From the IMG/VR virus record IMGVR_UViG_3300046048_000092, positions 1 through 42,177 of that record: 42,177 nucleotides of DNA. One strand, given 5' to 3'. Under the pieces are notes generated by a model. The model ran no database searches and was not told where the DNA came from. It saw nothing but the letters and a program-made list of their open reading frames with translations. Shown here piece by piece: positions 1 through 42,177 of this stretch. Source of the DNA: a virus. Positions within the stretch are counted from its first letter, which is position 1. The number at the start of each line of letters is the position of its first letter. The position numbers were made by a program, and so were the translations under genes.

Positions 1-159
1 TATCATGCCAAAATGAAATGCCGGATTCGACCACCATTCGGCAGTAAGAATTGTGCCAACCCAAAATCTGTTTTCCACCAGTTTCGAAATAGAGGCCGTT
101 CGCAAACACCAATTACTATTTCAGAGCTGAAACCATAGATAATGAAATTCAATATCAAT
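1..159. other. AT-rich non-coding stretch at the left edge
   Basis: This stretch is clearly richer in A and T than the rest of the window and holds no convincing gene. A 69-codon frame crosses it but also reads through the terminator at 160-194, so it is not believed. A GAGGCCGTT copy at 92-100 repeats the right arm of that terminator hairpin and could pair with its left arm instead. It is probably the gap between two transcription units. Confidence 0.5.
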
Positions 160-194
160 AAGAAACGGCCTCCAATCAAGAACTGGAGGCCGTT
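160..194 (-). terminator. rho-independent terminator closing the leftmost operon
   Basis: A perfect 11-bp inverted repeat (164-174 with 184-194) encloses a 9-nt loop. On the minus strand the stem is followed directly by TTTCTTATT. It lies about 40 nt after the stop of the DUF5664 gene, as expected for the end of a leftward transcript. Confidence 0.85.
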
Positions 195-230
195 GATGGC
201 ATTTCCCGACACTATCCCAACGATTCGGCG

Positions 231-593
231 CTAGTGCTCGCTTTTCGGGTCGTTCGGCTTGGCATAGCCCAGGCCGAGACGCCAGATCGCGATCAGTACA
301 CAGGCCCCGGCATGGAACAAATGATGCACGCCGGACTCGGGGTCGATGTCATCCTCCGAGGGATCGGTCCAGGCCAGAATGTGACGGAGCGCGGCACCGC
401 CGTAGGTCTGACGAATCGCGTACTCAGATTCGTCGGGATATGTGTCCTGCCAGTTGAATGGTAGGTACTTCTTGGAGCCGAACTCCATTGCCGCCGCGAT
501 CCCGGCCAGGCCGCGCAATGGTAGCAGCCCGAGCGGTGCCTTGATTCCCTGTGGCTTCAGGTCGGCAGAACTCTTCGCGCTCACATGCTCCAT
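231..593 (-). CDS. DUF5664 family protein, predicted dATP/dGTP pyrophosphohydrolase-like
   Basis: The 120-residue protein has the DUF5664 layout: LGLLPLRGL near residue 21, EFGSKKYLPFNW near 37-48, AALRHILAWTD near 67-77, then an acidic DIDPESGVHHLFHAGACVL block near 82-100. The GSKKY, LRH and HLFHA residues match the family, which Pfam describes as dATP/dGTP diphosphohydrolase N-terminal-like and which includes relatives of phage MazZ. A nucleotide-pool role is inferred from the family. It is the last gene of its run and overlaps the preceding gene by 13 nt. A GTG inside the ATGTGA overlap is a possible alternative start. Confidence 0.72.
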   Translation of the reverse strand: MEHVSAKSSADLKPQGIKAPLGLLPLRGLAGIAAAMEFGSKKYLPFNWQDTYPDESEYAIRQTYGGAALRHILAWTDPSEDDIDPESGVHHLFHAGACVLIAIWRLGLGYAKPNDPKSEH

Positions 594-898
594 TTCAGGA
601 ACTCCTCCACTGAGTAGAAGATCGGAATCCCGTGACGTGTCGCCTCGGCAATCTCAAGTTCGGAACCACTACTCTCCCCAGGCAAGCGGATCAATGCGTC
701 ACACTGCCGCAGCCATTCGAAGTCCCAGTCCAACCACTTCTCAGCAGGGCCTGGGTACATCACATCCCAGATCCCATTCAGGTGCGGAATGAATGGGTAG
801 TGACCGGCGCGAAGCAGTTGTTCCCCCGCACTGATCGCGTTCTGGATGTTCTGTCCCCGTGGCCCGAGCGCGATCGGTCCTGCGACATAGACCCTCAC
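581..898 (-). CDS. nucleoside 2-deoxyribosyltransferase-like protein (DUF4406 type)
   Basis: The sequence opens with the VYVAGPI strand and ends with a GSELEIAEATRHGIPIFY helix-strand, hallmarks of the small Rossmann-like deoxyribosyltransferase / deoxynucleotide N-hydrolase fold. The Glu in SELEIAEA is the likely catalytic or substrate residue. About 105 residues is normal for phage DUF4406 proteins. I chose the GTG at 898 because it overlaps the upstream stop as GTGA and has AGAGG just before it; a GTG at 907 is also possible. A second such enzyme lies at 16976-17344. The exact substrate is unknown. Confidence 0.7.
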   Translation of the reverse strand: MRVYVAGPIALGPRGQNIQNAISAGEQLLRAGHYPFIPHLNGIWDVMYPGPAEKWLDWDFEWLRQCDALIRLPGESSGSELEIAEATRHGIPIFYSVEEFLKWSM

Positions 899-1089
899 GT
901 CTGCCACCTCTGCAATGCGATCATCACTGAGGTGTAGTCCGGGTGCGAGTTCCCGAACCTAGGCCCGGTGGCATAAACCACCAGCCGCATCGTGGCCCAG
1001 TACACGAGTGGGCGGGGAAGCAGCCGAGCCAGCCCGCGCCAGAACGTTTCCCTGGCCTCGATCAGCCAGAGCTTGAATTGGAACCGCAT
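895..1089 (-). CDS. small basic protein of unknown function
   Basis: A 64-residue protein with an ATG preceded by GAGGAG at good spacing. Its stop overlaps the next gene as GTGA and its start lies inside the end of the upstream MazG-like gene. It is rich in Arg and Trp, with an amphipathic or weakly hydrophobic stretch near LARLLPRPLVYWATMRLVVY (20-39). No family is recognised. Translational coupling and the ribosome site are the main support. Confidence 0.6.
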   Translation of the reverse strand: MRFQFKLWLIEARETFWRGLARLLPRPLVYWATMRLVVYATGPRFGNSHPDYTSVMIALQRWQT

Positions 1090-1358
1090 CCTGTCTCCTC
1101 TGCTTGGATGTACATTCGGCGAAGCACCGACGATGCGTCGATGATCTCGGCGCGGAATCGGTCCACGTCCCCACCTTCCAGACTCGCCTTTGCCAGTTCG
1201 CCGATCTCTTCCATCAGCACGATCATCAGCAGTGCCGTGCTTCGATTCTCATGGTTCGATTCGCACTGCTCGATCGTGAGGGCGTCGAACTCGAAGCCGC
1301 GTTCCGCAGCGGGATCACCGCAACTGGCACAGAGCGGGTCACCACACATGCAACTCAT
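1062..1358 (-). CDS. MazG-like NTP pyrophosphohydrolase
   Basis: The 98-residue protein contains the all-alpha NTP pyrophosphatase pattern: EEIGELAKASLEGGD near residues 50-64 and EIIDASSVLRRM near 71-82. The EExxE and ExxD residues are the Mg-binding set. The N-terminus has a Cys-rich CMCGDPLCASCGD segment that may bind zinc and is not part of the classical domain. The ATG overlaps the upstream endolysin stop as ATGA with GGAG before it. It probably removes an unwanted nucleoside triphosphate, fitting the DUF5664 and deoxyribosyltransferase neighbours. Substrate unknown. Confidence 0.65.
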   Translation of the reverse strand: MSCMCGDPLCASCGDPAAERGFEFDALTIEQCESNHENRSTALLMIVLMEEIGELAKASLEGGDVDRFRAEIIDASSVLRRMYIQAEETGCGSNSSSG

Positions 1359-1789
1359 GCTTGCTCCAGATGGCCTTCATCCCATCCCCACTTCACGCCG
1401 CCCGTGACTACAATGCCGCGAGCGGCCAGGAAACCAACGATGTACGCGGCCCGCTTCGCCACTTCGAGCTTGTCCCATGTCGGACGGCCGCCGACGAATG
1501 CTGCGATATCGACCGCCTCACCATAACCATTGCCGTCGTGGTCCTGATGATTAGACAATAGGATGATACCGTCGCGATACGTCACAACCAAGCCAGCATC
1601 CACGATCTCACCATCCTCGTCTCGACCCTGGAACCACAGATCCTGCTGCTCGTCTCGGGTCCGAAGTCCGCTGACTGCACCGAAGTCCAGCCAGTCCGGC
1701 GCTGCTAGCAACGCATCAAGGATTGCGTCTCCCATCTTCGGCTCGATGGTCTTGAGTACCGACCGTGTTCGCTTCCCTGCCTTCGCCAT
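1355..1789 (-). CDS. peptidoglycan peptidase of the M15 family (endolysin)
   Basis: The 144-residue protein shows the LAS/VanY-type peptidase layout: SGLRTRDEQQDLWFQGR near 40-56, an H-bearing NHQDHDGNGYGEAVDIAAF segment with the zinc His/Asp, then KWGWDEGHLEQ at the C-terminus with the last zinc His. This matches phage L-alanyl-D-glutamate or D-Ala-D-Ala carboxypeptidase endolysins such as that of T5. No signal peptide or cell-wall-binding domain is seen, so release would need a holin. ATG with GGGAG upstream. It sits next to the ClpP-like gene rather than in an obvious lysis cassette. Confidence 0.82.
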   Translation of the reverse strand: MAKAGKRTRSVLKTIEPKMGDAILDALLAAPDWLDFGAVSGLRTRDEQQDLWFQGRDEDGEIVDAGLVVTYRDGIILLSNHQDHDGNGYGEAVDIAAFVGGRPTWDKLEVAKRAAYIVGFLAARGIVVTGGVKWGWDEGHLEQA

Positions 1790-1790
1790 G

Positions 1791-2360
1791 CTACCACTCC
1801 CTCAGAATTCTGTCAATCAGCCCCAGCTCCAGGGCTTGATCGGCCGTGAGATACGTCTCGTCAATCAGCATCTTGCGCAGCTTCGCGACGGGATACTTGG
1901 GCTGCTTCTCGCGGATCCGCCGCAGGTAGGTGTCCTCCATCAACTTCATCAACCGCTCGTTCTCTTTCGCCACGGCGCGCGCAACGTGGGCGTTCTCCTC
2001 ATACCCCCAGCTACCATAGTGCAGCATCATGCAGCAGTGCTGTGACATTACGCGATCGTCCGCCGCTTGCGGAATCCACGAGCCCATCGACATCGCCATG
2101 CCGTAGAGGGTGATGGTGACAGGAGCGTGGCTGCTGGCGATCGCGTCGTAGATGCCGAGCCCGCAGTATTCGTCTCCGCCCCCGCTGTTCATGATGATGC
2201 TGATGGGTTCACTGCTCTGAGCTAGCAGTACGTGCATTGCCTTGAGGAAGAACTCTGCCATCTCCTCTTCGACCTCACCGCCGATGAAGATGGTGCGCGT
2301 AGGGACGTGCAGACTGTAGTCGAAGAATCGGTCAATATCGTCACGGCGAAGCTGGCCCAT
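1791..2360 (-). CDS. ClpP-like serine protease
   Basis: The 189-residue protein has the ClpP fold signature: IIMNSGGGDEYCGLGIYDAI (oxyanion region, 56-75), the nucleophile in GMAMSMGSW (Ser91), MMLHYGSWG (His114), and an acidic residue near 167-168 before YLTADQALELGLIDRIL (170-186). Length is that of mature ClpP. In phages such proteins are usually prohead proteases, but here no capsid gene is nearby and the neighbours are endolysin and nucleotide enzymes. It could process structural proteins in trans, or work with or interfere with the host Clp system. The ATG overlaps the end of the preceding gene by 20 nt. Confidence 0.83.
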   Translation of the reverse strand: MGQLRRDDIDRFFDYSLHVPTRTIFIGGEVEEEMAEFFLKAMHVLLAQSSEPISIIMNSGGGDEYCGLGIYDAIASSHAPVTITLYGMAMSMGSWIPQAADDRVMSQHCCMMLHYGSWGYEENAHVARAVAKENERLMKLMEDTYLRRIREKQPKYPVAKLRKMLIDETYLTADQALELGLIDRILREW

Positions 2361-2547
2361 AGGATACTACCCACTTGTTGATGTCATCTTGAGAATAGGG
2401 TGTGGTCGTATTCAGGATTGCTTCCCGCAGCCCGTTGCTGGGCGCAGTCAACCATTCGCGAGCCTCCCGGCCCACGTCGTCGTCACGCATCGCGTCCTGG
2501 CCTGCTTGAATGAGCACGGCCTGCCCGAGCCGCACCCAGTCGATCAC
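2341..2547 (-). CDS. small protein of unknown function upstream of the ClpP-like gene
   Basis: A 68-residue acidic protein beginning at a GTG that overlaps the upstream stop as GTGA, with GAGGT just before it. Its end overlaps the ClpP-like start by 20 nt, suggesting coupled translation. No domain is recognised. Confidence 0.55.
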   Translation of the reverse strand: MIDWVRLGQAVLIQAGQDAMRDDDVGREAREWLTAPSNGLREAILNTTTPYSQDDINKWVVSYGPASP

Positions 2548-3385
2548 TTACCTCGTGGCCCCCGCCTTGCCAATTCAGTAGCGGCAGCTCTACTGAGAGG
2601 GGTGTTCTTCGTGCTGTCTCGAACGATCTGCTCAAGTGATGTCGCGCTGATTCGTGTGACATCAACCTGGGCCTTACCGCTGCGAGCAAGCTGACTGACC
2701 TTCCGCGCTGAACGGTCGATTCCATCCTGTGCCATTCCAAGCCTCCATCGAAGGGGATATCTGACACAATACGGACGAGCGGCTCTGCTGGCAATGGATC
2801 CTCCCATTCAGCACCCAATCGCCATGATGCGCACACCATTCCAGCCAGAAAGCCCAGAATGAAGACCAGGGCCGTGAGTAGTCGGCCGATAACTGGGCGG
2901 GCAGGCGGCTGGGTAGGACTACTATGTGGCACGGCCACAGTTTCCCCAGCACTTGTCAGCCCTTCGGCCTGCCCCCCCATCTCCCGCTCGGCTTCGGCGA
3001 GCTTGTCGGCCATACGATCAACCTCGCGGGTTGAAAAGTGAAACTGCCCCGCCATCGCACCAGTGATGCTCTGTGCCAACTGGTTTCTCACTTCCCTCAC
3101 CAGCTCTTGTGCTCGGCTAGTCATCTCCCTCACTCTTCCCCCCATCTCCGCGTCGGGGAGCGCGTGGGACTTGTAACCGCAGCAGTACTTGTCGTGCAGC
3201 TCGGCGTCGGTGGGCTGGGTGCGGCGGTTCCAGGCGGCAGTAGCCTCTTCGTTAGTGCTCTTTTCGTGAAGCACCAATACTCTGCATTCCCCCATACAAC
3301 CCACATATGCACCCTTCCCCAAAGACGCTCTCCACAGCTCGGCTGGTCCGCCGCAGTGTGGGCACGGCTTCAGCGGCTCACTCAT
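2483..3385 (-). CDS. Lar-type restriction-alleviation zinc protein with a C-terminal membrane segment
   Basis: The N-terminus (KPCPHCGGPAEL, then GCMGECRV and AAWNRRTQPTDAE) is the Lar family zinc ribbon, known from the Rac prophage for relieving type I restriction. It is followed by a helical region (about 85-150) and a hydrophobic segment (VIGRLLTALVFILGFLAGMV, about 165-184) predicted to cross a membrane. The ATG overlaps the upstream stop as ATGAGTGA. The last 80 or so residues are Arg/Ser-rich, overlap the gene at 2544-2735 in another frame and look like a shadow, so the true 3' end may lie near 2730 or a frameshift may exist. The stated end is the first in-frame stop. Confidence 0.6.
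   Translation of the reverse strand: MSEPLKPCPHCGGPAELWRASLGKGAYVGCMGECRVLVLHEKSTNEEATAAWNRRTQPTDAELHDKYCCGYKSHALPDAEMGGRVREMTSRAQELVREVRNQLAQSITGAMAGQFHFSTREVDRMADKLAEAEREMGGQAEGLTSAGETVAVPHSSPTQPPARPVIGRLLTALVFILGFLAGMVCASWRLGAEWEDPLPAEPLVRIVSDIPFDGGLEWHRMESTVQRGRSVSLLAAVRPRLMSHESARHHLSRSFETARRTPLSVELPLLNWQGGGHEVSDRLGAARAGRAHSSRPGRDA
2544..2735 (-). CDS. small basic protein of unknown function
   Basis: A 63-residue Arg/Ser/Ala-rich protein. The ATG at 2735 was chosen over a longer frame because GGAGG lies 6 nt before it. Its stop forms a GTGA overlap with the next gene. It lies wholly inside the 3' part of the longer Lar-type frame (2483-3385); only one of the two is likely to be genuinely coding here, and the ribosome site and coupling favour this one. 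Confidence 0.5.
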   Translation of the reverse strand: MAQDGIDRSARKVSQLARSGKAQVDVTRISATSLEQIVRDSTKNTPLSRAAATELARRGPRGK

Positions 3386-3545
3386 CGCGTGGCCCCCAAT
3401 CTCGCGTGCAAAGTACGGCCTCAACAACCTCAATGGCGGCTTTTACAAGCAAAACTGCGTGCTGCGGACAGTCGTACCCATCTGCCCAGGCACGTATGTC
3501 AGATATTGCTTTTTGCATCTCGCGGATTGATACATCTCTACTCAT
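3378..3545 (-). CDS. small protein of the duplicated MTNP/MSEP gene block
   Basis: A 55-residue protein beginning MSRDVSIREMQKAI and ending WGPRDE. Its ATG overlaps the upstream stop as ATGAGTAG and its own stop overlaps the Lar gene start as ATGAGTGA. The GGAGGG that serves as its ribosome site is embedded in the upstream Leu-Glu-Gly-Arg codons. It is short, helical and contains no known domain. It is one module in a locally shuffled block. Confidence 0.6.
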   Translation of the reverse strand: MSRDVSIREMQKAISDIRAWADGYDCPQHAVLLVKAAIEVVEAVLCTRDWGPRDE

Positions 3546-3729
3546 CGCGTCCCTCCAGGGCGGCGGCGGCAGCGGCTAAGTTGCGGCGAACCGTATCCAG
3601 TCTGCACGCGATCGTATCGCGACTATAGAGGTATCCGCCGTCCGCATCATTCCATCGCACTACAGCTTCTGAGATACGCGCAACGGCGTCGATCTCATCG
3701 CGGATCGTCTCGATGTGTGGGTTGGTCAT
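3538..3729 (-). CDS. MTNP-module protein (single copy form)
   Basis: A 63-residue protein starting MTNPHIETIRDEIDAV and ending AAAALEGRDE. The same head (MTNPxIExxRD) and tail (ALEGRDE or ALEQREA) occur twice more in the 3925-4470 gene, so this is a paralogous module. The ATG overlaps the upstream stop as ATGA with GGGGGAGG before it. Mostly helical; function unknown. Confidence 0.6.
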   Translation of the reverse strand: MTNPHIETIRDEIDAVARISEAVVRWNDADGGYLYSRDTIACRLDTVRRNLAAAAAALEGRDE

Positions 3730-3932
3730 TGGGGGGCCTCCCCCAGCAGCTCGCGGACGGCGTCTTTGAACTCGGTGTTGTGCATGAGCGGGCTTTGGCC
3801 CGAGCCAATCACGTTACGTCTATGCTTCTGCCACGCTGCCTCGATCTCGGCGTCGGTGGGCTGGGAGCGCTCACAGCATCCCCTGTGCGGGCAGGCGCAA
3901 GCATGGCCTGGTGGCTTCAGCGGCTCACTCAT
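3726..3932 (-). CDS. Lar-like short protein, internally rearranged
   Basis: A 68-residue protein beginning MSEPLKP like the Lar protein at 3385 and sharing its QPTDAE segment, but with the zinc ribbon reduced to CACPHRGCC. The two genes share a 25-bp identical stretch over their starts (3366-3390 and 3913-3937). The C-terminal half (NVIGSG through LLGEAPQ) is of the kind found after Lar domains in phage proteins. ATG overlaps the upstream stop with an embedded GGAGGG. Looks like a recombination product of a Lar-type gene. Confidence 0.58.
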   Translation of the reverse strand: MSEPLKPPGHACACPHRGCCERSQPTDAEIEAAWQKHRRNVIGSGQSPLMHNTEFKDAVRELLGEAPQ

Positions 3933-4470
3933 CGCGTCCCTCCAGGGTGTTGGCCCAGCACACAGCTTCTTTGTACGTCGGCCCTCCAAGAAAGTAGGGA
4001 GGCCCGTCTTCCATCTCTTCGTTAGCGACGATGTACTCTCGCAACTCGCTCGCGACCTCCGCCACCCGCGCCTCGCGCTGCTCCAGGGCGTCGGCGGCGG
4101 CGAATAGACAGATGGCTTGTGCTTTCAGGAGCGGCTGACGGCTGTAGTATACGCAGTGCCGCACGAGAGCGTCGTATTCTTCTTGGTGCCGTCGCGCAAC
4201 ATCGCGCAGCATCTCGATTAGTGGGTTGGTCATGGGCTCTATGAGCTGCGTTAGTGTTTCTTCACCAGCGTCGCGCTCAACTAGCAACGCTTCCATGTAG
4301 CGTTCCGCTTGTGCCTCGCGCTGCTCCAGGGCGTCGGCGGCGTCGCGCAAAGTTTTAGCGTCTGCAAGCTCGGACAACTCAGCGACCGGATGCTTGCACT
4401 TGCGAAACTCAGTGGCGGCGCGCTCTCTTGCTTTAGCGACCTCGCGGATCGTCTCGATTGGGTTGGTCAT
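3925..4470 (-). CDS. fused double MTNP-module helical protein
   Basis: A 181-residue helical protein built of two copies of one module: residues 1-62 (MTNPIETIRE to ADALEQREA) and about 80-150 (MTNPLIEMLRD to ADALEQREA), followed by a third tail ending NTLEGRDE. Start chosen at 4470 because AAGGAG precedes it and the ATG overlaps the upstream stop; a longer frame starts at 4497. The internal MTNP has an ATG at 4233 that could also start a shorter protein. A 30-bp direct repeat (4070-4099, 4313-4342) underlies the two ADALEQREA segments. Function unknown. Confidence 0.6.
   Translation of the reverse strand: MTNPIETIREVAKARERAATEFRKCKHPVAELSELADAKTLRDAADALEQREAQAERYMEALLVERDAGEETLTQLIEPMTNPLIEMLRDVARRHQEEYDALVRHCVYYSRQPLLKAQAICLFAAADALEQREARVAEVASELREYIVANEEMEDGPPYFLGGPTYKEAVCWANTLEGRDE
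4070..4099. repeat. 30-bp direct repeat, copy 1
   Basis: Identical to 4313-4342. Both copies lie inside the fused MTNP-module gene, in the same frame, and encode the DALEQREA segment. They mark the duplication that created the double-module protein. Confidence 0.85.
4313..4342. repeat. 30-bp direct repeat, copy 2
   Basis: Identical to 4070-4099; see that entry. The 243-bp spacing equals 81 codons, so the duplication keeps the reading frame. Confidence 0.85.
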
Positions 4471-4643
4471 GGGCGGGACTCCTTGGTCAAGCCGCAATTA
4501 AAACAGTAGGTGCCATTCCACTCATGCTCGCCTTTGCAGCACGGGCAGTCTTTGTGTTCCGGTCCCCAGCCGCACGCCGTCAACGCATCACCGGCCAAGA
4601 GGCCCGAGGGCGTCAGGTCGTGCAGCCTGTAGTGCGTGATCAC
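4467..4643 (-). CDS. small zinc-ribbon-like protein
   Basis: A 58-residue protein with KDCPCCKGEHEW followed by GTYCFNCGL, a CxxC-CxxC-type zinc site (Cys 33-36 and 47-50). The start is a GTG overlapping the stop of the ribbon-helix-helix gene as GTGA; a longer frame with no other start in its N-terminal half was rejected. Its stop overlaps the next MTNP gene as ATGA. Probably a nucleic-acid-binding or anti-restriction microprotein; not assignable further. Confidence 0.62.
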   Translation of the reverse strand: MITHYRLHDLTPSGLLAGDALTACGWGPEHKDCPCCKGEHEWNGTYCFNCGLTKESRP

Positions 4644-4816
4644 GGCCCGACCAGATCCGAGAGCAGATTGTACAGCCGCGTCGCCGTTGGCACTCCGCTC
4701 TCTTCCGCGAGCGCGCGAAGCGCCTTCTTCTGTGCGACCGAGATGCGAACATTCACCATCACGGTGCGTGCGTTCTCCTTCTCGGGCTTCCGCCCGTACT
4801 GATCGAAGTGCGCCAT
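4640..4816 (-). CDS. ribbon-helix-helix-type small DNA-binding protein
   Basis: A 58-residue protein: a basic tail (GRKPEKENART) leads into VMVNVRISVAQKKALRALAE and SGVPTATRLYNLLSDLV, the strand-helix-helix pattern of Arc/MetJ/CopG-like repressors. It begins at an ATG overlapping the lipoprotein stop (TGATG) and ends in a GTGA overlap with the zinc-ribbon gene. Likely a dimeric repressor, perhaps acting on one of the inverted-repeat promoters in this genome; the target is inference. Confidence 0.65.
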   Translation of the reverse strand: MAHFDQYGRKPEKENARTVMVNVRISVAQKKALRALAEESGVPTATRLYNLLSDLVGP

Positions 4817-5556
4817 CAGAACCTCTCACTTTCCGGCGTCATCCCCAACAGTGCGGCTTCGTTCACCGAGCCGTCGAGGAACGCGCGATGCAGAGAGTCG
4901 ATCAGATCTGGCGGAGCGTGTGTCGCACGTTTATCAGCCAACGGCCTATGCCGTAGCGTGATCGTCCAGCGATAGTTCAACGGCGCGGCTTGGCGCGGTC
5001 CAATGTAGATACTCTCGGTGTAGCGACCGTCGCGCTCATTTACCGGGAACACTCGCCAGCAGCGGTCGGTGATCGGATCGTTCCACTCCTGAATGATGGC
5101 GTTGATCACGATGACCAGGCTGCGAAACTGCATGTACTTGTTCTCTCCGTCCCATTCCTCGGGACGTAGGACACGATGCGCGAACATATTGTGCTCGAAG
5201 TCGACGCCGTACATGATGTTGGATCGAAATGCGGGCCTTCCACGATAGACCCAGCAGCAGGTATCCTGCGACCACAGCCGATCATTCTGGTAGATCGCGT
5301 TGGCCAGAGCGACTACAACGTCGATCAGCTCTGCTGGCCGATCACAGTCTGGAAGCTGATAGTCGACAGGCTCCCATTCGGTCTGGCTCGATGTGCCATA
5401 GGGCGGAATGCGTGGAACCTCGATCTCAAACGGGACATCGTCCTCGATCATTGGAGCAGTCGTACTATTGCAGCCAGTCAGCAACAGCAGTACGAACAGG
5501 CCGAGAATGCCCAGCAGAATGCTGGCCTCAAGTCGAACGCCTCTAGTCCTCATCAT
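4816..5556 (-). CDS. phage-encoded lipoprotein
   Basis: About 246 residues. The N-terminus is basic (MMRTRGVR), then a hydrophobic core (ILLGILGLFVLLLL) and a lipobox LTGC, predicting signal peptidase II cleavage and lipid attachment at Cys. The mature part is soluble and rich in Trp and acidic residues. Start set at the tandem ATG at 5556/5553, overlapping the upstream stop; a longer frame adds an unlikely 14-residue N-terminus. Surface lipoproteins of phages often block superinfection or act as outer-membrane spanins, but this one is too long for a classical o-spanin. Role unknown. Confidence 0.7.
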   Translation of the reverse strand: MMRTRGVRLEASILLGILGLFVLLLLTGCNSTTAPMIEDDVPFEIEVPRIPPYGTSSQTEWEPVDYQLPDCDRPAELIDVVVALANAIYQNDRLWSQDTCCWVYRGRPAFRSNIMYGVDFEHNMFAHRVLRPEEWDGENKYMQFRSLVIVINAIIQEWNDPITDRCWRVFPVNERDGRYTESIYIGPRQAAPLNYRWTITLRHRPLADKRATHAPPDLIDSLHRAFLDGSVNEAALLGMTPESERF

Positions 5557-5755
5557 GGTAGAACGCCTTTGGAATGCCGTAGACCCTGTAGTGGTCATAC
5601 TGGTCCGGTGTGATCTGACCCCGCGAGAGCAGGAACTCTAGCGTGGCGTGTTCTCCTTCGTGACGCCCCAATCCAACCCCCAACTTGGGATTGTTCCGCG
5701 TCGCCACGTTTGCCTTGGTGATGTGGCAGAGCCACGTCAGTAGTTGTTGTCTCAT
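5543..5755 (-). CDS. small protein of unknown function upstream of the lipoprotein
   Basis: A 70-residue protein with AAGGAG six nt before its ATG. It contains GRHEGEHATLEFLLSRGQITPDQYDHYR-like helical content but no domain I recognise. Its stop overlaps the lipoprotein start by 14 nt, so the two are probably translated together. A structured RNA element precedes it (5768-5831). Confidence 0.6.
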   Translation of the reverse strand: MRQQLLTWLCHITKANVATRNNPKLGVGLGRHEGEHATLEFLLSRGQITPDQYDHYRVYGIPKAFYHDED

Positions 5756-5767
5756 CTCATCTCCTTG

Positions 5768-5831
5768 GGGCAGCGGCAGCTCTACTTACCCCAAAACAGC
5801 AGAGCCCGAGGCCGGAATGGCACCGCTGCCC
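5768..5831 (-). promoter_or_regulatory. long-armed RNA hairpin between thyX and the next gene
   Basis: A perfect 9-bp inverted repeat (5768-5776 with 5823-5831) encloses a second 5-bp pairing GCTCT/AGAGC. On the minus strand the outer stem starts 2 nt after the thyX stop and its last base is next to the CAAGGAG ribosome site of the next gene. There is no T tract, so it is not a classical terminator. It could set mRNA stability or modulate ribosome access. Confidence 0.45.
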
Positions 5832-5833
5832 AG

Positions 5834-6673
5834 TTATTCGCCGACGCCCATTCGTTCGAGCTTCGAGTTCATCTCGAACTGCTCGCGGCCCGAGAGCTTG
5901 TCCCATTCCGCGTCACGGTCCTCCTGGCAGTCGTTCATGCAGGCAGCCAGGTAGCGCGCCTCTGTTTTCGAGAAGTAGAACGCCCCGAGACGATACTCCT
6001 CGAACGCTTCCCACGCCAGGGGTACGCACTCCTTCACGATCCCAGCGATCGCGTTCGCGTACTGCCGAATCTCCAACTGAGCGTGCGGGTCCATGCGCAG
6101 CCCAAGAAAGTGGAACAGGTTGTGCAGGTCGATCTTCCAGTATGCTTCGGTGTAGGTCGAGAGTGGTAGATCCTTGCGGGCCTGTTCACGAGCAACGCCA
6201 GCTTGCAGTCGGTCCTTGTAGAGAGCATCAGCATGACGGTGGAACTCCGCCTCGTTCGCTGACAGATTGTTTCCAACCGGGACTGGAAGCATGCTGTCGC
6301 TGCCCTGCTTGTTGACTACCGATTGCGCTCGCCATTCCCTGGGTGAAGTGCTCTGCTTGTCGTCGATCGCTTCGGAGTACCGCGTCGAGTATTCGTTCAC
6401 CGACGCGGTCCGGTGTCGGATCCATTGACGCCAGCAATCCATCGGAACTCTGACGTGGAACTTGAATTCGACCATCTCGAACGGAGTCGTGTGACGATGC
6501 CGCATCAGGTAGCGGATCAGGCCGCGATCCTCGCTGATCGACTTCGTCCCCTTGCCGTACGAGACGCGAGCGGCCTGAACGATCGAAGAGTCGTCACCCA
6601 TCACGTCGATCAGGCGAACGTGGCCCTTGTCGAGCACGCGCCTCGTGGCCTTTCTTGTGTTCTCAGTCACCAC
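5834..6673 (-). CDS. thyX: FAD-dependent thymidylate synthase ThyX
   Basis: Makes dTMP from dUMP using FAD, NADPH and methylene-tetrahydrofolate. The 279-residue protein has the diagnostic ThyX motif RHRTASVNEYSTR at residues 86-98 and the upstream RHRHTTPFEM segment (58-67). Length and order match cellular and phage ThyX. It starts at one of two tandem GTG codons overlapping the preceding gene. It is notable beside the ThyA-fold protein at 19260-20048, since phages rarely carry both folds; one is likely to serve a modified-thymine route. Confidence 0.93.
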   Translation of the reverse strand: MVTENTRKATRRVLDKGHVRLIDVMGDDSSIVQAARVSYGKGTKSISEDRGLIRYLMRHRHTTPFEMVEFKFHVRVPMDCWRQWIRHRTASVNEYSTRYSEAIDDKQSTSPREWRAQSVVNKQGSDSMLPVPVGNNLSANEAEFHRHADALYKDRLQAGVAREQARKDLPLSTYTEAYWKIDLHNLFHFLGLRMDPHAQLEIRQYANAIAGIVKECVPLAWEAFEEYRLGAFYFSKTEARYLAACMNDCQEDRDAEWDKLSGREQFEMNSKLERMGVGE

Positions 6674-6845
6674 TGCTGCTGTCTTCCAGCTCGACGACGA
6701 ACGAGCCGCCGCTGATGCCGTTGCTGGCGTACTTGACGTCCGTCACCTTGGCGATCTTCGCCGTGGTGCGCTTGTCGAGATACTCCTGCACGGCCTCCAT
6801 CAGCGCGGCCGGGCAGAGAATCAGCTTGTTGCTTCCTGGGATCAT
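6663..6845 (-). CDS. small protein of unknown function
   Basis: A 60-residue protein with GAGGAG five nt before its ATG and an 11-nt overlap into thyX. The sequence has an alternating pattern around KIAKVTDVKYASNGISGGSFVVEL, suggesting a small beta-sheet domain. No family recognised. Confidence 0.58.
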   Translation of the reverse strand: MIPGSNKLILCPAALMEAVQEYLDKRTTAKIAKVTDVKYASNGISGGSFVVELEDSSSGD

Positions 6846-6846
6846 G

Positions 6847-7257
6847 TCATCTCCTCAGCAGGTATCGTAGGGTGGGGAGTCGGTCGTTGCACAAGCTCAA
6901 CGCCTTGCGCAGCCAGTCCTTCTCCTCGCGAGGAAGCGGCAGGTACATGCGTTCCGCCCGCTTCAGGATCTCCATGAACTGGACGTGCCCGTCCTTCGTG
7001 GTCCAGATCGGAGCACGCAGCTCATCGAAGCCGAGTCGCTGCATGTAGATGTCCGTCACCGGCAGACGCATCATGGTGTCGAACCCGCCAGGCGGCAGAT
7101 CAGCGATCCGCGTCATCGGGTTGTTGCGCAGGCATGCACGAGCACGGTCGCCAAGTTCGCGGTTCCAGCCGGTCATTGGCCCATAGTGCAGCAACTCGTT
7201 GATGATTTCGTATGGATCGTACGCGGTCGTGTCGTGACCGCAGTTCTGGCATCTCAT
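6847..7257 (-). CDS. CxxC-headed protein of unknown function
   Basis: A 136-residue protein. It opens with MRCQNCGHDT, a half zinc-knuckle, followed by helices; the middle includes GGFDTMMRLPVTDIYMQRLGFDEL. It lies between two coupled small genes with a few nt of overlap each side. No catalytic motif seen. Confidence 0.6.
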   Translation of the reverse strand: MRCQNCGHDTTAYDPYEIINELLHYGPMTGWNRELGDRARACLRNNPMTRIADLPPGGFDTMMRLPVTDIYMQRLGFDELRAPIWTTKDGHVQFMEILKRAERMYLPLPREEKDWLRKALSLCNDRLPTLRYLLRR

Positions 7258-7514
7258 CTCGACACCTCGACCAGTTCACCAAAGACGCGAACCGTGAAGC
7301 CCAGCCTGGTCAGTTCGGCGACGGTGTCCGCCGTGAACTGACGTATCATCGCATCTGCCGCAGCCGATTGCCGCAGAAAGTTCTCGCTGCGACGCTCACG
7401 ATCCACCACGATCTGTTCGCGTTCAAGCTGCTCCATTGCAGCGTCGGCGCTCATGCCTGTTCGGGCGAGCGTCACGATGCGCCGCACCCCGTCTGGGCAG
7501 TAGGATAGTCTCAT
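7254..7514 (-). CDS. protein of unknown function
   Basis: An 86-residue mostly helical protein. The ATG at 7514 overlaps the upstream stop as TGATG, preferred over the GTG one codon earlier. Contains AVVDRERRSENF-like charged helices and a C-terminal LGFTVRVFGELVEV strand pair. No family recognised. Confidence 0.58.
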   Translation of the reverse strand: MRLSYCPDGVRRIVTLARTGMSADAAMEQLEREQIVVDRERRSENFLRQSAAADAMIRQFTADTVAELTRLGFTVRVFGELVEVSR

Positions 7515-7771
7515 CACTTGACCTCCCAGGTCAGGACTGTGTGATTCTTGCGGTTGCCCATCGCTGCTTCCGCATCTTCCTCACGGAGATGCACGGACAC
7601 GATCTCCCCCATCGGGCCATGCACGATATACACAGCCGCGAGCTGGGGCTCGACCAGATTCATGCAGGTCGCGAACCAGCGCAAGGTGTCCGCCCTATCA
7701 TCGCCGGTCCGTTCGATCTGAACAGACATGCAGGTCTGCACGATCTTTCGGGACACATCAAAATGGGACAT
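7514..7771 (-). CDS. protein of unknown function next to ssb
   Basis: An 85-residue protein whose ATG lies inside the last codons of ssb, so the acidic SSB tail codons double as its ribosome-binding region. It contains AAVYIVHGPMGEIVSVHL, a likely beta core. No family recognised; the overlap with ssb suggests coupled expression. Confidence 0.6.
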   Translation of the reverse strand: MSHFDVSRKIVQTCMSVQIERTGDDRADTLRWFATCMNLVEPQLAAVYIVHGPMGEIVSVHLREEDAEAAMGNRKNHTVLTWEVK

Positions 7772-8117
7772 CGTCGTCCTCCGGCGCAGCGGGGCTGGAG
7801 GACTTGCTCAGGAACTCCACGGTCTGGGCAACGATCTCGGTCGTGAACACGCGGACCCCGTCCTTCTCGTACTCCCCGTACTCGATCCGCCCCTCGACCA
7901 GCAGCTTTGAGCCCTTGCGGACATACTGTGCCACGACCTCAGCTTGGCGGCCCCAGAACTTGACGCGGTGCCAGCTCGTCTTCTCCTGAAGCACCCCATC
8001 CTTGTTCTTCCACTTCTCGTTCGTCGCGAGTGAGATGCGGGCGTACGCCGTGCCGTTCGTGGTTGTGCCAGCGTCGGGGTCCATCCCCGCATTGCCGACC
8101 AAGATTGCCTTGTTCAT
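7758..8117 (-). CDS. ssb: single-stranded DNA-binding protein
   Basis: Binds ssDNA during replication and recombination. The 119-residue protein has the OB-fold order of bacterial SSB: MNKAILVGNAGMDPD, AYARISLATNEKW, TSWHRVKFWGRQAEVVAQYVRKG, LLVEGRIEYGEY, and the acidic tip PEDDDVPF that docks partner proteins. Start chosen at 8117 with GAGGA upstream; a longer frame extends into the repeat array and was rejected. Its 5' leader is the pentanucleotide array at 8164-8380. Confidence 0.93.
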   Translation of the reverse strand: MNKAILVGNAGMDPDAGTTTNGTAYARISLATNEKWKNKDGVLQEKTSWHRVKFWGRQAEVVAQYVRKGSKLLVEGRIEYGEYEKDGVRVFTTEIVAQTVEFLSKSSSPAAPEDDDVPF

Positions 8118-8163
8118 TGTACCATTCCTCGATTGTTGTTGTCCATGCCTGCCATGCCGCTTC

Positions 8164-8380
8164 AAACCCCGTCGCACCTCGCGTAACCTAGCCACGCCGT
8201 GCCTGCCTTGCCTTGCCGTGCCGCGCCCTACCTAGCCGCGCCCGACCGTGCCTCGCCTGCCATGTTATGCCATGCCGCGCCTAGCCTGACCTTCCCCGCC
8301 TTGCCGTGCCTGCCATGCCTCACCAAGCCGCACCCGGCCTCGCCGTACCAGGGCTCGCCGCGCCTCGACGCGCCTGCCTA
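8164..8380 (-). repeat. degenerate GGCNN pentanucleotide array
   Basis: The whole gap between the stop of the 162-residue gene and the ssb leader consists of about 45 tandem units, mostly 5 nt long, reading GGCNN or GGTNN on the minus strand (NN[G/A]CC on the plus strand). Five units are 4 nt (8204-8207, 8258-8261, 8297-8300, 8311-8314, 8375-8378) and shift the phase. The first two or three bases of each unit are nearly fixed and the last two vary, so it is neither a simple microsatellite nor coding. It begins at the upstream stop codon (8378-8380). Function unknown. Confidence 0.85.
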
Positions 8381-8866
8381 GCTCACTCGCTCCAATGCGG
8401 CAAACACTTCAGCGAGTTCGTTGAGACGACGATACCGATTCATCCACGCATCTGCCTCACGCAGCGCACGCTTCAGGAATTCGGCCCTCGCCTCGGGATC
8501 TTCAAGGATCTCGTCAGTGGACGCGAACACGCCCACTGAACGGACCTGATTCGGCTCGCGCTTTTCGAACTTCACGTTGTAGGCGCGCTCCTCGATCTCG
8601 GGTGATTCCGCGTAGCGTACAACGACGCTACGCAGCAGTTTGGCAGCGTTGGCGCGGTAGTGTGCTTCCGCCGCTTTCGATACACCCATGTCGAAGATCT
8701 GTGGTCGGATCGGAGACGTCTTGGAACGGGCAGCTTCCACCACAGCTCGTGATGTCAACTCACCGTTCCGCTTCTTGATCCGATCGAGTTCCTTGGCGGC
8801 TACCTCAGCGTCGACCCCCTTTGGGTCATACCCACTGACGTAGCCGAAGAATGTTGGCGTTGCCAT
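8378..8866 (-). CDS. conserved phage protein of unknown function, partner of the next gene
   Basis: A 162-residue helical protein beginning MATPTFFGYVSGYDPKG. The ATG overlaps the upstream stop as TGATG. A longer frame starting at 9109 was rejected because its first 81 residues are the shadow of the upstream gene. The C-terminal half is strongly charged (EDPEARAEFLKRALREADAW). Together with the 197-residue protein it forms a pair placed between rtcB and ssb, directly upstream of the pentanucleotide array. No enzymatic motif seen. Confidence 0.65.
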   Translation of the reverse strand: MATPTFFGYVSGYDPKGVDAEVAAKELDRIKKRNGELTSRAVVEAARSKTSPIRPQIFDMGVSKAAEAHYRANAAKLLRSVVVRYAESPEIEERAYNVKFEKREPNQVRSVGVFASTDEILEDPEARAEFLKRALREADAWMNRYRRLNELAEVFAALERVS

Positions 8867-9459
8867 CACGCACCGGCCTTGACACGGAATCGGCCGAAGT
8901 CGCCGCCCTTTTCGGGACGCCATTCGCACACACCGACACCGAACCCGGCCAGGTTGATCAGGTTCAGGATGTCTTCGGGCTGGAGCATGTCGGGATTGTA
9001 CTCCACCGTGAATTCGGTCTCCCACTTGTCGAATTGGGGACGATACCGAAGGTCGGCGGAACCTGCACCGACACGAACCGCGTCTTCTCGGAGCCGGGGT
9101 TCGGAGCATGTCATCGGAATGACACCATTCGGATCATCGCAGAGGATGAAGAGGGCCTTGCGAACCAAGGTCTTCTCCACACCGATGTCCTTGTGGGCCG
9201 CACCGATCACGCACTTTGCGAGAGCGGCGACGGGCACACCGAATTCTCCATCAGCGGTGCGGTAAGTCGCTGCTTCTGCCTCGGCAGCGGGATCCCGCTT
9301 TTCGCGAGTCTTGGTCTTCTTCCCCGCGTGCTTGTCACGCATCATCTGCTTCGCCTTCTCATTCCATTGATGCTGGATGATCGGGCTGATACCTTCGATC
9401 GTGACGATCATTCGCTCCGGCTGAACCGGTTTGAGTGTGATCTTACCTGCCATTGTCAT
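8866..9459 (-). CDS. conserved phage protein with a Gly-rich C-terminal loop
   Basis: A 197-residue protein. Recognisable blocks are ISPIIQHQWNEKAKQMM, KREKRDP-like KTREKRDPAAEAE, FGVPVAALAKCVIGAA, REDAVRVGAGSADLRYRP, and the C-terminal LINLAGFGVGVCEWRPEKGG followed by FGRF. I believe this block order recurs in other phages, usually as an unnamed protein near replication genes. The Gly-rich FGVGxxRPxxGG loop resembles RNA/DNA-binding RAMP-like folds, which is only a hint. Start at 9459 has AAGGA upstream; a GTG at 9483 is less likely. Confidence 0.68.
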   Translation of the reverse strand: MTMAGKITLKPVQPERMIVTIEGISPIIQHQWNEKAKQMMRDKHAGKKTKTREKRDPAAEAEAATYRTADGEFGVPVAALAKCVIGAAHKDIGVEKTLVRKALFILCDDPNGVIPMTCSEPRLREDAVRVGAGSADLRYRPQFDKWETEFTVEYNPDMLQPEDILNLINLAGFGVGVCEWRPEKGGDFGRFRVKAGA

Positions 9460-9479
9460 TCGTCCTTCGTTATGAGGCA

Positions 9480-9725
9480 TCACGCCTCGGTGTGGTGCAG
9501 CTCTCTTTCAAGCCGCTTCAGGTCACCGTGCTGCACATATGCAAGCAGGTGCTTCAGTTTGCCGCGATCCAATCCGGTGGACGCGACAGGTTCGTGCTGT
9601 GAGATCAGATGTGCCATGTGCTTGCGCATTCGTGCAAGCTCCAGCCGAGCGGTGGCGTTCTCTACCTCAGCGCGCCACCGCGCCTCGCGGTCCTGTTCTT
9701 GGAACAATCTGGATAGAGCGTCCAC
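9480..9725 (-). CDS. small coiled-coil protein
   Basis: An 81-residue highly charged helical protein starting at a GTG preceded by AAGGG. It lies just after rtcB and its stop overlaps the region before the next gene. Heptad-like spacing over LFQEQDREARWRAEVENATA suggests a coiled coil. Function unknown. Confidence 0.55.
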   Translation of the reverse strand: MDALSRLFQEQDREARWRAEVENATARLELARMRKHMAHLISQHEPVASTGLDRGKLKHLLAYVQHGDLKRLERELHHTEA

Positions 9726-9728
9726 AGC

Positions 9729-10928
9729 TCAGCCCTTCACACAGATGATCTGCTTGAGAGTGTGCTTCACCTTCACGAGGTCGGTCTGGTTCTCCATCAC
9801 CTCGTCGATGTCCTTGTACGCGCCTGGGATCTCGTCCAGAACGCCCTTGTCCTTCCGACACTCCACACCCTCGGTCTGTGCTACCAGATCTTCGGATGTG
9901 AACGTCTTCCTTGCCTGGGTGCGCGACATGCGGCGACCGGCTCCGTGCGAGCATGAGTCGAAGCTCTCCGGGTTGCCCAGCCCCTCGACGATGTAGCTTC
10001 GCGTGCCCATCGACCCAGGGATGATGCCCATGTCGCCAGCGCGCGCACGGATCGCTCCCTTGCGCGTCACCATCAGGTTCTCACCGTAGTGGTGCTCGCG
10101 TGCTACATAGTTGTGGTGGCAGTTGATTGCCTTCTCTGCCAGGCCACCGATAACTAGTCCAATGTCGTGGAATGCGGCATGGATTGAGTGCATCATCACT
10201 ACACGATTCACAGACGCATATTCCTGAGCCCACTGCACTGCTGCCCAGTACGCATCGAAGTGCTCCGTGCCTTCCGGCAAGTACGCCAGATCCTTGTCAG
10301 GCAGGTGGATGAAATGGCGCTCCATGTCCTGCTTCGCCAGCCCGATGAAGTGCATGCCGATCTTGTTGCCGATCCCGCGCGATCCACTGTGCAGCATGAT
10401 CCACACGTCGTCATTCTCGTCCAGACAGATCTCGATGAAGTGGTTGCCGCCACCCAACGTGCCGATCTGGTGCGCGAGCGTGACACGGTTCTTGTGCTCG
10501 CTCACAGCACGGAATGACTCATGGTCCTGCTCCAGCTTGCAGAACTCATCCACCAGGCCCTCGGCGATCGCGTCCTGTAGTGGATTCAGCTTCGCATGTC
10601 GATTGAACCCAACAGGGACGCGCGCCTCGATTGCGGAACGGAGCTTCACCAGCGGAATGTCGTCAGGACGAACATCGGTCTTGACCGCCATCATACCGCA
10701 GCCGATGTCGACACCCACGGCGGCCGGGATGATCGCGCCCTTCGTGGGCACCACCGACCCGATCGTTGCGCCCATGCCGAGATGGACATCAGGCATCGCA
10801 GCAACCCACGGGTCAACGAACGGCATGCGCGCAGTGTTGCTGAGCTGGACGATCGACGCTTCGTCCACGTCCGGTGTCCAGATCTTCACAGGCTTCATGC
10901 CCGTCTCATGTAGCACTCGACTGATCAT
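9729..10928 (-). CDS. rtcB: RtcB-type RNA ligase (RNA-splicing ligase)
   Basis: Joins RNA 2',3'-cyclic phosphate or 3'-phosphate ends to 5'-OH ends using GTP and Mn2+. All catalytic residues align with E. coli RtcB: Asp74 and Cys77 in VGVDIGCGM, His163 in GGGNHF, His180 in LHSGSRG, His271/272 in NCHHNYV, and the guanylylated His328 in SHGAGRRMSR. The 399-residue length is typical. Encoded together with more than 20 tRNAs and a second RNA ligase, it most likely repairs tRNAs cut by host anticodon nucleases. AGGAAGG precedes the ATG. Confidence 0.95.
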   Translation of the reverse strand: MISRVLHETGMKPVKIWTPDVDEASIVQLSNTARMPFVDPWVAAMPDVHLGMGATIGSVVPTKGAIIPAAVGVDIGCGMMAVKTDVRPDDIPLVKLRSAIEARVPVGFNRHAKLNPLQDAIAEGLVDEFCKLEQDHESFRAVSEHKNRVTLAHQIGTLGGGNHFIEICLDENDDVWIMLHSGSRGIGNKIGMHFIGLAKQDMERHFIHLPDKDLAYLPEGTEHFDAYWAAVQWAQEYASVNRVVMMHSIHAAFHDIGLVIGGLAEKAINCHHNYVAREHHYGENLMVTRKGAIRARAGDMGIIPGSMGTRSYIVEGLGNPESFDSCSHGAGRRMSRTQARKTFTSEDLVAQTEGVECRKDKGVLDEIPGAYKDIDEVMENQTDLVKVKHTLKQIICVKG

Positions 10929-10939
10929 GCTGTACCTTC

Positions 10940-11071
10940 CTAGCCAATAGGCCGAATGTGATGCCCCAGAACCAGATAACTGAAGTTACCCATTGGTAGG
11001 GGCTCGCCCTGCTTGTCTCGCTGTCCGTGGTGAGCACCGGCTGCGATCAAGATTGCTTCGGTGAGGTTCAT
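10940..11071 (-). CDS. short HD/RelA-like N-terminal fragment
   Basis: A 43-residue frame whose ATG overlaps the upstream stop as ATGA. Its sequence AILIAAGAHHGQRDKQGEP resembles the first helix of HD-domain ppGpp hydrolases (MESH1/RelA type, where AAxxAHxGQxDKxGxPY is typical), but the frame stops soon after and the rest of the domain is absent. It may be a remnant, or a microprotein that keeps only this piece. Confidence 0.5.
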   Translation of the reverse strand: MNLTEAILIAAGAHHGQRDKQGEPLPMGNFSYLVLGHHIRPIG

Positions 11072-11331
11072 TCGAACGACCTCATGTCATGCATCGCCAA
11101 CTCGCCGATGCACATCTCACGATACTTCTGCTTCTTCGTGTCGCGGCCCTGCCTCACCCAGTAGAATTGGCGGCTGCCGTCCTCGAATCCAGTGCCGACG
11201 CAGACATCATGCCCCTCGGCCTTCAGTCGACGAAGCTCCGGTTTCACGTCGGCCGTCTTCAACCGTTTCATCAGATCACGCAGCGTGCGCGGTGTCTTCA
11301 TCCATTCAGCGGTCAGTGGTGTGCCGTTCAT
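11068..11331 (-). CDS. protein of unknown function
   Basis: An 87-residue protein with an ATG overlapping the end of the DUF2786 gene. Contains LRDLMKRLKTADVKPELRRL and a strand pair around GHDVCVGTGFEDGSRQFYWVRQG, perhaps a small alpha-beta domain. No family recognised. Confidence 0.6.
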   Translation of the reverse strand: MNGTPLTAEWMKTPRTLRDLMKRLKTADVKPELRRLKAEGHDVCVGTGFEDGSRQFYWVRQGRDTKKQKYREMCIGELAMHDMRSFE

Positions 11332-12026
11332 GTCAGCCTCTTGGTGTTGCCGTTGATGTTGATGCGCCCACCGTCGCGTCGACCCTGGTCGCGTGCGCTG
11401 CGTTCGCTGCGATGGCGACTCCCACTACACCGGACCAGACCCATCTCGCGGCCGATGCGCTCGACGTGACGCTCACGTTCCTTGATCACCGCGAGCGCGG
11501 TGTCGACCATGACCAGCGCAGTGCCCGTGCTGGCCTCGGTGTATGCGGTGGCGACCGCAGCCCCGTGAGCTTCCTTCAGACGGGCACGCAGCGTGTCGAC
11601 CACGCCGTGCCGCCAGTTGTTGGTCCACGTCCGGCCGTTGCCGGAGTAGTTGCGACCCAGGCTCGTGATCTCGCGAATGAGGAAGGCGTAGAGGCAGCGC
11701 ACGCTCTGCGTGTCACCCTCTTCGCCGATGATCTTCAGGTCGCTGCCGGAGCGGTAGACCTGGCAGGAGTTGACGGCAGCGATCGCCATTGCGAGCTGCG
11801 CCCGCCATGCGGGCAGACGGCCGCTCGAATCCAGCGGATCCTCCCAATCCTTGATCAGCTCGGCGCGCACCTCGTTCAGGTCCAGTGAGGCTTCGCTGAT
11901 CTGATGCTTCGTCATCAGGGCCTGTGCCCGTGACGCAGCGTTCGCCGCTTCGCCCTCGGTCGCGCTCGGTGCGTTCGCGAGGTTGAGCAGCTTCTTGATC
12001 GTGCGGAGTGTCTTGGAATCGGTCAT
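11328..12026 (-). CDS. DUF2786 domain protein
   Basis: A 232-residue protein. The N-terminus (KTLRTIKKLLNLANAPSATEGEAANAASRAQALMTKHQIS, here described by its first 35 or so residues) is the DUF2786 helical signature with the conserved KLLxLAxxxxxxxEAxxAxxxAQxLMxKxxI pattern. The remainder (AWRAQLAMAIAAVNSCQVYR, then FLIREIT and a basic C-terminus) is the part that follows DUF2786 in many phages and bacteria. No activity is established for the family. Start at 12026 with AAGGGA upstream, about 37 nt after the predicted transcription start. Confidence 0.8.
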   Translation of the reverse strand: MTDSKTLRTIKKLLNLANAPSATEGEAANAASRAQALMTKHQISEASLDLNEVRAELIKDWEDPLDSSGRLPAWRAQLAMAIAAVNSCQVYRSGSDLKIIGEEGDTQSVRCLYAFLIREITSLGRNYSGNGRTWTNNWRHGVVDTLRARLKEAHGAAVATAYTEASTGTALVMVDTALAVIKERERHVERIGREMGLVRCSGSRHRSERSARDQGRRDGGRININGNTKRLT

Positions 12027-12069
12027 GGTGTGTCCCTTCTGTGTTGGCATATGCCTGACTTCAGATATG

Positions 12070-12099
12070 ATTATACCATAGATCGGGCCAGGGTGTCAA
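12070..12099 (-). promoter_or_regulatory. sigma70-type promoter with an inverted repeat framing the -35 box
   Basis: On the minus strand a perfect TTGACA (12094-12099) and a perfect TATAAT (12070-12075) are 18 bp apart. The -35 is framed by 6-bp arms CCAGGG and CCCTGG (12088-12093 and 12100-12105), a likely operator. The stop codon of the 38-residue membrane peptide lies within the -35 box. It drives the DUF2786-rtcB-ssb run. Confidence 0.85.
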
Positions 12100-12212
12100 C
12101 CCTGGTCTATCCACCCATTCACCCTCTCCAGCGGCCTTTTCCAGATCGGGCTGACGATCACTGCGAACACCCACGCGATACCCAACAGGGCGTCGATCAG
12201 GATTGGCCTCAT
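12096..12212 (-). CDS. 38-residue single-pass membrane peptide
   Basis: Starts at an ATG overlapping the upstream stop as ATGA, with GGAGGAG just before it. One hydrophobic helix (ILIDALLGIAWVFAVIVSPIW, residues 4-24) is followed by a short charged tail. Its TGA lies inside the -35 box of the next promoter. Function unknown. Confidence 0.6.
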   Translation of the reverse strand: MRPILIDALLGIAWVFAVIVSPIWKRPLERVNGWIDQG

Positions 12213-12493
12213 AGCTCCTCCATCATGGCGCGCGCCGCTTCGATATGGCCCTGGTTCTTGCGGATCTGCCCTTGGAGGAATCGGTTCGTACTGACCAGCT
12301 CCTCCATGAATGCCTTCAGCGCAGCGCGCTCACTCTTGTGCAGTGGCAGATGCTTGTTGAACCTGCGTCGATGTTTCCATGCGGCAAGACTCATGTCGCC
12401 CTCCAGCATGACTTGCTTCGCTGTGACCGTTGCCTCGGCACAGTCGATGTGCAGCTCGCCTGCGTAGTCAACGTAGGCTTTGTAGATCTTCAT
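12209..12493 (-). CDS. protein of unknown function
   Basis: A 94-residue protein: an N-terminal strand region (KIYKAYVDYAGELHIDCAEATV) followed by long charged helices (AALKAFMEELVSTNRFLQGQ). Coupled to both neighbours. No family recognised. Confidence 0.6.
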   Translation of the reverse strand: MKIYKAYVDYAGELHIDCAEATVTAKQVMLEGDMSLAAWKHRRRFNKHLPLHKSERAALKAFMEELVSTNRFLQGQIRKNQGHIEAARAMMEEL

Positions 12494-12801
12494 CCCTTCT
12501 CCACCTCTGAGATCAGCTCGTCCAGCTCCATGTGCAGCTCGGTCTCGTCGAGGTCCATCACCCTGGCCTGGCCCATGCCGTAGTGCTCACGGTACGCACG
12601 CCGCTTCACGCATTCACGCATCCACGGCGTCACCTCTTCGAACCCCACTTTGAACTGGTCAGCCGCAGTAGCGGTATAGTAGTCGACCGGACCGCCAGCC
12701 TCAAATGTTGGATTCGGCTTCCGCCGATCCCAGAGTGTGACCGCACCCCATGCGATCAGCAGCGCGATCCAAACAGCGACCATGATGTATGTGATGCTCA
12801 T
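12490..12801 (-). CDS. membrane-anchored protein of unknown function
   Basis: A 103-residue protein with an N-terminal hydrophobic helix (ITYIMVAVWIALLIAWGAVTLW, residues 3-24), positive residues after it (DRRKPN), and an acidic cytoplasmic tail ending in MDLDETELHMELDEL. ATG overlaps the upstream stop as ATGA. Confidence 0.62.
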   Translation of the reverse strand: MSITYIMVAVWIALLIAWGAVTLWDRRKPNPTFEAGGPVDYYTATAADQFKVGFEEVTPWMRECVKRRAYREHYGMGQARVMDLDETELHMELDELISEVEKG

Positions 12802-13688
12802 GCCGCCACCTCCTGCAACAGCTCGGCCTTCGTCGGCCGCTTGAAGAACCCGAACGCTGCGTCGTCGCGACTGACCTCGAACTTGGCGGTGAATGCCACC
12901 ACGGGCTGTGTGCGACGGACGATCTGACGCAGATCTTCATACTCGTCCGCGTCTGTGTTACGCAGCTCCATGATCGCGCTGCTCAACACCTCTGGCATCG
13001 TGCCGTACACTTTGTAGGCGCCACCGGCATGCTCGACTCGCACGATCATTTTGATGACATCAGCGGCGTGGTAGCCATAACCCTCGACCCACTTGATGCC
13101 GACCACGGTGCCCTCGATGCGAACACGTCCGCCGAGGATGGTGCTTGGAATCGCCACCGGCCGGAACTCGACGCGCTCGATCTGAGCGTCATCGTAGAGC
13201 TTCTTCAGGAGTGCGACCTGCTTCGTGGTAAGCGAGCCCCAACGGTAGAGGTTGGCCTTCAGGTCACGAGTGATGTGATGGTCAAGCGAGAGCCACACGC
13301 GAATCTCAGGGTGCAGCATGATGAACATGATGACCTCATGACCGATCTCGTATAGCTTCTGCTTGCGCTGAGCCGCAGCGATCGCCTTGGCACGCTTGCC
13401 CCGGTACTCGGCATCGTCAGCCATGAGGCCATACTTCTCAGCGCACACATGACCGATCGAGATACGCAGCCCCGTGGGCTCATGCTCCCATGCCTCACCG
13501 TAGCGGAACTGGGTGCCACATACGCAGCACTTACCGAGCGCGACGTAGTTCTCGACAGGGCGTGCCTCGATGAAGCGTGAGCAAGCAGCGGTATTGAACG
13601 GGATCTCGCCCGGCTGATTGCCGCCGAGATCGTAGCTGTCGAAGTAGCGGAATTCGGAAGGGATGATGGTGCTGGGGGAGAAGCGCAT
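12798..13688 (-). CDS. zinc-binding protein with a possible OB-like domain
   Basis: A 296-residue protein. KCCVCGTQFRYGEAWEHEP and SIGHVCAEKYG provide a CxxC...HxxC zinc site (about residues 54-86). A helical region follows, then GRVRIEGTVVGIKWVEGYGY, a five-strand-like stretch reminiscent of OB folds. I have seen this order in unnamed phage replication-region proteins. Start at 13688 chosen because GGAGG precedes it; it is first after a predicted promoter. Confidence 0.65.
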   Translation of the reverse strand: MRFSPSTIIPSEFRYFDSYDLGGNQPGEIPFNTAACSRFIEARPVENYVALGKCCVCGTQFRYGEAWEHEPTGLRISIGHVCAEKYGLMADDAEYRGKRAKAIAAAQRKQKLYEIGHEVIMFIMLHPEIRVWLSLDHHITRDLKANLYRWGSLTTKQVALLKKLYDDAQIERVEFRPVAIPSTILGGRVRIEGTVVGIKWVEGYGYHAADVIKMIVRVEHAGGAYKVYGTMPEVLSSAIMELRNTDADEYEDLRQIVRRTQPVVAFTAKFEVSRDDAAFGFFKRPTKAELLQEVAA

Positions 13689-13724
13689 GATGCCTCCTGC
13701 TGTGTTTGGTGTCTCTACCCTATA

Positions 13725-13752
13725 ATCATAGCACATCTGGTGCCAAAGTCAA
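13725..13752 (-). promoter_or_regulatory. sigma70-type promoter upstream of the zinc protein
   Basis: TTGACT (13747-13752) and TATGAT (13725-13730) on the minus strand with a 16-bp spacer, in the only gap between the PrimPol stop and the next gene. Partial inverted arms GGTG and CACC flank the -35 region. Confidence 0.6.
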
Positions 13753-13756
13753 CCAC

Positions 13757-16066
13757 CTAGAACGGCAAATCTTCCGCACTTTCCTCACTGTCCGGGTTGT
13801 CCCATGTCATGGTGGAGCGATGCCCGTTGTTCCACATAGTTCGAGCAGTGAGGATGTCAGGGAGCACATTCAATCGGACCCTGGCCCCGTCGCGCGAGGT
13901 TGTCACGCTTCGCATTGGCCCGAGCTGCTTCCTGATGAAGTACGCGAGCTGGATCGGACTGAGCCGCTGCATGGGCGTGGTGCTGGACATGACGAACTCG
14001 TTGTAGGACGCATGCAGGTCCGGGTTCGCCATCTGTGTGGAGTTCATGCCCCAGGGACGGCCCGAACCGAACGAGGCTTCTGTCAGTACATGCAGCCACC
14101 ACTCTTCGTGCGGCAGTAGCGAATGCTTCTTCTGTGCATCCAGCGCCTTCGTCTGTGGGACATCAAACAGGTTGAATGAGCCCAGGTCGTACGTCATCAA
14201 GTAGTACAGCAGGCTCTCGTAGCCACCGCTGGACAGGTCATCAGCGATCGCTGCGAAGTGGGCATTGTTGCGCATGCGCTTGTCGTTCACATCCACGACG
14301 AAGAAGCGACGGTCTTGTGCCTCGACCGGCACGACCCAGTCGCTGTTCGATGCGAGCATCAGATTGGCAAAGTTCGGTGCGACTTCCGCGTCACGCCCCT
14401 TGGCCTCCACCATCTGAAGCTCCTCAGTGATCAGCGTCTTGAGCGTTGCCACATGGCGCTTGTCGCCAGCATAGAACGCTTCATCACCGAACACGAGCAA
14501 GGCGTCCCGCAGATGGTTGTTGAAGTTGCCGATCAGGTGGGACGCATTCGAGATGTGCAGGAAGTGACGACCAAACAGCTTTCCGAAGTGAGTAGCGAGG
14601 AAGCTCTTGCCCGTGCCGGGCAGCCCACGCATCACAACGCACGTACCGCCCGGACTGGCAGGCTTCTGTACCAGCGTCGCCATCCAGCTCACGAGATAGT
14701 CGGCGTGCTCCTGATTACCATCACAGATCACTTCAAGGATGTGGCCCAGCAGCCCTTGGTGCTTGGTCCCAGGGATCGCATCATACTGCCAGCCCTGCCA
14801 CAGGTTGTAGCAGTCCGGCGTGTCCATGCCTGGGGCGAACGTGACGCGGTTGTACTGGCGGCGCTGCGGATGCTTCAGCCACCAGCTACCGATAGGCTCA
14901 AGTCCAGGCTCACCGTTCGACTTGAGCACTGTCTCGAACTGGTTCATGTAGCGGTTGCGGAAGTCGGAGAAGCTCTGTGCTGTGAGGTTGTGGCGCTTCA
15001 TCACCGGATCGTACAGATCCTCGACCACGAGACACTTGCCGCCGTAGTTCGTGATCACTGCATGCCGCTCATTCAGGATGCGCAAGTTGGTGGACGTAGC
15101 CTCCATCTTGGCCCGCTCGATCTGACGCTTCGCGTAGCGGTCCACGTCCTTCGCTTCGAGCACGCTCTCGCTGATGCCGAAGTTGGGATCGGTGATCACG
15201 CTATAGATGATCTCGTCCGGGCACTTGGCCCGTACCATCTGGCAGCACACGTCGAACAGCCACGAGCTGCGGCTGTCATCGTCCTTCAGCTCGTCCGGGT
15301 GACGGCCCTGGACGATGATGACCTTGACGCGGTCAGCGATCTTCCACTCATCCAGATCGTCCACACCGGCCAGGCGTGGGATGTTGCCGCTGATGTTGAC
15401 AGTGAATGCGCCGTGCGATGCCGGAGCGGTGTCGGCTGCTTGCGTGAACTCAGAAAGTGGGTACGAGGTCTTGTCGAAGTAGAGCACGCTCGCTTCGATC
15501 GGGACGCGACCCTTCGCGACCTTCTGGGCATTAGGGAAATTCGTTGTTCCCGGCAGCCGCATGATGCGGTCCACGTTGTGACAGTTGTCCCCACCATAGA
15601 TCAGCTCGATCTGCTTGTTGTAGCGAGCAGCCGCTGTGTACGCAGCTTCCTCGCCATTGATGGTGATCGGCTCGGTCAGTCGCCAAAAGCACTGGAAGCC
15701 ACCACCCGAGTAGACGACTGCCGTGGGCTTGGGCACGCCCACCTGCTTGGTCATGACAAGCGCCTTGATTCGATCCAGCTCGGCCAGCAGATCGCCTGGG
15801 CCAGCGTCGATATCGACATGGAGCCAATGCACGGCCTTGATGTTCTCGCGCTCCGCCTTCTTGTCCTCGGCAACGTCTACTTCGCCCACCGAGAAGTAGA
15901 CGTTGCGCTTCTTCGCCGCGTTCATCTCCTTCACCCACACAGCCGCTTCCTTCGACTGCTCTGGGCCAAATGCCTTGCTGTCGACACCCTTGCGGTCAGT
16001 AGCGATGGCTGTGAGCAACCAGACGCGGTCGGGATGGAACTTCTTCAGGAACTGAACTGGAGTCAT
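13757..16066 (-). CDS. bifunctional primase-polymerase / helicase (AEP plus DUF5906-type helicase)
   Basis: A 769-residue replication protein. The N-terminal archaeo-eukaryotic primase domain shows HVDIDAG (catalytic Asp85/87), SGGGFQCFW (120-128) and NVDRIMRLPGTTN (164-176). The C-terminal ATPase has Walker A GLPGTGKS (481-488), Walker B LLVFGDEA (523-530) and a sensor stretch LMLASNSDWVVP, as in DUF5906 / SF3-like phage helicases. It would make primers and unwind DNA at the fork. The last residues (EESAEDLPF) mimic the SSB acidic tip. It overlaps the nuclease gene upstream by 4 nt. Confidence 0.88.
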   Translation of the reverse strand: MTPVQFLKKFHPDRVWLLTAIATDRKGVDSKAFGPEQSKEAAVWVKEMNAAKKRNVYFSVGEVDVAEDKKAERENIKAVHWLHVDIDAGPGDLLAELDRIKALVMTKQVGVPKPTAVVYSGGGFQCFWRLTEPITINGEEAAYTAAARYNKQIELIYGGDNCHNVDRIMRLPGTTNFPNAQKVAKGRVPIEASVLYFDKTSYPLSEFTQAADTAPASHGAFTVNISGNIPRLAGVDDLDEWKIADRVKVIIVQGRHPDELKDDDSRSSWLFDVCCQMVRAKCPDEIIYSVITDPNFGISESVLEAKDVDRYAKRQIERAKMEATSTNLRILNERHAVITNYGGKCLVVEDLYDPVMKRHNLTAQSFSDFRNRYMNQFETVLKSNGEPGLEPIGSWWLKHPQRRQYNRVTFAPGMDTPDCYNLWQGWQYDAIPGTKHQGLLGHILEVICDGNQEHADYLVSWMATLVQKPASPGGTCVVMRGLPGTGKSFLATHFGKLFGRHFLHISNASHLIGNFNNHLRDALLVFGDEAFYAGDKRHVATLKTLITEELQMVEAKGRDAEVAPNFANLMLASNSDWVVPVEAQDRRFFVVDVNDKRMRNNAHFAAIADDLSSGGYESLLYYLMTYDLGSFNLFDVPQTKALDAQKKHSLLPHEEWWLHVLTEASFGSGRPWGMNSTQMANPDLHASYNEFVMSSTTPMQRLSPIQLAYFIRKQLGPMRSVTTSRDGARVRLNVLPDILTARTMWNNGHRSTMTWDNPDSEESAEDLPF

Positions 16067-16524
16067 CCGCGCAGCCTTGCGATGTCTTCTGGTGTGAACA
16101 CGAACGGTGGCAGCTTAGTCTCGTTCAAGTATCGTGCCAAGAACTTACCATCGAATCCGTCGTTCCAATAGTCGCCGCGCGTCACGTTCGCTGCTTCGAT
16201 CAGCTCCTCGCGCGTTGATTTGTTGACTACCATAGCTGCGACCGCCCCATCCAGCAAGATCCATTCACGCCTGCACTGGAGCAGAAACCACGACTGCCCG
16301 CCAGCCTTGCGCCTACGATAGTGCCACACACGCTGCTGTGGTGTAAAGTGTGGAATGGTGACGATCCCGCCACGCGACGGCCAGGAACGCAGCCACTTCA
16401 GTTCGATCCAGCCCTCGACATAGTTCACGTCGGGCGTTCCCGGCAGGACCGGATTCTCGACGGCGATGGCGTTGAGTGACCGCAGCTCGCGCACCACGCG
16501 CTGCCGCATCCCTGATTCACTCAC
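16063..16524 (-). CDS. VRR-NUC type PD-(D/E)xK nuclease
   Basis: A 153-residue protein with the VRR-NUC core: a helix ending in NAIAVENPVLPGTPDV (Pro31-Asp32), then GWIELKW (Glu41, Lys43), forming the PD...ExK metal site. The C-terminal extension is unusual for the smallest members. Such proteins cut branched DNA or act as Holliday-junction resolvases in phages. Starts at a GTG overlapping the dCMP deaminase stop as GTGA. Confidence 0.8.
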   Translation of the reverse strand: MSESGMRQRVVRELRSLNAIAVENPVLPGTPDVNYVEGWIELKWLRSWPSRGGIVTIPHFTPQQRVWHYRRRKAGGQSWFLLQCRREWILLDGAVAAMVVNKSTREELIEAANVTRGDYWNDGFDGKFLARYLNETKLPPFVFTPEDIARLRG

Positions 16525-16979
16525 AGCTCAATGACCACGGTCAGGGTCTCTACTCCGGCCTCGCCCAGCATCTGCCCACTGTGGGCGAGATGATAGTCGA
16601 CGCCCGAGCCCTTGCCGGTGAATGGGCGGTTCGGCCCGATGACCTTGGCGATACCGGCCTGGATGAATGCACGGGCACAGTCAGAGCATGGTGTGGGTGC
16701 GAAGTTCATGTAGGCCCACAGACCCTGAGTCCTGACACCACGGCGCGCTGAGTCGAGCACGACGTTGCGCTCAGCATGCTCAATCCACTCATACTTCTCC
16801 GGCCGCGTATCCAAGCGGTAGCCATAGTCGTGTACGCCACGCGGGATACCATTGAACCCCACCGCCACGACGGTGCGGCTCACAGGGTCAACTAGAACGC
16901 ATCCGACCTTCGTCGATGGATCCTTGCTCCATGTCGAGACCAGCTCAGCCATCTCGATGAATCGGTGATGCCACTTCAT
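16521..16979 (-). CDS. dCMP deaminase
   Basis: Converts dCMP to dUMP, feeding thymidylate or hydroxymethyl-dUMP synthesis. The 152-residue protein has both zinc signatures: HAERN (His68, Glu70) and PCSDCA (Cys98, Cys101), plus the N-terminal WSKDPSTKVGCVLVD strand of the family. It overlaps its neighbours by 4 nt on both sides and lies between the nuclease and the deoxyribosyltransferase-like gene. Confidence 0.92.
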   Translation of the reverse strand: MKWHHRFIEMAELVSTWSKDPSTKVGCVLVDPVSRTVVAVGFNGIPRGVHDYGYRLDTRPEKYEWIEHAERNVVLDSARRGVRTQGLWAYMNFAPTPCSDCARAFIQAGIAKVIGPNRPFTGKGSGVDYHLAHSGQMLGEAGVETLTVVIEL

Positions 16980-17344
16980 CGCAGCTCCTTCATCTTGGGT
17001 AGATCATTCAGCGCGGCTTCGAACGAGGCTGGTGAGTGGCAGACCACATGCAGCATCTCCGCGTACCTGCGCCGCTTCTCATTCACGAACACGACAGGCT
17101 TGCCGAGCGCATGCGCGTAGCCGATCTCGAACGCGAGATTCGGCCAGCCAGGGTTGTCTACCTCCATGTAGGCGAACATCATGTCACACTCCCTGATCAT
17201 TCGCTTGTCCTTCTCCGTATAGTTGCGGGAGTCGTGCATCTTGTGCTCGCTCGGGTCGAGAAACTCGACATCCAGATGGCGCACCGCGTCCTTCACCTGC
17301 TGCTGCCATCCACTCACGAAGCCACCCGCTAGATAGATCTTCAT
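16976..17344 (-). CDS. nucleoside 2-deoxyribosyltransferase-like enzyme
   Basis: A 122-residue protein with the NDT fold: IYLAGGFVSGW at the start, LDPSEHKM, then CDMMFAYMEVDNPGWPNLAF and EIGYAHALGKPVVFVNE, where Glu73 is the likely catalytic residue. The NPGW element is typical of phage forms. It could salvage or exchange bases on deoxynucleosides, or hydrolyse unwanted deoxynucleotides, fitting the modified-base context. A second, more distant member is at 581-898. Confidence 0.8.
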   Translation of the reverse strand: MKIYLAGGFVSGWQQQVKDAVRHLDVEFLDPSEHKMHDSRNYTEKDKRMIRECDMMFAYMEVDNPGWPNLAFEIGYAHALGKPVVFVNEKRRRYAEMLHVVCHSPASFEAALNDLPKMKELR

Positions 17345-19263
17345 GCAATCTCCTTCGCTTCGCCCCAGCTCGGTCCGATCTCGATATCGACCTTCGAGGG
17401 CACGTTGATTGTGACGCAGGTTCGCATGACGTGAGCGACTTCTCTGGCCTGTTCGATGCTCACAACGCCACCACAGATCTCGTCATGGACTTGAAGCTGT
17501 AGAGGCAGGCCCGCCTCATGGATCCTGATCATCGCCAGCTTGGTCTGGTCAGCGGACGACCCCTGAATCAATCGGTTGAGTGCTTTGAACGTCCAGTCAT
17601 AGCCACCGCTTGCAGCGACCGGGAAGCGGCAGCGCCGACCAAGCAGGGTCTTGATGTAGCCGCGCGCCTTGGCCCGACGCTCACAGATATAGCTCAGCTT
17701 GCGCACGAACGGTACACGATCATCAAACAGGTCAAACAGCGCCTGGGCCTCTGGGCCAGCCGCCTCGTATGCACCCCTCGATCCTTGCCGCATCTCCGCA
17801 GGCAGACCGACCGATCTCGCGAGCTTCCCACCTCCCATGCCGTAGCACATGCCCAGGAAGATCTGCTTGCACTCCGTACGTCGCTTCTTCCATGTCGGAT
17901 CGTCTTCAGTCAGCCCAGGATAGATCATCTGGGTCATCATCGCGTGGTTGTCGGTGTTGGGGTTGTTGCGGTAACGGTCGGCCGCTTCCTTCGCGCCAGT
18001 CAGCCCGATCAGCTCAGCGAAATGGACCAGCATGCGCGGCTCTTGCTGTGAGTAGTCCGCAGACATCCATAGATCAGTACCATGATCTGGTACATAGATC
18101 GAGCGCCACATCTTGGCGAAGTCATCACGAGCCGGTTGGTTCTGCATGTTCGGGTCGGACGAGCTGAGCCTGCCATACTTGGCGCCCGCTCCCTCTCCCG
18201 TCTCTCTGGCCCGCCGCATCTGGTTGAATGTGCAGTGGATCCTGCCGTCGACCATGTGCTTGTTGATGCTTGCCACGAAGCCGGTGCGCAGCTTGTTCAT
18301 CTTGCGTGCCATCAGGATGGCGTCCGTTGCTGGATGATCAACCTGTTCGAGCAGATCCTTGTCGATCTGCCACTGGCCCGTGGTCGTCTTCTTCATCCGA
18401 ATGTCGAGCTTCTCCATGATGGGCAGGAGCGCCTTCTTTGCGTTCACGTCCCCAACACCAAGCTGGATACCAGTCAGTTGCTTAATGCGAGCACACTGTG
18501 CCTTCTCCTGCTTGAGCGACCATGCAGCGATCTCGTCGAGCTTGTTGGTGTCGATCCGCACCCCACGGCGTCGCATCCCAAGCAGGATAGGCTGGAGCGT
18601 GCTCTCCATGTCGTAGATCGTGCGCAGGCCCTGTCGATCAATCTCGTCCTCCTGCTTCTGCACCAATGCACAGATATCGTCCACGTCACCCTCGGCGTAC
18701 GCACCGACATAGCGTGCAGGCAGCTTCCACATCTCGGACTTTGGGTCTAGGCTGTACTCCTTCGCGGCCTGTCGCAGCAGACTCTCATCCTTGCCCTTGA
18801 AGCCCCAGCGGCGCAGCACCTCATCGAGCCGGTACGAATTGTGCAGCTCATACAGCACGGGGTCCGCGATCTGAATGTCCCGCACAGCTCGCACCTTGGG
18901 GAAGAGGATGCCCTCCTCCGCGAGGTAGTCGAGATCGTACTGGAAGTTGGCTCCAACGATCTCTCCCTCGTAGTTGGCACACATATCCTTGAGATACCAC
19001 AGCACGGTGTCGAGCGGCAGGTTGTCGCCGCCGAGATGGCGCATGGGCAGGTAGTAGGCACGACTGTCGCCGTCGAGCTTAAACGACACGCCAGCGATGA
19101 AGCCGCCCGTGCGAACGCTCGGTCCGGTCGTCTTTAGGTTCGGGTCGCACGTCTCAATGTCGATGCCGATGCGCTTCGCCTGGTTCCACCGCGTGGGCAG
19201 CTCGCTCATCTTCGGTGGGCGCCACTTCGAATCGAGCGGGAAGAGCGGCGGCTGGAGGCTCAT
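17341..19263 (-). CDS. family A DNA polymerase with 3'-5' exonuclease
   Basis: A 640-residue replicative polymerase. Proofreading domain: GIDIET (Asp35, Glu37), NFQYD (Asp110), YAEGDVDD (Asp193). Polymerase domain: motif A SADYSQQEPR (Asp403), O-helix RRTECKQIFLGMCYG (Arg462, Lys466, Tyr474), motif C QVHDE (593-595). Two features are unusual: motif A is QQEPR rather than QIELR, and the position of E. coli Phe762 is Leu470, a variant associated with particular phage lifestyles. No 5'-3' exonuclease domain is present. ATG overlaps the upstream stop. Confidence 0.95.
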   Translation of the reverse strand: MSLQPPLFPLDSKWRPPKMSELPTRWNQAKRIGIDIETCDPNLKTTGPSVRTGGFIAGVSFKLDGDSRAYYLPMRHLGGDNLPLDTVLWYLKDMCANYEGEIVGANFQYDLDYLAEEGILFPKVRAVRDIQIADPVLYELHNSYRLDEVLRRWGFKGKDESLLRQAAKEYSLDPKSEMWKLPARYVGAYAEGDVDDICALVQKQEDEIDRQGLRTIYDMESTLQPILLGMRRRGVRIDTNKLDEIAAWSLKQEKAQCARIKQLTGIQLGVGDVNAKKALLPIMEKLDIRMKKTTTGQWQIDKDLLEQVDHPATDAILMARKMNKLRTGFVASINKHMVDGRIHCTFNQMRRARETGEGAGAKYGRLSSSDPNMQNQPARDDFAKMWRSIYVPDHGTDLWMSADYSQQEPRMLVHFAELIGLTGAKEAADRYRNNPNTDNHAMMTQMIYPGLTEDDPTWKKRRTECKQIFLGMCYGMGGGKLARSVGLPAEMRQGSRGAYEAAGPEAQALFDLFDDRVPFVRKLSYICERRAKARGYIKTLLGRRCRFPVAASGGYDWTFKALNRLIQGSSADQTKLAMIRIHEAGLPLQLQVHDEICGGVVSIEQAREVAHVMRTCVTINVPSKVDIEIGPSWGEAKEIA

Positions 19264-20048
19264 CGACCCTCGACGAATCGAGTCATGGCGCGGCGCCAGT
19301 CGGATGACTTGATGCGACCGGCCAGTTCGAGTGCCTGCTTCTTCTCCTCACACTTGAGCGCGTGCAGCATGGGAATGGCGGTTTGCCGGATGAACGGGCT
19401 CGTGTAGCCCACGCCCTCGCCCTGTGTTTCGAGATACATGCGCGTATCGCTCCAGAACGTCGCGTCCACCACGATCGGCGTGGCCTCGCACGCCTTGAGT
19501 GTGTAGCCATCATGGAAGCGACGGTCGAACACTGATGGGCAGAGGGCCGCCCTGCCAGCGCCCGTCAAGTACGCCCCGGTCTGGACCAGCGTGAGTGGAC
19601 CCATCTTCAGCCCTGCCCGCTGGGCGAGAAGCTCTTGAAGCATCGACAGTTGCAGGAACATGGACCCGAAGCAGGCAGCGAGGATGTTGTTCTCAGAGGT
19701 GCAGGCGGTCATCGTAAGTTCTTCCGCCGCATCGGTTTGCACGGACACAACGAGCGTCCCGGTATGCATGTGGAACCCGTCCACCGACTGCCCGATGCTC
19801 TGGGCTACCATATCCATCGCAGCCCGTGCCTGGTGTAGGCTCAGGAGAGCGTCCGTCAGCTCCTGAGCGGGGTTTTGCCCCAGACCAGGCCACGACACCA
19901 CCCGCTCCTGCGGCCGTTCCACGACGAGCGTGAGGCCCCCTGGGAGGCGCACGGAGCCCTCCTGTCCGAACCTAGTATACTTGGCGATGGTTTTGTTGCG
20001 AAGCATCATCAGCCCTGTCTGGGCGTTTCTGGTCCTGATCACGTCCAT
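19260..20048 (-). CDS. ThyA-fold protein, possible dUMP hydroxymethylase-like component of base modification
   Basis: A 262-residue protein resembling the ThyA / dNMP hydroxymethylase fold: RPQERVVSWPGLGQNPAQEL (about 45-64) corresponds to the segment before the ThyA NPFFHLxEALW helix, and FGSMFLQLSMLQELLAQRAG (about 127-146) to the IASYALLxHxxAQ helix. However the position of the catalytic Cys appears to be Gly97 and the usual PCH motif is absent, so it may be a divergent or inactive homologue. Its neighbour and the separate ThyX gene suggest a role in thymine modification rather than plain dTMP synthesis. Confidence 0.5.
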   Translation of the reverse strand: MDVIRTRNAQTGLMMLRNKTIAKYTRFGQEGSVRLPGGLTLVVERPQERVVSWPGLGQNPAQELTDALLSLHQARAAMDMVAQSIGQSVDGFHMHTGTLVVSVQTDAAEELTMTACTSENNILAACFGSMFLQLSMLQELLAQRAGLKMGPLTLVQTGAYLTGAGRAALCPSVFDRRFHDGYTLKACEATPIVVDATFWSDTRMYLETQGEGVGYTSPFIRQTAIPMLHALKCEEKKQALELAGRIKSSDWRRAMTRFVEGR

Positions 20049-20812
20049 CTGTATCTCCTTGGCGGCACGGCATCGTCCGCATAGGTGTGGAATAGCTCCA
20101 GAGCCTTCTGGGCATCAGCATGCTGCCAACCGAAGGCTCCCCCGGCCTCCTCCATCAATCGGCCAACAATGCTGGTCGCAGCATCACGACCATACATCGA
20201 ATCAGGGTTGAGTTCAAGGCCCAACAGCAGGCTGGTCCCCCTCACGGTGGATCGGCCAGCGTAGATGTAGGGCGCGGGCTCACTCAGCAACAAAGCGATC
20301 TCGAACGCGAGCTGCTTACCAATGCCCCTCACTGTTGCCAACATGCTGGTATTATGTCCCAGATCTGACCCGAGCTGATACTCGATCGCGCGAGCTTCCG
20401 CGCTCTCCATCACGGCACACACTCCACCCAGGTTTATTGGCAAGATGCCCATCGCGACATTCTGGTTGATCAGGCTGGACCTTGAGCCCAGGGTGGCGAG
20501 CACCAAGTGGCTGTCCCATCCGTGCGCCCGTAGGATTGGCTTGATGCGATCGAGCGTCTCCGTCTTGGCGAAGAGCCAGCACGCGATCGTCGCGTAGATG
20601 CGGAGAGGCTCAGGAAGGTCAGCAATGTTCTGTTTCCACCACTGGTACAGCTTGCCATCGGTGCGGCGGATGTTGGGGAACCAGTAGTCACGCAGCCGCA
20701 CATCGTCAGTGTAGGGCGCAGGCGCTCCGATCGCGTGCTTCTTGCGGATCGTCTCACGCTCGATGACGAAGTTCCAGAAGTCACTCACACGGGACGTATC
20801 CACTGCCGTCAT
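20039..20812 (-). CDS. aGPT-PPlase / 5-hmdU DNA kinase helical-domain family protein
   Basis: A 257-residue protein. Its start SDFWNFVIERETIRKKHAIG followed by APAPYTDDVRLRDYWFPNIRR matches the family named alpha-glutamyl/putrescinyl-thymine pyrophosphorylase or 5-hydroxymethyl-dU kinase helical domain (FWxxIxERxxIxxxRxxGxPxPxTxDxxLxxxxFxNxxR). A helix-hairpin-helix-like RGIGKQLAFEIALLLS lies near 164-179, as in DNA glycosylase-like folds. In phages such as SP10 and phiW-14 relatives act on thymine in DNA to build hypermodified bases. ATG has AAGGGGG upstream. No P-loop kinase domain is fused. Confidence 0.65.
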   Translation of the reverse strand: MTAVDTSRVSDFWNFVIERETIRKKHAIGAPAPYTDDVRLRDYWFPNIRRTDGKLYQWWKQNIADLPEPLRIYATIACWLFAKTETLDRIKPILRAHGWDSHLVLATLGSRSSLINQNVAMGILPINLGGVCAVMESAEARAIEYQLGSDLGHNTSMLATVRGIGKQLAFEIALLLSEPAPYIYAGRSTVRGTSLLLGLELNPDSMYGRDAATSIVGRLMEEAGGAFGWQHADAQKALELFHTYADDAVPPRRYRWT

Positions 20813-20885
20813 GCCGCACCCCCTTGATCACGCCTTCGCGTATCCATGCGGCAAGCTCTTGCTCGGTTAGTTGTGAGGCAGAAAT
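20781..20885 (-). CDS. possible microprotein with a non-canonical start
   Basis: A 34-codon frame (QLTEQELAAWIREGVIKGV in the middle) reads like a genuine amphipathic protein and ends overlapping the next gene. It has no ATG, GTG or TTG; the only well-placed start is an ATT 8 nt after AAGGAG. Either it uses this rare start or it is a decayed gene. Confidence 0.3.
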   Translation of the reverse strand: MSASQLTEQELAAWIREGVIKGVRHDGSGYVPCE

Positions 20886-21079
20886 GAGTCCAGCTCCTTG
20901 TCAACCTCGATGACTGAGCGCAACAGACCGTGCCCTTCGTGCAGCTCGATCATGTCCTTGCATTCCAGCTCATCGAACTTCGCGTAGCTCTGGCGGTATG
21001 GGTTGGGAGGTGCGAGGTAGCGGTAGCAGTGCCCTCGCCTGGGGCACTGCCTGTTCATACACATGGAGATGTCAGGCAT
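20867..21079 (-). CDS. small Cys-rich protein
   Basis: A 70-residue protein beginning MPDISMCMNRQCPRRGHCYR, a four-Cys cluster likely to bind zinc, followed by YLAPPNPYRQSYAKF and an acidic helix. The ATG overlaps the upstream stop as TGATG. A longer open frame running back through two tRNA genes was rejected. Confidence 0.65.
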   Translation of the reverse strand: MPDISMCMNRQCPRRGHCYRYLAPPNPYRQSYAKFDELECKDMIELHEGHGLLRSVIEVDKELDSFLPHN

Positions 21080-21327
21080 CACAGCCCCGCAAACTTCGCG
21101 CGCAGCTCGGGGCTCCGTGCGTACGCCCGCTTCAGCCGACGAAATATCGGTCGCCAGCTCAGGGGGCGATACATGACTTGATGTGTGAGCTTCACCTTCA
21201 CCACAGGCTTGCCGTGACGGTCCACGCTGTTGTACCTGATCTTTCGCTCGATGTAGCCGAGATCCAGGGGCTGTGTTGCTCGTGCCACTGCCAGTTTGCG
21301 CAGGGCCTTCGACTTTCGACCGTTCAT
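21079..21327 (-). CDS. small basic protein downstream of tRNA cluster 1
   Basis: An 82-residue, strongly basic protein (Lys/Arg-rich throughout, ending ELRAKFAGL) with GAGGAG before its ATG, 15 nt after the first tRNA of the cluster. It could bind nucleic acid. No family recognised. Confidence 0.6.
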   Translation of the reverse strand: MNGRKSKALRKLAVARATQPLDLGYIERKIRYNSVDRHGKPVVKVKLTHQVMYRPLSWRPIFRRLKRAYARSPELRAKFAGL

Positions 21328-21341
21328 TACTCCTCCTCGAA

Positions 21342-21418
21342 TGGTGGCCCCGGTAGGACTTGAACCTACGACCTTCTGGTTCAGAGCCAGACGCTCTAGC
21401 CAACTGAGCTACAGGGCT
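21342..21418 (-). tRNA. tRNA-Gln(CUG)
   Basis: Full cloverleaf with encoded CCA. The anticodon loop is CTCTGAA on a TCTGG/CCAGA stem; T-loop TTCAAGT. The 1-72 pair is a mismatch (A-C), which suits tRNA-Gln, where an open first pair aids recognition by GlnRS. Confidence 0.9.
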
Positions 21419-21420
21419 AT

Positions 21421-21496
21421 TGGTTGCCTCGGCAGGATTCGAACCTGCGGCCCAGGGATTAGGAATCCCCGGCTCTGTCCACTGAGCTACGAGGCA
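21421..21496 (-). tRNA. tRNA-Arg(CCU)
   Basis: Cloverleaf with acceptor TGCCTCG/CGAGGCA, anticodon loop TTCCTAA, T-loop TTCGAAT and encoded CCA. Reads AGG codons. Confidence 0.92.
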
Positions 21497-21508
21497 TTGT
21501 ATCACACA

Positions 21509-21567
21509 TGGAGTGCGGGGTGGGAGTCGAACCCACCAACGATGACTTTGCAGGCCACCTCCCGCAC
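21509..21567 (-). tRNA. minimal tRNA-Cys(GCA) lacking a D-arm
   Basis: Only 59 nt including encoded CCA. Acceptor GTGCGGG/CCCGCAC (7 bp) is followed by a single A and then directly by a 6-bp anticodon stem GGTGGC/GTCATC with loop CTGCAAA. The T-arm (GTGGG, TTCGACT, CCCAC) is canonical and the discriminator is U73, the Cys identity base. There is no room for a D-arm. Confidence 0.75.
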
Positions 21568-21572
21568 TCGAT

Positions 21573-21649
21573 TGGTTGACCCGGCAGGATTCGAACCTGC
21601 GACCAACCGCGTATCAGGCGGTTGCACTACCAGACCGTGCTACGGGTCA
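21573..21649 (-). tRNA. tRNA-Ile(GAU)
   Basis: Cloverleaf with acceptor TGACCCG/CGGGTCA, anticodon loop CTGATAC on ACCGC/GCGGT, T-loop TTCGAAT, encoded CCA. Confidence 0.92.
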
Positions 21650-21655
21650 TCAAGA

Positions 21656-21731
21656 TGGAAGCCCAGGTGGGACTCGAACCCACAACCCTACTGGTTCGTA
21701 GCCAGTCGCTCGTCCATTGAGCTTCTGGGCC
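21656..21731 (-). tRNA. tRNA-Arg(ACG)
   Basis: Cloverleaf with anticodon loop CTACGAA on ACTGG/CCAGT, T-loop TTCGAGT and encoded CCA.  The 1-72 pair is G-U and the discriminator is U, both unusual for tRNA-Arg. Confidence 0.88.
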
Positions 21732-21736
21732 TCAAG

Positions 21737-21812
21737 TGGTAGAAGCGGAGGGACTCGAACCCTCGGTTGCCTTCTTGTAAGGAAGGTGCTGTCGCCGCTG
21801 AGCCACGCTTCT
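21737..21812 (-). tRNA. tRNA-Val(UAC)
   Basis: Acceptor AGAAGCG/CGCTTCT, anticodon loop CTTACAA on CCTTC/GAAGG, T-loop TTCGAGT, A73 and encoded CCA. The D-stem pairs over only three positions. Confidence 0.9.
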
Positions 21813-21816
21813 GTGT

Positions 21817-21887
21817 TGGCAGGTGTGGAAGGAGTCGAACCCTCGCTTCTGGTTTTGGAGGCCGTCAGGCACCCTGTGCTCACACCT
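21817..21887 (-). tRNA. tRNA-Trp(CCA), compact and imperfect
   Basis: 71 nt. Acceptor AGGTGTG/CACACCT, G73 (Trp identity) and encoded CCA are good. The D-arm is a 4-bp stem GCAC/GTGC with only AGG in the loop. The anticodon loop CTCCAAA is right for Trp but its stem (ACGGC against ACCAG) pairs at two of five positions. T-loop TTCGACT. It may be functional with an odd fold, or decaying. Confidence 0.65.
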
Positions 21888-21892
21888 ACAAG

Positions 21893-21972
21893 TGGTGGCG
21901 GGGGTGGGAATCGAACCCACACTCGTGCTTGGTTATGAGCCAAGTGCAGCAGCCTGTACTGCGTGCCCCGCT
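21893..21972 (-). tRNA. tRNA-Met(CAU)
   Basis: Anticodon loop CTCATAA on CTTGG/CCAAG, T-loop TTCGATT, A73, encoded CCA. The 1-72 position is an A-C mismatch, reminiscent of initiators, but the three G-C pairs of an initiator anticodon stem are missing. It could also be an Ile2-type CAU tRNA. Confidence 0.85.
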
Positions 21973-21980
21973 ACGAATTT

Positions 21981-22055
21981 TGGAGCGCCCGCCGAGACTC
22001 GAACTCGGACCCGCTGGTTGGAAGCCAGACATGCTGCCATTGACACCACGGGCGC
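21981..22055 (-). tRNA. tRNA-Gly(UCC)
   Basis: Acceptor GCGCCCG/CGGGCGC, anticodon loop CTTCCAA, T-arm CCGAG/CTCGG with TTCGAGT, U73 and encoded CCA, all consistent with Gly. One T-C mismatch at the base of the anticodon stem. Confidence 0.9.
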
Positions 22056-22057
22056 TC

Positions 22058-22144
22058 TGGTGGATGTGGTAGGATTCGAACCTACTAAGCACAACGGCAA
22101 CTGGTTTACAGCCAGACACGACTCTCCCACGTCGTCGCACATCC
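22058..22144 (-). tRNA. tRNA-Tyr(GUA)
   Basis: 87 nt with a long variable arm, acceptor GGATGTG/CACATCC, anticodon loop CTGTAAA on CTGG/CCAG, T-loop TTCGAAT, A73 and encoded CCA. The class II shape agrees with bacterial tRNA-Tyr. Confidence 0.92.
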
Positions 22145-22147
22145 AAT

Positions 22148-22222
22148 TGGTTGACCCGGCTGGTTCCGCCCCAGCGCCTCCGGTGTTTCAAGCCGACGCT
22201 CTACTGACTGAGCTACAGGTCA
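22148..22222 (-). tRNA. tRNA-Phe(GAA) with a non-canonical T-loop
   Basis: Acceptor TGACCTG/CGGGTCA and D-arm GCTC/GAGC are normal; anticodon loop TTGAAAC with a C-A mismatch closing it. The T-stem GCTGG/CCAGC is perfect but its loop is GGCGGAA in place of the TTCRANN consensus. The same type of loop occurs in the His tRNA at 31638. Confidence 0.78.
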
Positions 22223-22226
22223 TTGT

Positions 22227-22302
22227 TGGTGGAGACGGTGGGAATCGAACCCACCGCAGTCTGCTTGCAAGGCAAACTCGCCCCCTTGGTACATGCGTCC
22301 CC
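22227..22302 (-). tRNA. tRNA-Ala(UGC)
   Basis: Acceptor GGGGACG/CGTCTCC, anticodon loop CTTGCAA on TTTGC/GCAGA, T-arm GTGGG/CCCAC with TTCGATT, A73 and encoded CCA. The D-arm is poorly paired. The G3-U70 identity pair of tRNA-Ala is present (third acceptor pair G-U). Confidence 0.88.
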
Positions 22303-22307
22303 ACGAT

Positions 22308-22382
22308 TGGCTGACTCGGCAGGACTCGAACCTGCGCGCTGCGGCTTAACAGACCGCTGCTCTGCCACTGAGCTACGAGCCA
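22308..22382 (-). tRNA. tRNA-Asn(GUU)
   Basis: Acceptor TGGCTCG/CGAGTCA, anticodon loop CTGTTAA on GCGGT/GCCGC, T-loop TTCGAGT, G73 and encoded CCA. Confidence 0.93.
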
Positions 22383-22388
22383 TCGAAC

Positions 22389-22464
22389 TGGTTGCCCCGG
22401 TAGGCATCGAACCTACAACCTTCGGGTTAAGAGCCCGCTGCTCTGCCAATTGAGCTACGGAGCA
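22389..22464 (-). tRNA. tRNA-Lys(CUU)
   Basis: Acceptor TGCTCCG/CGGGGCA, D-arm GCTC/GAGC, anticodon loop CTCTTAA, T-loop TTCGATG, A73 and encoded CCA. First gene of tRNA cluster 1 in transcription order. Confidence 0.92.
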
Positions 22465-22465
22465 A

Positions 22466-22497
22466 CGAAAACGGCGCGAGCCGTGAAGCCCGCGCCG
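22466..22497 (-). terminator. rho-independent terminator between the microprotein gene and tRNA cluster 1
   Basis: A 10-bp GC-rich stem (22472-22481 with 22488-22497, one G-U) and a 6-nt loop, followed on the minus strand by TTTTCG. It ends the short unit started at 22702. Because the first tRNA begins right after it, the tRNAs must depend on readthrough or an unseen promoter. Confidence 0.85.
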
Positions 22498-22522
22498 CTG
22501 TACATTCAAACGACTGGACTTC

Positions 22523-22627
22523 TTACTTCCTGATCCACCAGAAGATGTCGGCCTTGGCGACCGCTGGCATCACAGTCAGGGCCACGATAATGGCCGTGAA
22601 CATGAAATACCGGAAGCGTTGCCTCAT
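22523..22627 (-). CDS. 34-residue protein with a Sec signal peptide
   Basis: Starts at an ATG with AGGGAG upstream. Layout: basic head MRQRFRY, hydrophobic core FMFTAIIVALTVMPAV, a signal-peptidase-I-like site AKA before Asp25, and a remaining peptide of about ten residues rich in Trp and Lys (DIFWWIRK). It is the only gene of its own promoter-terminator unit. Either a secreted peptide or a membrane-active one; no homologue is recognised. Confidence 0.72.
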   Translation of the reverse strand: MRQRFRYFMFTAIIVALTVMPAVAKADIFWWIRK

Positions 22628-22678
22628 TTTCGATCTCCCTTGCTGCGAGAATGGGGCCATCCCCTAGATACAGCCTAC

Positions 22679-22707
22679 ACGATACCACAGGCATCAGGAG
22701 CTGTCAA
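22679..22707 (-). promoter_or_regulatory. sigma70-type promoter of the microprotein unit
   Basis: TTGACA (22702-22707) and TATCGT (22679-22684) on the minus strand with a 17-bp spacer. The -35 is framed by GGAGC and GCTCC arms, the same design as the promoter at 12094. The TGA of the upstream gene (22704-22706) lies inside the -35 box. Confidence 0.82.
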
Positions 22708-22928
22708 GCTCCGCCCCTCCCCTGATCTCGGACCAGGCTGATCGCTGCATCATTCAGAGCACGACTCATGCCAAGCAGGTCGATCGCGTTGCAGTTCATA
22801 TAGGCTGTGATCAATTGGCCGTCCGGGTCGATCGAGATCATCATCGCAGAGCTGGATTCACGCAGGATCGTCGCCATGCGAGCGCGCTGCTCCTCGATGT
22901 TCACGAGCCGGTCCATGCTGTCGGACAT
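22704..22928 (-). CDS. protein of unknown function
   Basis: A 74-residue protein starting at the ATG with AGGAG seven nt upstream; a longer frame from 22979 lacks a ribosome site. The sequence is helical (VNIEEQRARMATILRE) then a strand (MMISIDPDGQLITAYMN). No family recognised. Confidence 0.58.
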   Translation of the reverse strand: MSDSMDRLVNIEEQRARMATILRESSSAMMISIDPDGQLITAYMNCNAIDLLGMSRALNDAAISLVRDQGRGGA

Positions 22929-22985
22929 CCATGCTCCTAGTGCATCAGAACCGATGCAATACGCCTCTGTCCGGGGCATACTGCA

Positions 22986-23066
22986 TCAGGTCTGGCGCGT
23001 TGTCCTGAGTAGCACTGCCAGAAGTAGCAGCACAGGAATCACTAAGACGTAGTCGAGGCGCCCCAC
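22986..23066 (-). CDS. possible 26-residue membrane peptide
   Basis: A GTG-started frame overlapping the upstream stop; one hydrophobic helix (YVLVIPVLLLLAVLL) between charged ends. It ends in a TGATG overlap with a further very short frame. Its membrane helix and position among other small membrane peptides are the only support. Confidence 0.4.
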   Translation of the reverse strand: MGRLDYVLVIPVLLLLAVLLRTTRQT

Positions 23067-23260
23067 TACGCTGCCTTCTCGATGATGTAGACGAGAAGGG
23101 CAATGAGCAGGATCACAACCAAGATCGCGAGCCCGCTCCAGAATGGCAGGGTCACCCACCACCAACTCCAGTCAATCACGCCCGTCAGCTTCAGGCCGAC
23201 GAACAGGACTCCCAGCAACCCGGCTGCGCCTACGCCGCCGCTTGAACTCGATTCACTCAC
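23066..23260 (-). CDS. two-helix membrane protein resembling phage transmembrane Fragile-X-F proteins
   Basis: A 64-residue protein starting at a GTG inside the RNR stop (GTGAGTGA), with GGGAGG upstream. It has a Ser/Gly head, then GLLGVLFVGLKLTGVIDWSW and LPFWSGLAILVVILLIALLV, two membrane helices around a short WWW turn. The LKLTGVIDWSWWW segment is typical of small phage membrane proteins annotated under that name. Its role is not known. Confidence 0.68.
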   Translation of the reverse strand: MSESSSSGGVGAAGLLGVLFVGLKLTGVIDWSWWWVTLPFWSGLAILVVILLIALLVYIIEKAA

Positions 23261-25001
23261 AATCCATCCTCCCTGATTCATTGTCGATAGCGCACGAGGC
23301 ATCAACCTCGACGAGCATCGCCATACGCTCACCGTCAGCATTGAAGACGGTGCAGCCCTTGGCGCCACGTTCCCACGCCTCGAAGTAGATCTGCTTGAAG
23401 TCCTCCCAGGGCATGTCGCCCGTGACATTGCAGGTCTTGGACACTGCACTATCCACCCATCTCTGGGCTGTTGTCAACACAGCGACATGCTCCTGAGCTG
23501 TGACCTCACTGGACTTCTTACCTCGCACACCCAGGAACTCGACCCCATAGTCCTTCACACGTACCGTGCGCTCAACATTGTCGGGGCCGATATAGGTGCG
23601 GTCAGCTTCATACGCGAACACCGGCTCGATACCGCTGCTCACATTGTCCGCAGCCACACTGATCGTACCAGTCGGCGCGATCGAGAGCAAGTGGCTGTTG
23701 CGGATTCCGTGCTGCTTGATTCCCTCGATGATGTCCTCGAACAGCTCCTGATGGCTCTGGATGAAGCCACTCTGTAGGTACTTGGCGTTGAATGCAGGGA
23801 ACGGACCCTTCTCCTTGGCCAGTTCGATCGACGCACGATACGATTCGATCATCAGGGTCTTCAGGATCTCTGCCTCCATGTGGAGGAACTCTTCGCTGCC
23901 GTACTCAAAACCCATCGCTTCGAGTGCGTTCGCGAGGCCCGTGATACCGAGACCCATGCGCCTTTTGCTCTTCGCCTCTTTCTCTTGTTCGTAGAGCGGG
24001 TAGATGGCGCGGTCGACGACGTTGTCCATCGCACGGACAACGTGTGGAATGTCTGCCTTGAACTGATCCCAGTCAAAGCTCCAAGTGTGATCAGGTGAGA
24101 CCGATGCACGAGGCTGTAGGTACTTCGTGAGGTTGAACGAGCCCAGCAGGCAGGCACCGTCAGGGGGTAGGGGCTGCTCACCGCACGGGTTGCAGGCGGC
24201 GATCAGCTCACAGTACCACAGGTTGTTCATGGTGTTGATACGGTCGATGAACAGTACGCCTGGTTCGGCCCAGTCCCACGCACTGCGCATGATCATCTCC
24301 CAGAGTGCCCGAGCGTCGATCGTCTTGTAGGTCTGCCCCTCGAACACAAGCTCGAATTGGCTGCCGTGCTTGACCGCATCCATGAACTTGTCCGTCACAG
24401 CGACCGAGATGTTGAAGCCTGTCAGCGACCCCGTTTCACACACCTGGCACCAGTCACGCTTTGTATGGATGAACTCCTCGATGTCTGGGTGATCAACACG
24501 CATCACACCCATCTGGGCACCACGTCGATGGCCCGCTGAGCTGGTTGCCTTGCCGACCGAATCGAAGATCGGCATGAAGCTCACGGGTCCGCCGCTCGTG
24601 CTCTGGAGCTTGCGGATCAGCGACCCCTTGGGCCTGAGTGTGGAGAAGTCGTTTCCGAGCCCGCCGCCCATGCGCATTGTGATAGCGCCGCGCGTCGCGC
24701 ATGCCATGATGCTTCGATCCCCGTCCGTGAACGTGTCCTCGATCTTGGCGCCGACAAAACAGTTGTAGGGCGTTACGGCGCGCGTACTGCCCATCGCGGC
24801 CTGGATCCGACCACCGGGCATGAAGCGCATGCTGCCAAGGATGTCTCGCAGAACGTGGTAGTGCTCGTCATCATCCTTCAGCGCCGCAGCGACGCGATTG
24901 ATTGCTTCGCGATAACTCTCATTGCTCGATCGGTACTTGGTCTCGTGAATATGCTGCGCGAACGGGGTCACTGGTCCCATGTGGTTCCATCCTTGATTCA
25001 T
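23253..25001 (-). CDS. class II (B12-dependent) ribonucleotide reductase
   Basis: Reduces ribonucleotides to deoxyribonucleotides with adenosylcobalamin. The 582-residue protein has the NrdJ pattern: PGGRIQAAMGS, a radical-chemistry loop with NPCGEQPLPPDGACLLGSFN, MGLGITGLAN and SIAPTGTISVAADN, and a C-terminal Cys pair (ASCAIDN...DCE) for re-reduction. No ATP-cone is visible and no separate radical subunit follows, which fits class II. ATG with GGAG upstream. It supplies dNTPs independently of host oxygen state. Confidence 0.9.
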   Translation of the reverse strand: MNQGWNHMGPVTPFAQHIHETKYRSSNESYREAINRVAAALKDDDEHYHVLRDILGSMRFMPGGRIQAAMGSTRAVTPYNCFVGAKIEDTFTDGDRSIMACATRGAITMRMGGGLGNDFSTLRPKGSLIRKLQSTSGGPVSFMPIFDSVGKATSSAGHRRGAQMGVMRVDHPDIEEFIHTKRDWCQVCETGSLTGFNISVAVTDKFMDAVKHGSQFELVFEGQTYKTIDARALWEMIMRSAWDWAEPGVLFIDRINTMNNLWYCELIAACNPCGEQPLPPDGACLLGSFNLTKYLQPRASVSPDHTWSFDWDQFKADIPHVVRAMDNVVDRAIYPLYEQEKEAKSKRRMGLGITGLANALEAMGFEYGSEEFLHMEAEILKTLMIESYRASIELAKEKGPFPAFNAKYLQSGFIQSHQELFEDIIEGIKQHGIRNSHLLSIAPTGTISVAADNVSSGIEPVFAYEADRTYIGPDNVERTVRVKDYGVEFLGVRGKKSSEVTAQEHVAVLTTAQRWVDSAVSKTCNVTGDMPWEDFKQIYFEAWERGAKGCTVFNADGERMAMLVEVDASCAIDNESGRMDCE

Positions 25002-25031
25002 GTGGTGCTCCTCCGTGAGGGGGACTCTAAT

Positions 25032-25124
25032 CTAAATCGTTCTGCCCTTGATCGCACGCTGGGTCTTGTACTTGAGGTGCTCCACAACATCGAGCATACG
25101 AGAGCGGGTGACCAACAAACTCAT
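25032..25124 (-). CDS. 30-residue basic microprotein
   Basis: A short frame beginning MSLLVTRSRMLDVVEHLKYK, with an ATGA overlap with the helicase stop. Basic and helical. Supported only by coupling and by filling an otherwise empty gap. Confidence 0.45.
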   Translation of the reverse strand: MSLLVTRSRMLDVVEHLKYKTQRAIKGRTI

Positions 25125-26287
25125 ATCGCAATCACGACTCTCTTCGCGGCGCGAGTGATGGCGGTGTACATCCACCGACGTGCGTTCGACTTGAACACGG
25201 CGCTCTCGTCCATGACAAGCACACTATCCCACTGCGAGCCCTGACTCTTGTGGCAGGTCAGGGCGTAGCCGAACTCGAACTCGTTCGCGTCCCGACGCTC
25301 GTACCACTCGGGCTCGGAGCCCTCGAACAGGGAGCGGTGGGCCTCCACGTCTACCATCTCACCACTGTCGGCCTTGACCAAGAAACAGAGTGGATCCGCC
25401 ATGTTGTACAGTTCCTCGACGGTCCAGAGTGAGCCATTCAGTAGGCCCAGCTCATGGTTGTTGCGGATACACACCAGCCGGTCACCTACGACAGGGAGGT
25501 GGTCATTGTGACCGAGCAGCGTGCGGACACGAGCGTTGATCTTGTGTCGCGTCCTGTTCATGCCCACGATGATCTGATCCACGCCCATCGCGACGCTGGG
25601 CGTCAGGTCGCCCTTGCGGATCACCTCGCTGTCGCCATACGTCCCCAGCTTCACGCAGCCCCCGGTGCGGATCGTGGTAGCCAGGTCGACGATCGGGTCA
25701 CCCTTGGCCTGTCGGTGGATCTCTGTGAGCAGAATGTTCGGCTTGTGCTCCGTGAAGTAGCCTCCGCCACGAACTGGCGGGAGCTGGGCTGGATCACCCA
25801 GGACAAGCACCTTGCAGCCGAAGCTCAGCAGGTCGATGCCCATTCGCTCATCAACCATCGAGCACTCGTCGATGATCACGAGATCGGCGTCACGCAGCGG
25901 GCTCTCGGTGTTGAGTGTGAAGATGGGGCGCCGCATCGCTGCGGTCTCTTCCACGATCTTCTTCTTCAGCTCCTGCTTGGCTGCCCCCTCTGCCATCTCC
26001 GCGTACTCCTCCTGCATAGCCTTCAGCCGCTCAGCACTCTTGCTCGCGGGAGTGTAGATCAGGGAGTGGATCGTGGTGGCGCCAAGGCAGCCCTTCTGAC
26101 GCAACACGTACGCGGCCTTGCCTGTGTACGCACCGAACCAGACGTTCTTCACGCCCTCCGATAGGTGCTTCGCGAGCGTGGTCTTGCCTGTCCCGGCGTA
26201 GCCGAACAGTCTGTAGACCTGCTCATCGCTCTTCAACCAGGCAGTCACGTCGGCGAGCGCCTTCTCTTGCTGTGGTGACCACTTCAT
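25121..26287 (-). CDS. RecD/Dda-like SF1B DNA helicase
   Basis: A 388-residue helicase. Motif I GYAGTGKTT (29-37), motif II VIIDECSMV (about 137-145), motif III GDPAQLPP (164-171), and a C-terminal UvrD-like ALTCHKSQGSQW (about 349-360). This is the compact RecD-like / T4 Dda type, which unwinds 5' to 3' and helps clear proteins or start replication. The ATG overlaps the zinc-protein stop by 4 nt. Confidence 0.9.
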   Translation of the reverse strand: MKWSPQQEKALADVTAWLKSDEQVYRLFGYAGTGKTTLAKHLSEGVKNVWFGAYTGKAAYVLRQKGCLGATTIHSLIYTPASKSAERLKAMQEEYAEMAEGAAKQELKKKIVEETAAMRRPIFTLNTESPLRDADLVIIDECSMVDERMGIDLLSFGCKVLVLGDPAQLPPVRGGGYFTEHKPNILLTEIHRQAKGDPIVDLATTIRTGGCVKLGTYGDSEVIRKGDLTPSVAMGVDQIIVGMNRTRHKINARVRTLLGHNDHLPVVGDRLVCIRNNHELGLLNGSLWTVEELYNMADPLCFLVKADSGEMVDVEAHRSLFEGSEPEWYERRDANEFEFGYALTCHKSQGSQWDSVLVMDESAVFKSNARRWMYTAITRAAKRVVIAI

Positions 26288-26628
26288 AGCATTCTCCCAA
26301 GCATGCGAGCGATTCTCGGCGCGGCCTTGTTCCCGGCTGTGCCGCCATAGTGCGGACTCATCTCATCAAGTCCGGTCTCCAGCACGTTCCTCTCGTGCTG
26401 CGTCAGCCTGCCCCCCATCATCACACACAGGTCTTGGTCACCGATGTTGTCTCCATAGAGGTAGCGGGGAATGTGTCCGCACTTGCGGCACATCGGTGTA
26501 TCGCCCATGTAGCCGCAGCCACACACCCACTGGAGGTGATGCTTGCCCGATGCTCGCGCGTACCAGAGCACGGGACACAAGCGTCGATGGAGCGCGCCTT
26601 CCTTGCAGAGGCAGCCCTTGCATCTCAT
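26284..26628 (-). CDS. multi-zinc-ribbon protein
   Basis: A 114-residue protein with four Cys pairs: RCKGCLCKEG, RRLCPVLW, WVCGCGYMG and MCRKCGHIP. ATG at 26628 overlaps the upstream stop as ATGA with GGGAG before it. The C-terminal half is helical. Probably binds nucleic acid; no closer family recognised. Confidence 0.65.
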   Translation of the reverse strand: MRCKGCLCKEGALHRRLCPVLWYARASGKHHLQWVCGCGYMGDTPMCRKCGHIPRYLYGDNIGDQDLCVMMGGRLTQHERNVLETGLDEMSPHYGGTAGNKAAPRIARMLGRML

Positions 26629-26810
26629 CGGATCTCCCATCGTAGGTGCATGCAGCAATGAGGGCACGTCACATCAAAGGCCATGCCGCCAACGGTCCAG
26701 TGCTGCGGGGTCTGCTTCAGGACCGCGTCAGGGTGCTTGCAGAACAGGCGGCGCCACCACATCGGGCGGTGCGGCATCCTGATCCAGTCGGCGTGAATCA
26801 CGAGTCTCAT
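26625..26810 (-). CDS. small zinc-site protein
   Basis: A 61-residue protein starting at the ATG that overlaps the upstream stop (ATGA). It has RRLFCKHPDAVL and VTCPHCCMHLRW, a possible Cys/His zinc site. Third member of a run of zinc microproteins. Confidence 0.6.
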   Translation of the reverse strand: MRLVIHADWIRMPHRPMWWRRLFCKHPDAVLKQTPQHWTVGGMAFDVTCPHCCMHLRWEIR

Positions 26811-26941
26811 CGGTGATACTTCCATCGTTCCTTGGTGTGCTCCTCGCGCATCTCTCGACGGAACTCAAGGATGCAGGTCTCGCACAGCCGCTCGATGCGG
26901 TACGTCGGTGTCTTGCAGCGTGTGCAGGGCTCGCCTTCCAT
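26807..26941 (-). CDS. 44-residue zinc-ribbon microprotein
   Basis: MEGEPCTRCKTPTYRIERLC followed by ETCILEF gives a CxxC...CxxC zinc ribbon in a 44-residue chain with a basic C-terminal helix (REEHTKERWKYHR). Its stop overlaps the next gene as ATGA. First gene after the hairpins at 26965-27023. Confidence 0.62.
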   Translation of the reverse strand: MEGEPCTRCKTPTYRIERLCETCILEFRREMREEHTKERWKYHR

Positions 26942-26964
26942 CTCGATCCTCGGTGTGAAGAGAC

Positions 26965-26999
26965 GGGGCGGTCCGCCCACACCAAAGCGGGACCGCCCC
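26965..26999 (-). terminator. strong hairpin downstream of the RNA ligase gene
   Basis: A perfect 10-bp GC-rich stem (26965-26974 with 26990-26999) with a 15-nt loop, followed on the minus strand by GTCTCTTC. The T tract is weak, so it may be a partial terminator or a processing site. Confidence 0.55.
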
Positions 27000-27001
27000 T
27001 G

Positions 27002-27023
27002 GGCTCAACCCCGAAGGGGAGCC
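27002..27023 (-). other. small stem-loop directly after the RNA ligase stop
   Basis: GGCTC-CCC pairs with GGG-GAGCC around a TTCG tetraloop, two bases after the RNA ligase stop codon. UUCG-capped stems commonly protect 3' ends or pause polymerase. Forms a double hairpin with 26965-26999. Confidence 0.55.
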
Positions 27024-27024
27024 A

Positions 27025-27594
27025 CTACCAAGGGATGCGGAAGTCGCGCTTCTTCACCTTCGCCATGCGCCCATCGGGATGGTGCCAGACGATGCCCTCA
27101 TAGAGCTTGTCCTGCGTCAACCATTCCAAGATCTCGGCGTAGGTCCGTGGGTTGCTCATGATTGGATGGACGCCATGCTCGATCAGCATGATGCGGTCGA
27201 GCTGGTGCCGGTTCCCGTTGATCTTCGGCCCGCACAGCTCGTAGGTCTGGCTCTCCCTCATCGGCCCGGCACGACGCAGCCCGGTGCGGTGCCACTTGTC
27301 GTCCGGTCCGTCCGTGACCGGCATCCAGCCGGGATGCTTGAGCGTGTGTGGGTCCGGCATGGGTTGTGCAGGCAGCCAGTCTGCTGGGTAGTCGAGTGGA
27401 TCGAGTGGGTCATGGGCCTGGATCGTGTGCCGCTTGTACAGGCGGCCTTCCAGATAGAGGCAGGCCGTCCCATCCCACTTCGCTGTGGGTACACCCTCGC
27501 CTTCCAGCACCCATTGGCACTCCGGGTTCACGAGGCTGGTCATCGGATTCACTGGACTGCGGTTGCGCTGGAACAGTGTGGGGATCTTTCGCAT
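27025..27594 (-). CDS. ATP-dependent RNA ligase of the nucleotidyltransferase family
   Basis: A 189-residue protein. Motif I KWDGTACLYLEGR gives the adenylylated Lys39 (KxDG); motif III-IV region TYELCGPKINGN and EGIVWHH; motif V MAKVKKRDF near the C-terminus. This is the short RNA ligase 1-type fold, able to seal 3'-OH/5'-phosphate breaks. With rtcB it gives the phage two sealing chemistries. Start at 27594 with AGAGGAG upstream; a longer frame from 27627 was rejected. Confidence 0.8.
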   Translation of the reverse strand: MRKIPTLFQRNRSPVNPMTSLVNPECQWVLEGEGVPTAKWDGTACLYLEGRLYKRHTIQAHDPLDPLDYPADWLPAQPMPDPHTLKHPGWMPVTDGPDDKWHRTGLRRAGPMRESQTYELCGPKINGNRHQLDRIMLIEHGVHPIMSNPRTYAEILEWLTQDKLYEGIVWHHPDGRMAKVKKRDFRIPW

Positions 27595-27614
27595 GGTACT
27601 CCTCTGAAGTTGGT

Positions 27615-27669
27615 GTGGGCCTCTCACCCACTCGGACGTTCCCTTGATTTCCGGGTCAATTTAAGCGTC
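27615..27669 (-). promoter_or_regulatory. pair of hairpins between the ssDNA-binding-like gene and the RNA ligase
   Basis: On the minus strand an extended imperfect hairpin (27635-27669: GACG, TT and TTGA pairing with TCAA, AA and CGTC) is followed by a 5-bp stem with a 7-nt loop (27615-27631) and then ACCA. The second resembles a tRNA T-arm but no acceptor partner is found. It could be a decayed tRNA or a regulatory leader for the RNA ligase. Confidence 0.35.
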
Positions 27670-27687
27670 TAAGTACCGACCACTCCG

Positions 27688-28506
27688 CTAGAACGGCATG
27701 TCGCCGTCATCATCCTCCGGAGCCGTGTTCGAGTCATGGTCAGGCTTGGCCGCACCACTCTCGATCAGCTTCTTGCACTCCGCAGCCATCAAGAACGCGG
27801 GGTCGTCGGCGGACAAGAGCCCCTTCGCGAGGCTGTCTTCGACTGGTCCGGTGAACGTGATGTTGTAGCTGTCACCGGCCGGACGGCTCTCCAGCTTGGT
27901 GCCCAGCATGAGCTGGTGAGCGAACAGCGGCGGGTTGATGCGGCGGCCGTCTTCCAGCGTGAGCTGGAAGGTGTTCAGGCGCGTCATCATCTTCTTGTAC
28001 GCCGTGATCTTCGTCGAGGTGAGAGCCAGCACGGCCATACCCTGCGGCTTGCCATCCACCACGATCACGCCATAGACGTAGAACGTCTCGACCAGATCGT
28101 GCCCATTGACCTCGTACTTGCCGTACTTCAGGCCACGAGCCTGAGCGTCGACTTTCGCGGCCTTCACCACGTCACTGTTCGGGGCGTGCGATGCCACGAG
28201 CCCTCCACCATTGTCACGCTTGACCCACTCCACGAACTCGTGGGTACGGATCGCAGGCACGAACACGACGGACTTGAACAGCTCCTGGGTCACGCTGTTG
28301 TAGAACATGCCCGCCTTCGCGCCCTTGATGCCGCCTTCCTTCTGCTCAGGGGAGGTGGACTGGAGCACGTTCAGGAACGGAATCGAGATGTCGTCCTGAG
28401 TCAGGTTCTCGAATCCCTTGCCTGCATAGTCGCCGTAGTCTCCGGCAACCAGGGCTGTGGACTTCTCTTCGACCACGGCTGGCGCGGTCTCCTTCTTCTT
28501 CGCCAT
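27688..28506 (-). CDS. putative ssDNA-binding protein with an SSB-like acidic tip
   Basis: A 272-residue protein of a type common in phage replication regions. The core (AGMFYNSVTQELFKSVVFVP, then ETFYVYGVIVVDGKPQGMAVLAL) is strand-rich and could be an OB-like fold. It ends PEDDDGDMPF, very like the C-terminal tip of SSB, which binds other replication proteins. Located between the coiled-coil protein and the RNA ligase. Function inferred from tip and context only. Confidence 0.6.
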   Translation of the reverse strand: MAKKKETAPAVVEEKSTALVAGDYGDYAGKGFENLTQDDISIPFLNVLQSTSPEQKEGGIKGAKAGMFYNSVTQELFKSVVFVPAIRTHEFVEWVKRDNGGGLVASHAPNSDVVKAAKVDAQARGLKYGKYEVNGHDLVETFYVYGVIVVDGKPQGMAVLALTSTKITAYKKMMTRLNTFQLTLEDGRRINPPLFAHQLMLGTKLESRPAGDSYNITFTGPVEDSLAKGLLSADDPAFLMAAECKKLIESGAAKPDHDSNTAPEDDDGDMPF

Positions 28507-28530
28507 TTGGCACTTCTCCTTGGTTATGTG

Positions 28531-29067
28531 TCAGACCGTCACGGCCGAGACACGCTGTCGATGGACACCTAGCAGCTCCATCGGTACATCCTCGCCAGCT
28601 TCGAGCTTCTCACACACGAACTTGGTGAGGGTGGAGGCATGGACGCTCGATGTGTCGTCGACCGGAAGCTCTCGCTCCTCAAGGGCCTTGATGGTCTCGG
28701 CAGCCTCAGCGTCCTCCCCCCTCCCGAACATGATGGTGACCTGACGCTTGATCAGGGCCTCATGTCCATTCTCTCGCAGCCACGCAAATGCGTCGACTGC
28801 GTTGGCCTTGCTGATCTTGGCGCGGATGGTCTCCTTCACCTTGATCTTGAGGCCAGTCGTTGTGGTGAACTCGCCCATGCCGACACTGTCCATCAGCTCG
28901 GGGATCTTCACCTCTTTGATCTCGCGCAGCGCACGCTTGGCCACCGCCACCTGGGCCTCCGTGTCTGCGAGCACCCTCTCGGCCTCGATCTGCTGGGCCG
29001 CCAGATCTGCCAGCTCGGCGAGCGTGGAGTCGCTCGTTTCCGTGAATGATGTGTAGTCGTTGTTCAA
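28531..29067 (-). CDS. conserved coiled-coil phage protein
   Basis: About 178 residues. An N-terminal coiled coil (LADLAAQQIEAERVLADTEA) leads into EIKEVKIPELMDSVGMGEFT, a TGLKIKVKETI strand pair, and a C-terminal EALIKRQVTIMFGRGEDAEA block ending near LLGVHRQ. This order is common among unnamed phage proteins beside ssDNA-binding-like genes. I favour a TTG start at 29067 (AAGGAG 5 nt upstream, TTGA overlap with the helicase stop); a GTG at 29073 is the alternative. Confidence 0.65.
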   Translation of the reverse strand: MNNDYTSFTETSDSTLAELADLAAQQIEAERVLADTEAQVAVAKRALREIKEVKIPELMDSVGMGEFTTTTGLKIKVKETIRAKISKANAVDAFAWLRENGHEALIKRQVTIMFGRGEDAEAAETIKALEERELPVDDTSSVHASTLTKFVCEKLEAGEDVPMELLGVHRQRVSAVTV

Positions 29068-30530
29068 ATCCACTCCTTCAGCTTGTCGCCCGTGATCTCA
29101 CGGGCAATGTCTTGCTTTGATCGTAGTGCATCCACGATCGAGATGTCAACCGAATTCGCAGCCACAATGTCGATATAATCGACCGGGTGCTTCTGGCCAT
29201 ATCTGTGGGCTCTATCCTCGCTCTGTTTGCGGTGAACGTACCGGAACGAGTTGTTGTAGTAGATGACTGAGCGAGCTTGGACGAGCGTGAGGCCCTCAGC
29301 GCCCTTGGCGGGGTTGCCCACGAAGAACTGCACGTCCCCGTCGATGAAGCGGCGCTTGGCCATCTCACAGCCATCGTCAGAGACCTTGCCGTCGTACCTC
29401 ACCGCGCGGTCTCCGAGCCTCTCCATGATCAGGTCGATATCTTTGCGGAACCTGGCCCAGATGATCGCGGGGTGGACCATGTCGTCACAGATGCTGCCCA
29501 GCAGGTCGAGTCGTGGATTGTGTTCACCCAGCAGCTCGACGATGCGATCACCAAGGTCGTCCTCTCCGCCGTCGTCCGTGGGCACATAGCCGCAGGTCAC
29601 CTGCTGCTGGCGGAGTAGCCTGGTGATCGCCAGGGGCGCGCTCACCACCTCACCACTGGTCAGCATGGCGAGAGATTCGTTCTTGATCTCCCGGTACACC
29701 CTCAACTGCTCCGGGCTCATGTCGAAATACCGCTTGCTGTAGAGCTTATCGGGCAGGTCGAGCACGTCGTCCTTCTCCACCCGGTCACTGATCTCAGCCA
29801 GCCACTCACGCAGCAGAGGCAGGCGACGGTAGGCGACGCACTTCTCGAACTGCTGGCCGGTCTCGGTCCTGAACTGCTGCCATAGGCCGAAGTGGGTCTT
29901 GTACTCGGCGAACGTGCCGATGCCGTGGTCTTTCCAGAAGTCGGGATCGAGGAATCGGACAGGAGCGTAGGCGTCGAACGGGTTGCCGTTCGCGATCAGT
30001 GTGCCGGTCGCGATGCGCCTGGCAGCAGCGTACTTGCCTGAAGCGACGATCGCCTTGGTCCGCTTCGCGCCGGGCGTCTTGATCGCGTGGGCCTCATCGA
30101 GGACCATCAGCACCTTGCGCTGCTTCAGAAAGTTGGCAGCGAACAGGCGCCCCCTCTGTGTGATGTAGCCGTTGTAGCTGATAGCCATGATCGAGAGGCC
30201 ACCGTGGGCCATCATGCCACGGACCATGTGCTGGTGCTTCTGTGTGTTGGCCCGTTTCGATTCGTAGTAGCCCAGCAGGCTACGGCGTGCCACGCGATCC
30301 ACGAGATGGAGGGGGATCTCGTCGTTGATCCAGTTCCGATGCACACCGTTCGGGGCGACGATGAGGATGGCGTTGATCTCGCCCCGCTCATACATCTGTG
30401 CGGCAGTGTCGAGCAAGAGCTTCGTCTTTCCTGTGCCCTGATCCCAGAGCACACCCCAGGCTTCCTTCAAGCCGTGAGCGATGAACCCTTTGAGTTGATG
30501 ACTGAATGGTGTGGTCTTGAACTCGAACAT
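29064..30530 (-). CDS. SNF2-family DNA helicase/translocase
   Basis: A 488-residue protein. Walker A GTGKTK (32-37), Walker B LMVLDEAHAIK (141-151), a helicase C-terminal lobe with EGLTLVQARSVIYYN, and the SNF2 hallmark QSEDRAHRYGQ near the end. Such phage proteins translocate on dsDNA and may remodel replication or recombination complexes or displace bound host proteins. ATG at 30530 is clear. Confidence 0.9.
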   Translation of the reverse strand: MFEFKTTPFSHQLKGFIAHGLKEAWGVLWDQGTGKTKLLLDTAAQMYERGEINAILIVAPNGVHRNWINDEIPLHLVDRVARRSLLGYYESKRANTQKHQHMVRGMMAHGGLSIMAISYNGYITQRGRLFAANFLKQRKVLMVLDEAHAIKTPGAKRTKAIVASGKYAAARRIATGTLIANGNPFDAYAPVRFLDPDFWKDHGIGTFAEYKTHFGLWQQFRTETGQQFEKCVAYRRLPLLREWLAEISDRVEKDDVLDLPDKLYSKRYFDMSPEQLRVYREIKNESLAMLTSGEVVSAPLAITRLLRQQQVTCGYVPTDDGGEDDLGDRIVELLGEHNPRLDLLGSICDDMVHPAIIWARFRKDIDLIMERLGDRAVRYDGKVSDDGCEMAKRRFIDGDVQFFVGNPAKGAEGLTLVQARSVIYYNNSFRYVHRKQSEDRAHRYGQKHPVDYIDIVAANSVDISIVDALRSKQDIAREITGDKLKEWI

Positions 30531-30629
30531 CTAGCAGGCCACCAGCGCGGTGCAGATGATCACTACGATGCCTGCCACGATGGCGATCTGAACAGCGGCC
30601 TGGGGCCAGCTTGTTTTGTCTTCGGACAT
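30531..30629 (-). CDS. 32-residue single-pass membrane peptide
   Basis: Starts at an ATG with GGAGGG upstream. Short polar head (MSEDKTSWPQ) and one membrane helix (AAVQIAIVAGIVVIICTALV). It lies between tRNA cluster 2 and the SNF2 helicase. Could be a holin-like or regulatory peptide; no family. Confidence 0.6.
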   Translation of the reverse strand: MSEDKTSWPQAAVQIAIVAGIVVIICTALVAC

Positions 30630-30649
30630 CACGTCCCTCCTCATGGTGT

Positions 30650-30726
30650 TGGTAGCCCAGGTGGGGATCGAACCCACTACCTCTGAGTTGAGAACCCAGC
30701 GACTCGACCGCTTCGTCCTCTGGGCC
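30650..30726 (-). tRNA. tRNA-Glu(CUC)
   Basis: Acceptor GGCCCAG/CTGGGCT, anticodon loop TTCTCAA on CTGGG/CTCAG, T-loop TTCGATC, A73 and encoded CCA. Confidence 0.9.
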
Positions 30727-30758
30727 ATACTGTACCACTGCCTGGGGCAGTCGTCAAG

Positions 30759-30835
30759 TGGTAGCGCGTGCGGGAATCGAACCCGCTGCTTCCGGCTTGA
30801 AAAACCGGCGACTCGACCGCTTCGTCCTACGCGCC
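30759..30835 (-). tRNA. tRNA-Glu(UUC)
   Basis: Acceptor GGCGCGT/ACGCGCT, anticodon loop TTTTCAA on CCGGT/GCCGG, T-loop TTCGATT, encoded CCA. Its 5' end overlaps the last codons of the upstream protein gene by 9 nt, so tRNA processing must cut that mRNA. Confidence 0.92.
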
Positions 30836-31096
30836 ATAGAGAATCTCCTTGAGCCCAGGCCAGCGCCCCCCGTTCTTGAACCGGAATCGCAGGGCCTTCA
30901 GCGTCGTGCGCTCGGGATCCCACTCCAGCCCGTCGCACGAGCAGTGTGAGGAGTTGACCTCGAAGAGCTTCCCACGCAGCCTGTAGATGGTGAGGGACCA
31001 GCCCTCGTACCACTCGGTGTCGTAGTGGTGATACACGACCTCAGCGCCCTCGTCGAGCGTGATGCCGTAGTCGTCGTTGATCTCCTGCCTCGTCAT
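30827..31096 (-). CDS. protein of unknown function embedded in tRNA cluster 2
   Basis: An 89-residue protein with GAGGAG before its ATG. It contains a VNSSHCSCDGLEW segment, a Cys/His pair that recurs in small phage proteins, and a C-terminal basic helix. Its stop lies inside the tRNA-Glu(UUC) gene, so excision of that tRNA would truncate the message. Confidence 0.62.
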   Translation of the reverse strand: MTRQEINDDYGITLDEGAEVVYHHYDTEWYEGWSLTIYRLRGKLFEVNSSHCSCDGLEWDPERTTLKALRFRFKNGGRWPGLKEILYGA

Positions 31097-31114
31097 CACA
31101 CTCTCCTCGAATGT

Positions 31115-31203
31115 TGGTAGTCCCGGTAGGGGTCGAACCTACACTCCCAGCGAAGGGAACCAGGGTCTGAGCCTGGCGCGTCTGCCAATTCCGCCACGGG
31201 ACC
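31115..31203 (-). tRNA. tRNA-Leu(CAG)
   Basis: 89 nt with a long variable arm, acceptor GGTCCCG/CGGGACT, anticodon loop CTCAGAC on CCAGG/CCTGG, T-loop TTCGACC, A73 and encoded CCA. Confidence 0.93.
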
Positions 31204-31208
31204 ACAAG

Positions 31209-31299
31209 TGGAGGAAGCGGTGGGAATCGAACCCACGGACCGTTGCCGGTCGCCTGCTTAGCAAGCAGGTACGCCTCACCCAGCGTGCGTGCCACTTCC
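31209..31299 (-). tRNA. tRNA-Ser(GCU)
   Basis: 91 nt with a long variable arm (GACCGG/CGGTC-type), acceptor GGAAGTG/CGCTTCC, anticodon loop TTGCTAA on CCTGC/GCAGG, T-loop TTCGATT and encoded CCA. The discriminator is U rather than the usual G. Confidence 0.9.
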
Positions 31300-31301
31300 G
31301 A

Positions 31302-31393
31302 ATGTCGGTGGGGTGCTCCATCCTGAGCTACACCAGGCCCGGTTGACCCAGGACGCTGGTGGCCCGGACTTGCACCGGGCGACCACCCCAATG
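31302..31393 (-). ncRNA. candidate circularly permuted tRNA, best fit tRNA-Val(GAC)
   Basis: Between two normal tRNAs the minus strand reads, in order: TGGGG (31390-31386), a 5-nt variable-like loop, a T-arm (6-bp GCCCGG/CCGGGC, loop TGCAAGT), CACCAG (31361-31356), a 19-nt linker, CTGGTG (31336-31331), TA, a D-arm (GCTC, AGGATG, GAGC), A, then CCCCA (31313-31309). As a normal tRNA this makes no sense, but joined end to end it gives a complete cloverleaf: acceptor CTGGTG/CACCAG, anticodon stem CCCCA/TGGGG. The flanking CCGACAT matches the GACAT of tRNA-Val(GAC) loops. Confidence 0.5.
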
Positions 31394-31394
31394 T

Positions 31395-31469
31395 TGGCGG
31401 CGTGTACGGGGATCGAACCCGTGTCCCCCAGTAGACAGCCGGGGATCCGTGCCGCTGGAACAACACGCC
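31395..31469 (-). tRNA. tRNA-Asp(GUC)
   Basis: Acceptor GGCGTGT/ACACGCC, anticodon loop CTGTCTA on a 6-bp stem CCCCGG/CTGGGG, T-loop TTCGATC, G73 (Asp identity) and encoded CCA. The D-stem is only about 3 bp. Confidence 0.88.
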
Positions 31470-31470
31470 G

Positions 31471-31554
31471 TGGAAGAAGGCGGAGGAGTCGAACCCCAAG
31501 CGTGAACGCCCCCCTGGGGTTCTAACCCAGTTTGCTCCCATGAGCGGCGCCTTC
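31471..31554 (-). tRNA. tRNA-Ser(AGA)
   Basis: Acceptor GAAGGCG/CGCCTTC, short D-arm (GCTC/GAGC with only ATGG in the loop), anticodon loop TTAGAAC on CTGGG/CCCAG, long variable arm, T-loop TTCGACT. One extra T lies between the acceptor and CCA, so the acceptor may be 8 bp. The A34 would need conversion to inosine. Confidence 0.78.
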
Positions 31555-31561
31555 CTCAAGT

Positions 31562-31636
31562 TGGTCTGAGTGGCTGGATTCGAACCAGCGCCAGCCCGCG
31601 TCCAAAGCGGGGATGCAGCCACAACACCTCACTCAG
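31562..31636 (-). tRNA. tRNA-Pro(UGG)
   Basis: Acceptor CTGAGTG/CACTCAG, anticodon loop TTTGGAC on CCCGC/GCGGG, T-arm GCTGG/CCAGC with TTCGAAT, A73 and encoded CCA. Confidence 0.9.
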
Positions 31637-31637
31637 A

Positions 31638-31711
31638 TGGTACTGGCGGACGGTTCTGCCCCGTCGTCCTCGGGTCCACAACCCGCTACTCTACTATTGA
31701 GCTACACCAGA
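31638..31711 (-). tRNA. tRNA-His(GUG) with a non-canonical T-loop
   Basis: D-arm GCTC/GAGT, anticodon loop TTGTGGA on GCGGG/CCCGA, perfect T-stem GACGG/CCGTC but loop GGCAGAA instead of TTCRANN. The acceptor pairs at six positions with a T-T mismatch at 1-72 and A73; a classical G-1:C73 pair is not seen. Encoded CCA. Confidence 0.75.
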
Positions 31712-31723
31712 ACAAGTTGGGAT

Positions 31724-31742
31724 GCGGGCCAGGATCGCCCGC
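31724..31742 (-). other. GC-rich hairpin between a microprotein gene and tRNA-His
   Basis: Perfect 6-bp stem GCGGGC/GCCCGC with a 7-nt loop, shortly after the stop at 31749. No T tract follows. Shaped like a T-arm but alone; probably a processing or spacer element. Confidence 0.45.
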
Positions 31743-31748
31743 GAGAAC

Positions 31749-31856
31749 CTAGTCGTTTGATCGCAAGGGTGGTCGGGCCTCAATATCTTCTCGACTCACA
31801 AGTCGGAAGCTATGGGGTCCGGTGCGCACCTTGACAGGGTTCTTGACTGAGTACAT
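31749..31856 (-). CDS. 35-residue microprotein inside tRNA cluster 2
   Basis: Frame beginning MYSVKNPVKVRTGPHSFRLV with GAAGGA upstream of its ATG. It fills the gap between two tRNAs that otherwise holds no RNA gene. Basic N-terminal half, mixed C-terminal half; no family. Confidence 0.5.
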   Translation of the reverse strand: MYSVKNPVKVRTGPHSFRLVSREDIEARPPLRSND

Positions 31857-31879
31857 TGGTGTGTCCTTCGTCGAGAGAT

Positions 31880-31949
31880 TGGAGCCGATACGAGGAGTCG
31901 AACCCCGCTCGCAGCCGTACAAAGGGTGCTTTCTCCCAGAGATACCGGC
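31880..31949 (-). tRNA. compact tRNA-Thr(UGU)
   Basis: 70 nt. Acceptor GCCGGTA/TATCGGC, D-arm TCTC/GAGA with only TGG in the loop and no base between acceptor and D-stem, anticodon loop TTTGTAC on CACCC/GGCTG (one C-C mismatch), T-arm CGGGG/CCTCG with TTCGACT, encoded CCA. First tRNA of cluster 2 in transcription order. Confidence 0.72.
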
Positions 31950-31967
31950 TCAAGATTCTGAACCAGA

Positions 31968-31996
31968 AGAATAGCAAATCCCGATCGGGATGTCAA
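31968..31996 (-). promoter_or_regulatory. sigma70-type promoter of tRNA cluster 2
   Basis: TTGACA (31991-31996) and TATTCT (31968-31973) on the minus strand, 17 bp apart. The spacer contains a perfect 14-bp palindrome ATCCCGATCGGGAT (31978-31991), a likely operator. The TGA of the A1-like gene is inside the -35 box. Confidence 0.82.
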
Positions 31997-33600
31997 GTGG
32001 CTTTCCAGGCTCCCTCGTACATGGTCACGATGGCGCGCTTCCCGTTCGGGTAGGTCACGACGTGGCTGTTCGTCCACGAGGACGGCCCCACGTTGTACCC
32101 GTGGTCGAGGCTCGCTGTGACCCCTGCAACATACAGGCCATCAATGATCTCTGCCGAGTGGGTGTGCCCCGTGTTGGCCCTGCGGGCGATACGGGACAGG
32201 GCGCGCGTGGATCCACGGCTCCCGTTGGGTCCGAGGTGGCCGTGCATTCCGCACTCAATCCCGCCGCCTTGATCGTGCAGGATGGTGAACCGCTCGTCGG
32301 CTCGGAGGAACCTGATGTGCTCCCCGAGGCCCAGGTAGCGGAGCGCCCACTCCACCATGTGGAAGTCCTCACGGCTCTCGATCGCCTTGTACTTGCGGAG
32401 CTGGGCTTCGAGGAAGAAGATCGCGTTCGGAGGATCCTTCTTGTAGTCGTGCTCCCTCAGCCAGCGCGTGATGGCGTTGTCGTGGTTCGAATCGACCACG
32501 ACCATCTCACAGTCGCCACGGTCCGCCATCTTCAGGAAGCTCACCACCTCCTCCAGCTCTTCGCGCACCTTGTCGCGTCCGCTGACGTAGCGGGCGAACA
32601 TCGCGTGCGGGTTGCCGGTGTCGTGGTGGTTGCGTGAGCGGAAGTCGACCGTGTCGTGCATGAACTGGTAGCGCGGACGGAGCGTGTCCATCATGCCGCC
32701 CTCGCCCCACGCGAGGTCGGTGATCTCGTCCTCCATCTGGGCGACATGGATGTCGCCCCAGTTGATCGCTTCGACACGATGACCACCAGTCACCGCACCG
32801 TCCGCGACGCGCAGGTCGAGATCGTGGATTACTCCCTCACTGTTGGCGTTGAGCTGTCGGCAGAACCAGCGCCCCTTGCTGTCCACCTCAACCAGCAAAG
32901 CACCATAGACGTGATGGAACTCAGCCTTCAGTCCGGCCTTCTTCTGGATGTAGTTGCGCAGTGTCACGGTGCCAGTGGTGAAGTTGAACTTCACACCCTC
33001 ACTCTTGCCAGATGGCAGGGACTGCATCGCAACCTTGACGTGAGGAAAGATGCCCGAGCGGCGGCCCGTGTAGGTGTCGAACCCACTCAGTGGACGCACA
33101 GCAGTAGGCAGGATGTTCATTTCCCCACACCACATCAGCCCAGGAGCCAGCTCGATACGCTCATCGCTGAAGTAGGGGATGAGCTTCTCGTTGTACCACA
33201 GGTCCGCGTCTGTGATCGGACCTGTGCCAGGCTTCTCGGGCTGTGTGAAGGCATGGCGATTGTAGGTGAAGCGTGAGACGAGCACCTGGGCGTCCCAATA
33301 CTCAGCGAGCGCCATGAGCGAGCGCCACGTAGGATCGTGTAGGTCGGTGTTGTTCTGGGCGCTAGTGCAGATGTAGCGGCGCACCCCGTTTCGTGGGACG
33401 GAGAACCGCCTGTGCCTCAGACCATGAAGGTCGCCACCAGAGAGCGGCTTGATGTAGCCGAGCCTCTTCAGGTCACGTCGTACGGTCGTGCGTGGAATGC
33501 CAGTCTCACGGGAGACCGCCTTGGCAGACCCGAGACGAGCGTACGCCTCTACTATTACCTGTTCTCTTCTACTTGCCGCCGAATCCGTGCGTGATCGCAT
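31993..33600 (-). CDS. T5 A1-like metallophosphoesterase with an N-terminal HTH
   Basis: A 535-residue protein. Metallophosphoesterase motifs: GDIH (282-285), SNHDN (371-375), MHGHLG (about 452-457) and GHTH (478-481). An N-terminal helix-turn-helix (EAYARLGSAKAVSRETGIPRTTVRRDLKRLG, summarised here as residues 18-48) precedes it. Length and order resemble the T5 A1 early protein, which controls DNA transfer and host DNA breakdown. So it may be an early nuclease. Start at 33600 has GGAG upstream and overlaps the previous gene by 32 nt. Confidence 0.65.
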   Translation of the reverse strand: MRSRTDSAASRREQVIVEAYARLGSAKAVSRETGIPRTTVRRDLKRLGYIKPLSGGDLHGLRHRRFSVPRNGVRRYICTSAQNNTDLHDPTWRSLMALAEYWDAQVLVSRFTYNRHAFTQPEKPGTGPITDADLWYNEKLIPYFSDERIELAPGLMWCGEMNILPTAVRPLSGFDTYTGRRSGIFPHVKVAMQSLPSGKSEGVKFNFTTGTVTLRNYIQKKAGLKAEFHHVYGALLVEVDSKGRWFCRQLNANSEGVIHDLDLRVADGAVTGGHRVEAINWGDIHVAQMEDEITDLAWGEGGMMDTLRPRYQFMHDTVDFRSRNHHDTGNPHAMFARYVSGRDKVREELEEVVSFLKMADRGDCEMVVVDSNHDNAITRWLREHDYKKDPPNAIFFLEAQLRKYKAIESREDFHMVEWALRYLGLGEHIRFLRADERFTILHDQGGGIECGMHGHLGPNGSRGSTRALSRIARRANTGHTHSAEIIDGLYVAGVTASLDHGYNVGPSSWTNSHVVTYPNGKRAIVTMYEGAWKAT

Positions 33601-33820
33601 ACCAGACTGCTCCAATGATACCGGCCACGATGACACTGATCGCGGTGCGAGCACCATAACCTCGCATCGAATCTACCGACTTACGCCAGTCCCGAAGCCA
33701 TTGGAAGTCTCTCTGCGTCTCCATCGGGTCGGAGCAATCCAGCCCCAATGTGAGGAGTGTTCGCTTGACGGTTCTCGCAACGATGGCTTCAATTTCAGCT
33801 TCGGTGAGGCGGTCAGGCAT
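33569..33820 (-). CDS. small membrane protein resembling DUF6127-type phage proteins
   Basis: An 83-residue protein. The N-terminal helix (EAEIEAIVARTVKRTLLTLG) and DPMETQRDFQWLRDWRKSVDSM precede one membrane helix (TAISVIVAGIIGAVWYAI). This layout is shared by small phage membrane proteins that may be holins. ATG at 33820 with AAGGG upstream, first gene after the promoter at 33847-33876. Confidence 0.65.
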   Translation of the reverse strand: MPDRLTEAEIEAIVARTVKRTLLTLGLDCSDPMETQRDFQWLRDWRKSVDSMRGYGARTAISVIVAGIIGAVWYAITHGFGGK

Positions 33821-33846
33821 CGGATGGCCCTTGTTTGGGAGTTCTG

Positions 33847-33876
33847 AGTATAGGCCAGTCCCGGCCGCCCTGTCAA
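33847..33876 (-). promoter_or_regulatory. sigma70-type promoter, leftward
   Basis: TTGACA (33871-33876) and TATACT (33847-33852) on the minus strand with an 18-bp spacer, about 27 nt before the ATG of the small membrane protein. It lies back to back with the rightward promoter. Confidence 0.8.
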
Positions 33877-33884
33877 GATAGGGG

Positions 33885-33914
33885 TTGACGTACGGGGCCG
33901 CACCCTGCTACTGT
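33885..33914 (+). promoter_or_regulatory. sigma70-type promoter, rightward
   Basis: TTGACG (33885-33890) and TACTGT (33909-33914) on the plus strand, 18 bp apart. It is the only good plus-strand promoter I found. It faces a hairpin-rich, non-coding stretch ending in a terminator. Confidence 0.6.
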
Positions 33915-33918
33915 TTCG

Positions 33919-34056
33919 GTGAGGAACGGGCTCACCCGAGGGGAACTGCTTCTGAGTCGCACCCGAGGGCCTCTACAAGAGCCTCGACCCCGTCTGACCG
34001 GACGGGAAACCGCGAGCGGAAGCGGCCCCCAGCGCAATGCCGGGGGCCGCTTGCTT
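33919..34056 (+). ncRNA. structured small RNA on the plus strand
   Basis: About 135 nt between the rightward promoter and the hairpin at 34020-34052. In order it can fold into GGTGAG/CTCACC (7-nt loop), CGAGG-CTC/GAG-CCTCG, CCCGTC/GACGGG, CCGC/GCGG, then the 11-bp terminator stem. CACCCGAGGG occurs twice within it. No open frame with a ribosome site is present. Not recognised as tmRNA, tRNA or a known riboswitch. Confidence 0.6.
34020..34056 (+). terminator. strong hairpin terminator, probably bidirectional
   Basis: Perfect 11-bp stem (34020-34030 with 34042-34052) and 11-nt loop, followed on the plus strand by GCTTACTT. It ends the plus-strand RNA and lies right after the stop of the leftward tail operon (34055), so it can also stop that transcript, although the minus-strand tail (TTCCGCTC) is poor in T. 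Confidence 0.75.
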
Positions 34057-34456
34057 ACTTCTGGGGGAGCTGCGACTTCTTGATGTTCTGCGCACCCTGA
34101 TGGAACGCAGACATGAGGAGCCCAAGCACACCAGCCATAGCCATCTCCTGGCCGCCTGAGAGCGTCTCAGGGCACGATACGACGCACCCGAAGCCCACCT
34201 CCAGCACCTTGGTGATGAAGGCCATCACGGGCGTCAGATCGACGCCAGGGATGAGCGTGAGCAGAGCCGGGACAGCGCCCGCTGCGGCCGGAGCCGCCAC
34301 GTTCTGTGTCCTCTTCGCCTGCTTCTTGCCCAGATCCTTGGCCGCCGAGCCGCCAGTCAATGACCCAGCGATGATGGCAGCGGTCGCCCCCACCGGCCCG
34401 CCAACGACCGTACCTGCTACGGTCGCGACGGTGCCAAGGAGCTTGCCCCACTTCAC
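34055..34456 (-). CDS. Gly/Ala-rich hydrophobic protein at the end of the tail operon
   Basis: A 133-residue protein with stretches VATVAGTVVGGPVGATAAII and AAAGAVPALLTLIPGVDLTP, helical and partly membrane-like, and a basic middle. Starts at a GTG overlapping the upstream stop as GTGA. Could be a holin, pore or minor virion component. No family recognised. Confidence 0.58.
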   Translation of the reverse strand: MKWGKLLGTVATVAGTVVGGPVGATAAIIAGSLTGGSAAKDLGKKQAKRTQNVAAPAAAGAVPALLTLIPGVDLTPVMAFITKVLEVGFGCVVSCPETLSGGQEMAMAGVLGLLMSAFHQGAQNIKKSQLPQK

Positions 34457-34689
34457 GCTGCTTCGGGGTCGACCTTGCTGTCCCCGACTTTGGCGGCCAT
34501 GCCAGCGATGATGTGGAACGCAGCGGCATCCTTGTCCGCCTGGATCTCATCGGCACCCTGCATGAGGGCACCCATCAGCTCCATCACGTTCTGCGTCTCT
34601 TCGCCCATCTGAATGCCGTTGAGGACACCCATGACTACGTCGGCCATTTCCTCGCCGACCTTCATGGCGTCTGCCTTGTTGTAAGCCAT
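34453..34689 (-). CDS. small acidic helical protein after the tail hub
   Basis: A 78-residue protein starting at the ATG with AAGGAG upstream; the longer frame from 34806 has no ribosome site. Met-rich helices (MADVVMGVLNGIQMGEETQN). Probably a minor virion or assembly protein by position. Confidence 0.58.
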   Translation of the reverse strand: MAYNKADAMKVGEEMADVVMGVLNGIQMGEETQNVMELMGALMQGADEIQADKDAAAFHIIAGMAAKVGDSKVDPEAA

Positions 34690-34780
34690 TCTGACTTCTC
34701 CTTGAGTTGCAGGACGCCACGGCCCTGCGGTATTGAGATGGCCTGCGTGAATCACAGGCTCACCCAAAGATAACTCCTCA

Positions 34781-37708
34781 CTACGCCAGCAGCACCCCGT
34801 ACCCATTCTCTGTGCTGCCGCCCGAACCGGTGATGTCGAAGAACTGATCCACGGTGGGCGCTTGGGTGAATCTGATCAGTACACTGTCCGCAGCGGTGAC
34901 AGCCAGCACACCAGTCGTTGCTGCCGCAGCGACGAGTGTGGTCCAGCCTCCGCCGTTCACATTGCTCTCGACAATGCCGGAGGATGGCAGTGCTGTCTTG
35001 ATGTCGAAGGTCAGGTTGCCTGTCTGCCCCACCACCACAGCCGACGATGCGACATTCACAGTGAGCCCGCCGAACGTCAGGTCATCCAGGCTTTGCAGGC
35101 CAGAGGTGATTGCCATTTCGAGCGTCATCTTCACCGGGTTCGTCAGCTCCGCACCAACCTCGGGCGGTGTGTGCTTCGATGTCACATCGAGACGCGCGTC
35201 CGTAGGGAAGGCGGTGTTGGCGCCGAGCGCGACAATCATCGCGTTACGTAGGATATAGGCATCGGCTACGGAGGTGCCAGACCCCGCTACGTTCACTGCG
35301 GCAGTAGTGGCCGGAGTGCCGGAGGGATCCAGCACCAACTCGTAATCGAAGTTCGGTGCGTCATCGGCCCACGCAGGGCTCGACAGGTCAAGGTTGTGAT
35401 CCTCCAGAATGTCATCTACACGCCACGCCCTGGGCGTGATGCCGATCTCCAGGCCCAGAGAGTCGTCGCTCGATGAAATGCCCAGCTCGGTGAAGTAGTC
35501 CACATCCATCGACACAGCGGTGATGTCTGCGTACACTCCATTGATCACCGGGTCGCGCGGAGCCAGCGGGACCAAGTAGACGCGGTCAGCGTTGAGTGAT
35601 ACCTCGGTCGTCGGCGTCAGTGCCTCGCTGATCAGTTCATACTGGTTGCGTGAGCGCAGCTTCACATCATACTCATCTTCCAGTGCAGCCAGGGCACGCT
35701 CCTGAAGGTTTCCACCCTCAGAGATGAACCAGACGCGAGTATTGATGGCGTGCGCCTTTGGCGCAGTATTGAACAGGCCCCGGTACACACCAGAGATGGT
35801 GAGCTGGTTTGGGCCTGCTGCATATGAGGCATCCTCGAAGCCGATGAACTCACCGTCGACGTATGCGATGTTCGCGAGCGTCACAACTCGACCAAACGAC
35901 CCAGCGAATGAGAAGGAGAGGTGTCGAATGCTGCTCAGTACATCCTCATCATCCACTACGATCGAGGCCGCAGCGGGGCGATTCTCGGATGCTTCATACG
36001 CAGGCAGTGCGGCATTGAGTGTACCCGTCTTCAGGAAAGAGGAGATACTGAAGTCGTTCTCGAACGTGCCTGCGAGAGGCCGGGAAGTACCAGCGCGCGA
36101 ATAGCACTCAAACCCAACCGTTCCTCCTCCGGGGTCACGGGCACCAGCCCAGACGCGAGGATTCAGATCAGGGGCGTACGGATCCTGAAGCACGAGCTGA
36201 CGCGGAGCCTCGAACGTGAGGGTGTCGGCCGCCACAACTACAACCGGGGCGTCCTCGGCCCCATCCCACCCCGTGGGCGTTGGGTCACCGAACGTGGCAG
36301 TGCCGGGGGTCGCGAAGATATCCTGGGCCGCAGTGATCTTGATCTTACCGTCCGTGAGTGTGCCATAGTCGATGCGGGTGATGCGCATGGGCAGCTCAAT
36401 GATGCCCAGGCGGGTGTTGCTCCAGCGGTACACGTCACCAGGCACGAGATTGAAGCCCTTGCGGTTCACAGAGATGGTGTGCTTCGCCATTGGGTAGGCG
36501 AGCGTAGCCAGTTCACGCCACACAAGCTGGTTGGCGAGTGTGCGCTTCTTGCAGCCCGGATAGTTGACCTCGGCGCTGACATTTCCGCCCTGAATCTCGA
36601 CGTTCGCCATGTCCTGCGCGAGGGCGTACGCCTGCTTGAAGTTGTCGTCTGTGTCCGCGAAGAGCAACCTGACCTGATTGGTCGTCTCGCTCCATGTGGT
36701 GCGTGAGTAGTCCACCAGGCTCAGGATGTTGGTCTCATCAAACAGTGGCTGGGAAGCGAGCACATAATCATCACGGATCAGCTTCATTTTCCAGTCACCG
36801 TTCGCGCGGTCGAAGTAGAGGGCACCGTCGATCTGGCGCAGCACCTCATTGACGACCTCGCTCGCCTCCTTCTCGTTGTCCAGCACCATACTGAAGCCGT
36901 TCAGCTCGGTCGCGAGCGTGGCAGCAGCGGCGCGGAAGCTGGCCACATTGATGTTACCTGTCGGAATCTTCAGGCCCCAGTCGGTGTCTGTCATGATCTC
37001 ATACAGCACGTTCATTGGGTTGCATTCGCTCGTGTCGATCACTTCGTCGCCAGGCTGCGCTGTGGCGAGATCCAGACCATCAGGGATGCGGCGCAGATCG
37101 AAGGACCACGGCGGCATGTTCGGGCTCGTTCCAACCAGCCCCTGGAAGATGTAGTAGCAGGTGCCACGATAGCCTGGAACGATCGCTGGTGAGAGCTGTG
37201 CGGAGAGATAGCTGTCGGCGGTCTGTGTGGTGTCCCCAACATAGAACCACGCAGCGTTCTCGGATTCGATACCACCAGCACCGAAATCCTCTCCACCCAG
37301 GATAGTTGGGGCGCTGATCGACATGGCCCCGGCTCCGGTGCGTCCACCATCGGCGAACTTATCATTGATGCGAACTCCGACACAGGAGTCGACAGGGCCA
37401 CGGCAGAGCGCAAACTGGATACCGACCTTGTAGCGGTAGCCGGTTGTGACGCGCGTGGAAGAGAACATGCCCGTCTTGACCTTCTCAGTGATCGCGACCT
37501 GACGAAGATTCCCGTACCACACCACATTCGGAGCCTTCAGTCTTACTGTACCCCAGATCAATGGCACGGATCGTCCCTCAGTAGCTGTCGGGAAACTGAA
37601 ATCACCAAGCCCAGCAGGACGAGCATTCTCGAACTTGGGCTTGGGGCGAATCAGTTCACCAACGACCGTCAGCGCAGTGAAGATGAGGGGCAGCAGCCAC
37701 CAGGGCAT
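34781..37708 (-). CDS. tail hub / host-specificity protein (gpJ-like)
   Basis: A 975-residue structural protein at the tail tip. The N-terminus has a hydrophobic start and then the gpJ/TipJ-type segment GRSVPLIWGTVRLKAPNVVWYGN, followed by AWFYVGDTTQT, a hub region (DVIDTSECNPMNVLYEIMTDTDWGL, approx. 225-250) and a long C-terminal part with Fn3-like strands ending STENGYGVLLA. These are usual features of siphovirus baseplate hub/central fibre proteins that recognise the host. True start is the ATG overlapping the upstream stop as ATGA. Confidence 0.85.
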   Translation of the reverse strand: MPWWLLPLIFTALTVVGELIRPKPKFENARPAGLGDFSFPTATEGRSVPLIWGTVRLKAPNVVWYGNLRQVAITEKVKTGMFSSTRVTTGYRYKVGIQFALCRGPVDSCVGVRINDKFADGGRTGAGAMSISAPTILGGEDFGAGGIESENAAWFYVGDTTQTADSYLSAQLSPAIVPGYRGTCYYIFQGLVGTSPNMPPWSFDLRRIPDGLDLATAQPGDEVIDTSECNPMNVLYEIMTDTDWGLKIPTGNINVASFRAAAATLATELNGFSMVLDNEKEASEVVNEVLRQIDGALYFDRANGDWKMKLIRDDYVLASQPLFDETNILSLVDYSRTTWSETTNQVRLLFADTDDNFKQAYALAQDMANVEIQGGNVSAEVNYPGCKKRTLANQLVWRELATLAYPMAKHTISVNRKGFNLVPGDVYRWSNTRLGIIELPMRITRIDYGTLTDGKIKITAAQDIFATPGTATFGDPTPTGWDGAEDAPVVVVAADTLTFEAPRQLVLQDPYAPDLNPRVWAGARDPGGGTVGFECYSRAGTSRPLAGTFENDFSISSFLKTGTLNAALPAYEASENRPAAASIVVDDEDVLSSIRHLSFSFAGSFGRVVTLANIAYVDGEFIGFEDASYAAGPNQLTISGVYRGLFNTAPKAHAINTRVWFISEGGNLQERALAALEDEYDVKLRSRNQYELISEALTPTTEVSLNADRVYLVPLAPRDPVINGVYADITAVSMDVDYFTELGISSSDDSLGLEIGITPRAWRVDDILEDHNLDLSSPAWADDAPNFDYELVLDPSGTPATTAAVNVAGSGTSVADAYILRNAMIVALGANTAFPTDARLDVTSKHTPPEVGAELTNPVKMTLEMAITSGLQSLDDLTFGGLTVNVASSAVVVGQTGNLTFDIKTALPSSGIVESNVNGGGWTTLVAAAATTGVLAVTAADSVLIRFTQAPTVDQFFDITGSGGSTENGYGVLLA

Positions 37709-38514
37709 CAAAGACCTCGATCGAATGGGTTGAATGTCGGCACGAACGGAAAGCCCCCGTAGTTCACCGAGTTACTGAACTTGGTGTTGCACACGTCGAG
37801 CGTGTGGTTGCACCCAGCATACACGTCGACAGACGATCCGAGCGGGCTTGTCTCAAAAGGTAGGAACAGTGTGAGGGTGTCGCCGCTTTGTGCCACCACG
37901 AGCCTATAGTCACTCGCCCCATTGTCCACGTAGCCGCCCACGGCCCAGTCGGCACCCTTGGCGCTCAGCCCAGAGACGGTGATGGTGTTGCCCACGGTCG
38001 CGCTCACTGTGCCTGTGTACTTGAAGCTAGCCCTGGTGACGGTGCAGAGCGTGTCGTACAGGACATGGTTGCACAGGCCCTGATACTTGAACCTTGGGAT
38101 GGAGCGCGAGAACGCCGCTTCGTCGGTCACTCCCGAGAGTGTACACGCTCCTCCTTCTTGTAGATAGGCAGCGCCGATGATGCGTCCAGACCAGATCACG
38201 TACGCCTCAGTGTCGCCGATGTGGTAGCGCGTGATCTCCAGTGTCGCTTCAGGGCCGGGCGGCACGTCGATGAACCGTTGTGCGAGAGCATCGTCCGTTG
38301 GCAGTGTGATCTCCAGCGGCGTGCGACGATCCTCGGTCGTCTGCTTTGCGCTCGTGCGACTGATGGCACGAGAGAAGTAGTCGTTCGCATCGTACGGGGG
38401 CTGGTGGTCGAAGGGCGCGCTCGTGTAGCGGTACACGGTCGATCCGATCGTGAACTTGTACGTCTCTACTGGACGCCCACTCTCTACACCCTCTTCTAGC
38501 GCTTGGTAGGTCAC
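37708..38514 (-). CDS. minor tail protein with DUF2163 and BR0599 domains
   Basis: A 268-residue protein. The C-terminus (AGCNHTLDVCNTKFSNSVNY followed by GGFPFVPTFNP) is the BR0599 signature, with paired Cys also seen near QGLCNHVLYDTLC. The N-terminal part fits DUF2163. In lambda-like phages and gene transfer agents this protein sits just before the gpJ-type hub, as here, and helps build the baseplate. ATGA overlaps on both sides. Confidence 0.85.
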   Translation of the reverse strand: MTYQALEEGVESGRPVETYKFTIGSTVYRYTSAPFDHQPPYDANDYFSRAISRTSAKQTTEDRRTPLEITLPTDDALAQRFIDVPPGPEATLEITRYHIGDTEAYVIWSGRIIGAAYLQEGGACTLSGVTDEAAFSRSIPRFKYQGLCNHVLYDTLCTVTRASFKYTGTVSATVGNTITVSGLSAKGADWAVGGYVDNGASDYRLVVAQSGDTLTLFLPFETSPLGSSVDVYAGCNHTLDVCNTKFSNSVNYGGFPFVPTFNPFDRGL

Positions 38515-40205
38515 TGCTGCACTCCAACGATCGACATGACGGCCCGTGCCGTGCCGGGCCTCAGATGGGTGATGCGTAGCTCATCGTTCGCGATGCGAGC
38601 CAGTCGAAGGAAGCTGATGCGGTCAATGTCTCCTACGAGGATCTCCTGGCCCCACACAGAATCGACAGTGAGCCGCTCGGTCGTGGAAGTCAGCTCCTCA
38701 GTCAGCGTGATCAGCCTAGTAATCACAGTACCATCGTTCAGCAGCATCCACAAGGCCGCGAGAGGGTCTTGGCCGTTCACGAAGTCGGTGTAGCCGATAT
38801 TCTCGATCACCATCTGGTCCGATCCCGACCCGAGAGTGCTCGTATTGACCAGATCTGCGTAGAACGTGGGGATGTAGAAAGAGGTGTGTGATCCCCGCAG
38901 CGCGTGCGCAAGCTGTCGGATGCGCCATACCGCCTCGGGAGTGTTGGCAATGAAGCCCTTCGTCGAGCTGAGTGCTGACAGCACATCGTCCGTGTACTGA
39001 ACCCGACCAGCGGTCTCGTTGTCGATCACCTCGATGCGTGTGCTGATGGACTCTGCGATCGTCGGCGAGTCTCCCACCCAATTAGGGTCACTCAGCATCA
39101 CCTTCGAGTTGAAGCTCCCCCACGCACTCGTATCTGACAGGTCCACGTCATTGTCCACGACGATGAACTTCATGCGGTACTCGTCCAGATTCTTGATGTA
39201 CTTCTGTCCGCTCGCCGTGCCTTCGGTACGGGTCAAGCGCAGTGGGGCGACGATCGTGTCGTCAGTGACATAGCTGTTCGATACAGCCGACGTGAAGGTG
39301 ATGGATGTGGCTGTGAGCGACTGGATCTCCAGGGCCTCGAACGTCGACGCGCTCGACCAGATGATTGCGAGCGCGCCCACACGGAAGTCGGCGAAGGTCG
39401 TGTCGACAGTGATCGTGGTGTCCAGGGCGGTGATGTCGGCGCCCAGCTTGCGCGACTCGAACCACACAGGCAGACCGAGAACGCCCGCCTGGGCTCCAGC
39501 CATCAGCATGTGGAATGTGCGACGGTCCGCGCCCTCTTCCAACTTGAACACCAGCTCGAACTCCTGTCGAGGATGCTTCCCCATGCTTACGCGCTGCTCC
39601 GAGTTGTCCCGCGCCTTCAGGATGTCTGTTTGGAAGCGCAGCACCTCTTGAATCGGCGTCTCAGGCTCGTACGGGAACATGATGACGCGAGAGCCCGTGA
39701 TGGGGATCGCGATCGCACCGCTATCCAGCACGAAGTCGAGCGTACCGTCGATGTCTGGAGGCCCGCTCGCACTGATCACTACATCAAAGACCGCACCGGC
39801 CTGAGCTGCAAGGATCGCGGGCAGACCAGGCAGGCCATCGAACGTGACACCAGGGCCAGCGTTCGGGGTCGCCGACGTGAATGTGCGCGGCTCATTGCGG
39901 TACGAGTTGTAGATCTCGATCGCTCGTGTCACGGTCGTGATGATGCTGCCAAGCTCGATTGAGCTTGGGCTTGTCCACACTCGCTCGAAGAAGAACTGGC
40001 CTGGATCCTTGGCTTCCTGTCCCTCAAAGTCGCTGGCAGGGATAGTTGCTGGCACACCAACACTGAACGGACCACCGATCAGGGGTGAGAGCAGTACCTG
40101 CTTCGGACTGAGCACACCGGGAGGGGCCGCCGAGGTGAGTGTCTCGATCGGATTGCTGACGTGGGAGTCAACACCCCCGATCTCCTGTCCCTCGAAGTCA
40201 GCCAT
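38511..40205 (-). CDS. large minor tail protein
   Basis: A 564-residue protein, strand-rich throughout (for example TALDTTITVDTTFADFRVGA and TATSITFTSAVSNSYV). The heptamer-like DFEGQE occurs twice, near residues 3 and 58, hinting at an internal duplication of the N-terminal arm. Position between two structural genes and the BR0599 gene argues for a distal tail or baseplate component. Confidence 0.7.
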   Translation of the reverse strand: MADFEGQEIGGVDSHVSNPIETLTSAAPPGVLSPKQVLLSPLIGGPFSVGVPATIPASDFEGQEAKDPGQFFFERVWTSPSSIELGSIITTVTRAIEIYNSYRNEPRTFTSATPNAGPGVTFDGLPGLPAILAAQAGAVFDVVISASGPPDIDGTLDFVLDSGAIAIPITGSRVIMFPYEPETPIQEVLRFQTDILKARDNSEQRVSMGKHPRQEFELVFKLEEGADRRTFHMLMAGAQAGVLGLPVWFESRKLGADITALDTTITVDTTFADFRVGALAIIWSSASTFEALEIQSLTATSITFTSAVSNSYVTDDTIVAPLRLTRTEGTASGQKYIKNLDEYRMKFIVVDNDVDLSDTSAWGSFNSKVMLSDPNWVGDSPTIAESISTRIEVIDNETAGRVQYTDDVLSALSSTKGFIANTPEAVWRIRQLAHALRGSHTSFYIPTFYADLVNTSTLGSGSDQMVIENIGYTDFVNGQDPLAALWMLLNDGTVITRLITLTEELTSTTERLTVDSVWGQEILVGDIDRISFLRLARIANDELRITHLRPGTARAVMSIVGVQQ

Positions 40206-41179
40206 CAGCTCTTCCTATATGCAATGCCCGCGTTCCAGCTCTCTTCCTGATTGTCCTGAAGGTATCGCTTGCGAGCCCAGGGGTACACGACCCAGGTCTC
40301 TCCCCCGAGAGTGATGGTGTCCCCTGCGCTGAGGTTGTTCATGTTCACGATGCCAACATTAGATTGCTGTCCCAACCAGATCCATGTGTCTGGTGTAGTG
40401 CCAGTGTCACGATACACGACGGGGATGGGGATGATGGGGATGTACGAGTTCAGGTTGCTGTTGTGGATGTGTCGCATGAAGCGTAGCCATAGGCCGTCGC
40501 GCGAGCCACCGAACAGTACACGCCTGGTCTGTCCAGCAGTGTCGGTGCCGGTGACGGAGGATCCAAAGAATCCCCACTTCTCAGAGCCGCCCTGGAGACC
40601 AATTCCTTCCATGTGCATGGTGGCATTGTCCAGTGATGCCGAGCTAGTGCCGTCCAATCCGAACTTGTGGGAGACCGAGGCCGGATTGTCGATGTTGGTC
40701 GCACCCTGCTCCCAGACATGCCCATAGGCGTACTCGCCGCCCGTCCAGTCATTGATCTTGTCGATTGTACCGAAGCCGAAATGGCGATAGACACCCGCGC
40801 TGATTTGGACTACGACATGGATGTACATAGGGTCGCCGCCCGCGCCGTCCTCACAATAGAACTCATACGAGGTCCAAGGACCGGCCGCGAGGAACTCGAC
40901 ACGGCGCTCACTTCCGATCGTGGCACTACCATTGCCGGAGTCGTTCGGCATCGCGTCGATCGCATTGCCGCCCGTGTAGCCTAGTGACTGACAGATGTTC
41001 AGGTCCGTACCTGTCCCGTCCCACCCAAAGTGGACGTACATCGTCCCCTCATGGATCGTGCATTCATCGTTCACCGCATCGTAGTCGTCGACCGTGAAGT
41101 TGTTGGCAGCCGCGAACGTCTGGAGCTTGTTGACCAGATCCTCGACGGACGAGGGTGTGCCGGTTTCGAACTGTAGCAT
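40205..41179 (-). CDS. virion structural protein, paralogue of the next gene
   Basis: A 324-residue Trp/Gly-rich beta protein (GPWTSYEFYCEDGAGGDPMY, YRHFGFGTIDKINDWTGGEY). It shares layout with the following gene: a hydrophobic PMY/FGFI block, a middle around W and N residues, and a C-terminal ITLGGETWVVYPWARKRYL ending. Coupled to both neighbours by 1-nt overlaps. Probably a tail-tube-associated or fibre-like protein. Confidence 0.65.
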   Translation of the reverse strand: MLQFETGTPSSVEDLVNKLQTFAAANNFTVDDYDAVNDECTIHEGTMYVHFGWDGTGTDLNICQSLGYTGGNAIDAMPNDSGNGSATIGSERRVEFLAAGPWTSYEFYCEDGAGGDPMYIHVVVQISAGVYRHFGFGTIDKINDWTGGEYAYGHVWEQGATNIDNPASVSHKFGLDGTSSASLDNATMHMEGIGLQGGSEKWGFFGSSVTGTDTAGQTRRVLFGGSRDGLWLRFMRHIHNSNLNSYIPIIPIPVVYRDTGTTPDTWIWLGQQSNVGIVNMNNLSAGDTITLGGETWVVYPWARKRYLQDNQEESWNAGIAYRKS

Positions 41180-42177
41180 CAGCCCTCCTTGATAGCCAGG
41201 AACGAGTGGATGCCCGTTCGGTTGCAGTTCTTGAAGACACGATACACGTCACCCTGGATGATTCGGTCCTCGGATGTTGGAGCAGTTGTAGTGCTGTATG
41301 ACTGGAACCAGAAAACATCATCGAGTTCTCCATAGACCTGCTGATCATTGGCTGTTTCACTATGTAGTAGCATGGTGGGGAACAGGACGTAGTAGTCAGC
41401 CCCAGTCCCAGGAGTAGGCTCCAGATTGGCCGTGGGCGCACCAATGGTCTCCATGTTCACGATATGGTCAAAGCTATAGGACAGCGAGTGCGCTGTGAAC
41501 CTGTCCTCTAGCGGCGCAGAAGATGCATCTGATAGGCTACCGCACGGCAGTGTGATGTACTTGCCCGATGGGTTGATGTCAGCTCCGGTGAAGACAGCAT
41601 TTGCGAAGCTGTTCCATGTACCTGCGGCGTCAATCAGGCGCATCGGTCCATCGTCCACGTTGACCTCTGCCCACGGGTCGGTGAGTGAACTGAATGTGGT
41701 CGCCTGGTTGTGCGTAGCGTCATATTCTGGAGCTGTGCCCGCGCACATGAGAGGATATGGGTATTCTGTGGTCGTGGCATAGCGATTGATGAAGCCAAGG
41801 TACATCGGGTAGAAGTTCGAATCGACCTTCACCATCAGAATGATGCGGAACGGGGTGACGCTCATCCACCAGTTCATAGAGCCATTCTTGAGGAGCAGGT
41901 ATGTGCCCTTGCGCGTTGCCGAATCCCCACTGTCATGAGCACCGGGACTTGCGCCGGGCTGAGACTGATTGGCTAGTCCAGAATCGTATCCTGTGTAGCC
42001 ATGCAGCTCCCAGTTGTATCGACCAGAGCCTCCGACACTGTAGGTGCGCCATCCCACGTAGATCGTGTCTCCGCCTCCGCCCGTTCCATGAAGGATCACG
42101 TCGCGCTCACTGCCACTCCATGTGGTGTCACGGTCAGCAGTCCACCCGTTCGTGCTAGAGGTGATCGCCAAAACAGC
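41179..42177 (-). CDS. virion structural protein, partial at the window edge
   Basis: At least 330 residues; the frame runs open to the window end, so the true start is outside (the TTG at 42171 is not trusted). Gly/Thr/Trp-rich beta protein (ERDVILHGTGGGGDTIYVGW, FYPMYLGFINRYATTTEYPY) ending DRIIQGDVYRVFKNC and FLAIKEG. It resembles the next gene in block order and is likely its paralogue. Confidence 0.65.
   Translation of the reverse strand, partial: AVLAITSSTNGWTADRDTTWSGSERDVILHGTGGGGDTIYVGWRTYSVGGSGRYNWELHGYTGYDSGLANQSQPGASPGAHDSGDSATRKGTYLLLKNGSMNWWMSVTPFRIILMVKVDSNFYPMYLGFINRYATTTEYPYPLMCAGTAPEYDATHNQATTFSSLTDPWAEVNVDDGPMRLIDAAGTWNSFANAVFTGADINPSGKYITLPCGSLSDASSAPLEDRFTAHSLSYSFDHIVNMETIGAPTANLEPTPGTGADYYVLFPTMLLHSETANDQQVYGELDDVFWFQSYSTTTAPTSEDRIIQGDVYRVFKNCNRTGIHSFLAIKEG

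What the first reader, a model, noticed from the sequence alone, without database searches (positions are those of the whole stretch)
8164..8380. A 217-bp array of degenerate GGCNN pentamers fills the gap before ssb
Seen: about 45 units, nearly all 5 nt, with the first two or three bases almost fixed (GG then C or T on the minus strand) and the last two free; five 4-nt units shift the phase. It starts on the stop codon of one gene and runs into the ssb leader. It is neither coding nor a simple repeat: the units vary while the frame is kept, as if a protein or polymerase reads GG steps every half helical turn. Inference: it could be a loading or pairing site for recombination or replication proteins, an origin element, or a G-rich ssDNA/RNA track that SSB or the 197-residue partner binds to autoregulate.
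Basis: partly seen in the sequence, partly recalled or inferred. Interest (0 to 1): 0.9.

Follow-up and report, generated by a model that had tools for sequence, protein, structure and literature searches.

The report
Phage RNA-guide array with VIPR protein
The odd run of five-base units is almost certainly a bank of about four guide RNAs for a recently described virus-encoded, CRISPR-like (VIPR) system in which one small protein reads two letters of every five to find rival DNA, so the finding is real but belongs to a known kind.

Summary
The array is real. It runs from 8378 to 8145 on the minus strand, slightly beyond the reported end, and is not coding. The gene two steps upstream (9453-8866, 195 aa) is a Vipr protein. 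Its family profile matches the solved SUSP1 Vipr at E = 4e-40, and its predicted structure has the CRISPR Csm3/Cas7 fold. A 2026 preprint (PMC13142463) describes VIPR: Vipr, an accessory gene, and guide RNAs of alternating GGY/NN whose NN letters pair with DNA, skipping one base per step. Arrays and Vipr go together: 81 of 120 loci fetched by the GGCNN DNA pattern alone encode Vipr, median distance 13 bp, 78 of 81 on the same strand; 19 of 20 Vipr loci have an array; 52 control loci have neither. Five 4-nt GGCA units punctuate this array; across relatives they recur every 8-14 units (80% against 26% shuffled). They leave guides of 12, 10, 10 and 10 units, and GGCA-bounded modules are what related phages swap. 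The ssb gene is incidental. Targets are only tentatively assigned. Verdict: a VIPR locus of a type unlike the characterised type II.

The parts
8145..8378 (-). vrRNA (guide RNA) array: degenerate GGYNN pentamers, about 47 units, punctuated by five GGCA 4-nt units
8315..8374 (-). Guide 1, 12 units, NN = GC GA GC GA CT AC GA CG GC TT GA AT
   Evidence: boundaries inferred from GGCA punctuation
8262..8310 (-). Guide 2, 10 units, NN = AC AA G- AA CA TA GC AT AT AT (one irregular GGCG unit)
8208..8257 (-). Guide 3, 10 units, NN = GA AC CG GC TA AG GC AC AA AA
8154..8203 (-). Guide 4, 10 units, NN = AC GT TA TA GA GC GG TT GC AT; read with a 1-nt skip it spells T-V-Y-Y-[DE]-A-G-[FL]-A-[IM]
8375..8378 (-). 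GGCA punctuation unit 1 (overlaps the stop codon of vap)
8311..8314 (-). GGCA punctuation unit 2
8258..8261 (-). GGCA punctuation unit 3
8204..8207 (-). GGCA punctuation unit 4
8150..8153 (-). GGCA punctuation unit 5, near the 3' end of the array
8866..9453 (-). vipr gene, 195 aa (phrog_4652), RAMP/Cas7-like protein with the C-terminal glycine-rich loop (GFGVGVCEWRPEKGGDFGRF)
8378..8866 (-). Probable vap (accessory) gene, 162 aa (phrog_15946); confined to one clade of the Vipr tree
7758..8117 (-). ssb gene, 119 aa; a neighbour, judged not to be part of the system

Best explanation
This is a VIPR locus (Viral Interference Programmable Repeat): vipr, vap, then an array of guide RNAs on the same strand. 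Most likely the array is transcribed, probably with vipr-vap (inferred). Vipr subunits then assemble along the RNA, each holding one GGY, and the exposed NN letters pair with a DNA strand, one base being skipped per step, so that the complex silences a matching gene of a rival phage or mobile element (shown by the preprint's authors for type II relatives, not here). The GGCA 4-nt units divide the array into four guides of 10-12 units (boundary role inferred from spacing and from module swapping).
For: The Vipr profile hits PDB 36pp 'SUSP1 Vipr protein' over 190 residues, E = 3.7e-40. The AF2 model (pLDDT 94.9) matches Csm3/Cas7 subunits (best E 3.7e-6). The array has GGY fixed and NN variable, as the preprint describes. 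Association from independent searches: the array query and the Vipr query return the same annotated phages. 19/20 Vipr loci carry the array downstream on the same strand, and the 20th contig ends too soon. 81/120 pattern loci have Vipr, 78 of them on the same strand, median distance 13 bp; controls 0/52. GGCA spacing: 80% at 8-14 units against 26% (maximum 35%) in shuffles, close to the preprint's 9-16 repeats per vrRNA. Near-identical phages L139-L146 keep, lose, replace or edit whole GGCA-bounded modules. Reading with a 1-nt skip gives coding-like targets: guide 4 core, 8 of 10 hits in one conserved motif GVYYEAGFA, against 1 hit for the reversed-order control; a guide of relatives L141/L142 hits a phage gene at 24/26, of which 10 positions were not in the search key and 8 of those matched.
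Against: No transcription or binding data exist for this phage. No full-length target was found for any of its guides: guide 1 (11 units) and guide 4 (10 units) have no exact match in 257 Gb of prokaryotic genomes, and the guide 3 core has none in IMG/VR. The dinucleotide spectrum of NN did not single out a codon phase. There is no structured 3' tail of the kind described for type II, and the accessory protein is not detectably related to SUSP1's.
Confidence: 0.95

Rival explanations
1. The array is a DNA or RNA site (origin, loading site or leader) bound by SSB or recombination proteins, with no guide content.
For: It abuts ssb in the window, and relatives sit near Bet/exonuclease genes in one cyanophage.
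Against: ssb occurs in only 5/100 array loci; the constant partner is Vipr. A structural site would not need NN letters that are swapped in whole modules between close relatives.
Confidence: 0.03
2. VIPR locus, but GGCA units are not guide boundaries: guides overlap ('staggered') and the 4-nt units are phase breaks with another role, such as a processing or assembly-stop signal.
For: The preprint mentions staggered arrays with overlapping vrRNAs (fig. S18, not readable here). NN next to GGCA is biased to purine-A/T, so the flanking units may be more than guide.
Against: Modules bounded by GGCA are the units exchanged between phages, and the one good target match fades exactly at both module ends.
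Confidence: 0.3
3. A decayed VIPR locus whose array no longer works: about 8 of 50 units have lost GGY.
For: Units such as GTCGA, GCCCT, AACAT, CGCGA and GACGG depart from GGY.
Against: Vipr and vap are intact open frames, and roughly 15-25% of inner units depart from GGY across intact relatives too.
Confidence: 0.07

Closest known systems
VIPR systems (Vipr + vap + vrRNA; PMC13142463, bioRxiv 2026.04.26.720920), type II of Escherichia phage SUSP1
   Same: Homologous Vipr (E 3.7e-40 to the solved SUSP1 protein), GGY/NN pentamers on the vipr strand, small adjacent accessory gene, phage-borne.
   Different: One continuous array punctuated by GGCA instead of separate vrRNAs each with a structured 3' tail; third base mostly C (in SUSP1 mostly T); accessory protein not detectably related to SUSP1's; Vipr in another clade.
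VIPR 'staggered arrays with overlapping vrRNAs' (preprint fig. S18)
   Same: Probably the same architecture: long uninterrupted pentamer arrays.
   Different: Could not be compared, as the figure and supplement are not held; the main text gives no mention of GGCA punctuation.
Class 1 CRISPR RAMPs (Csm3/Cas7)
   Same: Same predicted fold with glycine-rich loop; probably coats RNA as repeated subunits.
   Different: No CRISPR repeats/spacers and no cas1/cas2 or other cas gene among the neighbours annotated; the RNA code is gapped.

Membership tests
VIPR | Vipr protein: minimal RAMP with RRM core and G-loop | tested here: met
   Profile hit to 36pp, E 3.7e-40; AF2/Foldseek to Csm3/Cas7; invariant G...R...G in the C-terminal loop
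VIPR | Tandem alternating GGY/NN units with NN hypervariable | tested here: met
VIPR | 9-16 repeats per vrRNA | tested here: met
   12, 10, 10 and 10 units, if GGCA marks the ends; ends themselves not mapped
VIPR | Small vap gene beside vipr | tested here: met
   P0001, 162 aa, adjacent to vipr; all 37 Vipr tree rows with it fall in one clade of 43 rows. Which of vap1-6 it is could not be checked
VIPR type II | Separate vrRNAs with conserved structured 3' tail; vap1 | tested here: not met
   By inspection, no sequence lies between modules to hold a tail; no detectable homology to SUSP1's accessory protein; Vipr in another clade
VIPR | NN pair with dsDNA under a 1-nt skip rule | tested here: inconclusive
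   Guide 4 motif and the L184 site support it; no complete target found; NN spectrum uninformative
VIPR | vrRNA transcribed and bound by Vipr; represses targets | not testable with these tools
   Needs sRNA-seq, pull-down and reporter assays
CRISPR-Cas | Identical direct repeats separated by spacers, with cas genes | tested here: not met
   No long direct repeats in the window by TRF; the neighbouring proteins scanned are not cas genes
Iteron or SSB/recombination site | Fixed association with ssb or replication genes | tested here: not met
   ssb in 5/100 array loci, adjacent in 2

The most novel reading that the evidence does not exclude
A VIPR type with a self-punctuating array: a 4-nt GGCA unit, one base short, breaks the pentamer register and marks where one guide ends and the next begins, replacing the 3' tail of type II. 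Guides are then gained, lost and swapped as GGCA-bounded cassettes, an evolvable guide bank without spacer-acquisition genes.
Probability: 0.55. Interest if true: 0.7.

Novelty: new member of a known kind. Interest (0 to 1): 0.6.

Why it matters
VIPR is a newly proposed ancestor-like relative of CRISPR, so far known from one preprint with experiments mainly on type II. This locus and its relatives (including culturable Mycobacterium and Gordonia phages) show a different, continuous array design and give a concrete, testable rule for how it is divided into guides. They also show guides being edited and swapped as modules between close phages, which bears on how such systems update their targets without CRISPR adaptation genes.

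Tried and rejected
Coding repeat: rejected; the relatives' arrays mostly carry stops in most frames and the units shift register. Simple tandem repeat: TRF finds only weak, short rows. Rfam: only tRNAs, no hammerhead or other known RNA in the window. Pfam, NCBIfam and PADLOC: no family covers Vipr. Fold search of the accessory protein: no significant match, top hits weakly DNA-binding-like. NN dinucleotide spectrum as a test of codon phase: inconclusive, the genome-wide spectrum fits as well. Scanning 123-175 guides against the ~1.5 Mb in hand, and against the two candidate target genomes, for all skip lengths: no excess beyond sites fetched by the guides themselves. Complete-guide scans of GTDB: none. 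Promoter/terminator scan: at chance level. First literature searches by 'pentanucleotide repeat' and 'pentameric repeats' found nothing useful; the PDB hit led to the paper.

Full report
OBSERVATION. The minus strand from 8378 to about 8145 is a run of about 50 units, mostly GG[C/T]NN. The five-base signal is far above shuffled sequence (self-match 0.538 against at most 0.425 in 2000 dinucleotide-preserving shuffles; GG chain 17 against at most 12), and nothing like it exists elsewhere in the window. The first base of the array is the last base of the upstream stop codon.

GENES. On the same strand, in order of transcription: a 195-aa protein (9453-8866), a 162-aa protein (8866-8378), the array, then ssb (8117-7758). 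The two proteins fall in PHROG families of unknown function, phrog_4652 and phrog_15946, and Pfam has no model for them.

ASSOCIATION. A scan of IMG/VR for six GGC at five-base steps, using DNA alone, gave at least 120 loci. 81 of them encode a homologue of the 195-aa protein; in 78 of the 81 the nearest array is on the same strand, and the median distance is 13 bp. Conversely, of 20 loci found by protein homology, 19 have the array downstream on the same strand and the last contig ends too early. In annotated phages, BLASTN with the array and TBLASTN with the protein return the same set: Mycobacterium (Cheoctovirus), Gordonia and one cyanophage. The remaining protein hits (Gordonia Ecliptus and ODay, Pseudomonas LESphi2) also have pentamer arrays on inspection. 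Two array hits, only 25-33 bp long, are spurious. 52 loci fetched for other reasons have neither protein nor array.

IDENTITY. A profile of 71 homologues matches the PDB chain 36pp, 'SUSP1 Vipr protein', along almost its whole length, E = 3.7e-40. The predicted structure (pLDDT 94.9) matches Csm3/Cas7 subunits of CRISPR complexes, with a glycine-rich loop at the C-terminal end. The preprint PMC13142463 reports VIPR: Vipr, an ancestral-looking RAMP protein, an accessory 'vap' gene, and vrRNAs of 9-16 repeats of alternating GGY/NN. The NN letters pair with double-stranded DNA with one base skipped per step, mostly at codon wobble positions, and the complex silences competing phages. The window has all the sequence-level parts, so it is a VIPR locus.

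WHAT DIFFERS. The characterised type II locus (SUSP1) has separate tracts followed by a tail. Here the array is continuous. The window's accessory protein is not detectably related to SUSP1's, and Viprs that come with it sit in one clade (43 rows, 37 with it, support 94/99) away from SUSP1. In this clade, 4-nt units are mostly GGCA (332 of the 410 tabulated 4-nt GGY units over all arrays) and followed by GGC. Gaps between GGCA units are 8-14 units in 80% of 248 cases against 26% (maximum 35%) after shuffling unit order. In the window the gaps are 13, 11, 11 and 11, which leaves guides of 12, 10, 10 and 10 units. In the group L139-L146 the arrays differ by whole GGCA-bounded modules kept, lost or replaced, and by single NN changes in otherwise equal modules. 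I infer that GGCA marks guide boundaries. The preprint mentions 'staggered arrays with overlapping vrRNAs', not stated to be confirmed by sequencing; its figures could not be read here, so whether this punctuation is already described is unknown.

TARGETS. Read with a 1-nt skip, guide 4 spells TVYY[DE]AG[FL]A[IM]. Its 16-letter core has 10 hits in IMG/VR, 8 of them in the same in-frame motif GVYYEAGFA of nucleoside-deoxyribosyltransferase-like proteins; the same units in reverse order give 1 hit. The best site has 9 of 10 units exact. This points to the kind of target but not to the target itself: the complete guide has no match in GTDB. Guide 1 has no GTDB match over 11 units and guide 3's core has none in IMG/VR. 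For a 13-unit guide of the relatives L141/L142, chosen because it reads like protein, the 16-position core gave 27 hits. One of them continues to 24/26 (8 of the 10 untested positions; about 0.01 expected by chance over 27 hits, my estimate, ignoring coding bias), inside a glycine-rich 569-aa phage protein and in codon phase. The skip rule is therefore supported but not proved for this clade.

NEIGHBOURS. ssb occurs in 5 of 100 array loci and within 500 bp in only 2, so it is not part of the system. In Gordonia phage Ecliptus the pair sits with its own helix-turn-helix genes between tail genes, as a mobile cassette would.

STATUS OF STEPS. Shown here: array, association, protein family and fold, punctuation spacing, module exchange. 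Taken from the preprint: RNA binding, gapped pairing, repression. Inferred: transcription of this array, GGCA as boundary, targets.

Noticed in passing
window 21345-22464 and 30653-31711, minus strand: Fifteen tRNA genes in two clusters, alongside a phage RtcB RNA ligase (9729-10928); possibly tRNA repair against host anticodon nucleases.
   Followed up: no
L122 4987-5310, L123 4898-5167, L125 4961-5347: Hypothetical proteins annotated in public phage genomes (UmaThurman gp40, Pipp gp43, Donkeykong gp48) lie across the guide array and are probably spurious ORFs.
   Followed up: partly
L077 10559-10901, L061 11100-11306, L049 10420-10592: GGCA-punctuated arrays in phage contigs with no Vipr detected on the contig (18-21 kb fragments); possible orphan guide banks using a Vipr in trans. 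In G013 and G018 a Vipr does exist elsewhere on the contig.
   Followed up: partly
L148 3167-5604 (Gordonia phage Ecliptus): vipr-array-vap with its own helix-turn-helix genes inserted between tail assembly chaperone and tape measure genes, like a mobile cassette.
   Followed up: no
arrays of the P0001 clade: NN dinucleotides beginning with C are strongly under-represented (CN about 13% against about 31% at codon positions 1-2), unexplained.
   Followed up: no
L040 6050-6320, L026 1050-1190: Other GGC-rich runs hit by the pattern are simple, near-identical repeats (GGCGG; GGCCG palindromic), not VIPR-like.
   Followed up: no

Follow-up and report, generated by a model that had tools for sequence, protein, structure and literature searches.

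A tiny phage gene and its chromosomal relatives next to a PDZ-SpoIIE phosphatase: a conserved C-terminal micropeptide core

The DNA analysed here, referred to as the window, comprises a complete IMG/VR virus record (42,177 bases) from a tailed phage, whose proteins include an RNR large subunit, a Dda-like helicase, a T5-A1-like DNA transfer protein, and a tail assembly protein. On its minus strand lies a frame of 34 codons between a promoter-like site and a terminator-like hairpin. This locus raises the question of whether so small a frame encodes a real peptide and, if so, what this peptide does for the phage.

The peptide unit of the window phage

The unit begins with a promoter-like site, TTGACA-17-TATCGT (22679-22707, score 10/12), with a TG before the -10 element. 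Operator-like inverted arms, GGAGCT-TGAC-AGCTCC (22697-22712), overlie the -35 element and are the sole match in the window, even when up to three mismatches are allowed. A Shine-Dalgarno (SD) sequence AGGGAG (22635-22640) precedes the frame for MRQRFRYFMFTAIIVALTVMPAVAKADIFWWIRK, which occupies 22523-22627 and extends from the ATG at 22627 through 34 codons to the stop at 22525-22523. Its variable N-terminal part (22550-22627), consisting of a basic n-region, a hydrophobic segment, and AKA, is signal-peptide-like by inspection and is followed by DIFWWIRK (22526-22549), a C-terminal core immediately before the stop that recurs in other genomes. A terminator-like hairpin of 13 pairs with a subsequent short T tract is located at 22470-22499 and has a fold energy of -24.1 kcal/mol (z -6.0). 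Thus, all elements of the unit were located as the preliminary description had given them, but its estimate of about ten mature residues is too high: the predicted cut at AKA, assigned by inspection, would leave eight, which are exactly the conserved octapeptide. An AlphaFold2 model of the 34-residue peptide consists of one helix comprising residues 2-33 (pLDDT 79.6, pTM 0.36); it was built with four sequences and says little.

The regarded status of a dedicated transcription unit is only partly borne out. The gene has its own promoter-like site and hairpin, but an array of 12 tRNA genes follows on the same strand (21342-22464; 11 found by ARAGORN and one more, at 22151-22222, by Rfam, whose scan yielded tRNAs only). 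The tRNA-Lys gene starts at 22464, 5 nt past the hairpin end. Three promoter-like sites were found in 4 kb, compared with 1.0 expected by chance, and the sole other one on the minus strand between 20.5 and 24.5 kb lies at 23477. Based on the short distance and the single other site, transcription from the promoter-like site of the 34-residue ORF probably continues into the tRNA array. This order of promoter, ORF, hairpin, and tRNA array would suit a leader peptide or attenuator: passage through the hairpin into the array would depend on whether ribosomes translate the ORF or stall on it, and the core would act in the ribosome tunnel. Trp attenuation was rejected, as the array contains no tRNA-Trp according to ARAGORN and Rfam, and the Leu and Arg codons are free.

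A weak promoter-like site (9/12) on the plus strand is located inside the ORF at 22564-22591 and would read antisense over the start and the SD sequence. Just upstream of the 34-residue ORF, a further small minus-strand ORF (22704-22979) encodes 91 residues; it overlaps the promoter with its end, has no PHROG match, and is conserved, with 74 residues, in the relative L002.

This relative, L002 (IMGVR_UViG_3300033407_000016; RNR 95% identical), is the only one of 80 loci retrieved by the RNR protein of the window phage that has a matching unit. It keeps the ORF, the promoter, and the hairpin; the stretch from -35 to -10 as well as the stem and loop of the hairpin are identical to the window, and the inverted arms are conserved. 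The encoded peptides share 32 of 34 residues, the changes being R4H and F10C. Six bases differ in the 105-nt frame, of which two alter residues, whereas the others either are silent (or affect the stop codon only), four in all, and four small indels are found in the leaders and none inside the frame. The check for stops and frameshifts in related phages that the preliminary description had suggested thus found the frame of L002 intact. A 45-residue form starting from an in-frame ATG at 22660 was rejected since the extension is not open in L002, and 34 residues are therefore the right form.

Non-coding DNA around the ORF is likewise conserved between the window and L002, and only two alleles of the exact ORF are present in the data, as would be expected for a frame that is open by chance within a conserved leader. 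Two sequences alone are thin evidence, and a search for the C-terminus was therefore undertaken. No copies of the core were found in the other 79 RNR loci (L003-L081), which were covered for up to 10 kb on each side, so that the peptide is patchy among relatives of the window phage. Likewise, 50,697 annotated phage records contained no credible relative of the peptide by DNA or protein, the DNA hits listed in one of these searches being tRNAs. Two RNR loci with about 60% RNR identity to the window phage (L017:19144 and L032:20248) have ORFs of 35-44 residues ending in VPEP, a hydrophobic segment, and WRRKIR, which we take to resemble a PEP-CTERM sorting signal.

A conserved C-terminal core in viruses and chromosomes

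A back-translated ADIFWWIRK pattern matched the contig of L002 and one other phage contig, L083. On the minus strand of the latter (1556-2009), four tandem tiny ORFs with differing N-terminal parts all end in [AV]DI[FW]WW[LI]R[KR]-stop. Looser patterns including the stop matched 27, 20, and 13 viral stretches, which overlap, and one such pattern matched 59 chromosomal stretches. After removal of copies without SD sequence and start, 37 tiny ORFs with an SD sequence, distributed over 33 viral loci, end in the core, including near-duplicates (L102/L107 and L087/L089). The search for small ORFs of this shape that had been proposed at the outset was productive, in L002 as well as in these viral loci and in chromosomes. 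The family core can be written as D[IL][FWL]WW[LI]R[KR]; it comprises the last eight residues and is, rather than the signal sequence, the conserved part.

Several candidates were rejected. In L092, L093, L099, and L108 (HVYYLPIRHSIERDLWWWVRR), the motif lies in another frame of a 224-residue ORF and is spurious. No start with an SD sequence is present in L114, L115, L121, L128, L135, L138, L141-L143, and L155, and L112 has only a 10-codon AT-rich start. The core is present in L098, L103, L172, and L183, which have no SD-preceded start within 61 codons.

A stop-free pattern of the core matched 24 times in 22 viral stretches; a stop follows immediately after 20 of the 24, whereas the chance expectation is about 3 in 64. 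Among 116 distinct SD-bearing copies, in which the search expression itself dictates D and both W residues, six Leu codons are used at position 2, six Arg codons at position 7, and all three stop codons at the end. For this set, L003-L081 were excluded before counting, and ORFs lacking SD sequence and start were dropped; the start was taken as the first acceptable one met on moving outward from a point 13 codons ahead of the stop, and some lengths are too short. The free variation of codons around the core indicates that selection acts on the peptide. Judged from these comparisons, the ORF encodes a real peptide that is selected at the amino-acid level. The free codon choice and the stop enrichment argue against a chance open frame, a reading that is already largely refuted and that we consider highly improbable.

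The part before the core ranges from 5-7 residues up to signal-like sequences (window, L002, L106, L178, and L101), and the signal peptide is thus not a family trait. A basic n-region, an h-region, and AxA are recognizable by eye in the window, L002, L106, and L178. The initial designation as a signal-peptide protein therefore applies to the N-terminus of the window form by eye, but it misses that the conserved element is the tail. The last residue of the core is optional or extended among members (R, K, D, none, KKR, or LLGL). A variant with a C-terminal extension, MQMDNPFSPLGADIFWWLRKLLGL, is located at L189:879-902.

In L178, too, the predicted cut leaves exactly the octapeptide (AAA/DIFWWLRR), and in L106 it leaves one additional residue. 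This would be consistent with a secreted phage signal, in which signal peptidase I frees DIFWWIRK to be sensed by other cells or phages. Known short peptide pheromones derive from the C-termini of tiny hydrophobic precursors, and some have a WW motif (PMC5131902, PMC13361665). Such a signal had been considered from the beginning, but most members (14-22 residues) have no basic n-region or clear cleavage motif, and the window yielded no identified receptor. Furthermore, the RRNPP/Rgg pheromone receptors known to us belong to Gram-positive bacteria. Overall, a secreted signal appears unlikely.

A profile built from 35 peptides was used to search chromosomes. It matched 48 of 80 genomes of Krumholzibacteriota (the phylum of L136), with one match each except for one genome with two, 11 of 47 genomes of Eisenbacteria (the phylum of L158), and 2 of 286 genomes of Patescibacteria (the phylum of L151, Parcubacteria), where the second match has an internal stop. 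In the control phyla, none of 299 genomes from the phylum of L121, a Pseudoalteromonas, and none of 199 from the phylum of L132, a planctomycete, were matched. Many chromosomal members are ORFs of 14-22 residues; in many of the short cellular forms, the N-terminus is acidic or neutral and the C-terminus basic. The core is seen with the least bias in the weaker profile matches together with divergent ORFs of Krumholzibacteriota (see below): D, WW, L, and R or K are retained, F, L, W, or Y occupies position 3, and the core either ends in K, R, or D or lacks its last residue. Two peptide copies each are present in L139, L151, and L164. In six CPR loci (L113, L131, L145, L151, L163, and L165), clustering revealed a receiver-like gene of about 150 residues near the micropeptide gene; the one protein tested had no Pfam match.

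The hairpin was rejected as a universal partner of the core. A stem score of at least 8 was found after 13 of the 33 viral copies examined and after 23 of the 46 cellular ones, so that hairpins are frequent but not general. In L083, a strong hairpin follows only the last of the four tandem copies, which argues against an attenuator as the general function. An attenuator would, on the other hand, agree with the conservation of the C-terminus immediately before the stop and with the length of the many members of 14-22 residues, which would remain inside the exit tunnel. The optional or extended last residue fits a fixed register poorly, and the occurrence of all three stops also speaks against it.

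Linkage to a PDZ-SpoIIE phosphatase

Clustering of neighbouring genes revealed one recurrent protein in 27 loci. This protein has Pfam matches to SpoIIE and PDZ_6, and a GAF_3 match below the cut-off. A hydropathy scan predicted nine membrane segments with the PDZ domain between TM1 and TM2, which would place this domain outside the cytoplasm if the N-terminus is inside.

The linkage was tested by a motif-independent search of the same 80 Krumholzibacteriota genomes with the 866-residue phosphatase. At E <= 1e-40, 78 of the 80 genomes have a match, and 58 have long matches at E <= 2e-92, which were taken as full-length PDZ-7TM-GAF-SpoIIE proteins; in this set, G055 and G060 are without the first 170-220 residues, and two split matches were entered as one. 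All 58 genomes carry the tiny gene, and it adjoins the phosphatase gene in 57. In 44 genomes, the profile match is located 89-425 nt from the phosphatase gene (42 on the same strand and 2 on the opposite strand). In one genome it is found on another contig; wherever the contig allows, the peptide gene adjoins the phosphatase gene. In all 13 profile-negative genomes, the phosphatase gene is followed by a divergent core-bearing ORF of about 14-16 codons, nearly always preceded by a clear SD sequence, such as MKQINLIDLLWWLRR, MSWIYLLDLLWWLRR, MLPIFLIIDLLWWLK, MQKIYLIDLLWWLRR, and MRIELVDLFWWLKKR; the filter for these ORFs looked for aromatic C-termini.

Two loci with partial phosphatases were examined alongside, of which L321 has a tiny ORF and L322 has none. 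The peptide-positive genomes G016, G027, and G070 have no full-length phosphatase in the match list; two of their peptide matches are close to the end of a contig, and in one case a partial SpoIIE match lies directly upstream. In Eisenbacteria, a SpoIIE homologue is found nearby for 15 of 21 rows, corresponding to 9 of 12 distinct peptides. SpoIIE was found neither in the eight CPR loci examined nor in any phage locus examined.

In Krumholzibacteriota, the tiny gene follows the SpoIIE gene, often before a terminator-like hairpin, and the next gene can be on either strand. Together with the 2 of 44 cases on the opposite strand, this argues against a common cis target for an attenuator. We rate control of read-through as quite unlikely for the family, and a cis role may apply in the window, before the tRNA array.

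The linkage also bears on the idea of a small peptide that is active on membranes in the manner of type I toxins, or as a lysis or superinfection effector, and that would act on the inner membrane without a specific protein partner. In length, hydrophobicity, and a W/K-rich end, the peptides resemble small hydrophobic type I toxins such as Ldr, TisB, and ZorO, and Ldr occurs in tandem copies, as does the peptide in L083; the window copy, moreover, has its own promoter-like site. However, both the conservation of D and WW in unrelated genomes and the strict phosphatase linkage in Krumholzibacteriota point to a specific partner, chromosomes have one copy beside a sensor, and the antisense side is represented by weak evidence, the 9/12 plus-strand site inside the ORF. 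The toxin-like action is therefore improbable in our estimation. For superinfection exclusion, lysis timing, and interference with secretion, which the preliminary description had listed, no specific support was obtained here. Its more general suggestion of a role in the envelope or in signalling is favoured by the frame kept in L002, the selection at the amino-acid level, and the cellular relatives beside a membrane signalling protein.

Proposed role and relation to known peptides

The reading that we prefer, with a probability of roughly 0.35, is that the window ORF is a member of an undescribed micropeptide family, and that the peptide is a membrane-active regulator tied to a SpoIIE sensor and copied by phages. 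The family itself is solid, and the mechanism is what we infer. The core would be positioned at the membrane surface and act on a membrane signalling protein; W-W and the basic end of a peptide of 14-22 mostly hydrophobic residues would be suited to this location. In Krumholzibacteriota, the peptide may be a ligand or a small regulatory partner of the linked membrane phosphatase, with contact perhaps via the PDZ domain that is predicted to be extracytoplasmic. PDZ folds typically grip protein C-termini, but a basic R-K end is an unusual PDZ ligand, which counts against this mode of contact.

Phages would carry copies of the peptide as mimics, pushing host signalling or membrane state to their own advantage. 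The peptide MKIYLIDLLWWLRR of phage L325 is almost the same as the chromosomal MQKIYLIDLLWWLRR, and MKSINLIDLFWWLRR of phage L186 resembles the chromosomal MKQINLIDLLWWLRR, a likeness that fits capture or mimicry of a host peptide. With its signal-like sequence, the window form would present the core on the periplasmic side, where it would be free if cut at AKA and anchored if not. Against the preferred reading stand the absence of SpoIIE at the CPR and phage loci examined and the likely host affiliation: the conserved proteins of the window phage point to proteobacterial phages, and in the phylum of these likely hosts the profile matched 0 of 299 genomes. In addition, one shared topology is not obvious: the acidic or neutral N-terminus and basic C-terminus would put the core of many short cellular forms in the cytoplasm, and the window form is reversed.

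Among known systems, the streptococcal pheromones SHP, XIP (ComS), SIP, and LCP are the nearest in architecture, as they combine a tiny hydrophobic ORF with an Rgg-type receptor located in the cytosol (PMC5131902, PMC13361665). Their functional part consists of the C-terminal 7-9 residues, leaderless examples exist, SHPs begin with D, and type-II XIPs have a WW motif (PMC5131902, PMC13361665). In contrast, the protein linked to the DIFWWIRK family is a membrane PDZ-7TM-GAF-SpoIIE protein, the core differs from the streptococcal GLDWWSL and DILIIVGG, and the family occurs in phages, Krumholzibacteriota, Eisenbacteria, and CPR. No Rgg/RRNPP (HTH-TPR) protein was noticed among the neighbours scanned, in which either PDZ-SpoIIE or the receiver-like gene is recurrent. 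The phage arbitrium peptide AimP is a small secreted peptide encoded by a phage gene, but its sequence is unrelated to the family core and no AimR-like gene was identified at the family loci.

MgrB and similar proteins are single hydrophobic helices linked to a membrane sensor, as is proposed for the family, but the family peptides are half the size of MgrB or less, and we know of no sequence relation between the two. The type I toxins differ from the family by its D..WW.R core and its linkage to SpoIIE. The family has no match in Pfam, PHROGs, or PDB, and in NCBIfam only NF058583 was hit (E 0.066; 12.9 bits compared with a cut-off of 65) and no family matched. In the literature searched, which was also queried with spellings of the core, no description of the family was found. 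The peptides thus apparently form an undescribed family, and the principle of a peptide plus a sensor would be a familiar one if the mechanism is as proposed.

In its most far-reaching and rather doubtful form, the proposal would be that D[IL]FWW[LI]R[KR] is a cross-phylum ligand of a membrane-bound PDZ-SpoIIE switch that has been pirated by phages and that is carried, in the window phage, to the outer face of the membrane by fusion to a signal sequence, resetting host stress signalling in the course of infection. If this is true, ligand genes can be as small as about 14 codons. Genes of 14-22 codons escape ordinary annotation. The core directly before a stop and after an SD sequence provides a search key for the remaining family and its partners. 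With a conserved core, strict phosphatase linkage in a candidate phylum, and occurrence in unrelated phages, the family would offer a testable minimal case of a control peptide, together with its capture by phages.

Follow-up and report, generated by a model that had tools for sequence, protein, structure and literature searches.

The tRNA array and the permuted element

The window analysed here, a 42,177-base IMG/VR virus record that represents a fragment, carries its tRNA genes in two groups, both on the minus strand, and a permuted tRNA-like element occupies the gap between tRNA-Asp(gtc) and tRNA-Ser(gct) in the second group (Table 1). No linear tRNA is detected at the element by ARAGORN or Rfam RF00005, introns allowed. 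ARAGORN was run with the default settings, -i, -i0,200, -ps80 and -ps80 -i, and as it calls nothing there under any of them, a linear tRNA was rejected, whether its arms were odd or an intron interrupted it. A permuted tmRNA was rejected on anatomy only (tag region absent, D-arm full), and matches to twister-sister (18.5 bits, gathering score 34) and to sul1 lie under their cut-offs.

Elsewhere in the window, tRNA-His(gtg) (31637-31714, minus) and tRNA-Phe(gaa) (22148-22225, minus), with the odd T-loops GGCAGAA and GGCGGAA, are detected by Rfam and missed by ARAGORN, while a degenerate tRNA-Thr(tgt) (31878-31950, minus) is called by ARAGORN only with a relaxed threshold. The array also contains a 90-aa open frame (30827-31099, minus) with weak matches to phrog_8792 and the integrase family phrog_21421.

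Table 1. Positions of the permuted element, its parts in order of transcription, its flanking tRNA genes and the RNA ligase genes of the window
Feature	Position	Strand	Remarks
tRNA-Asp(gtc), flank upstream in transcription	31395..31469	-	
Whole permuted tRNA-like element	31302..31394	-	Two extra bases (31300-31301) precede tRNA-Ser
ACAT, first copy	31391..31394	-	Doubles as spacer after CCA of tRNA-Asp
TGGGG, anticodon-stem 3' strand (tRNA positions 39-43)	31386..31390	-	
TGGTC, variable loop	31381..31385	-	
T-arm, GCCCGG-TGCAAGT-CCGGGC	31362..31380	-	Pair probability 0.98 in linear RNA
CACCAG, acceptor 3' strand	31356..31361	-	CCA absent after it
19-nt linker	31337..31355	-	Own hairpin possible
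CTGGTG, acceptor 5' strand	31331..31336	-	
T8-A9 and D-arm, GCTC-AGGATG-GAGC	31315..31330	-	D-stem probability 0.09-0.12 in linear RNA
CCCCA, anticodon-stem 5' strand	31309..31313	-	
CCGACAT, open anticodon-loop-like end	31302..31308	-	tRNA-Val(GAC)-like
tRNA-Ser(gct), flank downstream in transcription	31209..31299	-	
Second RNA ligase	27025..27627	-	Possible partner only; phrog_14301, E 1.1e-53; PF17720 RLIG1, E 4.4e-8
RtcB RNA ligase	9729..10928	-	Possible partner only; PF01139, E 2.9e-131

Anatomy of the element

In the element, the tRNA 3' half precedes the 5' half, with a single A between the D-arm and CCCCA, and the acceptor and anticodon stems are formed by pairing between the halves. 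All of the cloverleaf pairs (21/21) are Watson-Crick. The closing ("anticodon") stem TGGGG/CCCCA comprises 5 bp and may be extended to 7 bp (TGGGGTG/CACCCCA), and the acceptor CACCAG/CTGGTG comprises 6 bp, beyond which a further pair would be C.C. Only 6 nt make up the D-loop, G stands at T55, and C occupies position 33, so that U33 is missing. Whereas all 18 tRNAs called by ARAGORN in the window encode CCA, the acceptor of the element lacks it.

An earlier note on this DNA had described the order T-arm, acceptor 3' half, 19-nt linker, acceptor 5' half, TA and D-arm, which is indeed present, on the minus strand, a point left unstated there. The T8-A9, the D-arm GCTC/GAGC, the 5-nt variable loop and the pairing of the outer ends CCCCA and TGGGG as an anticodon stem were likewise recovered, and its total of 12 bp for T-stem plus acceptor holds once each is taken as 6 bp. 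Because ACAT is present at both ends of the element, five different joints lead to one and the same 7-nt loop. The motif CCRACATT lies at both element ends and after tRNA-Leu, and the element's CCG-ACATT resembles the CCA-ACATT gene ends of tRNA-Leu and tRNA-Asp.

Folding and chance controls

In the linear RNA of the element, the closing stem and the T-arm are stable, the acceptor forms with a probability of 0.45, and the D-arm is mostly unformed. With the permuted cloverleaf retained, the best fold reaches -45.6; the minimum is -46.8, a competing fold being better by 1.2 kcal/mol. The folding z-score of the element is -2.39, with 3 of 200 shuffles equally good. The linker hairpin was rejected as a sign of selection, given that 112 of 1000 shuffled linkers fold equally well. 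A bulge-helix-bulge is absent from the element ends, where no 4-bp flank helix with 3-nt bulges appears among the helices listed.

A strict scanner for permuted tRNA geometry finds the element as its sole match in the window, returns 0 matches in 48.6 Mb of first-order Markov simulated sequence (one strand), and across 222 records (2.53 Mb) yields 2 matches, namely the element and a Y RNA at locus L217. Half-pairs taken from different tRNAs pair at both stems in 8 of 2,420 cases, all orthologues of one tRNA, and half-pairs with different anticodons pair equally well in 1,439 of 1,984,122. Since foreign half-pairs so rarely pair at both stems, the two halves of the element belong together. A chance origin of its arrangement is excluded.

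Likeness to tRNA-Val(GAC)

The resemblance of CCGACAT to tRNA-Val(GAC), proposed in the earlier note, is borne out by a set of 1,449 tRNAs called by ARAGORN in the loci retrieved, some of which overlap; in this set, loops ending in GACAT occur only in tRNA-Val(gac), in 4 of 9. Of the 9 phage-locus tRNA-Val(gac), 3 share the C33 of the element. When the element is rotated, ARAGORN with default settings calls tRNA-Val(gac) in 40 of 40 variants with a 7-nt joint and in 0 of 80 with longer joints, and it also calls control hybrids of neighbouring ordinary tRNAs (50/387), for which reason the rotation result is weak evidence. The loop evidence is the more telling of the two.

Conservation and the closest relative

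The comparison with related phages that the earlier note had suggested disclosed no conservation. The sole close relative found is a 57.7-kb record (L002) whose SNF2-type helicase is 97% identical; the element is absent from it, and neither the element nor tRNA-Asp has a match in its array. At positions 5833-5935, this relative carries a tRNA-Ser(aga) that lacks 38 nt of its interior and has the apparent 3' part of another tRNA behind it, and its tRNA array is visibly decaying. The degenerate tRNA-Thr(tgt) of the window is 98.6% identical there.

A DNA search of the tRNA cluster against phages matched only short stretches over tRNA genes. The element itself returned three 38-base matches (E 0.8), none in tRNA genes, and DNA searches returned no relatives of the rotated element and, in E. 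coli genomes, no relative of the element. In viral contigs, an exact 22-mer search gave no relative, one of the two loci matched by the T-arm/acceptor/D-arm pattern is an ordinary tRNA pair and the other has no tRNA calls, and a T-loop variant led to four loci, 0 of them with a permuted match. A single 20-mer of the element was found in genome_contigs, outside any called tRNA.

Permuted modules in Y RNAs and phage tRNA arrays

The earlier interpretation had passed over bacterial Y RNAs, which share the module order of the element and occur in phages. According to PMC11472068, bacterial Y RNAs contain a tRNA-like module that can be superposed on tRNA if a circular permutation is allowed for, as in the YrlA structure cited there (PDB 6CU1), and PMC7765460 already places YrlA in phages. 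Y RNA modules in phages therefore give the swapped order a phage precedent that is free of splicing. The Y RNA anatomy used here follows the Rfam model, PMC11472068 and PMC7790460, together with general background.

The Y RNA at L217 scores 34.8 bits with RF02553, below the gathering score of 69, and is adjoined by an open frame matching Ro60/TROVE. The element aligns with RF02553 in register at positions 23-88 of 114, with 17.3 bits. However, ordinary tandem tRNA junctions of the window (21359-21466 and 22335-22441, minus) outscore it at about 34 bits, up to 34.5, and the RF02553 score was rejected as a diagnostic. Because such junctions reach these values, sub-threshold YrlA matches in tRNA arrays are no evidence. 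A Ro60-binding stem is absent below the module of the element, whose flanks are tRNA genes with a best flank helix of 5 bp, whereas 26 of 27 other modules have one of 6-12 bp, some of which may be chance. The linker measures 19 nt against 2-7 in those 27 modules, which come mostly from a search favouring short ones. No TROVE/Ro60 gene is found in the 42-kb window fragment or the 57.7-kb relative, both of which may be incomplete. In anatomy the element is Y-RNA-like, a likeness that falls short of establishing it as a Y RNA.

A pattern scan tuned to short acceptor loops, with 118 loci analysed, gave 127 sites, of which 31 with a fully paired acceptor are candidate sites of the Y RNA module type, some inside tRNA arrays; these were hand-checked in part, 2 fall within tRNAs called by ARAGORN, and there are at least two pairs of identical sequence. 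Pfam TROVE is present in 15 of the 31 records, and phmmer adds L291. An upstream TACTTC motif accompanies 8 of 27 modules.

Among tRNA-array gaps of 55-200 nt, 4 of 221 hold permuted modules, a count that includes the window; the opposite strand gave 0 and shuffles gave 0.0. The three outside the window (L290, L304 and L337) were all obtained in the scan biased to such sites, which covered 145 gaps; in the tandem-tRNA scan, 71 gaps held 0 modules. At L290, whose 61.6-kb record has no TROVE, the module at 8270-8344 is immediately flanked by tRNA-Arg and tRNA-Tyr; L337, with a TACTTC motif upstream of its module, lies in a 40.7-kb record without TROVE.

Several further arrangements were observed in these loci. 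L290 (IMGVR_UViG_3300046616_000205), with 30 ARAGORN tRNAs in the locus, carries a second permuted module at 6158-6240, whose lower helix is GTATGAGC/GCTCATGC. The module at L304:640-780 (IMGVR_UViG_3300049141_000098, 259.6 kb, TROVE present) lies between tRNA-Gln and tRNA-Asn, has an acceptor closed by TTCG and a different D-arm type, and seems to be directly preceded by a second such arrangement. In a Ro60-bearing phage, L310:12386 (minus) is a second permuted module with a terminator-like hairpin after it, and its rotated form would have the canonical loop CTGACAT and a 7-bp acceptor. L345:11330-11500 (plus) shows a nested double tRNA-like structure in the order D-arm, T-arm, acceptor hairpin, D-arm, T-arm, the outer acceptor strands pairing across the whole.

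Competing readings of the element

The element fits a working permuted tRNA gene less well than it fits either a tRNA mimic that stays unspliced, of the bacterial Y RNA type, or the remnant of a tRNA that was rearranged. The earlier interpretation is supported in part: what the note had called a permuted tRNA gene keeps its order, its pairing, its tRNA origin and its Val(GAC)-like loop; its status as a working gene is not supported, with CCA, bulge-helix-bulge, conservation and a dominant cloverleaf all missing.

The element is best, if tentatively, read as an orphan, circularly permuted tRNA-like RNA that acts unspliced and corresponds to a Y RNA-like module without the Ro60-binding stem. What is directly observed is the order of the parts, the presence of four helices, arms derived from tRNA, and the element's place within the array. 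For the swapped order, bacterial Y RNA provides a known precedent without splicing (PMC11472068), the L217 Y RNA is the only other strict match, and modules of the same order lie among the 31 acceptor-paired sites and in the three other array gaps. Every stem pair is intact, and the folding z-score points the same way. The missing CCA would be expected for such a mimic, because its acceptor arm is closed. Weighing against it are the lack of a Ro60 stem and of TROVE, the long linker, the better competing fold with its low acceptor and D-arm probabilities, the lack of conservation, and the empty gaps of the tandem-tRNA scan.

Cleavage of the tRNA polycistron directly behind the 3' end of tRNA-Asp and directly ahead of the 5' end of tRNA-Ser would free an RNA of about 90 nt, and no new enzyme would be needed. 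On folding, the freed RNA would bring both of its ends to the anticodon position, while the linker would close its acceptor arm, and it would thus present D- and T-arm surfaces with neither an intact anticodon loop nor a free acceptor end. Purely by analogy, its likeliest use for the phage, which also has two RNA ligases, may be that of a decoy for tRNA-acting enzymes, for instance anticodon nucleases of the host; a decoy role against an anticodon nuclease has been proposed for YrlA by its students (PMC7790460).

Only slightly less likely is that the element is what rearrangement has left of a tRNA-Val(GAC) gene, without function, an origin for which the decaying relative speaks and which the earlier interpretation likewise did not consider. 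A tandem copy could have lost its outer halves, or an excised copy could have re-entered the array, through recombination at a short homology shared by the spacer that follows CCA (CCAACATT) and the gene's own anticodon loop (CCGACATT). Such recombination would place both break points in the anticodon loop, with no selection needed. The recurrence of CCRACATT, the confinement of GACAT loop ends to tRNA-Val(gac), the internally deleted tRNA-Ser(aga) of the relative and the unmatched tRNA-Asp and element there are consistent with this origin, and decay is suggested by the short D-loop, T55G and the absence of CCA. However, all 21 stem pairs are Watson-Crick despite the loss of CCA, two or three separate events would be needed, and no other permuted remnant was recognised in the scanned loci, where the permuted modules appear Y-RNA-like on partial checks.

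It is unlikely that the element is a functional circularly permuted tRNA-Val(GAC) closed by the phage RNA ligase or RtcB. The earlier note had pointed to RtcB as an enzyme that could join the ends; its gene is present in the window, together with that of a second RNA ligase. No splicing endonuclease is known from bacteria. The tRNA-processing enzymes leave 5'-phosphate and 3'-hydroxyl ends. Phage ATP-grasp ligases generally need ends of this kind (PMC7824862). Processing of the neighbours would free the ends 5'-ACATTGGGG and ...CCCCACCGACATTC-3'; the ACCG end would mimic ACCA, so that trimming stops there, and closure of CCG to ACAT, across the junction CCCCACCG-ACATTGGGG, would form the 7-nt loop CCGACAT with a GAC anticodon. 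After ligation, the acceptor would be opened by RNase P and 3' processing, for which the 19-nt linker gives space, and CCA would be added.

Any of the five equivalent joints provides the GAC loop, and the ARAGORN rotation calls, shared with the control hybrids, the C33 of some phage tRNA-Val(gac) and the two encoded ligases also agree with this route. Against it stand the absent CCA, although later addition is possible, as PMC3978253 reports for algal permuted tRNAs; the acceptor of only 6 pairs and the lack of a bulge-helix-bulge; the 6-nt D-loop, the G at T55 and the missing U33; the mostly unformed D-arm; and the lack of conservation. In the literature linking permuted tRNA with phage or bacteria, titles and the beginnings of abstracts report no permuted tRNA gene there.

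A true YrlA-type Y RNA, with its Ro60 encoded outside the fragment, is very improbable: the module order and the register with RF02553 agree, the record is a fragment, and RtcB, Ro60 and Y RNA form common operons in some bacteria (PMC7790460), but the RF02553 score is exceeded by ordinary tandem tRNAs of the same window, and both the Ro60 stem and TROVE are missing.

Implications for phage tRNA arrays

The element and L290 suggest that phage tRNA arrays carry permuted modules without a Ro60 stem that are missed by tRNA finders. Functional modules of this kind would take part in the contest over tRNA cleavage, either as tRNA decoys or as tRNAs that depend on a ligase; if the modules are remnants, short homology between the CCA spacer and the anticodon loop could create a permuted tRNA gene. 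Should the functional permuted reading be true, the element would be the first phage circularly permuted tRNA gene, matured without a splicing endonuclease, and the finished tRNA-Val would depend on phage RNA-repair enzymes.

Comparison with known systems

With tRNA-Val(GAC), the element shares the loop end GACAT, the TAGCTC D-arm, a similar variable loop and, in part of these tRNAs, C33; it differs in its swapped halves, 6-nt D-loop, T-loop TGCAAGT and absent CCA. Permuted tRNA genes have been reported from algae and one archaeon, Thermofilum pendens (PMC3978253), and these resemble the element in the order of 3' half, intervening sequence and 5' half, in their tRNA arms, and in a joint that could lie in the anticodon loop. 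Unlike them, the element has no bulge-helix-bulge and a weak D-arm, and its joining is only hypothetical.

YrlA (RF02553) has the same order of T-arm, acceptor-like stem and D-arm, its ends pair at the anticodon position, and it is linear, unspliced and without CCA; the element departs from it in lacking a Ro60 stem and a detected Ro60 gene, in its 19-nt rather than short acceptor loop, and in its site between two tRNA genes. The modules at L290:8270-8344, L304 and L337 have short acceptor loops of 4-5 nt, and L304 and L337 further differ from the element by TROVE in the record and the TACTTC motif of Y RNA-like modules, respectively; like the element, all three fill a same-strand gap between tRNA genes with a permuted module.
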